Shown here: positions 1 to 36,736 of the stretch, piece by piece
Layout: each line of letters begins with the position of its first letter
Position numbering within the stretch: the first letter of the stretch is position 1
Origin: Acidimicrobiia bacterium
GTDB taxonomy: Bacteria > Actinomycetota > Acidimicrobiia > Acidimicrobiales > Poriferisodalaceae
Assembly: GCA_022828045.1 (NCBI GenBank)
Contig: JAJEIW010000029.1
Span: forward strand, 1 to 36,736
Reading direction: 5' to 3'
DNA: 36,736 nucleotides
Translations under genes and position numbers: made by a program
The notes under the pieces: model-generated
The model's database searches: none
Seen by the model: the letters and a program-made list of their open reading frames with translations, nothing else
Told to the model about the DNA's origin: nothing

Positions 1-1
1 G

Positions 2-238
2 CTCGACGAGGCGATCAGCTACGCGCGGGACCTGGGACGCTTCAGCGCTCCGTGGTCGATGGCCCAGATCAAGCGCCAAGTGTGGGGACAGCTCGACGAG
101 GCACGCAGCGACGCCTTGGAGGAGTCCAACGCGCTCATGCGGGAATCGCTCACACGACCGGACTTCAAGGAAGGCGTCCAGAGCTTCGTGGAGCAGCGCG
201 ACCCCAACTTCGAGCCGGTCTCGGCTGCCTCTGATTGA
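2..238 (+). CDS. Enoyl-CoA hydratase/isomerase (crotonase) family protein, C-terminal fragment (5' end outside window)
   Basis: Frame open from base 2: LDEAISYARDLGRFSAPWSMAQIKRQVWGQLDEARSDALEESNALMRESLTRPDFKEGVQSFVEQRDPNF, typical crotonase C-terminus. Confidence 0.75.
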   Translation, partial: LDEAISYARDLGRFSAPWSMAQIKRQVWGQLDEARSDALEESNALMRESLTRPDFKEGVQSFVEQRDPNFEPVSAASD

Positions 239-315
239 TCTGGGTCTGAGTCAACTGGGATCTGATCGACTCCCTGCCCAGGGGTTCTGGCACCTGCCGG
301 GGCGGTGACGCGACG

Positions 316-1959
316 GTGAACGACACGCTCGTCGCGTTTGCCGTGCTGGCTTGGCTGGCGTACCTGGCCAGTCGGCTGCTGGCGCGGCATCACCTGCCCG
401 AGCTGGTCGCATTCCTCATCGTCGGTGCGCTGCTGGGCCCGTCGGGGCCGCCGTTCATGCAGCTGATCGACGAGCCGTCGCTGATCGCGCTGCGACCCGT
501 CACCGAGGTGGCACTGGCAGTGCTCATGTTCGTGATCGGCGAACGAGTCTCGGTGCGGGCACTGAGAGCCGCGAGATGGACGCTCACGACGGGCGTCATC
601 CAGTTCGTGCTGAGCGCAGTCGCGGTGTTCTGGGTGACGAGCAGGCTCGGCGCCGACCGTCCGGTCGCGCTGGTGCTCGGCGCGCTCGCCGGTGCCGGCG
701 CACCGATGACGATCGCGCACATCGTGACTTCCGTGCGTGCCCGCGGCAGCTATCCCACCGGCATCGTGGGCACCCATGCCGTGTCGGACGCGCTGGCGAC
801 CACGACGTTCGCTGCGGTGCTCCCGATAGCGCTGCTGCTGTCGGACGAGGCTGCCGACATCGGCGGCGCGCTGGTGAACTTCGTCCAGCTCGGCATCGGA
901 GGCGCGGTGCTGGGACTGATCCTGGGCTGGTTCATCTCGCGGCTCGGCTTCCAGATCGAGACCTCCGGCGAGCTGTTGCTGTTCGTGCTGGTGCACATCG
1001 TGATCGCGTGGACCGTTGCCGGATTCGCCGAGATCTCGCTGCCGCTGGCAGCGCTCGTCGCGGGTGCCACGGCGGCGACGGTGTCGCCGCAGGCATTCTC
1101 GGTGCGCCTGTTCCGCACGATCAAGACCATCGAGCAGCCGCTCTACCTGCTGTTCTTCGCGCTGGCCGGTGCGTCCATCCACCTCTCCGATGTGCCCAAG
1201 GTCGGGCTGGTCGGCATCGCTTACATCGTCGTGCGTGTGGCGGCCAAGATCGTCGGCGGCCTCGCCGGCGGCCTCACCGGGGGCCTCGGCTGGCGGCGAT
1301 CGTTTCGGCTGGGAGTCAACCTGACGCCTCAGGCGGGCGTGGCCGTCGGCCTTGCGGTCCTCGCTTCCGAGCGCTTGAGCGACGTCGGTTCCGATGCAGG
1401 CGTCGAGGCCGCCACCGTGGTGCTCGGCGCCGTCGTGCTGTTCGAGCTGATCGGGCCCCTCTTCGTTGCGCGGGACCTGCGTGACTGGTCGTCCGAGGAG
1501 GACGACTCCGGCACTGCTCCCGAAGAGTTCGAGCTGCCCGCACATGTGCTGGTGGCAGCTCCGGTCCCGGTGGAGCTGCCCGAATGGCTGATCGACCAAG
1601 CGGCCCGGTGGCGCTCGTCGCTGGTGGTGTTGATGCCAGGGGAGCGAGACGAGCCCCACGCGGCACAGATCGGGGAGCGATGCGGGAGCCGCGACGTGGA
1701 CTTCGAGTTCCGTTCGCTGCGAAACGAGAGCTTCACCGGTGCGGTGGTGCGCTCTCGCAGCCAGCACCAGGCGGACCTCGTCGTCCTGTTCGCCCCGCGC
1801 CCGCCGGCCGGAGCCTCCCGGCTGGTGCTGCTGCCGTCCGAGCGCATCGCGCGCCAGCTGCCGGTGCCGGTACTCACCTTCCCTCTGAACCTGCCGGAGG
1901 AGGACCAACCGCCGCGGCCTCGCCGGTTGCCGTGGCAGAGCCCGGGGCGGGGCGAGTGA
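316..1959 (+). CDS. Cation:proton antiporter (CPA2/Kef-type, Na+/H+ exchanger family) with C-terminal cytosolic domain
   Basis: 547 aa, about 12 hydrophobic segments; motifs HHLPELVAFLIVGALLGPSG, GAPMTIAHIV; GTG start. Confidence 0.85.
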   Translation: MNDTLVAFAVLAWLAYLASRLLARHHLPELVAFLIVGALLGPSGPPFMQLIDEPSLIALRPVTEVALAVLMFVIGERVSVRALRAARWTLTTGVIQFVLSAVAVFWVTSRLGADRPVALVLGALAGAGAPMTIAHIVTSVRARGSYPTGIVGTHAVSDALATTTFAAVLPIALLLSDEAADIGGALVNFVQLGIGGAVLGLILGWFISRLGFQIETSGELLLFVLVHIVIAWTVAGFAEISLPLAALVAGATAATVSPQAFSVRLFRTIKTIEQPLYLLFFALAGASIHLSDVPKVGLVGIAYIVVRVAAKIVGGLAGGLTGGLGWRRSFRLGVNLTPQAGVAVGLAVLASERLSDVGSDAGVEAATVVLGAVVLFELIGPLFVARDLRDWSSEEDDSGTAPEEFELPAHVLVAAPVPVELPEWLIDQAARWRSSLVVLMPGERDEPHAAQIGERCGSRDVDFEFRSLRNESFTGAVVRSRSQHQADLVVLFAPRPPAGASRLVLLPSERIARQLPVPVLTFPLNLPEEDQPPRPRRLPWQSPGRGE

Positions 1960-2777
1960 GCCAGCCGGCCGGCAACCCGGCGGGAGCGGATCCGCCAGAC
2001 GCCACCGAAGCGCTGGTCGGGGCAGCACGCGATATCGCCGCGGACGCGGGATCGCTCACATTGCGGTGGTTCGGCCGTCGCGATCTCGGTGTCACCTGGA
2101 AGCGGGACGGTACCGAGGTGACCGAAGCCGACCGGGCGGCGGAGCGCCTCGTCCGGGACCGGATCGGTGAGCAGTTTCCCGATGACGCGATCTTCGGCGA
2201 GGAAGAGGGCGGCGCAATCCGGCCTGAGGGTCGGACATGGATCGTCGACCCCATCGATGGGACGCGGGGCTTTGTGCGAGGTGTTCCCCTGTACGCGACG
2301 CTCGTGGCGCTGGTCGATCCTCACGGTCCGCTGGTGGGCGTCATCGACCTGCCGGTGCTCGGGCAGACGCTCGCCGCCGGGAGAGGCACCGGCTGCTGGC
2401 AGGACGACCATCGCTGCACGGTGAGCCATCACGCTGAGCTCAGCGGAGCGCTCGTCAACACCTCGGACTACAACACCTTCGAACCGACCCAATTCGAGGC
2501 GTTGCGCTCCCGCGGTGCGATGATGCGCACGTGGGGCGACGCATACGGCTACTTCCTCGTCGCCACCGGGCAGGCTGAGGCGATGATCGATCCGGTATGC
2601 GAGACATGGGACCTCGCCCCGATGCCGGTGATCATGTCGGAGGCCGGCGGCATCTTCACCGATGTCGATGGCCGGCCTGAGTACCGCAACCGCAACGGCA
2701 TCGCCACCAACGGCGTGCTCCACGAGGAAATCGTCGACGCCATGGCCGCCCGCCCCCCGAACAGCCATGCCGAGTGA
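1956..2777 (+). CDS. Inositol monophosphatase family, histidinol-phosphatase-like
   Basis: GTG start overlaps antiporter stop (GTGA); IMPase motifs GEEEGG, WIVDPIDGTRGFVRG, WDLAPMPVIMSEAGG. Confidence 0.85.
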   Translation: MSQPAGNPAGADPPDATEALVGAARDIAADAGSLTLRWFGRRDLGVTWKRDGTEVTEADRAAERLVRDRIGEQFPDDAIFGEEEGGAIRPEGRTWIVDPIDGTRGFVRGVPLYATLVALVDPHGPLVGVIDLPVLGQTLAAGRGTGCWQDDHRCTVSHHAELSGALVNTSDYNTFEPTQFEALRSRGAMMRTWGDAYGYFLVATGQAEAMIDPVCETWDLAPMPVIMSEAGGIFTDVDGRPEYRNRNGIATNGVLHEEIVDAMAARPPNSHAE

Positions 2778-3987
2778 CGCCCGCCGCAGGGCCGAACTCC
2801 AGCTGCCTGAGCGCGATCGGATGCCCCGCTGGGTGCCGCGTGCGATCGGGCTGGCATTGCTGGGCGTCGTGGGTCTGGCGACGGCGGCGTGGCTGCTCGA
2901 CCGGCTGCGCGATCTCTTGGTGGTGCTGCTGGTGTCGCTGTTCCTGTCGTTTGCCATGGAGCCGGCCGTCAACTGGCTGGCGCGCCGGGGATGGAAACGC
3001 GGGCTTGGCACAGCGGTCGTCTTCTGTGTCTTCGCCGCGGCGGCCTTGGGATTTCTGGCTGCCATGGCATCGGTCCTGGCCGACCAGATCACCAAGCTGA
3101 TCGACGCTGCGCCCGGCTACCTGGCCGATATCGAGCGCTGGGCAGACGACCAGTTCGGCATCCAGCTCAGCACCGGCGATCTGCGAGCCCAGTTCACCGA
3201 GGGCGGCACGGCGGCATCGCTGTTGGGTGACGTCGCCGGCAACCTGGTATCGGTCGGCTCGACTGTGGTCAACGTCGCGATCCAGATGCTGACCGTTGCC
3301 TTGTTCACCTTCTACCTGGTCGCAGACGGCCCGCGGCTGCGCCGCTTGGTCTGCTCCGCGCTGGTGCCGTCCCGCCAGGCCGCCGTGATGCGCGGCTGGG
3401 AGCTGGCCATCGACAAGACCGGCGGCTACATCTACTCCAGGACGCTGCTCGCAATCGCAGCGTTCCTGGTGCACTGGGCCGCCTTCGCCATCATCGGCGT
3501 GCCGTTCCCGCTGCCGCTCGCGATGTGGGTGGGCGTGCTGTCGCAGTTCGTTCCGGTCGTCGGCACCTACCTGGCGGGCGTGCTGCCGCTGCTCATCGCG
3601 CTGCTCGACGAGCCGATCAGCGCCTTGTGGGTTCTCATCGTGGTGCTCGCGTACCAGCAGATCGAGAATTACCTGCTCGCGCCCCGGGTGACCGCTCACA
3701 CCATGAACATCCATCCCGCCGTCGCGTTCGGCTCGGTTCTCGTGGGCGCCGCGCTGCTCGGCTCAGCCGGAGCACTGCTGGCAGTTCCCGCTGCTGCGAC
3801 CATCCAGGCCTTCGTGTCCACCTACATCAAGCGGCACGAGCTCATCGAGTCAGAACTGTTCGAGACCCACGAGAGCGAAGCGGACGTCGCTGACGGCCAC
3901 GATGAGCTGGCTGTCGTGGACCCAGGCGAGTCTGTGGACGCGGATGCGGACCCAGCGGCCGATTCCGGATCGCCGCCAGCCGGGTGA
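2767..3987 (+). CDS. AI-2E family transporter (UPF0118)
   Basis: Multi-TM protein; SLFLSFAMEPAVNWLARRGWKRGLGTAVVF, YQQIENYLLAPRVTAHTMNIHPAVAFGSVLVGAALLG. Confidence 0.88.
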   Translation: MPSDARRRAELQLPERDRMPRWVPRAIGLALLGVVGLATAAWLLDRLRDLLVVLLVSLFLSFAMEPAVNWLARRGWKRGLGTAVVFCVFAAAALGFLAAMASVLADQITKLIDAAPGYLADIERWADDQFGIQLSTGDLRAQFTEGGTAASLLGDVAGNLVSVGSTVVNVAIQMLTVALFTFYLVADGPRLRRLVCSALVPSRQAAVMRGWELAIDKTGGYIYSRTLLAIAAFLVHWAAFAIIGVPFPLPLAMWVGVLSQFVPVVGTYLAGVLPLLIALLDEPISALWVLIVVLAYQQIENYLLAPRVTAHTMNIHPAVAFGSVLVGAALLGSAGALLAVPAAATIQAFVSTYIKRHELIESELFETHESEADVADGHDELAVVDPGESVDADADPAADSGSPPAG

Positions 3988-4265
3988 TGGCGGTCCTCGT
4001 TGACGACGCCCGGTGGCCATGGCGAGGTCGACGCTGGGCGCATCTCGTCTCCGACGAGAGCTACGAGGAACTGCACCTGTTCGCTGCGTCAATCGGCAAG
4101 CGACGGGCGGCATTTCAGGGCGACCATTACGACGTCGACGAGGCCGAGCGGGAGCTTGCCCTCGCTGCAGGCGCCGTAGCAGTCAACAGCCGCGAACTGG
4201 TAGCTCGCCTGCGCGCGGCCGACTTGCGCCAGCGCAATGCCCGCCGGGCCGACAATCGCACGTGA
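3987..4265 (+). CDS. DUF4031 domain-containing protein
   Basis: MAVLVDDARWPWRGRRWAHLVSDESYEELHLFAASIG...RAAFQGDHYDV; start overlaps previous stop. Confidence 0.8.
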   Translation: MAVLVDDARWPWRGRRWAHLVSDESYEELHLFAASIGKRRAAFQGDHYDVDEAERELALAAGAVAVNSRELVARLRAADLRQRNARRADNRT

Positions 4266-4282
4266 GCCTGCCCGAGGCAGGC
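4266..4282. terminator. Candidate bidirectional hairpin between convergent genes
   Basis: GCCTGCC-cga-GGCAGGC, 7-bp stem and 3-nt loop, directly after the DUF4031 stop; no T-tract. Confidence 0.3.
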
Positions 4283-4294
4283 ACCCCAGGCGGC

Positions 4295-4984
4295 TCAGAA
4301 CACCTCGAGGTGCTCCATCACGGCGTCGATGAAGCCGAAGTTCTTCGGCGTCGCGAAGTGGTCACAGCCGCGCAGCTCAGTGAACGAAGCATCTGCCAGG
4401 GCGTCGAGCAGCGGGTCTGCCGGGCCGGCGAAGTCTTCGGTACCCAGCACCACCCGCACCGGATGGGTGATGCGTGCGAACTCGTCGTCGCCAAGCGGCG
4501 CGTGCTTGCGGCGCATGAACGCGGCCAGCGCCTGACCGTCTTGGTCTGGCTCGGCGGCATAGCGGGCGAAGGTCTGGGCGTGCACGTCATCGGCCGGGGC
4601 GTCGCCCGAAACTCCCCGCGCAATGCGCTCGGCCTGCTCGTCATCGCGCTCGAACAGGTTGCGGCCGACGCCCGAGATCACCAAGCGGTCGAATCGTTCG
4701 GGTGCGATCGACGCCATCACCAGCAGCGTGCGCGACCCCATCGAGAAGCCCACGCCGTCGACGGTCTGATCGCCCGCTTCTTCGGCCAGCCGCTCGACCA
4801 GCTTGGCTTCCATTTCTGCGTAGTCGGCAGGATCGTGCGACTTGGGCGCCGATCCGTGGCCTGGCAGGTCCCACGCGATGATCTCGCGCCCGCCGTCGGC
4901 CAGCAGGTCCAGGATGCCGGTCGGCTGCCACGTGCTCGCCACCGAGCCGGTGAAGCCGTGAAGCAGGAGCACAGGGTTCGCCAT
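4295..4984 (-). CDS. Alpha/beta hydrolase fold protein
   Basis: MANPVLLLHGFTGS, nucleophile elbow GVGFSMGSR, terminal GCDHF region. Confidence 0.8.
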   Translation of the reverse strand: MANPVLLLHGFTGSVASTWQPTGILDLLADGGREIIAWDLPGHGSAPKSHDPADYAEMEAKLVERLAEEAGDQTVDGVGFSMGSRTLLVMASIAPERFDRLVISGVGRNLFERDDEQAERIARGVSGDAPADDVHAQTFARYAAEPDQDGQALAAFMRRKHAPLGDDEFARITHPVRVVLGTEDFAGPADPLLDALADASFTELRGCDHFATPKNFGFIDAVMEHLEVF

Positions 4985-5075
4985 GGCGGAAGTCTGGCAG
5001 AGCCGTGACATACCCTGCATCGGGGCGTTGGGCACCCACGTCCCGCTGAACGACACCCAGAGCGAGTGGCGAACC

Positions 5076-6851
5076 ATGAGCACGACGACTGCACCGCCCA
5101 TCCGGATTGCCAACTGCAGCGGCTTCTTCGGAGACCGTCTCTCCGCTGCCCGCGAGATGGTCTCCGACGGCCCGATCGATGCCCTCACGGGCGACTGGCT
5201 CGCCGAGCTGACGATGCTGATCCTGTCGCGCATCGCCGCGAAGCGCCCCGGCGCCGGCTACGCCCGCACCTTTGTCACCCAGATGGAGGAGGTGATGGGG
5301 ACCTGCCTGGACCACGGAATCAAGGTCGTCTCCAATGCCGGGGGGCTGCACCCGGAGGGCTGCGCCGACGCGGTGTCCGATGTCGCGGATCGGCTGGGAT
5401 TGAAGCCGTCGATCGCGTATGTGGACGGCGACGATCTGACCGATCGGCTCGCCGAGCTGATCGCATCGGGCAACGACTTCGCGCATCTCGACACCGGCCA
5501 GCCGCTCGGCGATCTGGCCGACCGCATCGTGACGGCGAATGCCTACATCGGCTGCTGGGGGATCGTCGAGGCGCTCAACCAGGGCGCTGACATCGTCATC
5601 ACCGGGCGGGCGACTGATGCAGCCGTCGTGGCAGCTCCCGCGGCGTGGCATCACGGCTGGACCCGCGACGACTGGGATGCCCTGGCCGGGGCGATCGTCG
5701 CCGGTCATGTCATCGAGTGCGGCGGGCAGGCCACCGGCGGCAACTACAGCTTCTTCACCGAGATAGCCGACATGACCTACCCGGGGTTTCCCTGGGCCGA
5801 GGTCGCAGCGGACGGTTCGAGCGTGATCGGCAAGCACGCCGGCACCGGCGGGGAGGTCTCGGTCGGCACCGTGACGTCACAGCTGCTGTACGAGATCCAG
5901 AGCGAGCGGTACTTCAACCCCGACGTGGTAAGCCGCTTCGACTCCATCGAGCTCTCCCAGATCGGGCCGGACCGGGTGCGCATCGGCGGCGTGCGGGGCG
6001 AGCCGGCGCCGCCCACGCTGAAGGTGGCCATGAACTACCAGGGCGGGTACCGCAACCAGATCTCGATCGGGCTGACGGGGCTTGACATCGGGGCCAAGGC
6101 CGAGCTGATCGAGCGGCAGTTCTGGCACGCGTGCCCGTACGGCCCCGGCGACTACGAGACCGTGGTGCGCAAGTTCCTGCCGACGCACAAGGCCGATCCG
6201 GCCACCAACGAGGAGGCGGTTGCGGTCTACAAGATCATCGTGAAGGATCCTGACGAGCGCAAGGTCGGCCGGGCGTTCTCCAACGCCGGAACAGAGATCG
6301 GCCTGTGCTCCATTCCGGGAATGTTCGGCACCGGCGGAGGTCCGGGTCCGGGTCAGCCGTTCGGCGTGTACTGGCCGGCGCTCGTCGATGCCGAGCTCGT
6401 GCCGATGAACGTCGTGGTGGACGGCCGGCGCACGGTGGTCGACAGCACCCCGCCGGAGGTCTTCTTCGAGAGCGCCGAGGTGGCGACGCCCGACCGGGTC
6501 GAGCCGCCGGGCGGGCCGACCAGAGCCGCCCCGCTCGGCACGCTGTTCGGCACCCGGTCGGGCGACAAGGGCCCGAACGCGAACCTCGGCATCTTCGCCC
6601 GGTCGGCCGAGGCCTACTGGTGGCTGTCCGATTACTTGACAGCGGATCGTCTCGCGGAGTTGATGCCCGAGGCAGCCGAGCACAAGGTGGATCGCTACGA
6701 CCTGCCCAACATCTGGAGCCTCAACTTCATCTTCCACGGCATTCTGGAGGAAGGCGTGGCAGCGTCGACGCGGCAGGATCCCCAAGCCAAGGCCCTGGGG
6801 GAGTACCTGCGGGCCAAGATCGTCGAGATTCCCGAGGCGCTGCTGCCGTAG
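5076..6851 (+). CDS. Acyclic terpene utilization AtuA family protein (DUF1446) with C-terminal AtuA-like domain
   Basis: IRIANCSGFFGDR, VVSNAGGLHPEGCADAV, IVITGRATDAAVVAAPAAWHHGW; C-terminal GTLFGTRSGDKGPNANLGIFARS. Confidence 0.85.
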   Translation: MSTTTAPPIRIANCSGFFGDRLSAAREMVSDGPIDALTGDWLAELTMLILSRIAAKRPGAGYARTFVTQMEEVMGTCLDHGIKVVSNAGGLHPEGCADAVSDVADRLGLKPSIAYVDGDDLTDRLAELIASGNDFAHLDTGQPLGDLADRIVTANAYIGCWGIVEALNQGADIVITGRATDAAVVAAPAAWHHGWTRDDWDALAGAIVAGHVIECGGQATGGNYSFFTEIADMTYPGFPWAEVAADGSSVIGKHAGTGGEVSVGTVTSQLLYEIQSERYFNPDVVSRFDSIELSQIGPDRVRIGGVRGEPAPPTLKVAMNYQGGYRNQISIGLTGLDIGAKAELIERQFWHACPYGPGDYETVVRKFLPTHKADPATNEEAVAVYKIIVKDPDERKVGRAFSNAGTEIGLCSIPGMFGTGGGPGPGQPFGVYWPALVDAELVPMNVVVDGRRTVVDSTPPEVFFESAEVATPDRVEPPGGPTRAAPLGTLFGTRSGDKGPNANLGIFARSAEAYWWLSDYLTADRLAELMPEAAEHKVDRYDLPNIWSLNFIFHGILEEGVAASTRQDPQAKALGEYLRAKIVEIPEALLP

Positions 6852-6864
6852 TGAGGACCCCTCG

Positions 6865-7812
6865 TCAGCGGTGCTGGAGGTCTTGCAGGGGCATGCGCGG
6901 GCCGTGGCGGGGCGGCGCCCCAGCCGACTTGGCCAGCGCCTGCACCCGGGCCCGTTGCCCGCGATAGGGCTCGAGCAGCTCCAGCATGCGGTCGTCGTCT
7001 CCGCGTCTTTCGCCGGCCAGGTGCCAGGCGACGTAGCTGGGTATCTGGTAGTCGCCGATGATGACCGAGTCGGGGTCGCCGTGGCAGAGCAGCACGACGA
7101 TCGATGCGGTCCACGGGCCGATGCCCCGGACTGCCTGCAGGCGCTCGCGAGCCGCCTCCGGCGCGAGCTGGGCCACGCGCTCCAGAGTGGCTGCCCGGCG
7201 AGCGAACGCGATGATGGCCTCGGCGCGGCGGCGCTCGACATCGAAGCGGTGGAACTCGTGGTACGCCAGCGAGGCCATGAGCCCGGCCGTCGGCGGCAGC
7301 CGCAGCGCCTCGGGCGCGGGACCAGGCGGCCTGCGACCCCAGCGCCGCAGGATGCCCTGCCACGAGTTCTTGGCGTTCAGTCCGGTCACCTTCTGGCCGC
7401 ACACGGTGGGGACCACATGCTCCCAGATCGTGCCGGTGGCTGTCAGCCGGCGGGCAGGCCAGCGACGCACCCACCCGGCCACGACGGCGTCGAGGGGGAT
7501 GAGCGCTGCGGGTTCGTCCTGGCTGCCGAGCAGTGCGGGCACGCCTGCCGCAGCCTCCGATGCACCCGGTCCCCAGCCGATCACCTCCGCGCAATGCCCG
7601 CTGCGGGTGATGCGCAGCGTGGCCTCGCCTGCAGGTGTGTCCTGGGCACGCCAGATGTGCGGGCCCGCATACAGCACGGGACCCAGCGCTCCCTTGCCGC
7701 CGACCCGCCCGAGCGACCTGCCGGCGTCCAGCGAGTAGTCGAACTCGAAACGCTGCCGCAGATCGGGCGACCGGGTGCTCGCGGCCGGTGCCGGCCCGAC
7801 GCCGGATCGCAT
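6865..7812 (-). CDS. DNA-3-methyladenine glycosylase / AlkA-like HhH-GPD protein
   Basis: HhH-GPD motif ERLQAVRGIGPWTASIVVLLCHGDPDSVIIGDY. Confidence 0.82.
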   Translation of the reverse strand: MRSGVGPAPAASTRSPDLRQRFEFDYSLDAGRSLGRVGGKGALGPVLYAGPHIWRAQDTPAGEATLRITRSGHCAEVIGWGPGASEAAAGVPALLGSQDEPAALIPLDAVVAGWVRRWPARRLTATGTIWEHVVPTVCGQKVTGLNAKNSWQGILRRWGRRPPGPAPEALRLPPTAGLMASLAYHEFHRFDVERRRAEAIIAFARRAATLERVAQLAPEAARERLQAVRGIGPWTASIVVLLCHGDPDSVIIGDYQIPSYVAWHLAGERRGDDDRMLELLEPYRGQRARVQALAKSAGAPPRHGPRMPLQDLQHR

Positions 7813-7823
7813 CAGAGCATCGC

Positions 7824-8672
7824 CTAGGAGGCCGGCTCCGCGATCACCGGGTTTGTGAGCGTCCCGATCCCCTCGATGGTGATCGACACGTCGTCTCCGT
7901 CGCTCAAGAACGCCGGCGGTTTCCAGTAGGCCCCCACTCCCTCAGGAGTGCCCGTGGCGATGATGGTGCCCGGATCGAGCGTGAATGCCGTCGAGAGGTG
8001 CGCGACGATCTCGTAGCAATCGAAGATCAGATCGTCGGTCTTGGCGTCCTGGCGAACCTCGCCGCTCACCTCGGTGACCAAGCGGCACGAATGCGGATCG
8101 ATCGAGTCGCTGGTGACCATCCACGGTCCGCACGGCCCGTGGGTATCCCACGACTTGCCCATCATCATCGTCGGGCTCGCTCGCTGCCAGTCGCGCACGC
8201 TGACGTCGTTCATGATCGTGTAGCCCGCGATGTAGTCCGGCACCTCAGACGCCGACACTGAGCGAGCGGTGCGCCCGATGACGACGGCCAGTTCGCCTTC
8301 GTAGTCGATCATGTCCGGCGCTGCGGCCGGAATGTGGATCGGCTCGTGGGGCCCGATGATGCAGTTGTGGTGCTTGTTGAAGATGATCGGCACCGATGGG
8401 GGCTCGCGGCCGCCTTCGGCCGCATGGGCCCGGTAGTTGAGCCCCACGGCGAGGATGGTCGGCGGGCGGCCGACCGGGGACAGCAGCGTCGCTTCGTCGA
8501 GCGCCGTGGTCGGGCCGGTCGCCATGGCGTTGACGGCGGCTACGAGGCCGCCCTCGCACGCCTCGAGCAACGACGGCAGGTCTGTGTGGTCGCATTGCAG
8601 GGTCGCAATGCCGTCGTCAGTCACGATGCCCAGAGCAGGTCGTCCGTCTACGAGATGTCTCCCAATACGCAT
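7824..8672 (-). CDS. Fumarylacetoacetate hydrolase family protein
   Basis: ILAVGLNYRAHAAEGG, IDYEGELAVVIGRTAR, GYTIMNDVSVRDWQ, GTIIATGTPEGVG. Confidence 0.9.
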   Translation of the reverse strand: MRIGRHLVDGRPALGIVTDDGIATLQCDHTDLPSLLEACEGGLVAAVNAMATGPTTALDEATLLSPVGRPPTILAVGLNYRAHAAEGGREPPSVPIIFNKHHNCIIGPHEPIHIPAAAPDMIDYEGELAVVIGRTARSVSASEVPDYIAGYTIMNDVSVRDWQRASPTMMMGKSWDTHGPCGPWMVTSDSIDPHSCRLVTEVSGEVRQDAKTDDLIFDCYEIVAHLSTAFTLDPGTIIATGTPEGVGAYWKPPAFLSDGDDVSITIEGIGTLTNPVIAEPAS

Positions 8673-8678
8673 GCGCCG

Positions 8679-8684
8679 ACGCTA
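8679..8684 (-). promoter_or_regulatory. Candidate leaderless -10 (TAGCGT), FAH gene
   Basis: TAGCGT, 6 nt upstream of ATG (8672). Confidence 0.5.
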
Positions 8685-8788
8685 GTGCGAGGCCGCACAC
8701 TGGACGCGGCGGACGCGCTGGCGATGCTCGCCCCGCAGCCGTGCCGATTCGGGAAACAGCGACTCGGCATTGTGCGAAAGGCGCATCA

Positions 8789-9328
8789 GTGGCACTCTGG
8801 CACGCCATGGCTCGCCATGGCGCCGGGGGCGAAACCCCCGGCGTACTCGACTCTGTGCATGACCCGGTCACGGGGCTGCCCGACGTGCGTGTCTTTGCTG
8901 TCCTGCTGGATCGCAAGCTGGCGCTGGCACGGCGGGCCCTGCAGCCCCTCTCGGTTGTCCTCTTCGAGGTGGACGGATGGGACGAACTCAGCGGCACCCA
9001 GGCACGCGTCGCCCAGCGGCTTGCAGCGCGGCTGGTTCGAGGCACGCTGCGTGAGTCCGACAGCGTCTGCCACTGCACCGACGGAGTCCTCGCCGCCATT
9101 CTCGATGACACGCCGCACAGCGGTGCCGTGTGGGCGGCTGATCGGGTGCGTCGTGAGGTAGCCGCGCGCTCTTATCACACTGGCGTGACGCTCTCGATGG
9201 GGGTGGCGAGCTATCCCACGCACGCCTTGGAGGCCGCAGAGCTGCGCGACCGCGCCTACGCGGCGCTGTTCGTGGCCCGGTCGCTCGGGCCCTCCCGGCT
9301 CGAGGTAGCCGACTCCGGCGCTCAGTAG
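8789..9328 (+). CDS. Degenerate GGDEF-domain protein (probably catalytically inactive)
   Basis: DPVTGLPD N-motif, LFEVDGWDEL, RESDSVCHCTDGVLAAILDD (GGDEF position replaced), VTLSMGVASYP. Start uncertain: GTG 8789 has an AAAGG upstream. Confidence 0.7.
   Translation: MALWHAMARHGAGGETPGVLDSVHDPVTGLPDVRVFAVLLDRKLALARRALQPLSVVLFEVDGWDELSGTQARVAQRLAARLVRGTLRESDSVCHCTDGVLAAILDDTPHSGAVWAADRVRREVAARSYHTGVTLSMGVASYPTHALEAAELRDRAYAALFVARSLGPSRLEVADSGAQ
8821..8843. repeat. Perfect 9-bp inverted repeat with 5-nt loop
   Basis: CGCCGGGGG-cgaaa-CCCCCGGCG. Confidence 0.75.
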
Positions 9329-10920
9329 CCGGCCGCGGAGCCAGTCAGTGCCCGTGGATCGGCCGCTCCGGCGAGCACGCCGTCGTGGACTTCGATGAGG
9401 TGCGCATGTCCGAAAGCGTTGTCGTGCGGAGCATCGGCTCCGACACGGTGGCCTCGCCGTCCCAGATCGGCCAGCCCGTCGGGGGATGCCCATGCGGCGT
9501 GGCCCTCGATGCGGAGCTCGAGGTTCTCGGGATCGGCCCAGGTGTCGAAGCCGGTTCCGGCCGCCGCCCCCCAGCGCCAGCGCCCCGTGCCGATGGCGCG
9601 TGCCGGGTCTTCGCCGCAGGCGAGCGAGCGCGCGAGCACCTGGAGCAACACCTGTGGCTGGGCATCGCCGCCCATTGTCCCGACAACGGACCGCAACGAG
9701 CCGTCGGCGTGCTGCACGAGTGCCGGCGCGAGCGTGTGCGGCGGCCGGCGCCCAGGTTCGTACTCGGCCGGGTGCCCCTCGTCGAGGCTGAACCCGATGC
9801 CGCGATTGTGCAGGCTGATCCGATGCGTGGGGGTCCACAGGCCCACTCCCCAGCCCGACGCGTTCGATTGGATGAGCGAGACGCCCATGCGATCGGCGTC
9901 GACCGCCGCGAGGTACATCGTGTCGCCGGTGCCGGTGCCCGCACCGAGCGGCGAAGCGACGTCTGGCGAGATCGCGGACCGGCGCGGGGCGAGCCGGTCG
10001 GGCGAGATCAGCGCATTGCCGTCGGCGCTGTCGGAGAGGACTTCTGGCCGGTCCCACCCGGCTTGCTTCGCGGCCTCGGCCAGCAGGTGGGCGAACAACG
10101 GCTCGTCGGGATCCGACGGCAAGTCCAGCCCGTCGGCAATCCATGCGCCGGCCAAGGTCAGGTAGCCCTGCGAGTTGGGGGGAACCGTCCAGATCGCGTG
10201 ATCCCAGGCGGTGGTGCACAGCGGGGTTACCCAGTCCGCTTGGGAGCGTGCCAGATCGGCTGCCGTGTACTCGCCGCTGCCCAGTTCGATGAGGTCGCTG
10301 CCGAAATCGCCTTCGTAGCAGGCCTCACGGCCTCCCTCGACGATCTCGCGCAATGCGATGGCGACGCCGGGCCGGCGGATGAGATCACCTGGCCGGCTGC
10401 CCGCCGGGTAGTCCCCGGAGTTGGCGGCTCCTTCGAGCAGCGTCACGGCGGCAGCGCCATGGGGCGAGAGCGGGAATCCGCCGCTCGCGAGGTCGATGGC
10501 GGGAGCGAACACCTCAGCCAGCGGTGCACGCCCGAACCGCCCGTGCAGCGCCAGCCATCCGTCGACACATCCCGGAATCGGGACGCTGCGGATGTCGGAA
10601 CGGAATCGCATGCGGGTTCGGCCCTCGGCGCGCAGCCCCGATGCGTCGGCGCCGCTGCCGGCGCGGCCGCTCGCGTTGAGCGCCGCGGGCGGTTCGCCGT
10701 CGGCGTGGTGGACCAGCGACCACAGGTCGCCTCCCATGCCGCACATGTGCTGGGTGGTGACCGCGAGCACCGCCGAGGCCGCCACCGCGGCATCTGCGGC
10801 TGAACCACCCGCTCGCAGCAACGCCACGCCGGCATCGCTCGCAAGGTGATCGACGCTGCACACCATGCCGCTGCGCGCGTAGCGAGTCGCGAACGGGACC
10901 TGCAGTCGGGAGTGGCTCAT
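9322..10920 (-). CDS. Gamma-glutamyltransferase (gamma-glutamyltranspeptidase) family protein
   Basis: GMVCSVDHLASDAGVALLRAGGSAADAAVAASAVLAVTTQHMCGMGGD; GDTMYLAAVDADRMGVSLIQSN; ATG at 10920. Confidence 0.87.
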   Translation of the reverse strand: MSHSRLQVPFATRYARSGMVCSVDHLASDAGVALLRAGGSAADAAVAASAVLAVTTQHMCGMGGDLWSLVHHADGEPPAALNASGRAGSGADASGLRAEGRTRMRFRSDIRSVPIPGCVDGWLALHGRFGRAPLAEVFAPAIDLASGGFPLSPHGAAAVTLLEGAANSGDYPAGSRPGDLIRRPGVAIALREIVEGGREACYEGDFGSDLIELGSGEYTAADLARSQADWVTPLCTTAWDHAIWTVPPNSQGYLTLAGAWIADGLDLPSDPDEPLFAHLLAEAAKQAGWDRPEVLSDSADGNALISPDRLAPRRSAISPDVASPLGAGTGTGDTMYLAAVDADRMGVSLIQSNASGWGVGLWTPTHRISLHNRGIGFSLDEGHPAEYEPGRRPPHTLAPALVQHADGSLRSVVGTMGGDAQPQVLLQVLARSLACGEDPARAIGTGRWRWGAAAGTGFDTWADPENLELRIEGHAAWASPDGLADLGRRGHRVGADAPHDNAFGHAHLIEVHDGVLAGAADPRALTGSAAGY

Positions 10921-10927
10921 GGATCGA

Positions 10928-10933
10928 ACGGTA
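10928..10933 (-). promoter_or_regulatory. Candidate leaderless -10 (TACCGT), GGT gene
   Basis: TACCGT, 7 nt upstream of ATG. Confidence 0.5.
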
Positions 10934-11100
10934 GACCCGAGCGGCGAGCTATGCGCACGAGCGAGCGGTGGGCAGTAGCACACCAGGCTCGGAACATGAG
11001 CGAAGAATGCGGCGCGAAGTCGTGGACTCAACGGCGGGTCGGGCGCAGATGCCGGATGCGGCAGGTGTGAGCAGTTCGTCGCCCGCTCCGGGTTGGCTCC

Positions 11101-11106
11101 TAGCAT
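11101..11106 (+). promoter_or_regulatory. Candidate leaderless -10 (TAGCAT), two-gene module
   Basis: TAGCAT, 6 nt upstream of ATG 11113. Confidence 0.5.
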
Positions 11107-11112
11107 CTGACC

Positions 11113-11505
11113 ATGCAGTCACCCCGTCGGAGGCGACCCAGACGGCGCACCGTTGACGTTCCGTCCGGCACGGATCTTGACGCGCTTGCTGACCGCGTCC
11201 GCTACACCGGCAGCCCAGAGCACAAAGATGAGCCGACGTTCGCGGGACAGCCCCGGCCTCGAGGTGACGCTTCGTTGTGCCCGCGTGAATACAACGACCG
11301 TGACCTGGTTGCCGGCTGGCTCCGAGCAGCGATCCGTGCTGGCTCGACAGGTGCACCGTGGGAAGGCGATTTCCCGCGGTATGCGTGGCACAGAGAGCAC
11401 GGCACAGTTTTTGAAGCCCGACTGGTCAATCGGGGTAACGGATCCTATAAGGGATACCCGCTGGAGCAAGATGAGTGGCCGCCGCATCTGGTGGGGCAAC
11501 AATGA
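11113..11505 (+). CDS. Small uncharacterised protein (130 aa), first gene of two-gene accessory module
   Basis: RVRYTGSPEHKDEPTFAGQPRPRGDASLCP...WLRAAIRAGSTGAPWEGDFPRYAWHREHGTVFEARLVNRGNGSYKGYPLEQDEWP; TGA overlaps next ATG (ATGA). Confidence 0.75.
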   Translation: MQSPRRRRPRRRTVDVPSGTDLDALADRVRYTGSPEHKDEPTFAGQPRPRGDASLCPREYNDRDLVAGWLRAAIRAGSTGAPWEGDFPRYAWHREHGTVFEARLVNRGNGSYKGYPLEQDEWPPHLVGQQ

Positions 11506-12803
11506 GCGGCCTTCGCTTCGACATCGAATGGCATGACGGCACCGGTATCAAGGGCCCTGAGCTTGCAGCGACGTTTGCCTCGTTTCGGATAGCTACCGAA
11601 GAGGCAGTGCTGACGCAGGTAGACGACCGTCGTGCGCGTACGCTGCGCGAGGCAATAGATGTTCCCCTCTATCCCATCGCCGAATGGCTGGTGTCGAATT
11701 GGTGGTTCTTGGCCTACGAGGCACAAAACCGCATCAACAGCGCCGATCCCGCGTGGGCACACCGCCACTGTTTGGTGACTGGTTCTGAGGGGTACGCACT
11801 TCCGGACGTGCGCTTCAGTGCTGCTGGAGGGCGAATCAACATCGACTGGAAGAGCCGAACAGCGGAACAAAGCAGGCTTGAGTTCCGCAACTCCGGCTCA
11901 ATCGACATCGATCGCGACGAGTTCTTGCGGAGTTGTTCTGAACTGATTGAGACCGTGGCTCGAAGGCTTACTGCATGCGATGTCACCTCCACTCACTTGC
12001 AAACTGAATGGGCCATGATTCAGTCCACCGACACTGACGAAATGGCGTTCTGTACGACCGCGGCAGGTTTGGGCTGGGATCCCTACGACATTGATGATGA
12101 AACGGAGCATCTCATCTTTCAGGTCGGTGAGATGCTCGGAGATCTACGAGAAGAGGCGCTGCCAGCTATCGCCGGAGCAGCACCACTGGAAGCTTGTGCC
12201 GCACTTCAGGACGCCATGGGCGTTGCTAGGCGCAATGAACTACGCCTTGGCGAACAACTGCTGGGTGCGGGGGGCCGTTGGAGCGCTTCGAAGCAACCGT
12301 GGCGGCAAGGTTACGAACTTGCTAGGCAGCTTCGGCAGTCACTCGATTTGGACGGCGAGCTCATCGCAAACACAGCGACGCTTGCCCGAGCCTTGGGTCA
12401 CGACTCGACGGCGTTTGAGCGCATGATTCATCCAATAGCGCCACTTCAGACGCTGAGCCTCATTGACGGTGTAGTGCGACGCCGAGATCACGACACTGCA
12501 TCGATCGGGTTGCGTGCATATGGGGAGACGGGCTGGCGATTCCAATTCTGCCGTGCACTTGCTGAGACAATGACCACCGATGCCGACTCGCTTGTCACCA
12601 AGGCCAGCACTGAACGGCAGCAGCGCAACCGAGCGTTCGCAGCCGAGTTCTTGGCGCCGTCCGCAGGTCTTCGTGACAGGATTTCTGATCAGTTCGTCGA
12701 CCGGGATCAAGTCGCTGATCTGGCTGAAGAATTCGGCGTCTCGCCGTACGTTGTCGAGCATCAGATCGAGAATCACCGCATCGCCGAACTCGTCGTCGCG
12801 TGA
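11502..12803 (+). CDS. Uncharacterised protein (433 aa) with C-terminal region resembling ImmA/IrrE (M78) proteins but lacking HExxH
   Basis: ATGA-coupled to upstream gene; ERQQRNRAFAAEFLAPSAGLRDRI...DQVADLAEEFGVSPYVVEHQIENH; apparently lower GC than flanks. Confidence 0.75.
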   Translation: MSGLRFDIEWHDGTGIKGPELAATFASFRIATEEAVLTQVDDRRARTLREAIDVPLYPIAEWLVSNWWFLAYEAQNRINSADPAWAHRHCLVTGSEGYALPDVRFSAAGGRINIDWKSRTAEQSRLEFRNSGSIDIDRDEFLRSCSELIETVARRLTACDVTSTHLQTEWAMIQSTDTDEMAFCTTAAGLGWDPYDIDDETEHLIFQVGEMLGDLREEALPAIAGAAPLEACAALQDAMGVARRNELRLGEQLLGAGGRWSASKQPWRQGYELARQLRQSLDLDGELIANTATLARALGHDSTAFERMIHPIAPLQTLSLIDGVVRRRDHDTASIGLRAYGETGWRFQFCRALAETMTTDADSLVTKASTERQQRNRAFAAEFLAPSAGLRDRISDQFVDRDQVADLAEEFGVSPYVVEHQIENHRIAELVVA

Positions 12804-12812
12804 TCGGAAGCG

Positions 12813-14246
12813 TCAGGCGACCGGGGGCAGCAGGACCTTGGGATTGAGCAGGCCGACCGGGTCGAGCGCCCGCTTGATGGCGCTGAAGGCAGCCAATTCG
12901 GCCTCGCTGCGGTTGAGATGCAGCTGGGAGAGCTTGGCGGTGCCGATGCCGTGCTCAGCCGAGATGCTGCCGCCGAGCTCGGCGACGTAGCGCAGCACCG
13001 CGTCATCCACCTCGTCGGCCGGTTCGGCGCCGCCGGGACCCAGCACGTTGACGTGCACGTTGCCGTCGCCGAGGTGGCCGAACAGCAGCGGCTGGGCGTC
13101 GGGGTCGGTCGCTCGGACCACATCGGGCACGCCGTCGACGAACTCGGCGAGGCGGGCCGCCGGCAAGGTCACGTCCAGCTTGTGGGGGATGCCGGCTGCC
13201 GAGATCGCCTCGGTGACGTTCTCGCGGAAGGCCCACAGCCGCTGGCGGGCTGCGGGATCGAGCGCTGCCGCTGCATCGACGACCAGATCCGCCAGTTCTT
13301 CGACTGCGGCACCGAGCTCATCGCTGGGATCGGTGCGTGCCGCGGCTTCGGCGATCAGCCACGCTCCGCTGCCGGTGCGTCGGTCGGGCAGCCTGCGATG
13401 CGGATCGCTGCCGAGGCTGCCGATGGGCGGGGTTGTGCCCAAGTGCTCCGACACAAGCGCCATGGCCCCCTCGAAAACGGCTTCCAGCGCATGCAGTGAG
13501 GCGACACCGCGGCGCAGCGCCGCGGCTGCGCTGACGGCATCGGCCGCTGTCTCGAATGCCAGCAGCGCGGTGGCGCGCTCGGGCTGGGTGGGGTGCAGTC
13601 GCAGCCGCACCCGCGTGATGATGCCGAGCGTGCCCTCGCTGCCCGCCAGCAGGCTCCCGAGGTCGTAGCCGGTGTTGTCCTTCTCGAGGCCTGCCAGGTG
13701 GCTCACGACCGTGCCGCCGGCCAGTACCGCTTCGATGCCGACTACTTGGGCTCGCATGGCGCCGTAGCGCAGCACGTTGATGCCGCCCGCATTGGTGGCG
13801 ACCATGCCGCCGATCGTGGCCGAATCGCGCGCAGCAAGGTCCACGCCCACGGAGAGACCTGACGCGGCCGCGTGTGCTTGGGCATCGGCCAGTGTCACGC
13901 CTGCACCCAGCGTCACCTGTGATGCGAGCTCATCCACCGGTTCGCAGATGTTCAACCGCCGCATCGACAGCACCGCTTCGCCGGCGAGGGGCACGCTGCC
14001 GCCGACGAGGCCGGTGTTGCCGCCCTGGGGCACCACCGGCACCCGAGCAGCCGCCAGTGCACTCATGACGGCAGCGGTCTCTGCGGTGTCGCCGGGTCGG
14101 ATCACCAGCGGCGTCGCGCCGGCGAAACGGCGTGTCCAGTCGATGCTATAGCCGGCGGTCATCTCCGGGTCGCGCAGTACGTGTGCTGCCCCGACGATTC
14201 CCGTCAGCTCGTCGATCAGCCCGGCATCGATGACGCCGGTACTCAT
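12813..14246 (-). CDS. FAD-binding oxidoreductase (GlcD/D-lactate dehydrogenase-type)
   Basis: VVPQGGNTGLVGGSVP, ATIGGMVATNAGG, LLAGSEGTLGIITRV, LFGHLGDGNVHVNV, ISAEHGIGTAK. Confidence 0.9.
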   Translation of the reverse strand: MSTGVIDAGLIDELTGIVGAAHVLRDPEMTAGYSIDWTRRFAGATPLVIRPGDTAETAAVMSALAAARVPVVPQGGNTGLVGGSVPLAGEAVLSMRRLNICEPVDELASQVTLGAGVTLADAQAHAAASGLSVGVDLAARDSATIGGMVATNAGGINVLRYGAMRAQVVGIEAVLAGGTVVSHLAGLEKDNTGYDLGSLLAGSEGTLGIITRVRLRLHPTQPERATALLAFETAADAVSAAAALRRGVASLHALEAVFEGAMALVSEHLGTTPPIGSLGSDPHRRLPDRRTGSGAWLIAEAAARTDPSDELGAAVEELADLVVDAAAALDPAARQRLWAFRENVTEAISAAGIPHKLDVTLPAARLAEFVDGVPDVVRATDPDAQPLLFGHLGDGNVHVNVLGPGGAEPADEVDDAVLRYVAELGGSISAEHGIGTAKLSQLHLNRSEAELAAFSAIKRALDPVGLLNPKVLLPPVA

Positions 14247-15073
14247 GTGCCGGCCTCGTCGCCTGCGGGCCAGGCGCCCCGCTTCGCCATGACGTCAAGC
14301 AGGACCGTGGGCTCGTCGGTCATGATGCCGTCGACGTCGATGTCGAGCAGGCGGTCCATCTCGGCCGGGTCGTCGATAGTCCACACGTGCACAGCCACTC
14401 CGTTCCGGTGCGCATAGTCGACCAGCCGGCGGGTTGCGAGCGGGACCGGTCCCTGACGTAGCGGGATGGACGCGATCCGCCCTCGAAAAGGTCGCTCGCG
14501 CCGCGTGCGGCCTGGCGGGCCTGATCGGGCCGAGCGACGGGGCCTCGCAAGCAGTCCCGTGAGACTCAGCATCCGCAGGCGAGCGATTTCCTGGGGACTG
14601 AAGCTGAGGCACACCGCGTCGCCGTGCGCTTCGTCGACGCGTTCGAGACGTTCGTCGGAGAACGAGCCGATGCACACACGTTCCAGCACGCCGGGCCGCC
14701 GCAGTGCCTCGATGAGCGGCTCGACGGCGGCATCGGTCTTGGGATCGATGCTGATGCGCACGTCGCCGAAGGCGTCGAGCAGTTCCTCGAGCCGGGGAAT
14801 CGGCTCGCCGCCGACACATGCCCTCGACACCTCGCTCCAGGTCATCTCCGAGATGCGCCCGTCGAGGTCCGAGGTGGGGGAGAGCATGTCGTCGTGGAAC
14901 ACGGCCAGCACCCCGTCGGAGGTTGCCTGCACGTCGGTCTCGAGGTGGCGGTAGCCCAGGCCGACGGCGCCTTCGAAGGCCGCCATGGTGTTCTGCGGCC
15001 AGACCGCGCTGCCGCCGCGGTGGGCTATCGGCACCGGACCCGGCTCGTCCAGGTACGGATGCTGCGACGTCAC
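14243..15073 (-). CDS. Glycerophosphodiester phosphodiesterase family protein
   Basis: IAHRGGSAVWPQNTMAAFEGAVGLGYRHLETDVQATSDGVLAVFHDD; VHVWTIDDPAEMDRLLDIDVDGIMTDEP; GTG start inferred. Confidence 0.87.
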   Translation of the reverse strand: MTSQHPYLDEPGPVPIAHRGGSAVWPQNTMAAFEGAVGLGYRHLETDVQATSDGVLAVFHDDMLSPTSDLDGRISEMTWSEVSRACVGGEPIPRLEELLDAFGDVRISIDPKTDAAVEPLIEALRRPGVLERVCIGSFSDERLERVDEAHGDAVCLSFSPQEIARLRMLSLTGLLARPRRSARSGPPGRTRRERPFRGRIASIPLRQGPVPLATRRLVDYAHRNGVAVHVWTIDDPAEMDRLLDIDVDGIMTDEPTVLLDVMAKRGAWPAGDEAGT

Positions 15074-15166
15074 AGCGCAAGTATCGCCGCTCGCCTGCTT
15101 GATACATCGGCCGGCGAGGCGCAGCCACGGTGCAGCCGCCGAGATGGCGCCGGGTGCTGCCACCGG

Positions 15167-15172
15167 TACCGT
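15167..15172 (+). promoter_or_regulatory. Candidate leaderless -10 (TACCGT), SirB1-like gene
   Basis: TACCGT, 7 nt upstream of ATG. Confidence 0.5.
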
Positions 15173-15179
15173 CACGTCG

Positions 15180-15998
15180 ATGTCAGACGGCGACGCGGGA
15201 GTACCTGACCCCCCAGACGGTCACCGTTCGCCGGTGGATGCCTTCGCCAGGTGGGCGGCCAGCGAACCGGTACCGCTCGACCGGGCGGCGTTGGCCATCG
15301 CCTCCCACTGCCGGGCGGGCCCGGTCGACGAAGCTGCCGCGCTGGCCGAGCTGGATCGCCTCGGCGCAGCGGTGCGCAAACCCACGCCGGACGCAGTCGT
15401 CGATCTGCTCTTCAGCCAAGAGGGCTTCGGCCCCAACCGGGGTCGCTTCGCCGATCCGGCGAACAGCTACTTGGATCTGGTGGTCTCGCGGCGGCTCGGC
15501 ATTCCGATCACGTTGGCCGTGGTCGCCATCGAAGTGGCCCGCCGTGGCGGTGTCGTGCTGCACGGGGTGGGCATGCCGGGCCATTTCCTGGTCGGAACAC
15601 CCGATCCCGAGGTGTTCATCGATGCGTTCGACGGCTGCATCATCGACCGGGCGGGCGCGGCAGCGATCTTCGCCCGCTTCGAGTCACGCCAGGCGTTCGA
15701 TGATTCGTTCCTGCAGCCCACACCGCCCGAGGCGATTCTGCTGCGCATGCTGAACAATCTGCGCACGCTGCACCTGCGCCAGCCCGATGCGCCGTCGATG
15801 TTGGCCGTGCTGGAACTGCTGACTCGGCTGCCCGACTGCCCGCCGGAGGAGTTCATCCGGCTCGGACAGGCGCTGTCAGCCGTAGGTCGCCCTGACGAAG
15901 GCGCGCGCAGGCTCGAATCCGCCGCAGCGAAGTTCGGCGGCGCTGCGGCGGATCAGCTCAACGGCGCGGCGCTGCGCCTATGGGCCCAGCTCAACTAG
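15180..15998 (+). CDS. SirB1 family / transglutaminase-like protein
   Basis: DLLFSQEGFGPNRGRFADPANSYLDLVVSRRLGIPITLAVVAIEVARRGGVVLHGVGMPGHFLV. Confidence 0.85.
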   Translation: MSDGDAGVPDPPDGHRSPVDAFARWAASEPVPLDRAALAIASHCRAGPVDEAAALAELDRLGAAVRKPTPDAVVDLLFSQEGFGPNRGRFADPANSYLDLVVSRRLGIPITLAVVAIEVARRGGVVLHGVGMPGHFLVGTPDPEVFIDAFDGCIIDRAGAAAIFARFESRQAFDDSFLQPTPPEAILLRMLNNLRTLHLRQPDAPSMLAVLELLTRLPDCPPEEFIRLGQALSAVGRPDEGARRLESAAAKFGGAAADQLNGAALRLWAQLN

Positions 15999-16027
15999 CA
16001 GCCGTCGGGTCGCACGCCACCAGAGCC

Positions 16028-16645
16028 TCACAGGCCGATGGCCAGGTCTGGGCGCCCGCGCAGGTGGGTGCGCTCGTTGACCGAGAGCACGCTGCGATGC
16101 CCATGGCTCGACGCGAACACGCGGGTCACCGAGGTGTAGTCCATGTCGAACTTCAAGAAGGTGTCCGCATCGAAGCCGAGGCATCGGGCGAGGTACGCGT
16201 TCACCACGCCGCCGTGGCACGCCAGCGCAATCCGCTGACTGCGGTGGTCGGCGACGATCCGGTCCACCGCATCGTTGACGGTGGCAATGAAGTGCGCCGT
16301 GCGCACCGCGTCGCCGAACGACCCGGCGGCCAGCTCGTTCCAGCGCTCCCGGTCGGTCTCCTTGAGGACCTCCATCGGAACGTAGGCGGGGGAGTCGCGG
16401 TCGAACTCGCTCAGCCCCTCGCGCACCGTCGCTTCCAAGCCGGTTGCGGCTGCGACGGCCGTCGCTGTCTGCATCGCCCGGCGCATCGGGCTGCTGTAGA
16501 GCGCATCGATGCCCATCTCGACCAGCCATGAGGCGACTGCCGCTGCCTGCTGGCGGCCGATGTCCGACAGCGGCGGGTCAGCGGGCCGACCGTCGTGGCG
16601 AACGACGCGTTCGGGTTGGCCATGTCGGACAAAGACCAGTTCCAC
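16028..16645 (-). CDS. Histidine phosphatase (phosphoglycerate mutase-like) family protein
   Basis: VELVFVRHGQPERV, ALYSSPMRRAMQTA, IALACHGGVVNAYL; GTG start. Confidence 0.88.
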   Translation of the reverse strand: MELVFVRHGQPERVVRHDGRPADPPLSDIGRQQAAAVASWLVEMGIDALYSSPMRRAMQTATAVAAATGLEATVREGLSEFDRDSPAYVPMEVLKETDRERWNELAAGSFGDAVRTAHFIATVNDAVDRIVADHRSQRIALACHGGVVNAYLARCLGFDADTFLKFDMDYTSVTRVFASSHGHRSVLSVNERTHLRGRPDLAIGL

Positions 16646-16653
16646 GGCCGGTG

Positions 16654-16659
16654 ACCCTA
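16654..16659 (-). promoter_or_regulatory. Candidate leaderless -10 (TAGGGT), histidine phosphatase gene
   Basis: TAGGGT, 8 nt upstream of GTG. Confidence 0.5.
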
Positions 16660-16720
16660 GATGCCGAAGCAGTCCGGCCCGCTGATTGCCCCGGATGGCG
16701 GGGGCATTTGACGAGAGCGG

Positions 16721-16726
16721 TACCGT
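16721..16726 (+). promoter_or_regulatory. Candidate leaderless -10 (TACCGT), pyruvate kinase gene
   Basis: TACCGT, 8 nt upstream of ATG; the intervening GGAGG could alternatively be an SD. Confidence 0.4.
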
Positions 16727-16734
16727 GGAGGCAC

Positions 16735-18168
16735 ATGGCAAGACGAACAAAGATCATCGCCAGCGTCGGTCCGGCATGCGGCGACGAGGCAACGATGGAA
16801 GCCATGATCGAGGCAGGCGTCGATGTCTGGCGCCTGGGTCTGGCCCATGGCGCGCTCGACGAGCAGATAGCGACCTTCAGGCGCCTGCGGGCAGTGTCGG
16901 AGGCCTCCGGCCGCCATATCGGGATCTTGGTCGACCTCCCCGGCCCCAAGGTGCGCTGCAAGCCATTCCCCGAAGGCGGCTGCAACGTCACTGAGGACGC
17001 CGTGATCTCGCTCGCTGTTGACGGCGACGCCAGCACGGCGGACCGGCTCGTCGTCGACTACGAGGGACTGCTGACTGATGTGGGTCCTGGCGATCGTCTG
17101 TCGTTCGGTGACGGCAACGTGGTGCTGGCCGTCGAGGACCGGGCCTCGAACGCCCTCAAGACCCGGGTCCTGCACGGAGGCCACCTCGAAGGCCGGCCCG
17201 GCTTGCACATCGACTCGTCGAAGCTGCGCATGAGCACGCCTACCCCACACGACTTGAAGCTGGCGGACACTTTTGTCGATCTGGGCACCGACATGGTCGC
17301 CGTGTCGTTCGTCCGCTCCGCGCACGACATGCGGCGGCTGGGGGTGGAGCCGCACCCCCGCGGCCCGCTGCTCGTCGCCAAGATCGAGACCAAGGCAGCA
17401 GTCGAGAACCTCGAAGGCATCATCGAAGCGTCTTCGGCGGTGATGGTCGCCCGGGGCGACCTCGGCGCCGAGTGCGACATCGAGGAACTGCCGCATCTGC
17501 AGAAGCGCATCATCGAAGCCTGCATCGCCCACGGACGTCCCGCCATCACCGCCACGCAGATGCTCGAATCGCTGCTGCATTCGCCGGTGCCGACCCGTGC
17601 GGAAGCGTCCGACATCGCGAACGCCGTCTTCGACGGCACCTCAGCGGTGATGCTGAGCGGCGAGACTGCTATCGGCCACGATCCCGTCAACGCGGTGCGG
17701 ACAATGGCGCGCATCACAGAACGAGCCGACGAGCGCTTCGACTATGAGGCATGGTGGAACCGGCTGCTGTCGGTGCACAGGCTGGACGAGCGGGCTGCCG
17801 ACTACCTGCGCGTGACCGACGGCATCACCCAGGCAGCATCGAGACTGGCCACCGAGCTGGGGGCGCAAGCCATCATCTGTCTGAGCCGATCAGGCTTCAC
17901 AGCACGCAGCATGGCCAGGTTCCGGCCGTCCATGCCGTTGCTGGGGTTGACACCCGAACCTCGCACCGCGATGCAGCTCTCGCTGTCGTGGGGCACTCGG
18001 CCGCTGGTATTCGGCGAACGGCTGACGCCGGCAGAGTCGGCGCTGGAAGCCGTGCATTCGGCTGCACGGACCGGCCTTGTACGCTCCGGCGACATGGTTG
18101 TGGTGGTCTCGGGAACGAGTCCCGAAACCCATGCCACCGACAACCTGCGCGCCATGCGCGTGCCCTAG
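16735..18168 (+). CDS. Pyruvate kinase, divergent K+-independent-like type
   Basis: RRTKIIASVGPA, VDLPGPKVR, AKIETKAAVENLEGI, MVARGDLGAE, ATQMLESL, VMLSGETAIG; NFSHG replaced by GLAHG. Confidence 0.88.
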   Translation: MARRTKIIASVGPACGDEATMEAMIEAGVDVWRLGLAHGALDEQIATFRRLRAVSEASGRHIGILVDLPGPKVRCKPFPEGGCNVTEDAVISLAVDGDASTADRLVVDYEGLLTDVGPGDRLSFGDGNVVLAVEDRASNALKTRVLHGGHLEGRPGLHIDSSKLRMSTPTPHDLKLADTFVDLGTDMVAVSFVRSAHDMRRLGVEPHPRGPLLVAKIETKAAVENLEGIIEASSAVMVARGDLGAECDIEELPHLQKRIIEACIAHGRPAITATQMLESLLHSPVPTRAEASDIANAVFDGTSAVMLSGETAIGHDPVNAVRTMARITERADERFDYEAWWNRLLSVHRLDERAADYLRVTDGITQAASRLATELGAQAIICLSRSGFTARSMARFRPSMPLLGLTPEPRTAMQLSLSWGTRPLVFGERLTPAESALEAVHSAARTGLVRSGDMVVVVSGTSPETHATDNLRAMRVP

Positions 18169-18182
18169 CGAGCGGGGCGCGG

Positions 18183-18512
18183 TCAGCCGGCGGGATTGCC
18201 GGACGGGTGTCCGATGTCGATGTCGACATCGATGCGGCTTGGATCGATCCGGTCCGGGCCGCACAACGGGTTCTGCGGGACGCTGACCTCGCGGCCGAAT
18301 ACCTCGCAGGTGCAGGTCTCCTGGCAATTCCGCAGACCCGACCACTGCACCGCCAGCACCGCTGCCGCACCCGCCAGCACCACCGAGATGAGCACAGCCA
18401 GCGCCAGCCGCCGGATCAGCCGCAGCGCCACGAACGCCGCTATGACCAAGCAGGCAATACCGGCAATCAGGGCGATGCTGACGCGGTCCGCGTCGAGCCA
18501 CTCACCGAGCAC
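18183..18512 (-). CDS. Small membrane protein with two predicted TM segments and Cys-rich tail
   Basis: VSIALIAGIACLVIAAFVALRLIRRLALAVLISVVLAGAAAVLAVQWSGLRNCQETCTCEVF; GTG start. Confidence 0.6.
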   Translation of the reverse strand: MLGEWLDADRVSIALIAGIACLVIAAFVALRLIRRLALAVLISVVLAGAAAVLAVQWSGLRNCQETCTCEVFGREVSVPQNPLCGPDRIDPSRIDVDIDIGHPSGNPAG

Positions 18513-18520
18513 TGCCTCAG

Positions 18521-18526
18521 AGAGTA
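18521..18526 (-). promoter_or_regulatory. Candidate leaderless -10 (TACTCT)
   Basis: TACTCT, 8 nt upstream of GTG 18512. Confidence 0.45.
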
Positions 18527-18582
18527 CGCAGCAGTCTGCCTCGCAGCGTGGACCGCTCCCGGGGCCGAGCCGGGTGGCTCAC

Positions 18583-18588
18583 TAGAGT
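18583..18588 (+). promoter_or_regulatory. Candidate leaderless -10 (TAGAGT), DUF3151 gene
   Basis: TAGAGT, 6 nt upstream of GTG. Confidence 0.5.
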
Positions 18589-18594
18589 CGCGCC

Positions 18595-19068
18595 GTGTCT
18601 CCTGAGCCCCCGACGCCCATCGAGTTCCGCCCGAGCGGCCTTCCTTCGACCGTCCTGGGTCCTGCCCCGCCAGCGGCAACCGCCGCCTTGACGGATGCGC
18701 TGAGCCGGCCCCCTGACGAACGGGCAGCGGCGCTGGCCGCCGTGGCGGCACGCTGGCCCCGGTTCCTGGATGCATGGGCCGAGCTGGGCCGTACCGCAGC
18801 GGGCGAGGGCCGCCATGTGGAGGCCTACGCCTATTGCCGTGTCGGGTACCACCGCGGTCTCGACGCGCTGCGTGCCGCCGGCTGGCGCGGCAGCGGCTAC
18901 GTGCGGTGGGCGGAGCCCTCCAACCGCGGCTTTTTGTGGTCGCTGTGGGGACTGGGGCACTCTGCAGCAGTGATCGGGGAGGGCGACGAGGCCGACCGCT
19001 GCGCAGGGTTCCTGGCCCAGCTTGATCCCGGCGGCACGCCACCCTCGGGTGAGTGGCCCGGGGCGTGA
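18595..19068 (+). CDS. DUF3151 family protein
   Basis: AAVAARWPRFLDAWAELG...EAYAYCRVGYHRGLDALRAAGWRGSGYVRWAEPSNRGFLWSLWGLG. Confidence 0.82.
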   Translation: MSPEPPTPIEFRPSGLPSTVLGPAPPAATAALTDALSRPPDERAAALAAVAARWPRFLDAWAELGRTAAGEGRHVEAYAYCRVGYHRGLDALRAAGWRGSGYVRWAEPSNRGFLWSLWGLGHSAAVIGEGDEADRCAGFLAQLDPGGTPPSGEWPGA

Positions 19069-19643
19069 GCCCGGCCGGCGTCGTGCTGTGCGGCGGCGCC
19101 TCGACGCGCATGGGTCATGACAAGGCCAAGCTGGAACTGGCGGGAAGACCCCTCGCCCTGTGGGTTGCCGAGGCGCTGGCGGCAGCCGGCGCGCATCCGG
19201 TCGTAGCTCAAGGCGGCGACCCGCCTGCGCCGCTCGTGGCGACGCCCGACACCACCCCACACGCCGGACCCCTCGCGGCACTCGTCGATGCGCTCAGCCA
19301 TCACGGCGACATCCTGGTGTGCCCGACCGATGTCCCCACGGTTCCTGCTGAGCTGCTGGAGGCGCTGGTGCACACGGCCCAAGGCACGGGTGCGCCCGTC
19401 GTGCTCGCCCGAAGCGGCCGGCTCGAGCCGCTGATCGGCCACTACGCGTCGGCAGCTCTGCCGATGCTGCGCGAGGGGTTGCGCGCCGGCGCGCGGGGCC
19501 CAAAGGCGGTGTTCGCCAGTTCGTCCGTGCCGACGGTCCCGGTCGCGCCAGCAGACGTCGTCAACGTGAACACGCCGACTGACCTCGCCGAAGCGGAGGC
19601 CATCTTGGCAACTCGCACCACACGCGGGTCCCCGGCGCCGTGA
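19065..19643 (+). CDS. Molybdenum cofactor guanylyltransferase-like nucleotidyltransferase (MobA family)
   Basis: GVVLCGGASTRMGHDKAKLELAGRPL, CPTDVPTV, NVNTPTDLAEAE; GTGA overlap with upstream gene. Confidence 0.8.
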   Translation: MSPAGVVLCGGASTRMGHDKAKLELAGRPLALWVAEALAAAGAHPVVAQGGDPPAPLVATPDTTPHAGPLAALVDALSHHGDILVCPTDVPTVPAELLEALVHTAQGTGAPVVLARSGRLEPLIGHYASAALPMLREGLRAGARGPKAVFASSSVPTVPVAPADVVNVNTPTDLAEAEAILATRTTRGSPAP

Positions 19644-20809
19644 GCCGTCACGAGTGGATCGACTCGGACGACCGCTTCGAGGCGCTGGTTGCCGACTTAC
19701 TGGCCGCCGAGCGCATCGCCGTGGACACCGAGTTCCATCGCGAGCGCAGCTACCGGCCCCAGCTGGCCCTCGTGCAGGTCGCCTTCGATGACCGAGTGGC
19801 GCTCGTCGACCCCATCGCCGTCGACATCGCCCGTCTCGCCGGTGTGCTCGACGCGGACGTGTTGATCGTGATGCACTCCTGCGCGCAGGACATTGAGGTG
19901 CTGGCGCAGGAGTGCGGCACCATTCCCGCGCGGCTGTTCGACACCCAGGTCGCCGCAGGCTTCCTGGGCATGAGCACGCCCTCGCTGGGCTCGTTGACCG
20001 AACGCCTCCTCAGCAAGCGCCTCCCCAAGGGTGATCGACTGACGGACTGGTTCGAGCGTCCGCTGCGGCCGGCGCAGCAGCGCTACGCAGCCGACGACGT
20101 TGCCTACCTGGTCAGGCTGCACGGCGAGCTGAAGGCTCAGCTGTCCGAGCGAGGCCGTTACGAGTGGGCACTCGACGAGTGCGAGCGATGGCGCCGCCCT
20201 CCGCCGCCGCCGCCCGACCCAGAACAGGCGTGGACGCGCATCAAGAGCGCCCGGCAGCTGAAGGGCAGGCAGCGTGCAGTCGCCTACCGGCTCGCGGCCT
20301 GGCGGGAGCGCACCGCCAGCGATCGGGACATTCCGGTCCGCTTCGTGCTGTCGGATATGGCACTGCTGTCCATCGCCCAGCGGAGCCCTGCCAGCCTCAG
20401 CGAACTGGACGGGCTTCGAGGCGTCGACAGCAATCAGCTCCGCAGGGCGGTCGGCGAGCGGATCATCGCCGAAGTGCAGCGTGGCCGGTCCATGGCGCCC
20501 GAGGACATCCCGGCCCGAGCGCTGCCGACGGGCCCCAACGTGCCGACGACCCTGCAGCCCGCTGTGCCGCTGGTAGCAGCATGGGTGGACCAGGTGGCGC
20601 GCGCTGCGGGCATCGATCGCAGCTTGCTGGCGACACGTTCGGACATCGCTGCCCTGCTCGCCGGGGACGAGAACTCGCTCCTGGCAACTGGTTGGCGCTC
20701 CGACGTTGTCGGCGACGGCATCAGGTCGCTGCTCGCAGGCGAATCCGCCTTGGCGTTCGATGCCGAGGCGGGCCTGTGCCTTGAATCCCGCATCCCGCCG
20801 CTCGACTGA
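19640..20809 (+). CDS. rnd: Ribonuclease D (DEDDy 3'-5' exonuclease with HRDC domain)
   Basis: AVDTEFHRERSYRPQLALVQ, MHSCAQDIEVL, QRYAADDVAYLVRLH, HRDC region LSELDGLRGVDSNQLRR; GTG start. Confidence 0.88.
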   Translation: MSRHEWIDSDDRFEALVADLLAAERIAVDTEFHRERSYRPQLALVQVAFDDRVALVDPIAVDIARLAGVLDADVLIVMHSCAQDIEVLAQECGTIPARLFDTQVAAGFLGMSTPSLGSLTERLLSKRLPKGDRLTDWFERPLRPAQQRYAADDVAYLVRLHGELKAQLSERGRYEWALDECERWRRPPPPPPDPEQAWTRIKSARQLKGRQRAVAYRLAAWRERTASDRDIPVRFVLSDMALLSIAQRSPASLSELDGLRGVDSNQLRRAVGERIIAEVQRGRSMAPEDIPARALPTGPNVPTTLQPAVPLVAAWVDQVARAAGIDRSLLATRSDIAALLAGDENSLLATGWRSDVVGDGIRSLLAGESALAFDAEAGLCLESRIPPLD

Positions 20810-20966
20810 ACGCCTGATATGCCGCGCACCGTGGGGCGCCGGGCGATAGTGTGACAGGGCACTTCGTAGAACACGGGTGCCTCATCCGTCGCGGCTACAG
20901 ACGCATCTGGGGCACGCACGGATGCAGGCAGGCGAGGCACCGCAGTCGAGCACGAGGAGCCAACCG

Positions 20967-21233
20967 GTGAAGAAGGGTCGACATCGCCGCTATGAAGAGG
21001 CTCGCAAGTTCCAGCGAGCCACGGCGGAGCGTTTCTCTGTCGAGGATTACGACTTCGACAATTCGGATCGGTTCGGCGTGGAGCTAGATGACGACGAGTC
21101 CGTGCGCGACGACCAGTACGGCCACCTCGCCGACAAATACGACCTCTACGACGGCGACGGCGATAGCGACGACGAGGACGCCGACGAAGCCGACTACGCT
21201 TCCGCGGGCTACGAGCGCAGCGCCGACGACTGA
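20967..21233 (+). CDS. Small acidic protein, DUF3073-like
   Basis: VKKGRHRRYEEARKFQRATAERF basic N-terminus and DDDE-rich C-terminus; GAGGAG upstream of GTG. Confidence 0.6.
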   Translation: MKKGRHRRYEEARKFQRATAERFSVEDYDFDNSDRFGVELDDDESVRDDQYGHLADKYDLYDGDGDSDDEDADEADYASAGYERSADD

Positions 21234-21994
21234 GGCGCGCGACGGCGGACTGCCGGATGGGGCAGCACCTGGGCTGAGGTGACGCGCCCGTCGAGCGCGG
21301 TGCACAGATCGTCGTAGATCTCCGCGCCGCAGATCGCGGTGAGCTCGTCCCGCAGAGCCAGGTACACGGGCTGGTGACCGACGTGGGCCTGACTCTCAGC
21401 AGTGCACCACCACGACACGTCGGTGTCGGGTCCGCCCCAATCCCGCAGCTCCCACTCCCGCACCATCGTGTAGACGTGCCCGGTCACGGTCTCATGGTCC
21501 TCACGGCGCAGCGGGGCCTGCCAGCAGATCTCGGGTTTGGTGTCCATCGGGCGTCGACCGGTCCGCTGGGCCAGCAGGTGGAAGGCGCAGCCCGCGCCGG
21601 CTGGATGCGAGGCTCGGTTCGCGAACACGCACGCCCCGTCGATGACCACGGTGCGCCACCAGCCATCGCTGTCCTGCCACAGGGCATCGGCAGGGTCGCG
21701 CCGGTGCTGCCAGATCTCCCCGTCAAGCTCTGCGATCATCCGGCGGACATGGGCCAGGTCGTGCTCGTCGGCGATGTAGGCGCCATGGCTGCAGCAGCCC
21801 AGCTCGAGCTCCGGGGCCGGTTTTTCGTCGATGCCTGGGCATCCGGCGCCGAAGATGCAGGTCCAAGCGCTCGTGAGGAACGTCACGTCGAACAGCCAGG
21901 TGCGGTGCTCGTGGGGGTCCTCCAGCGACAGCCATTCCCGCGTGCCGTCGCCCGGGCTCCAGCCATCAAGGCCCTCGCCCATATCAGAAGCCAT
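21209..21994 (-). CDS. Cys-rich protein resembling DUF3109/YkgJ-type metal-binding proteins
   Basis: TCIFGAGCPGI, LELGCCSHGAYI, DGACVFANR, GCAFHLLAQRTGRRPMDTKPEICWQAPLR; ATG at 21994. Confidence 0.7.
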   Translation of the reverse strand: MASDMGEGLDGWSPGDGTREWLSLEDPHEHRTWLFDVTFLTSAWTCIFGAGCPGIDEKPAPELELGCCSHGAYIADEHDLAHVRRMIAELDGEIWQHRRDPADALWQDSDGWWRTVVIDGACVFANRASHPAGAGCAFHLLAQRTGRRPMDTKPEICWQAPLRREDHETVTGHVYTMVREWELRDWGGPDTDVSWWCTAESQAHVGHQPVYLALRDELTAICGAEIYDDLCTALDGRVTSAQVLPHPAVRRRAPQSSALRS

Positions 21995-22002
21995 CCGCGG
22001 CG

Positions 22003-22008
22003 AGCCTA
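22003..22008 (-). promoter_or_regulatory. Candidate leaderless -10 (TAGGCT), Cys-rich gene
   Basis: TAGGCT, 8 nt upstream of ATG 21994. Confidence 0.5.
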
Positions 22009-22011
22009 CGG

Positions 22012-22017
22012 TACGGT
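22012..22017 (+). promoter_or_regulatory. Candidate leaderless -10 (TACGGT), glcD-like gene
   Basis: TACGGT, 6 nt upstream of GTG 22024. Confidence 0.5.
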
Positions 22018-22023
22018 CGCGTT

Positions 22024-23472
22024 GTGGCTTCTGAGACCGATGATGCAGCCGATGCTGCACTGCTTGCCGACCTGCGCGGGGTGCTGGGCGACCGGGCACG
22101 CGACAACGATTTCGAGCGCGGCCTGTACAGCCGCGACGGTTCCATCGAGGGCAGCCCGCCGGCCATCGTGTGCCTGCCGACTTCGGCAGAAGAAGTGGCC
22201 GAGATCGTGCGCATCTGCCGGCAGCATCGCCGTCCGTTCCTGGCGCGAGGCTCAGGCACCGGCCTCGCCGGGGGAGCGGTGCCCGTCGGCCGTCCGGTCG
22301 TCGTGGCCACCTCCAAGATGGACCGCATCGTCGAGATCGACACCGCCAACCGCATTGCCTGGGTCGAACCGGGGGTGCTGAACCTCGACCTGTCACGTGC
22401 GCTGGCCCCGAAGGGCTTCCACTTCGCGCCGGATCCCTCCAGCCAGCAGGTCTGCTCGATCGGCGGGAACATCGCCAACAACTCCGGCGGGCCGCACTGC
22501 CTGGCGTACGGAGTGACGACAGCGCACATCTCGGCACTCGAAGTGGTGTTGCCGTCCGGCGAGACGACCGTCTTCGGCGGGGTGGACGCTGAGCCGCCGG
22601 GCTTCGACCTGCGCGGGCTGTTCGTCGGCTCTGAAGGCACCATGGGCATCGCCACCAAGGCCGCAGTACGGCTGACGCCGAATGCGCCGGCGGTGCGGAC
22701 GCTGCTGCTGGATTTCGACGATGTCAGCGAGGGCTCGGCGGCTGTCAGCGCCATCATCGCCGCAGGGCTGGTGCCCTCGGCGCTGGAGATGATGGACCAG
22801 CGTGCCATCGAGATCGTGGAGGCCTTCGCCCATGCGGGCTACCCGACCGGAGCTGCGGCGGTTCTGCTGGTCGAGCTCGACGGTCTGCCAGGCGGAGTCA
22901 ACGCCGGCGTGGAGATCGTGCGCGAGGTGGCGCAGCGCCATCACGTCGGCCACGTGCGAGTCGCGGCAGACGACGCCGAGCGGGCGCTGCTGTGGAAGGG
23001 TCGCAAGAACGCCTTCGGCGCAGTCGCACGGATCAAGCCCGACTACTACCTCCACGACACCGTCGTGCCGAGGTCGCGGCTCACCGAAGTGCTCGAGAAG
23101 GTGTACCGGATCGCTGATGCGTACGGCTTGATCGCTGTCAACGTCTTCCACGCCGGGGACGGGAACCTGCATCCGATCCTGGCGTTCGACCGGCGTGAGC
23201 CCGGCGTGGACGAGCGGGTCAAGGCAGCGGGCCGTGACATCGTTGCTGCCTCCATCGAAGCCGGCGGCGTGCTCAGCGGCGAGCACGGGATCGGCTTGGA
23301 GAAGCGGGATTACATGGGGATGCTGTTCAGTGCCCACGACATGTACACCCAGGACGTGGTGCGTGAGACGTTCGATCCCGACGGCCTCGCCAACCCGCTC
23401 AAGATCATCCCGACCGGCTCGCGCTGCAGCGACTCGTTTCACCAGCATGTGCCCGAAGGCGCTTGGGTGTGA
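22024..23472 (+). CDS. glcD: Glycolate oxidase subunit GlcD-like FAD-linked oxidase
   Basis: FLARGSGTGLAGGAVP, CSIGGNIANNSGGPHCLAYGVT, LFVGSEGTMGIATKA, NVFHAGDGNLHPIL, GEHGIGLEKRDYM. Confidence 0.9.
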   Translation: MASETDDAADAALLADLRGVLGDRARDNDFERGLYSRDGSIEGSPPAIVCLPTSAEEVAEIVRICRQHRRPFLARGSGTGLAGGAVPVGRPVVVATSKMDRIVEIDTANRIAWVEPGVLNLDLSRALAPKGFHFAPDPSSQQVCSIGGNIANNSGGPHCLAYGVTTAHISALEVVLPSGETTVFGGVDAEPPGFDLRGLFVGSEGTMGIATKAAVRLTPNAPAVRTLLLDFDDVSEGSAAVSAIIAAGLVPSALEMMDQRAIEIVEAFAHAGYPTGAAAVLLVELDGLPGGVNAGVEIVREVAQRHHVGHVRVAADDAERALLWKGRKNAFGAVARIKPDYYLHDTVVPRSRLTEVLEKVYRIADAYGLIAVNVFHAGDGNLHPILAFDRREPGVDERVKAAGRDIVAASIEAGGVLSGEHGIGLEKRDYMGMLFSAHDMYTQDVVRETFDPDGLANPLKIIPTGSRCSDSFHQHVPEGAWV

Positions 23473-24461
23473 GTCCGCAATCCGGCGGCGGCAGCGCGCC
23501 GCCATCTGAGGAAGCGAGCACCAGGCAGCCCGGTGCCGGCGCCAGCCTCGCCGCGAACATTGCTGCGGAGGTGACAGCGTTCGCTCACGAGGTCGGCAGC
23601 AGCGATCCGGTGACCGTGGTGGGCGCCCAGACGCACTGGCACGTCGGCGGCAGACCGCATGCGGGGACGCGTGAGGTCCGCGCACCTGCGGGCGTGTGGG
23701 AACACGAGCCGTCGGAGATGACGGTTCGCTGCGGTGCCGGCACGACCGTGGCCGAACTGTCGGCGCATCTCGCTCGAACCGGCCAGATGGTCCCGCTCGA
23801 CCCTGCCGACGACGCAGCGACCGTCGGCGGTGTGCTGGCGTGCGGGTTCAGCGGGCACCGCAGGCTTCGTTACGGCCACGTACGCGATCTCGTCTTGCAG
23901 ACACGCCATGTTGATGCCTCCGGCAAGGTGGTCACCGCGGGCGGGCCCACGGTGAAGAACGTCTCGGGGTACGACTTGGCTCGCCTGCTGGTGGGCTCGC
24001 TGGGCACGCTCGGGCTGTTGGCCGAGGTGATCCTGCGGACCCTGCCGGTGCCTGCGGCATCGCAGTGGCTCACCGGCGACGGCGATCCGTTCGCCGTCTT
24101 CGACCTGCTGTACCGGCCCAGCAGCATCCTGTGGGACGGCAGGCGCACCTGGATCCTGCTGGAAGGCGATCCGGCTGACGTCGCGGCCGAGGCGAGCAAG
24201 CTGGAATCTGCTGGCTTTGGTCCCTGCGACGGTCCGCCGACGATTCCCGGGCACGGCCGCGAATCGCGCACGCCATCGGGGCTGCGCGAGCTCGCAGGCA
24301 CGCCTGGTGGTTGGATTGCGGAGGTCGGCGTTGGTCTGGTGCATCGCGACGAACCAGTACAAGCTGCGCTGGTCTCGTCGACCAATGCTGCGCTGATGAC
24401 GCAGCTCAAGCAGCGACTTGATCCCCACGATCGACTCAATCCCGGCCGGAGGGCATGGTGA
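23469..24461 (+). CDS. glcE: Glycolate oxidase subunit GlcE-like FAD-binding protein
   Basis: GAGTTVAELSAHLARTGQMVPLDP, TVGGVLACGFSGHRRLRYGHVRDLVL, VKNVSGYDLARLLVGSLGTLGLLAEV; GTGA overlap. Confidence 0.88.
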   Translation: MSPQSGGGSAPPSEEASTRQPGAGASLAANIAAEVTAFAHEVGSSDPVTVVGAQTHWHVGGRPHAGTREVRAPAGVWEHEPSEMTVRCGAGTTVAELSAHLARTGQMVPLDPADDAATVGGVLACGFSGHRRLRYGHVRDLVLQTRHVDASGKVVTAGGPTVKNVSGYDLARLLVGSLGTLGLLAEVILRTLPVPAASQWLTGDGDPFAVFDLLYRPSSILWDGRRTWILLEGDPADVAAEASKLESAGFGPCDGPPTIPGHGRESRTPSGLRELAGTPGGWIAEVGVGLVHRDEPVQAALVSSTNAALMTQLKQRLDPHDRLNPGRRAW

Positions 24462-25723
24462 GCACCGTGGGCGAACGGTCGGGCTCAGTGAGCCCCGTGG
24501 GCACGTTCCCGCTGCAGCTCGACATCGACAGCGACACGCTTGCTTCGTGCGTTGCGTGCGGCATGTGCCTGCCGCATTGCCCGACGTACCGGGTGACCGG
24601 CGAGGAATCGGCATCCCCGCGTGGACGCATTGCGCTCATGCGCGATGTCGCCGAGCGCGGCGAAGCCGATGACGCGTTCGTGGAGTTCATGGACGCTTGC
24701 ATCCAGTGCCTCGGCTGCGAGACAGCCTGCCCAGCCGGCGTCCACTACGGCCACATGATGGAAGCCACCCGCGAGGCCTTGGCGACCCAGACTCGCTACC
24801 AACCCCGCGTCCGGCGTCTCGCTTACCGCGCGCTGGGCATGCCTCGGCTGCTCGGCTTGGGATCCCGCCTGCTGGGGCTGTCCCAACGGCTCGGCCTGAT
24901 GCGCTTGGTAGCTCTCGTGGGCCGTGCGCGCCCGTTCCGTCAGCTCGCTGCCATGACCGCCTCGCTGCCGCGTGTGCCGGTGCGCCAGTCGCCGCTCACC
25001 GCCAGCGGTGACGATGTCTGGCTCTTCACCGGGTGTGTCATGGACGCCTGGATGCGTGACACCCACCGGGCTGTGCAGTCTGTGATCGAGGCCGCCGGTG
25101 CCGGCGTTGCGCTGCCCCCGGCGGGCGCTTCGTGCTGCGGGTCGCTGCATCTCCACGCGGGTCTGGCCTCTGACACCCGACGACTTGCGCGCAAGGTGAT
25201 GGCAGCGCTTCCCGGCGAGGCCCCGATCCTGATCGACTCGGCGGGCTGCGGCGCCACGATGAAGGAATACGGCCACCTGCTGGGCACCGACGAGGCCCGA
25301 CGTTTCGCAGCGCGAGTCCAAGACGTGCACGAGTGGCTGGCCGCGCGGGTCGACGACCTGCCGCCAGATGCCTCAGATGCCGATAGCTCAACGCCGCTGC
25401 AAGTCGCAGTCCAAGACCCGTGCCACCTGCGCCACGTCCAGCAGGCGCACCTGCCCGTGCGAACGGTGCTCAGCCGGTACTTCGAGGTCGTCGAGCTCGA
25501 CGACGAGGGGCTCTGCTGCGGCGCTGGGGGTGCGTACTCCCAACAGCATCCCGAGGTTGCCGGAGCAGTGCGGGAGCGCAAGGTGGCGGCCATAGAACGC
25601 ACCGGTGCGAGCGTTGTGGCCAGCGCAAACCCCGGGTGCACACTGCACCTGCGAGCGGTGGGACTCGACGTGCGCCACCCGCTGGAGATCGTGGCCGAGC
25701 ATCTGCCCGCTCGGGAGGCTTGA
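24455..25723 (+). CDS. glcF: Glycolate oxidase iron-sulfur subunit GlcF-like
   Basis: CVACGMCLPHCPTYR and CIQCLGCETACPAGVHYG [4Fe-4S] motifs; CCGSLHLHAG and CCGAGGAYS CCG domains. Confidence 0.92.
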   Translation: MVSTVGERSGSVSPVGTFPLQLDIDSDTLASCVACGMCLPHCPTYRVTGEESASPRGRIALMRDVAERGEADDAFVEFMDACIQCLGCETACPAGVHYGHMMEATREALATQTRYQPRVRRLAYRALGMPRLLGLGSRLLGLSQRLGLMRLVALVGRARPFRQLAAMTASLPRVPVRQSPLTASGDDVWLFTGCVMDAWMRDTHRAVQSVIEAAGAGVALPPAGASCCGSLHLHAGLASDTRRLARKVMAALPGEAPILIDSAGCGATMKEYGHLLGTDEARRFAARVQDVHEWLAARVDDLPPDASDADSSTPLQVAVQDPCHLRHVQQAHLPVRTVLSRYFEVVELDDEGLCCGAGGAYSQQHPEVAGAVRERKVAAIERTGASVVASANPGCTLHLRAVGLDVRHPLEIVAEHLPAREA

Positions 25724-25727
25724 GCGC

Positions 25728-25949
25728 GTGTACGACGAGATCACCGAGCTGGTCGACCGTCTCGACGACACAGCTGAACGGCTGGCCGAGCTGAGCATCG
25801 AGCTGTTGCAAGGGGCTCTCGCCGATGCAGACACCAGCGACGAGCGATCCCGGCTGGAGCGAAGCGTCACTCGCGCCCGCAGGGCCACGGTCAAGGCGGC
25901 ATCGATCCTGCGGGAGTCCACGGGAGCGTCAGAGCCTTTCGACGACTAG
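25728..25949 (+). CDS. Small predicted coiled-coil protein, glc operon
   Basis: VYDEITELVDRLDDTAERLAELSIELLQGALADADTSDERSRLERSVTRARRATVKAASIL; GGGAGG upstream of GTG. Confidence 0.55.
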   Translation: MYDEITELVDRLDDTAERLAELSIELLQGALADADTSDERSRLERSVTRARRATVKAASILRESTGASEPFDD

Positions 25950-25983
25950 AGGCCGACGAGCGGCCCTCGCCCGGGCAGACCGC

Positions 25984-26595
25984 TCAGTAGCCGCTCGAGA
26001 TGCGGTACAGCTCCCCGATCAAGTCGTCGTACAGGCCGATGGCGAGCGTGATCGCATACACCCCGCCGACAACCGCCCCTGCGACCGCAAACGGCCTGCG
26101 GTCGAGCACCCGGCCCACGGCAGGCACCGCGACCGGCAGCACTGCGAGCAGCAACAGCGGCAGCAGCGCGCCCGCCGCGTACACCCCCATCAGCGCCAGC
26201 GTGCGGGGCTCGTCAGTACTGGCGTCATTCAGGATGTCGCCCAGCCGGGGGCCGACACAGGGCCGCCACAGCCAGCTCGCGATGGCGCCCCCGACGAATC
26301 CGCCGCCGGCCGCGAGCGGCGAGTTGCCCGCCGGCGCTTTCCACGCCGCCAGATAGGTGCCTGCGGCCAGCACGGCGACGACCACCACGACCAGGCCGCG
26401 CAAGTCGGTGCGCCAGTATCCCGCAGCGGGTGCCCACGCCATCAGCGCGACCCCGGCCGCATACAGCAGGCCGACGGTGAGCCGGGCTCGCCGCGCCACC
26501 AGCACGAGCGCCAGGCCGGGAACGACGATGGGCAGCGTGCACGCCCAGATGATGACGCTGATCCCCTCGGTGAAGGTGTCGACGAGCGTGTCCAC
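25984..26595 (-). CDS. CcdA/DsbD-transmembrane-family cytochrome c biogenesis-like protein
   Basis: Multi-TM with IIWACTLPIVVPG and WRPCVGPRLGDILND motifs. Confidence 0.75.
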   Translation of the reverse strand: MDTLVDTFTEGISVIIWACTLPIVVPGLALVLVARRARLTVGLLYAAGVALMAWAPAAGYWRTDLRGLVVVVVAVLAAGTYLAAWKAPAGNSPLAAGGGFVGGAIASWLWRPCVGPRLGDILNDASTDEPRTLALMGVYAAGALLPLLLLAVLPVAVPAVGRVLDRRPFAVAGAVVGGVYAITLAIGLYDDLIGELYRISSGY

Positions 26596-26610
26596 GACGG
26601 GACGCCCTGC

Positions 26611-27321
26611 TTATGCGCTCTCTCGGGCGAGGAGACGCTCGACGGTCGCGTAGAGCTCCCGATAGGTGTGCGCGCCGTCGCCGCGGCGATCAAAGCGGAT
26701 CTGGTTCTCGCTGTCGATGATGTAGACGCGGGGCCAGTAGCCCGTCGGGCCTTCCTGCCAGACGTGGAAGTTGTACTTGGTGGTGTCGAGGGCGATCGGC
26801 CAGACCACGCCGAGTTCAGCCGCAGCCTCGATGATGTTGTCCACGTCGGCCTCGTACGCGAACTCGGGGGAGTGCACACCCACGACCTCGACGCCGCGAT
26901 CGCGGAAATCGGCATGAAGCTGGCCCAGCGCGTCGAGCGTCTTCTTGCAGTTCCGGCAGCCGAAGGTCCAGAACTGCACCACCGTCAGGGTGTTCTGCTC
27001 GCGGATCTCCTCGAGTGACATGGCGTCGGTGTTGAGCCATCCGTCGAGCCTGTTCAGCGTCAAGGCGGTGCCCAAGACGGGAATCGGCTCGGGCGGTTGG
27101 GTTGTCGTAGGGGGTGACGGCGCGGAAGTGCCCTCGGCTCTCGCCTCGGGGGCAGCGCCGCCGCCGCTCGGGACTGCGGGCGAGGATTGGGTGCCGGGCG
27201 GATCGGCAGCCTCGGCGAACGTCGGAGCGGTGTCGGGGTTGGCGACTGCGGTCCAGACGATGACGGCGATGCCGGCCAGCACGACGACGAGCGCTGCGTA
27301 GCGCGCGTAGGAGGACTTCAT
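26611..27321 (-). CDS. TlpA-like thioredoxin-domain protein, membrane-anchored
   Basis: N-terminal TM anchor, Pro/Thr-rich linker, TVVQFWTFGCRNCKKTLDALGQLHADFRDRGVEVVGVHSPEF. Confidence 0.85.
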   Translation of the reverse strand: MKSSYARYAALVVVLAGIAVIVWTAVANPDTAPTFAEAADPPGTQSSPAVPSGGGAAPEARAEGTSAPSPPTTTQPPEPIPVLGTALTLNRLDGWLNTDAMSLEEIREQNTLTVVQFWTFGCRNCKKTLDALGQLHADFRDRGVEVVGVHSPEFAYEADVDNIIEAAAELGVVWPIALDTTKYNFHVWQEGPTGYWPRVYIIDSENQIRFDRRGDGAHTYRELYATVERLLARESA

Positions 27322-27373
27322 CCCACCGCGCAGCGTACGCCTCACCCATTCCGCCGCATCCGCGGCGCAGTCG

Positions 27374-29896
27374 CTAGACGCGACTGCCGAGCGATTCGAG
27401 CGGGATGAGCTTGCGGTCAGTGGCGTTGTCGGTGGGACGCAGGATCCGGCTGCGCACCTCGGGGGCACCGTCGGCGTTCTCGTAGCCGGTGAGGCGCTGG
27501 CGGGTGCGACGCCCGAGGGGTTCCGCGATGTCGCGGAAGTCCTGCTCGGTGAGCCCTTGGCCATGCTGCGCTCCCGCAGCACGCGAGATGTTCTCATCCA
27601 TGAGCGTTCCGCCCATGTCGTTGGCACCCGCCCGCAGGATCTGCTGGGCCCCGGGTGGGCCGATCTTCACCCACGACACCTGGATGTTGTCGATGAGACC
27701 CCGGTAGGCGATCCGTGGCACGGCATGCATCAGCAGCGTCTCGCGGAAGGTGGGGCCCCGCCGGGCGCCCTTGCGCAGGTAGATCGGGCTGGCCATGTGC
27801 ACGAACGGCAGCGGGACCCACTCCGTGAACCCGCCCGTGCGCTTCTGCAGCTCCCGGGTGGCCACGATGTGGTTCGCCCAGCTCTCCGGATGCTCGATCG
27901 ATCCGAACATGATCGTGATGTTCGAGTGCAGGCCCACGGCGTGAGCCGCCTCATGGCATTCGAGCCACTCGGCGGTGTTGATCTTGTCGGGGCACAGCAC
28001 CGCCCGCACCGAATCGTCGAGGATCTCTGCGGCGGTGCCCGGCAGCGACTTCAGCCCCGCTTCCTTGAGACGCATGAGGTAGTCGACGAGCGACTCGCCG
28101 AGCCGCTTGGCCCCCTCGATGACCTCCAAGGCGGTGAAGCCGTGCAGGTGCATGTCGGGCACGACGTCATGGATGGCCCGGCAGACATCGATGTAGTAGT
28201 CGCCGTCGAAGCTGGGGTGGATGCCGCCCTGCAGGGTCACCTCGGTGGCGCCCAGCTCGGCTGCCTCGATCACCCGTTCCTGGATGTCGGCCAGTGTGAG
28301 CATGTAGGGCGTGCCACGCAGGTTCAGCGACAGGGGCCCCTTGGAGAAGCCGCAGAACTTGCACTTGAACGTGCAGACGTTCGTGTAATTGATGTTGCGG
28401 TTGTGCACCCAGGTGACGATGTCGCCGACGGCCTCGCGGCGCAGCTCGTCGGCCACCTCGCCGACGGCGACCACCTCGGATCCGCGAGCCCCGAACAGCG
28501 TGACGATCTCATCGTGCCCGACTTGCTGACCGGCCATCACCCCGTCGAGCACCTCGCGCACAGCCCCGCGGGCATGCGAGGGGCCGTCCATGATGTTCGT
28601 GGGCAGGTGACCGGCGCCGCCTGAGTACCACTGGGTGGAGTTCTCGTCCGCGGCCAGCACGTCTGCGCCAGAACCAGCGTCGAGATTCTCCATCGTCCGT
28701 TCGGGCATCTGGCTGCCAGGGTCGTCACGGCCGAGGCCCTCGGCGTCGGACCGGTCCATGACCGGGAATCGATTCCCTTCGGCCAGCCAGCGCTCCGGCT
28801 GCAGCGCGAACTCCGGGTAGATCGTGAGCCGCGGGGCCAGCGTGGACTCCCGCGCTTCGGTGATTTCCCGCAGGCGATCCAGCGCCGGCCACGGGCGCTC
28901 GGGATTGACGTGATCGGCCGTGACCGGCGAGACGCCGCCCCAATCGTCGATGCCGCAATCTAGCAGCCCGCCGAAATCGTCGGAGAGGTTCGGCGGTGCC
29001 TGCAGGTGAATGTCGGCCGGCAGGATCAGGCGTGCCAGCGCGATGGCCTGCGCGTACTCGTCGGGCGGGCAGGCCGGCATGTTGTGCATGGACGTGCCCG
29101 CCTTGGGCAGGAAGTTCTGCACGATCACTTCCTGGATGTGGCCCCAGCGGGCGTGGCTCGCCGCGATGGCCTCCAGCGCTGCCAGTCGATCCGCCAGCGA
29201 TTCGCCGATGCCGACGAGGATGCCGGTGGTGTAGGGGATCGCCAGCTCGCCCGCTGCCTCCAGCGTCGCCAGGCGCCGGTCCGGCTCCTTGTCGGGGGAG
29301 CCCCGGTGGCAGTCGAGGTGCGGATTCAGCGACTCGATCATCATCCCCTGGCTCGGCGAGACCTCCCGCAGCGATGCCAGCTCCTGGGCCGTCATGGCAC
29401 CGGGATTGGCGTGGGGGAGCAGACCGGTCTCGTCACGCACCAGCCGGCACATCTCGACCAGGTAGTGGACGGTGGAGTCCCAGCCGTGGGTGCGCAACCA
29501 GTCCGCCGCCGCCGGGTAGCGCAGCTCAGGACGCTCGCCCAGCGTGAAGAGCGCCTCGTGGCAGCCGGCCCGTGCGCCGCTGGTGGCGATATCCAGCACC
29601 TGTTCGGGCGTGAGGTACGGCGAGTCGAGCCGGGCCGGCGGCTGGGCAAACGTGCAGTAGCCGCACTTGTCGCGGCACAGCATCGTCAGCGGGATGAACA
29701 CCTTCGGGCTGTAGGTGACGCGTGTGCCGAAGGACCGGTCGCGCACCTCGGCGGCGCGCTCGGCCAGCTCGGCCAGTGGCAGAGCGGCAAGCGTCAGCGA
29801 CCCGGTCGTGGGCTGCGGCGCCACGGCGATGCCGTTGGCGGGTGCGCCGTTGGCCCCCGGGTCCTCGATGGTGTGCGACGGTTCGATGATGGTCAC
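27374..29896 (-). CDS. fbiC: FO synthase (CofG-CofH fusion), coenzyme F420 biosynthesis
   Basis: Two radical-SAM motifs (CRDKCGYCTFAQ and CTFKCKFCGFSKG), ITMMFGSIEHPESWANH-like region (ITIMFGSIEHPESWANH), 840 aa; GTG start with GGAGGGG SD. Confidence 0.95.
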   Translation of the reverse strand: MTIIEPSHTIEDPGANGAPANGIAVAPQPTTGSLTLAALPLAELAERAAEVRDRSFGTRVTYSPKVFIPLTMLCRDKCGYCTFAQPPARLDSPYLTPEQVLDIATSGARAGCHEALFTLGERPELRYPAAADWLRTHGWDSTVHYLVEMCRLVRDETGLLPHANPGAMTAQELASLREVSPSQGMMIESLNPHLDCHRGSPDKEPDRRLATLEAAGELAIPYTTGILVGIGESLADRLAALEAIAASHARWGHIQEVIVQNFLPKAGTSMHNMPACPPDEYAQAIALARLILPADIHLQAPPNLSDDFGGLLDCGIDDWGGVSPVTADHVNPERPWPALDRLREITEARESTLAPRLTIYPEFALQPERWLAEGNRFPVMDRSDAEGLGRDDPGSQMPERTMENLDAGSGADVLAADENSTQWYSGGAGHLPTNIMDGPSHARGAVREVLDGVMAGQQVGHDEIVTLFGARGSEVVAVGEVADELRREAVGDIVTWVHNRNINYTNVCTFKCKFCGFSKGPLSLNLRGTPYMLTLADIQERVIEAAELGATEVTLQGGIHPSFDGDYYIDVCRAIHDVVPDMHLHGFTALEVIEGAKRLGESLVDYLMRLKEAGLKSLPGTAAEILDDSVRAVLCPDKINTAEWLECHEAAHAVGLHSNITIMFGSIEHPESWANHIVATRELQKRTGGFTEWVPLPFVHMASPIYLRKGARRGPTFRETLLMHAVPRIAYRGLIDNIQVSWVKIGPPGAQQILRAGANDMGGTLMDENISRAAGAQHGQGLTEQDFRDIAEPLGRRTRQRLTGYENADGAPEVRSRILRPTDNATDRKLIPLESLGSRV

Positions 29897-30429
29897 AGGT
29901 CCCCTCCGTTCGTGGGGTGCTGTCGATTGGCTTGGATTGCTCCGGCGGCGGCGAACTCGCCACCGGGCGGCGGGTCGCTGTGGCCTGCGAGGCTGCGGAT
30001 GCGCGTCGGGCTGACGGGTTCGTCGCAGGCGGGGCAACGTGTGGCGATCTCCAGTGGCGTGCCGCAGTCGGCATGCACCAGCACGGTCGGCGCATCGCCG
30101 TCGTGGCACCAGCGGTCGCCCCAGGCCATCAGCGCAAGCAGGCTGTTCGAGAGGTCGAGACCCTTGGGGGTCAAGACGTAGTCGTAGCGGACTGGGCGGT
30201 GCTGGTAGGGAACCTTGGCCACCACGTCGGCATCGGTGAGGCGGCTCAGCCGGTCGGCCAGCATGTTGCGAGCGATGCCCAAGTCATGCTGCATCGCGCT
30301 GAAGCGGCGTACGCCGCGGAACAGGTCGCGAAGGATGAGCAGCGTCCAGCGGTCGCCCACGATGTCGAGCGTCGCCTGGATGGAGCAGGCGGATTGCCGC
30401 TCGACCGATCGCACATCCAACGCGGTCAC
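29893..30429 (-). CDS. HxlR-family winged-helix transcriptional regulator
   Basis: CSIQATLDIVGDRWTLLILRDLFRGVRRFSAMQHDLGIARNMLADRLSRLTDADVVAKVPYQ; stop overlaps fbiC GTG. Confidence 0.9.
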   Translation of the reverse strand: MTALDVRSVERQSACSIQATLDIVGDRWTLLILRDLFRGVRRFSAMQHDLGIARNMLADRLSRLTDADVVAKVPYQHRPVRYDYVLTPKGLDLSNSLLALMAWGDRWCHDGDAPTVLVHADCGTPLEIATRCPACDEPVSPTRIRSLAGHSDPPPGGEFAAAGAIQANRQHPTNGGDL

Positions 30430-30437
30430 GGCCGCGC

Positions 30438-30466
30438 ACCCTAGAGGAGTCAGTTTCGGTTTGCAA
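30438..30466 (-). promoter_or_regulatory. Candidate HxlR-fbiC promoter: -35 TTGCAA, 17-nt spacer, -10 TAGGGT
   Basis: TTGCAA at 30461-30466 and TAGGGT at 30438-30443 (minus strand), 8 nt before GTG. Confidence 0.6.
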
Positions 30467-30477
30467 CTGACTCCTCT
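30443..30477. repeat. Perfect 13-bp inverted repeat, candidate HxlR operator and/or tal terminator hairpin
   Basis: AGAGGAGTCAGTT-tcggtttgc-AACTGACTCCTCT. Confidence 0.85.
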
Positions 30478-30496
30478 GGGAGGCCCCAGCGAGCCG

Positions 30497-31630
30497 TCAG
30501 GCGAGCGAGTCTGCTTTCGTCTGCAGCGACACCAGCAGCTCGTCGAAGCTCTTCGTGAATGCTGCGACGCCCTGCGCTTCGAGCACGCCGGCGACATCGT
30601 CGAGGTCGATGCCATGCGCTGACACTGCGTCCAGCACATAGCGAGCAGCGGATTGGTCGGCATCGATCGTGCGACGCAGCTTGCCGTGGTCGCAGAAGGC
30701 ATCGAGGGTGGCGTCAGGCATGGTGTTCACGGTGTGCGGCCCGATGAGCTCGTCGACATACAGCGTGTCGGGATACGCGGGGTTCTTCGTGCTTGTGGAT
30801 GCCCACAGCGGGCGCTGCACCTGCGCGCCGAGCGCCGCGAGCCGATCCCAGCGAGGACCGCTGAAGATCTCCTCGAAGCGGCCGTATGCGGCCTGGGCTT
30901 GGGCTACCGCCGTTCGACCGCGCAATGCCAGTGCGCTGGTAGTGCCCACGGCGTCGAGGCGGCGGTCCACCTCGGTGTCGGTGCGACTGACGAAGAACGA
31001 GGCCACACTCGCGACATCCGACAGATCAGCCACACCGGCGTCGACCCGCTGTTCGAGGCCGGAGAGGTAGGCCTCTGCCACCTGCACGTAACGGGCCACC
31101 GAGAAAATCAGCGTCACGTTGATGCTGTGACCTTCGGAGATCATCTGGCGGATGGCAGGCAGGCCCTCGACCGTGCCGGGGATCTTCACCATCAGGTTCG
31201 GTCGCGCGATGCCCCGGTGCAGGGCCCGGGCCGCCGCCACCGTGGCCTCGGTGTCATGTGCCAGCGACGGATCAACCTCGACCGACACGAACCCATCGGT
31301 TCCGCCCGAGGCCGCATGCACCGGTTCGAGCGCTGCCAGCGCCCCGCAGATGTCGCTGGTGACGAGCTGCCAGTAGGCATCGTCGACCCCGATGCCGCCG
31401 CGTGCCAAGTCGCCGAACTGCTCGTCGTAGTCGACGGACGACTCGATGGCATTCTGGAAGATCGACGGGTTCGAGGTGAGGCCGCGTATGCCGCGCTCCA
31501 CCCAGGTCTCCAGCTCTCCTCCTGTGATCCAGTCGCGACGCAGGTTGTCCAGCCACGGACTCTGGCCGCACTCGGAGAACAGAGAGGTGAGCTTGCCGTT
31601 GGTCGTACTGCCAGTACCGCCGTCGGTCAT
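30497..31630 (-). CDS. tal: Transaldolase
   Basis: GLTSNPSIFQNAIE, NLMVKIPGTVEGLPAI, SINVTLIFSVARY, ASTSTKNPAYPDTLYVDELIGPHTVNTMP. Confidence 0.95.
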   Translation of the reverse strand: MTDGGTGSTTNGKLTSLFSECGQSPWLDNLRRDWITGGELETWVERGIRGLTSNPSIFQNAIESSVDYDEQFGDLARGGIGVDDAYWQLVTSDICGALAALEPVHAASGGTDGFVSVEVDPSLAHDTEATVAAARALHRGIARPNLMVKIPGTVEGLPAIRQMISEGHSINVTLIFSVARYVQVAEAYLSGLEQRVDAGVADLSDVASVASFFVSRTDTEVDRRLDAVGTTSALALRGRTAVAQAQAAYGRFEEIFSGPRWDRLAALGAQVQRPLWASTSTKNPAYPDTLYVDELIGPHTVNTMPDATLDAFCDHGKLRRTIDADQSAARYVLDAVSAHGIDLDDVAGVLEAQGVAAFTKSFDELLVSLQTKADSLA

Positions 31631-31666
31631 GGCCGTCCTTTCAAGATGACGCCTCGCCCTCTCTTT

Positions 31667-33631
31667 CTAGAGCAGCTTGCGGGCTGCATCGGCGATGGCC
31701 GGCGCTGTGAAGCCGAAGTGGGCCATCAGCTGGCTGCCCGGCGCGCTGGCGCCGAAGCGGTTCATCGACACTGTGGCATCGGCGTAGCGGTCCCAGCCGA
31801 ACGCAGCGGCGGCCTCGACACCGAGCACGGGAACACCAGCGGGGAACACCGTGGACCGGTATTGCGCATCCTGGTTCTCGAAGAGGTCGAAGCTCGGCAT
31901 CGAGACCACGGTGCTGGCGATGCCCTCGGCTGCGAGCAGGGCGGCGGCTTCGGTGCAGCACTGCACCTCGCTGCCCGTGCCAGCGAGAATCACCGCGGGC
32001 GCCGGCGTGTTGATGAGCACATAGGCGCCGCGTTCCACTTGCCCCGCGCGTTCGGTGCCGTCGAGCACTGGGACGTTCTGGCGGGTCAGCACGAGCGCCG
32101 TCGGACCCGCACGATCGACCGCGATCTGCCATGCCTGTGCGGTCTCGTTGGCATCGGCAGGACGGATCACGCTCAGACCCGGTATTGCACGCAGCGACGC
32201 AAGATGCTCGATCGGCTGATGTGTGGGTCCGTCCTCGCCCACGCCGATGGAGTCGTGCGTCCACACGAACACGGTCTTGGCTCCGCTCAGCGCGGCCAAG
32301 CGCACCGCAGGTCGCATGTAGTCGCTGAACACCAGGAACGTGCCGACCACCGGAAGCACCCCTCCGTGCAGCGCCATGCCGTTGGCCACCGCCCCCATCG
32401 CGTGCTCCCGCACGCCGTAATAGAGCTTGCGGCCGCCCGGATTGTCAGCGGACAGCACCGCGGCGGTGATGTTGGTGCCGGTGTTGCCGGTGAGGTCGGC
32501 GCCGCCGCAGATGAGGGCGGGCACATTGTCCAACGAGGCGTCCAGGACGCGGTTCGCGGCGACCCTGGTCGCCATCTGGGTGCCGGCTTCGAAGGTCGGG
32601 CCACCGGCAGGGTCGCTGGTCGCCGAGCGGGCTGACCACAGGGCATCCAGCCACTCGGGATCGTGACCGCTCGCAGCCATCCGGGCTTCCCATGCGAGAC
32701 GTTCGGAGGTGCCCCGCGCACCGGCGGCGATGTATGCCTGTGCTACGTCATCGTCGACGACGAACCCGGCGTGGGGATCCATGCCCATGGCTCGCTTGGC
32801 GGCGGCGATCTCGTCGGCATCGGTGATGGCACCGTGTGCCGCCGGGGTGTCGATCGCCGTGGGCATCGGGTGACCGATGTGGGAGCGGATGATGACCATC
32901 GACGGCCGGTCGTCGATGAGCATCGCGGATCGCAGTGCCCGCTCGATTGCGTCGAGGTCCTCGGCCGCTTCCCCCAGGTCGGCGACGTGCCAGCCGTAGG
33001 CCTCGAACCGCCGGGCAGCGTCATCGCTGAGCGCCAAGTCGGTGCTGCCGTCGATGGTGATGCGATTGTCGTCGTAGACCGCGATGAGGCGGCCGAGCTG
33101 CTGGTGGCCTGCCAGCGACGCCGATTCGTGGCTGATTCCTTCCATCAGGTCGCCGTCGCTGACGATGACGAACGTGTGGTGGTCCACAAGGTCCGCGCCC
33201 AGCCGGGCGCGGAGGCCACGCTCGGCCAACGCCATGCCGGTGGCATTGGCGAGCCCCTGACCGAGCGGACCAGTGGTGACTTCGACGCCGGGGGTGAGAC
33301 CCCGCTCGGGATGGCCTGGAGTGATGGATCCGAGCTGGCGGAAGTAGCGGATATCGTCGAGGGTGACGCCATAGCCCAGCAGGTGCGTCATCGCATAGAC
33401 GAGCATCGAGGCGTGGCCCGCAGACAGGATGAAGCGGTCGCGGTCGGGCCAATCGGGCGCACCAGCGTCGTAGCGCATGATGCGGCTGAACAGCACGTGG
33501 GCCGTCGGCGCCAGCGCCATTGCCGTGCCGGTGTGGCCGCTGTTGGCCCGCATCACGGCGTCCATCGCCAGTGCCCGGATGGTGTTGACCTGCCGAGCTT
33601 CGAGTGCTGTGTTCGCGGTGTCGGTGCTCAT
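31667..33631 (-). CDS. tkt: Transketolase
   Basis: DAVMRANSGHTGTAMALAP, TTGPLGQGLANATGMA, IVSDGDLMEGISHE, VWTHDSIGVGEDGPTHQPIEHLASLRAIP. Confidence 0.95.
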   Translation of the reverse strand: MSTDTANTALEARQVNTIRALAMDAVMRANSGHTGTAMALAPTAHVLFSRIMRYDAGAPDWPDRDRFILSAGHASMLVYAMTHLLGYGVTLDDIRYFRQLGSITPGHPERGLTPGVEVTTGPLGQGLANATGMALAERGLRARLGADLVDHHTFVIVSDGDLMEGISHESASLAGHQQLGRLIAVYDDNRITIDGSTDLALSDDAARRFEAYGWHVADLGEAAEDLDAIERALRSAMLIDDRPSMVIIRSHIGHPMPTAIDTPAAHGAITDADEIAAAKRAMGMDPHAGFVVDDDVAQAYIAAGARGTSERLAWEARMAASGHDPEWLDALWSARSATSDPAGGPTFEAGTQMATRVAANRVLDASLDNVPALICGGADLTGNTGTNITAAVLSADNPGGRKLYYGVREHAMGAVANGMALHGGVLPVVGTFLVFSDYMRPAVRLAALSGAKTVFVWTHDSIGVGEDGPTHQPIEHLASLRAIPGLSVIRPADANETAQAWQIAVDRAGPTALVLTRQNVPVLDGTERAGQVERGAYVLINTPAPAVILAGTGSEVQCCTEAAALLAAEGIASTVVSMPSFDLFENQDAQYRSTVFPAGVPVLGVEAAAAFGWDRYADATVSMNRFGASAPGSQLMAHFGFTAPAIADAARKLL

Positions 33632-33644
33632 GACGCTGGGCTCA

Positions 33645-34829
33645 TCATTGCTCGTCGCCGTCGGTGAACAGCGCCATTGATGCGGTGAATCCGTGCACGT
33701 ACGAGCGGGCCCCCACGGGACCGATCTCACCGGCGCAGAACATGCCTGCGAGGTCCGTGCCCGTCCGCTCGACGATGGTCTGCGCATCGTGATGGGGAGT
33801 CTCGAACAGGTGGGTGCCTCGCCCGTTGCAGGTGAACAGCAGTGCGCCTGAGGCCGACATAGCCGCTGATGGCCGGTTGCGCAGCGCGGCGGCCAAGTCC
33901 TCATGAGCTGTGAGCGCGTCGCGCACATGAAACTGCACGGTCGCTCCGACCGGCGCTTCGTCGCCGATGGCGATGGCACCGCTGTCACGGTCGGCCCCGA
34001 GCACGCCGCGGATCAGGAAGTCGCCGCGCTCGAAGTCGGTCTTGCGCTCGTCGGTCACCCGGCCGACATGCAGCCCTCGCTGCACGAGGCTCTGGTCGGC
34101 AGGGTCGAGCTTGGAGAACATCTGCTGCAGCCGCTCGAACGGCGGCTTGCCTCCGAGCGACTTCACGACGTTGCCTTCGGCCTCGGTGATGATGTAGGGC
34201 TGGCCGATCGGTCGGCAGCCCTGAGAGACCAAGTGCGTCACGGCCGCGCTGCCGCCCACGATCAGCGCCGCGGCGCCGTCGCGGTGCACGCCGCCGTCCA
34301 CGACGATGCGGTTGCCGCCCGGCACCGGCGCCCCCGATGACAACCCTCCCAGCACGCTCACGCCGGGCCAGCGCTCGGCCCAGTGCCCGAGGGCGGCATC
34401 GACGGGATAGGAGTACGGGTCTGCCAGCACGATCATCGAGAGATCGCCGGCGGCGTGGACTTCGTCGAGCGCGGCTGCCAGTGCTTCGTCGTCGGCAGCC
34501 GGATCGGGCACCCCGTGCAGCCGGACCGCACGTGCCCGCGGCGCGGCGGGGCCGCCCAGGCTTCCCACCCACAGCACTGCGGCGGTCTGTTCCTCGATCT
34601 CGCGTTCGCCGGCGGCGACCGAGATCGCCGTGGCACCGATGAATGCACCGGGGTTGAGCAACTCGACCACTGCCGCCGCGATCTCGTCCGTGTTGGCAAG
34701 GTGCTCGCCCGAGGTGAACAGGAGGGCCACGTCAGGCTGAACGCCCAGCGACTCGAGCACATGGCCCACGAGCTCGCCGGTGGCCACACCGGGATCGGTG
34801 TGCTGGGACAGCCCGACGGCGAACGGCAT
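33645..34829 (-). CDS. FIST N/C domain-containing protein
   Basis: DVALLFTSGEH, GATAISVAAGEREIEEQTAAVLWV, VSVLGGLSSGA; C-terminal GALLFTCNGRGTHLFETPHHDAQ and FCAGEIGPVGARSYVHGFTASMALF. Confidence 0.88.
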   Translation of the reverse strand: MPFAVGLSQHTDPGVATGELVGHVLESLGVQPDVALLFTSGEHLANTDEIAAAVVELLNPGAFIGATAISVAAGEREIEEQTAAVLWVGSLGGPAAPRARAVRLHGVPDPAADDEALAAALDEVHAAGDLSMIVLADPYSYPVDAALGHWAERWPGVSVLGGLSSGAPVPGGNRIVVDGGVHRDGAAALIVGGSAAVTHLVSQGCRPIGQPYIITEAEGNVVKSLGGKPPFERLQQMFSKLDPADQSLVQRGLHVGRVTDERKTDFERGDFLIRGVLGADRDSGAIAIGDEAPVGATVQFHVRDALTAHEDLAAALRNRPSAAMSASGALLFTCNGRGTHLFETPHHDAQTIVERTGTDLAGMFCAGEIGPVGARSYVHGFTASMALFTDGDEQ

Positions 34830-34844
34830 CGCTGGTCGACCTGT

Positions 34845-35300
34845 CTAGCCCGATTGCTCTGCCGGCGTGCCGGTCCAGCCGCCCGTGGCTGGCTCTGCGG
34901 CTGGCGGTGGGCTGTCGTCCGCTGGCGGGGTCATCGTCAAGGGAATGACGACTGCCTCGCCCTGGTCGACCCGGCAATACGCTTCGATGGTGGACGGCTC
35001 GTCGAACGTCAGCTCGGCCTGGACGAGGTTGTAGCCGAACTTGCCGGGCTCCACGCTGAGGGGCTGCACGTTGCGCGCGACCTGCTCGTCGCCCCGCATG
35101 AATCGCACCTCGAGCGCCGCCAGACCTGTGTGGGACGCGGGACAGCGAACGAGCACGATCATGTGCGGCGTGATGGTCACCGGGAACGGCCCGGGCGCCG
35201 CCATCGAGAAGTGCACACCGCCGAGATCGATGCGAGCGGCACCTCCGGCAGCCTGGCGCATGTCGAAGTGCTCGATGAACAAGGCGGACATGATCTGCAC
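34845..35300 (-). CDS. Uncharacterised beta-rich protein, first gene of FIST-tkt-tal operon
   Basis: 151-aa ORF from GTG 35300 with a -10-like hexamer 7 nt upstream; 15-nt gap to FIST gene. Confidence 0.6.
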   Translation of the reverse strand: MQIMSALFIEHFDMRQAAGGAARIDLGGVHFSMAAPGPFPVTITPHMIVLVRCPASHTGLAALEVRFMRGDEQVARNVQPLSVEPGKFGYNLVQAELTFDEPSTIEAYCRVDQGEAVVIPLTMTPPADDSPPPAAEPATGGWTGTPAEQSG

Positions 35301-35307
35301 GCTGTGG

Positions 35308-35313
35308 ATCGTA
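35308..35313 (-). promoter_or_regulatory. Candidate leaderless -10 (TACGAT)
   Basis: TACGAT, 7 nt upstream of GTG 35300. Confidence 0.5.
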
Positions 35314-35359
35314 GGCGTGCGAGATGACTGTCAGGCGAACGCATTTCGGCTCAGCCTCC

Positions 35360-35365
35360 TAGATT
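35360..35365 (+). promoter_or_regulatory. Candidate leaderless -10 (TAGATT), nitroreductase-like gene
   Basis: TAGATT, 7 nt upstream of ATG 35373. Confidence 0.5.
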
Positions 35366-35372
35366 GCACGGC

Positions 35373-35828
35373 ATGGCAAACAGCGAGAAGTTCGGCGGCG
35401 AATACGGACCAAGCACGTGGGGCTGGGTCCGGGAGCAGACAGACGCCTACGAAGCGTCGAACGGAAGCGAAGCCAACACCCTGCGCGACACTGGCTTGCC
35501 GATCATCGTGATGACAACGGTCGGGCACCGCACCGGTCTCGTGCGCAAGGTTCCGCTGATGCGCGTCGAGCACGACGGCGAGTACGCGATCGTCGGCTCC
35601 AAGGGCGGCGCTCCGGCGCATCCGGGCTGGTACCACAATCTGATAGCAGACCCGACGGTCCTCATCCAGGACGGGCCTGAGCCTTTTGAGACCACGGTGC
35701 GCCTCGTCAGCGGAGCCGAGCGTGAGACGTGGTGGGAACGGTGCGTGGAAGCTTTCCCGCCCTACGCCGAGTACCAGGCCAAGACAGATCGCGAGATCCC
35801 GGTCTTCATCTCCGCTCGTCGCGGCTGA
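35373..35828 (+). CDS. F420-dependent (deazaflavin) nitroreductase/DDN family protein
   Basis: LPIIVMTTVGHRTGLVRKVPLMRVEHDGEYAIVGSKGGAPAHPGWYHNLIADPTVLIQDG. Confidence 0.9.
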   Translation: MANSEKFGGEYGPSTWGWVREQTDAYEASNGSEANTLRDTGLPIIVMTTVGHRTGLVRKVPLMRVEHDGEYAIVGSKGGAPAHPGWYHNLIADPTVLIQDGPEPFETTVRLVSGAERETWWERCVEAFPPYAEYQAKTDREIPVFISARRG

Positions 35829-35868
35829 GCGAGCCAGCCGACAGACGCGACTGAACCCGCTCGATCCC

Positions 35869-36736
35869 TCAGCGGGCGAGCAGCTGCCGGTACACCTCGG
35901 CCGCTCGTTCGAGCTCTGCGATCTCGACCCATTCGATCGCTTGGTGAGCCTGATCGATAGAACCCGGGCCGAACACCACGATCTGGTCGGCCACTTCGCT
36001 GTAGCGCAGCGCGTTCGTGCCGAAGTCGGCCACGGCGGGGCTGTGGCCTGATATCTCCGCCAGAGCGGTGACCAGATCGCTTCCGGGGGCTTGGAAGAAG
36101 GCGTTCTCACCCAGACCGTTCGCCAGCTCTACCTTCACCCGCGCGGGCAGCGCTGCGGCGCGCACCAAGTCCGTGAGGCGAGTGAGTTCGGTTCGGTAGT
36201 CCTCGCCGTCGGCGATGCGCCTGCCGATGTACAGCTCGCAATGGTCGGGAATGATGTTGCGAGCCCGCCCGCCTCCCATTTCGTTGACCGACACCGTGCC
36301 GGCCCCGAGCACACCGACTTCCCGCTGGTTCGCCAAGCGCTCTTGCTCGGCATCAATGGCGGCGATGATGCGGGCGCCGGCGGACAGCGCATTGATGCCC
36401 AGGTGGGGTTTGGAGGAGTGCGCTGCACGCCCCTCCACCTCGACTTCGAGGCCGAGCCCGCCTTTGTGGCCGTACACCGGCGCGCACATTGTCGGCTCGG
36501 CGACGACGATCTGCTCGCGGCGCTCGTTGCGCTCCAGCAGCCGGTCCCGGTAGGCGCCTGCGCCGGCCAGGCCGCCGCCTTCCTCGGAGATTGTGCCCAC
36601 TAGCTCGACGGTGCACATCGGCTGCTGATCGGCGGCAGCCATCTCGGCCAGCACGGCGAGCACGACGGCCATCGTCGCTTTGGTGTCGACCGATCCTCGG
36701 CCCCAGACCCGACCTTCGCTGATCCGGCCCTCGAAG
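35869..36736 (-). CDS. M20 family metallopeptidase (ArgE/DapE-like), 5' end outside window
   Basis: Frame open to window edge: EGRISEGRVWGRGSVDTKATMAVVLAVL...GTISEEGGG...YGHKGGLGLEVEVEGRAAHSSKPHLGINAL. Confidence 0.87.
   Translation of the reverse strand, partial: FEGRISEGRVWGRGSVDTKATMAVVLAVLAEMAAADQQPMCTVELVGTISEEGGGLAGAGAYRDRLLERNERREQIVVAEPTMCAPVYGHKGGLGLEVEVEGRAAHSSKPHLGINALSAGARIIAAIDAEQERLANQREVGVLGAGTVSVNEMGGGRARNIIPDHCELYIGRRIADGEDYRTELTRLTDLVRAAALPARVKVELANGLGENAFFQAPGSDLVTALAEISGHSPAVADFGTNALRYSEVADQIVVFGPGSIDQAHQAIEWVEIAELERAAEVYRQLLAR

Follow-up and report, generated by a model that had tools for sequence, protein, structure and literature searches.

A horizontally moving two-gene module, probably of toxin-antitoxin type, with a small protein of an undescribed family and a pseudo-protease

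What is the pair of overlapping genes that sits between two housekeeping-type genes in the window (the whole stretch of 36,736 nucleotides analysed here), and what could it do? Gene 1 (11113-11505, + strand; 130 aa), a putative toxin of an undescribed family, and gene 2 (11502-12803, + strand; 433 aa), a putative antitoxin or sensor with an N-terminal domain and a degenerate M78 domain, are both present in the list of open reading frames and share an ATGA overlap at 11502-11505, as a sequence-only reading of the window had proposed. A GTG at 11475 is an alternative start that would add nine residues to gene 2; the ATG is the start common to the members of its family. The pair is flanked by a gamma-glutamyltransferase-like gene (9322-11106, - strand) and a FAD-linked oxidase-like gene (12813-14246, - strand), both resident and outside the module and both assigned to their families by inspection, which agrees with the housekeeping-type neighbours of that reading. 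The same reading had placed a shared candidate promoter, TAGCAT, ahead of the first ATG. We found this candidate -10 box of the leaderless type (TANNNT) at 11101-11106 (+ strand), at -12 to -7 from the gene 1 ATG, and its position is kept in other copies of the pair: a TANNNT lies at the identical place in the three copies at the window site (G000, the window genome, G007 and G001), in a Tessaracoccus copy and, as TAGGAT, in the G004 copy, which occupies a different site and whose upstream DNA is otherwise dissimilar. A TANNNT so placed suits leaderless transcription, as in actinobacterial promoters. A scan of the locus for sigma-70 two-hexamer promoters found none, and neither did a search for inverted repeats at the operator position of the pair.

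Comparison by blastn with the orthologous sites of the congeners delimited an inserted segment of about 1.8 kb (10963-12797; boundaries approximate, with some 30 bp of variation between comparisons). The site is empty in 8 of 10 congeners (G002, G003, G004, G005, G006, G008, G009 and G010), in which the two flanking genes lie roughly 20-80 bp apart; in G002 the alignment stops at window position 10962 and continues from 12798, and about 80 bp of G002 separate the two blocks. G000 and G007 carry the pair between the flanking genes, G001 has a decayed copy there, a fusion of fragments (L010), and G004 is empty at this site, yet has the pair elsewhere in its genome. The proposal that this is an accessory module was thus borne out. 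Each of the 11 genomes from the genus has an ortholog of the FAD-oxidase-like flank; the matches in three congeners (L127 in G003, L128 in G010 and L129 in G009) are reported with one in-frame TGA each. The GC content falls from about 0.70 in the surroundings to 0.57-0.60 across the pair. Between G000 and G007, dN/dS was 0.06 for the small gene and 0.17 for the large gene. These low values, together with the homologs in many phyla, show that both genes are truly coding, and both are under purifying selection. Over the same comparison dS was 0.17-0.27 for the pair and 0.70-0.82 for the flanking genes, and the lower value of the pair points to its recent exchange.

The pair occurs in 1-4% of the sampled species, in up to five copies per genome. 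The loci in the tree represent nine or ten named phyla; the phylum label changes 19 times against a minimum of 9; transfer of the pair across phyla is likely, with paralogy and binning errors contributing to the label changes, and most loci are from metagenome bins. On a Massilia plasmid the pair adjoins dptH, on an Agrobacterium plasmid it adjoins restriction endonucleases and an integrase, and one viral contig with the pair is prophage-like, its gene content by inspection including transposases, a serine recombinase and genes of tail type; a search of the large protein against phage records gave no match. Together, the empty sites, the tree and the plasmid and prophage-like loci describe an accessory, mobile and patchy element, a generic trait of type II toxin-antitoxin systems. 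When 150 neighbours of 23 loci were compared with 128 genes of 20 random windows from the same genomes, the neighbours of the pair included MTases and transposases, and CRISPR and HEC-01 genes turned up in the random windows as well; defence genes were present in both sets.

These results bear on the idea that nothing toxic is involved and that the two proteins are subunits of an ordinary accessory enzyme or of a stress-response complex. Such a complex would be expected to show the strong purifying selection seen on both genes; however, the patchy presence, the multiple copies per genome together with the decayed copies, and the exchange across phyla all suit a mobile conflict module better, and we consider this explanation unlikely. 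From the fused remnants in L247, L246, L248 and G001 (L010) we conclude that the module decays often; in the first three (L247:1492-1917 among them), which are deletion remnants, the end of the small gene continues into internal pieces of the large one.

Two other loci had neighbours of a different kind. A Phd/YefM-like antitoxin-type ORF (by inspection; L009:906-1166) lies just upstream of a pair whose large gene is intact and whose small gene, shortened by truncation, encodes 61 aa. Beside the pair on an Allorhizobium plasmid (L119:6829-8180), a gene for a 98 aa protein is followed by one for an ATP-grasp-like protein, an arrangement that by inspection resembles a graspetide peptide-modification operon.

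How closely are the two genes tied to each other? Using the small protein alone as query against 85,462 species genomes, we obtained 80 loci from at least 9 phyla, and a large-gene homolog lay directly downstream of the small gene at every one of them; nearly all these pairs overlap or lie a few bases apart, and a few of the 80 large genes are incomplete, through truncation or because the contig ends within them. Separate searches of a second sample, 381 genomes, with the small and the large profile showed that all 14 genomes with the small gene also had the large one (Fisher p ~1e-24), and the small gene adjoined a large gene or its remnant at 20 of 20 sites. Homologs are thus not routinely found apart, which the sequence-only reading had named as telling against it. 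Orphan small genes were seen in neither search (80 loci; 20 sites). Counted from the large side, 33 of 39 full-length copies with upstream room have a small or sister-small gene, the other 6 having none detected, and most of the paralogous large genes in the named genomes likewise have a small partner. Distances within the small and large families are correlated (mirror-tree r 0.85, with none of 2000 permutations as high), a value to which host relatedness contributes. The pair is a conserved, overlapping two-gene operon whose members are rarely apart, as is generic for type II toxin-antitoxin systems, and its original description as a coupled module of a small uncharacterised protein and a large M78-like pseudo-protease is supported.

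The strongest clue to the polarity of the pair came from a single case, Rhizobium etli plasmid pRetIE4771b (L004:5126-7089). Here a TumE protein, which matches PF20126 above the gathering score, is encoded directly upstream of the large module and replaces the small protein, and the large module (N-terminal domain plus pseudo-M78 domain) is fused to an N-terminal ArsR-like HTH. TumE is an experimentally demonstrated translation toxin (PMC10584680). ImmA-domain antitoxins with varied and swapped toxins are established in RosmerTA, and NetFlax assigns roles by guilt-by-association logic (both from PMC10440598). By this logic, the position of TumE upstream of the large module suggests an antitoxin role for the large protein and a toxin role for the small protein that occupies this place in the pair, which supports the earlier idea of a small effector with a large neutraliser. 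The R. etli protein itself looks like a fused TumA-type antitoxin (ArsR-HTH, N-terminal domain and pseudo-M78 domain), an arrangement of which we found no mention in the accessible part of PMC10584680.

With the roles reversed, the large protein would be the effector, for example via its N-terminal domain, whereas the small, basic one would inhibit it or serve as its adaptor. Like many antitoxins, the small protein is indeed short and basic and is encoded by the first gene of the operon, and the six full-length large genes with no detected small gene indicate that the large protein can stand alone. However, if the large protein were the toxin these orphan genes would be lethal, its R. etli counterpart carries a fused DNA-binding domain and has the proven toxin TumE (PMC10584680) as its partner, and M78-domain proteins are antitoxins in RosmerTA (PMC10440598), which makes this polarity distinctly unlikely. 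That there are several orphan large genes and no orphan small genes agrees with the small gene being the toxin.

The putative antitoxin has two parts. Residues ~1-200 (11502-12101, + strand) form the N-terminal domain, with a WW motif, a similarity to DUF5984 at residues 50-157 that is below the Pfam threshold, and a CdiI-like fold match. The C-terminal part contains a Peptidase_M78 (IrrE-like) domain by Pfam at residues 363-422 (12588-12767, + strand), including the element RAFAAEFLAP (12630-12659); PF06114 scores 23.7 bits against a gathering cut-off of 22, in keeping with the ImmA/IrrE-like C-terminus read from the window alone. At the M78 (A)HExxH position, residues 346-355 (12537-12566, + strand), stands the degenerate metal site RFQFCRALAE. 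None of the 61 aligned large proteins has HExxH, and the first His is Arg in 60 of them, so that the word pseudo-protease proved apt, and the RAFAAEFLAP element is retained in the family despite the loss of the metal site. The predicted model of the large protein (pLDDT 94.5) has CapP (7t5t, prob 1.00) as its best PDB fold match, with IrrE farther down the list; its match to the CdiI immunity protein 5ffp is weak (prob 0.90, E 0.12; residue range not given). Searched against PADLOC at E<=1, the large protein (P0002) gave only a weak capP match (0.0033). We also considered recurrent large genes reduced to the N-terminal domain as evidence on domain roles and rejected them, several being frameshifted remnants; the one case kept is on the mobilizable plasmid pLAtc3 of Acidithiobacillus caldus (L121:2890-3585), where the N-terminal domain alone is encoded beside an N-6 DNA methylase.

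The M78 domain, together with the accessory and mobile distribution, brings to mind the regulatory pair of a mobile element, in which, as in ImmA/ImmR, the large protein would be an antirepressor and the small protein a repressor. Yet the small protein has no HTH, either by Pfam or in its predicted model, the protease site is gone in 61 of 61 large proteins, and the insertion in the window holds two genes only, which leaves nothing to regulate. We regard this possibility as highly improbable.

If the small protein is the toxin, of what kind could it be? Invariant in the 63-65 aligned small proteins are Y31, G33, E36, H37, K38, C56, P88 and W92, and N106, G110, Y112 and G114 are nearly so. The SPEHK motif (S34-K38; 11212-11226, + strand), with its invariant E36, H37 and K38, and the YKGYPL motif form the conserved core of the family; C56 (codon 11278-11280, + strand) and H37 are the most conserved polar residues. 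The AlphaFold2 model, built with 63 sequences (pLDDT 83.9), has a loose, motif-rich N-terminal half, then a predicted helix (residues 63-76) and a four-strand meander (79-117) ending in YKGYP (11299-11463, + strand). This order of helix and four-strand meander corresponds to the RelE/BECR topology. The best Foldseek matches were RelE/ParE proteins at E ~0.5 and TM ~0.25, below significance, and RelE/ParE and CDI toxins were over-represented, with weak scores, among the first matches. The predicted topology and the company of these weak RelE/ParE matches make the RelE/BECR likeness a lead, and are the reason for the idea that the small protein may be an RNase.

Searches of the small protein and its homologs against Pfam, PADLOC, PHROGs and NCBIfam, and of the small protein against PDB sequences, PDB folds and a viral fold library, returned nothing significant. 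The window protein (P0001) had no PADLOC match at E<=1; two small homologs had weak matches to NsnC (0.039, in one of 65 homologs, and 0.007), for which a literature search found no paper. PF20126 (TumE) matched neither the window protein nor any of the 65 homologs.

A sister clade retains the protease site. Its small proteins (L090, L114, L122, L123 and L158) share homology with ours in their C-terminal halves (hhalign probability 96, E 1e-9) and keep a His and the Cys that corresponds to C56, and HExxH is present in the large proteins of L090, L114, L158 and L161. Sister large proteins match the RmrA and CapP profiles, over the M78 part only. The window genome has a sister pair of its own (G000:C310:28673-29953; L114, 1450-3578 and 3609-4205, - strand), in which the small protein ends in VVYRATPTNPGVSYHGFP and the large protein has an intact HEICH protease site; it lies behind a gene with a weak match to DUF6088 (AbiEi-like antitoxin).

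Does the pair belong to a known system? RosmerTA (RmrT/RmrA; NetFlax D25 ImmA antitoxins) is described in PMC10440598 as two coupled genes, the larger encoding an M78-domain antitoxin with which different toxins combine, in a mobile distribution, and in these respects it resembles the window pair. In contrast to RosmerTA, the N-terminal domain of the window antitoxin is unlike an HTH, its M78 site is lost, it has no RmrA match, and the small protein has no RmrT or other PADLOC match. Because the large protein did not match RmrA, the small protein did not match RmrT and HExxH is absent, we did not file the pair under RosmerTA; putatively it works like RosmerTA, while by membership it stands outside. 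TumE-TumA (PF20126; PMC10584680) shares the gene order and role through the R. etli TumE, whereas Pfam shows no relationship between TumE and the window small protein. CapP/CapH of CBASS and ImmA/ImmR share the M78 fold with the window large protein, but CapP and ImmA are active proteases that act on a repressor, and the window pair has no HExxH and encodes no repressor. The pair is neither TumE-TumA, CapPH nor ImmAR. In its fold the large protein weakly resembles CdiI 5ffp, which recalls CdiA-CT/CdiI, but the module has no secretion or delivery part and its putative toxin gene is small and free-standing. The predicted COG2856-Xre-RelE/PIN systems (Makarova 2009, PMC2701414) likewise combine an M78-family protein with small toxins in toxin-antitoxin-like operons, but COG2856-Xre proteins have HEXXH and an Xre HTH, and the window large protein has neither. 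The pair appears to be unnamed in the literature, and an unnamed NetFlax node may already contain it.

We think that the pair is probably a horizontally moving module of toxin-antitoxin type, with an undescribed small protein, whose toxin role we infer, and a pseudo-protease antitoxin. How would a module with such pairing, coupling, selection and mobility, with HExxH lost and, once, with its small partner swapped for TumE, work? Gene 1 would encode a small toxin, most likely acting on nucleic acids (RNase-like), with Y-x-G-S/N-P-E-H-K...C as its N-terminal motif region, and gene 2, translationally coupled via the ATGA, would encode its antitoxin. The N-terminal domain of the latter may act like an immunity protein, binding and masking the toxin, and the M78 fold at the C-terminus, its protease site gone, may have been kept as a sensing or binding platform or scaffold. 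The toxin would then be released by a trigger, for example DNA damage or infection by a phage, and growth would be arrested. Toxicity, direct neutralisation, RNA as the target and the trigger are the steps that we infer.

The module adds a widely spread, uncatalogued toxin-antitoxin-like family, with a toxin candidate that had no match in the profile libraries searched. Its matched clades differ in whether the M78 domain is active or dead, so that the role of the ImmA protease domain in RosmerTA-like antitoxins becomes testable by comparison. A further, tentative proposal, possible in our view and a good deal less secure than the reading above, is that it represents a new toxin superfamily (Y-x-G-[SN]-P-E-H-K ... 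C ... G-x-Y-[KH]-G-[YW]-P) that has its own fold and is accompanied by ImmA antitoxins of a class of their own, in which catalysis has been lost. If this is true, the sister clade, with its related toxin and active protease, would mean that the family records how control of a toxin went from proteolysis to binding alone, possibly in the service of phage defence.
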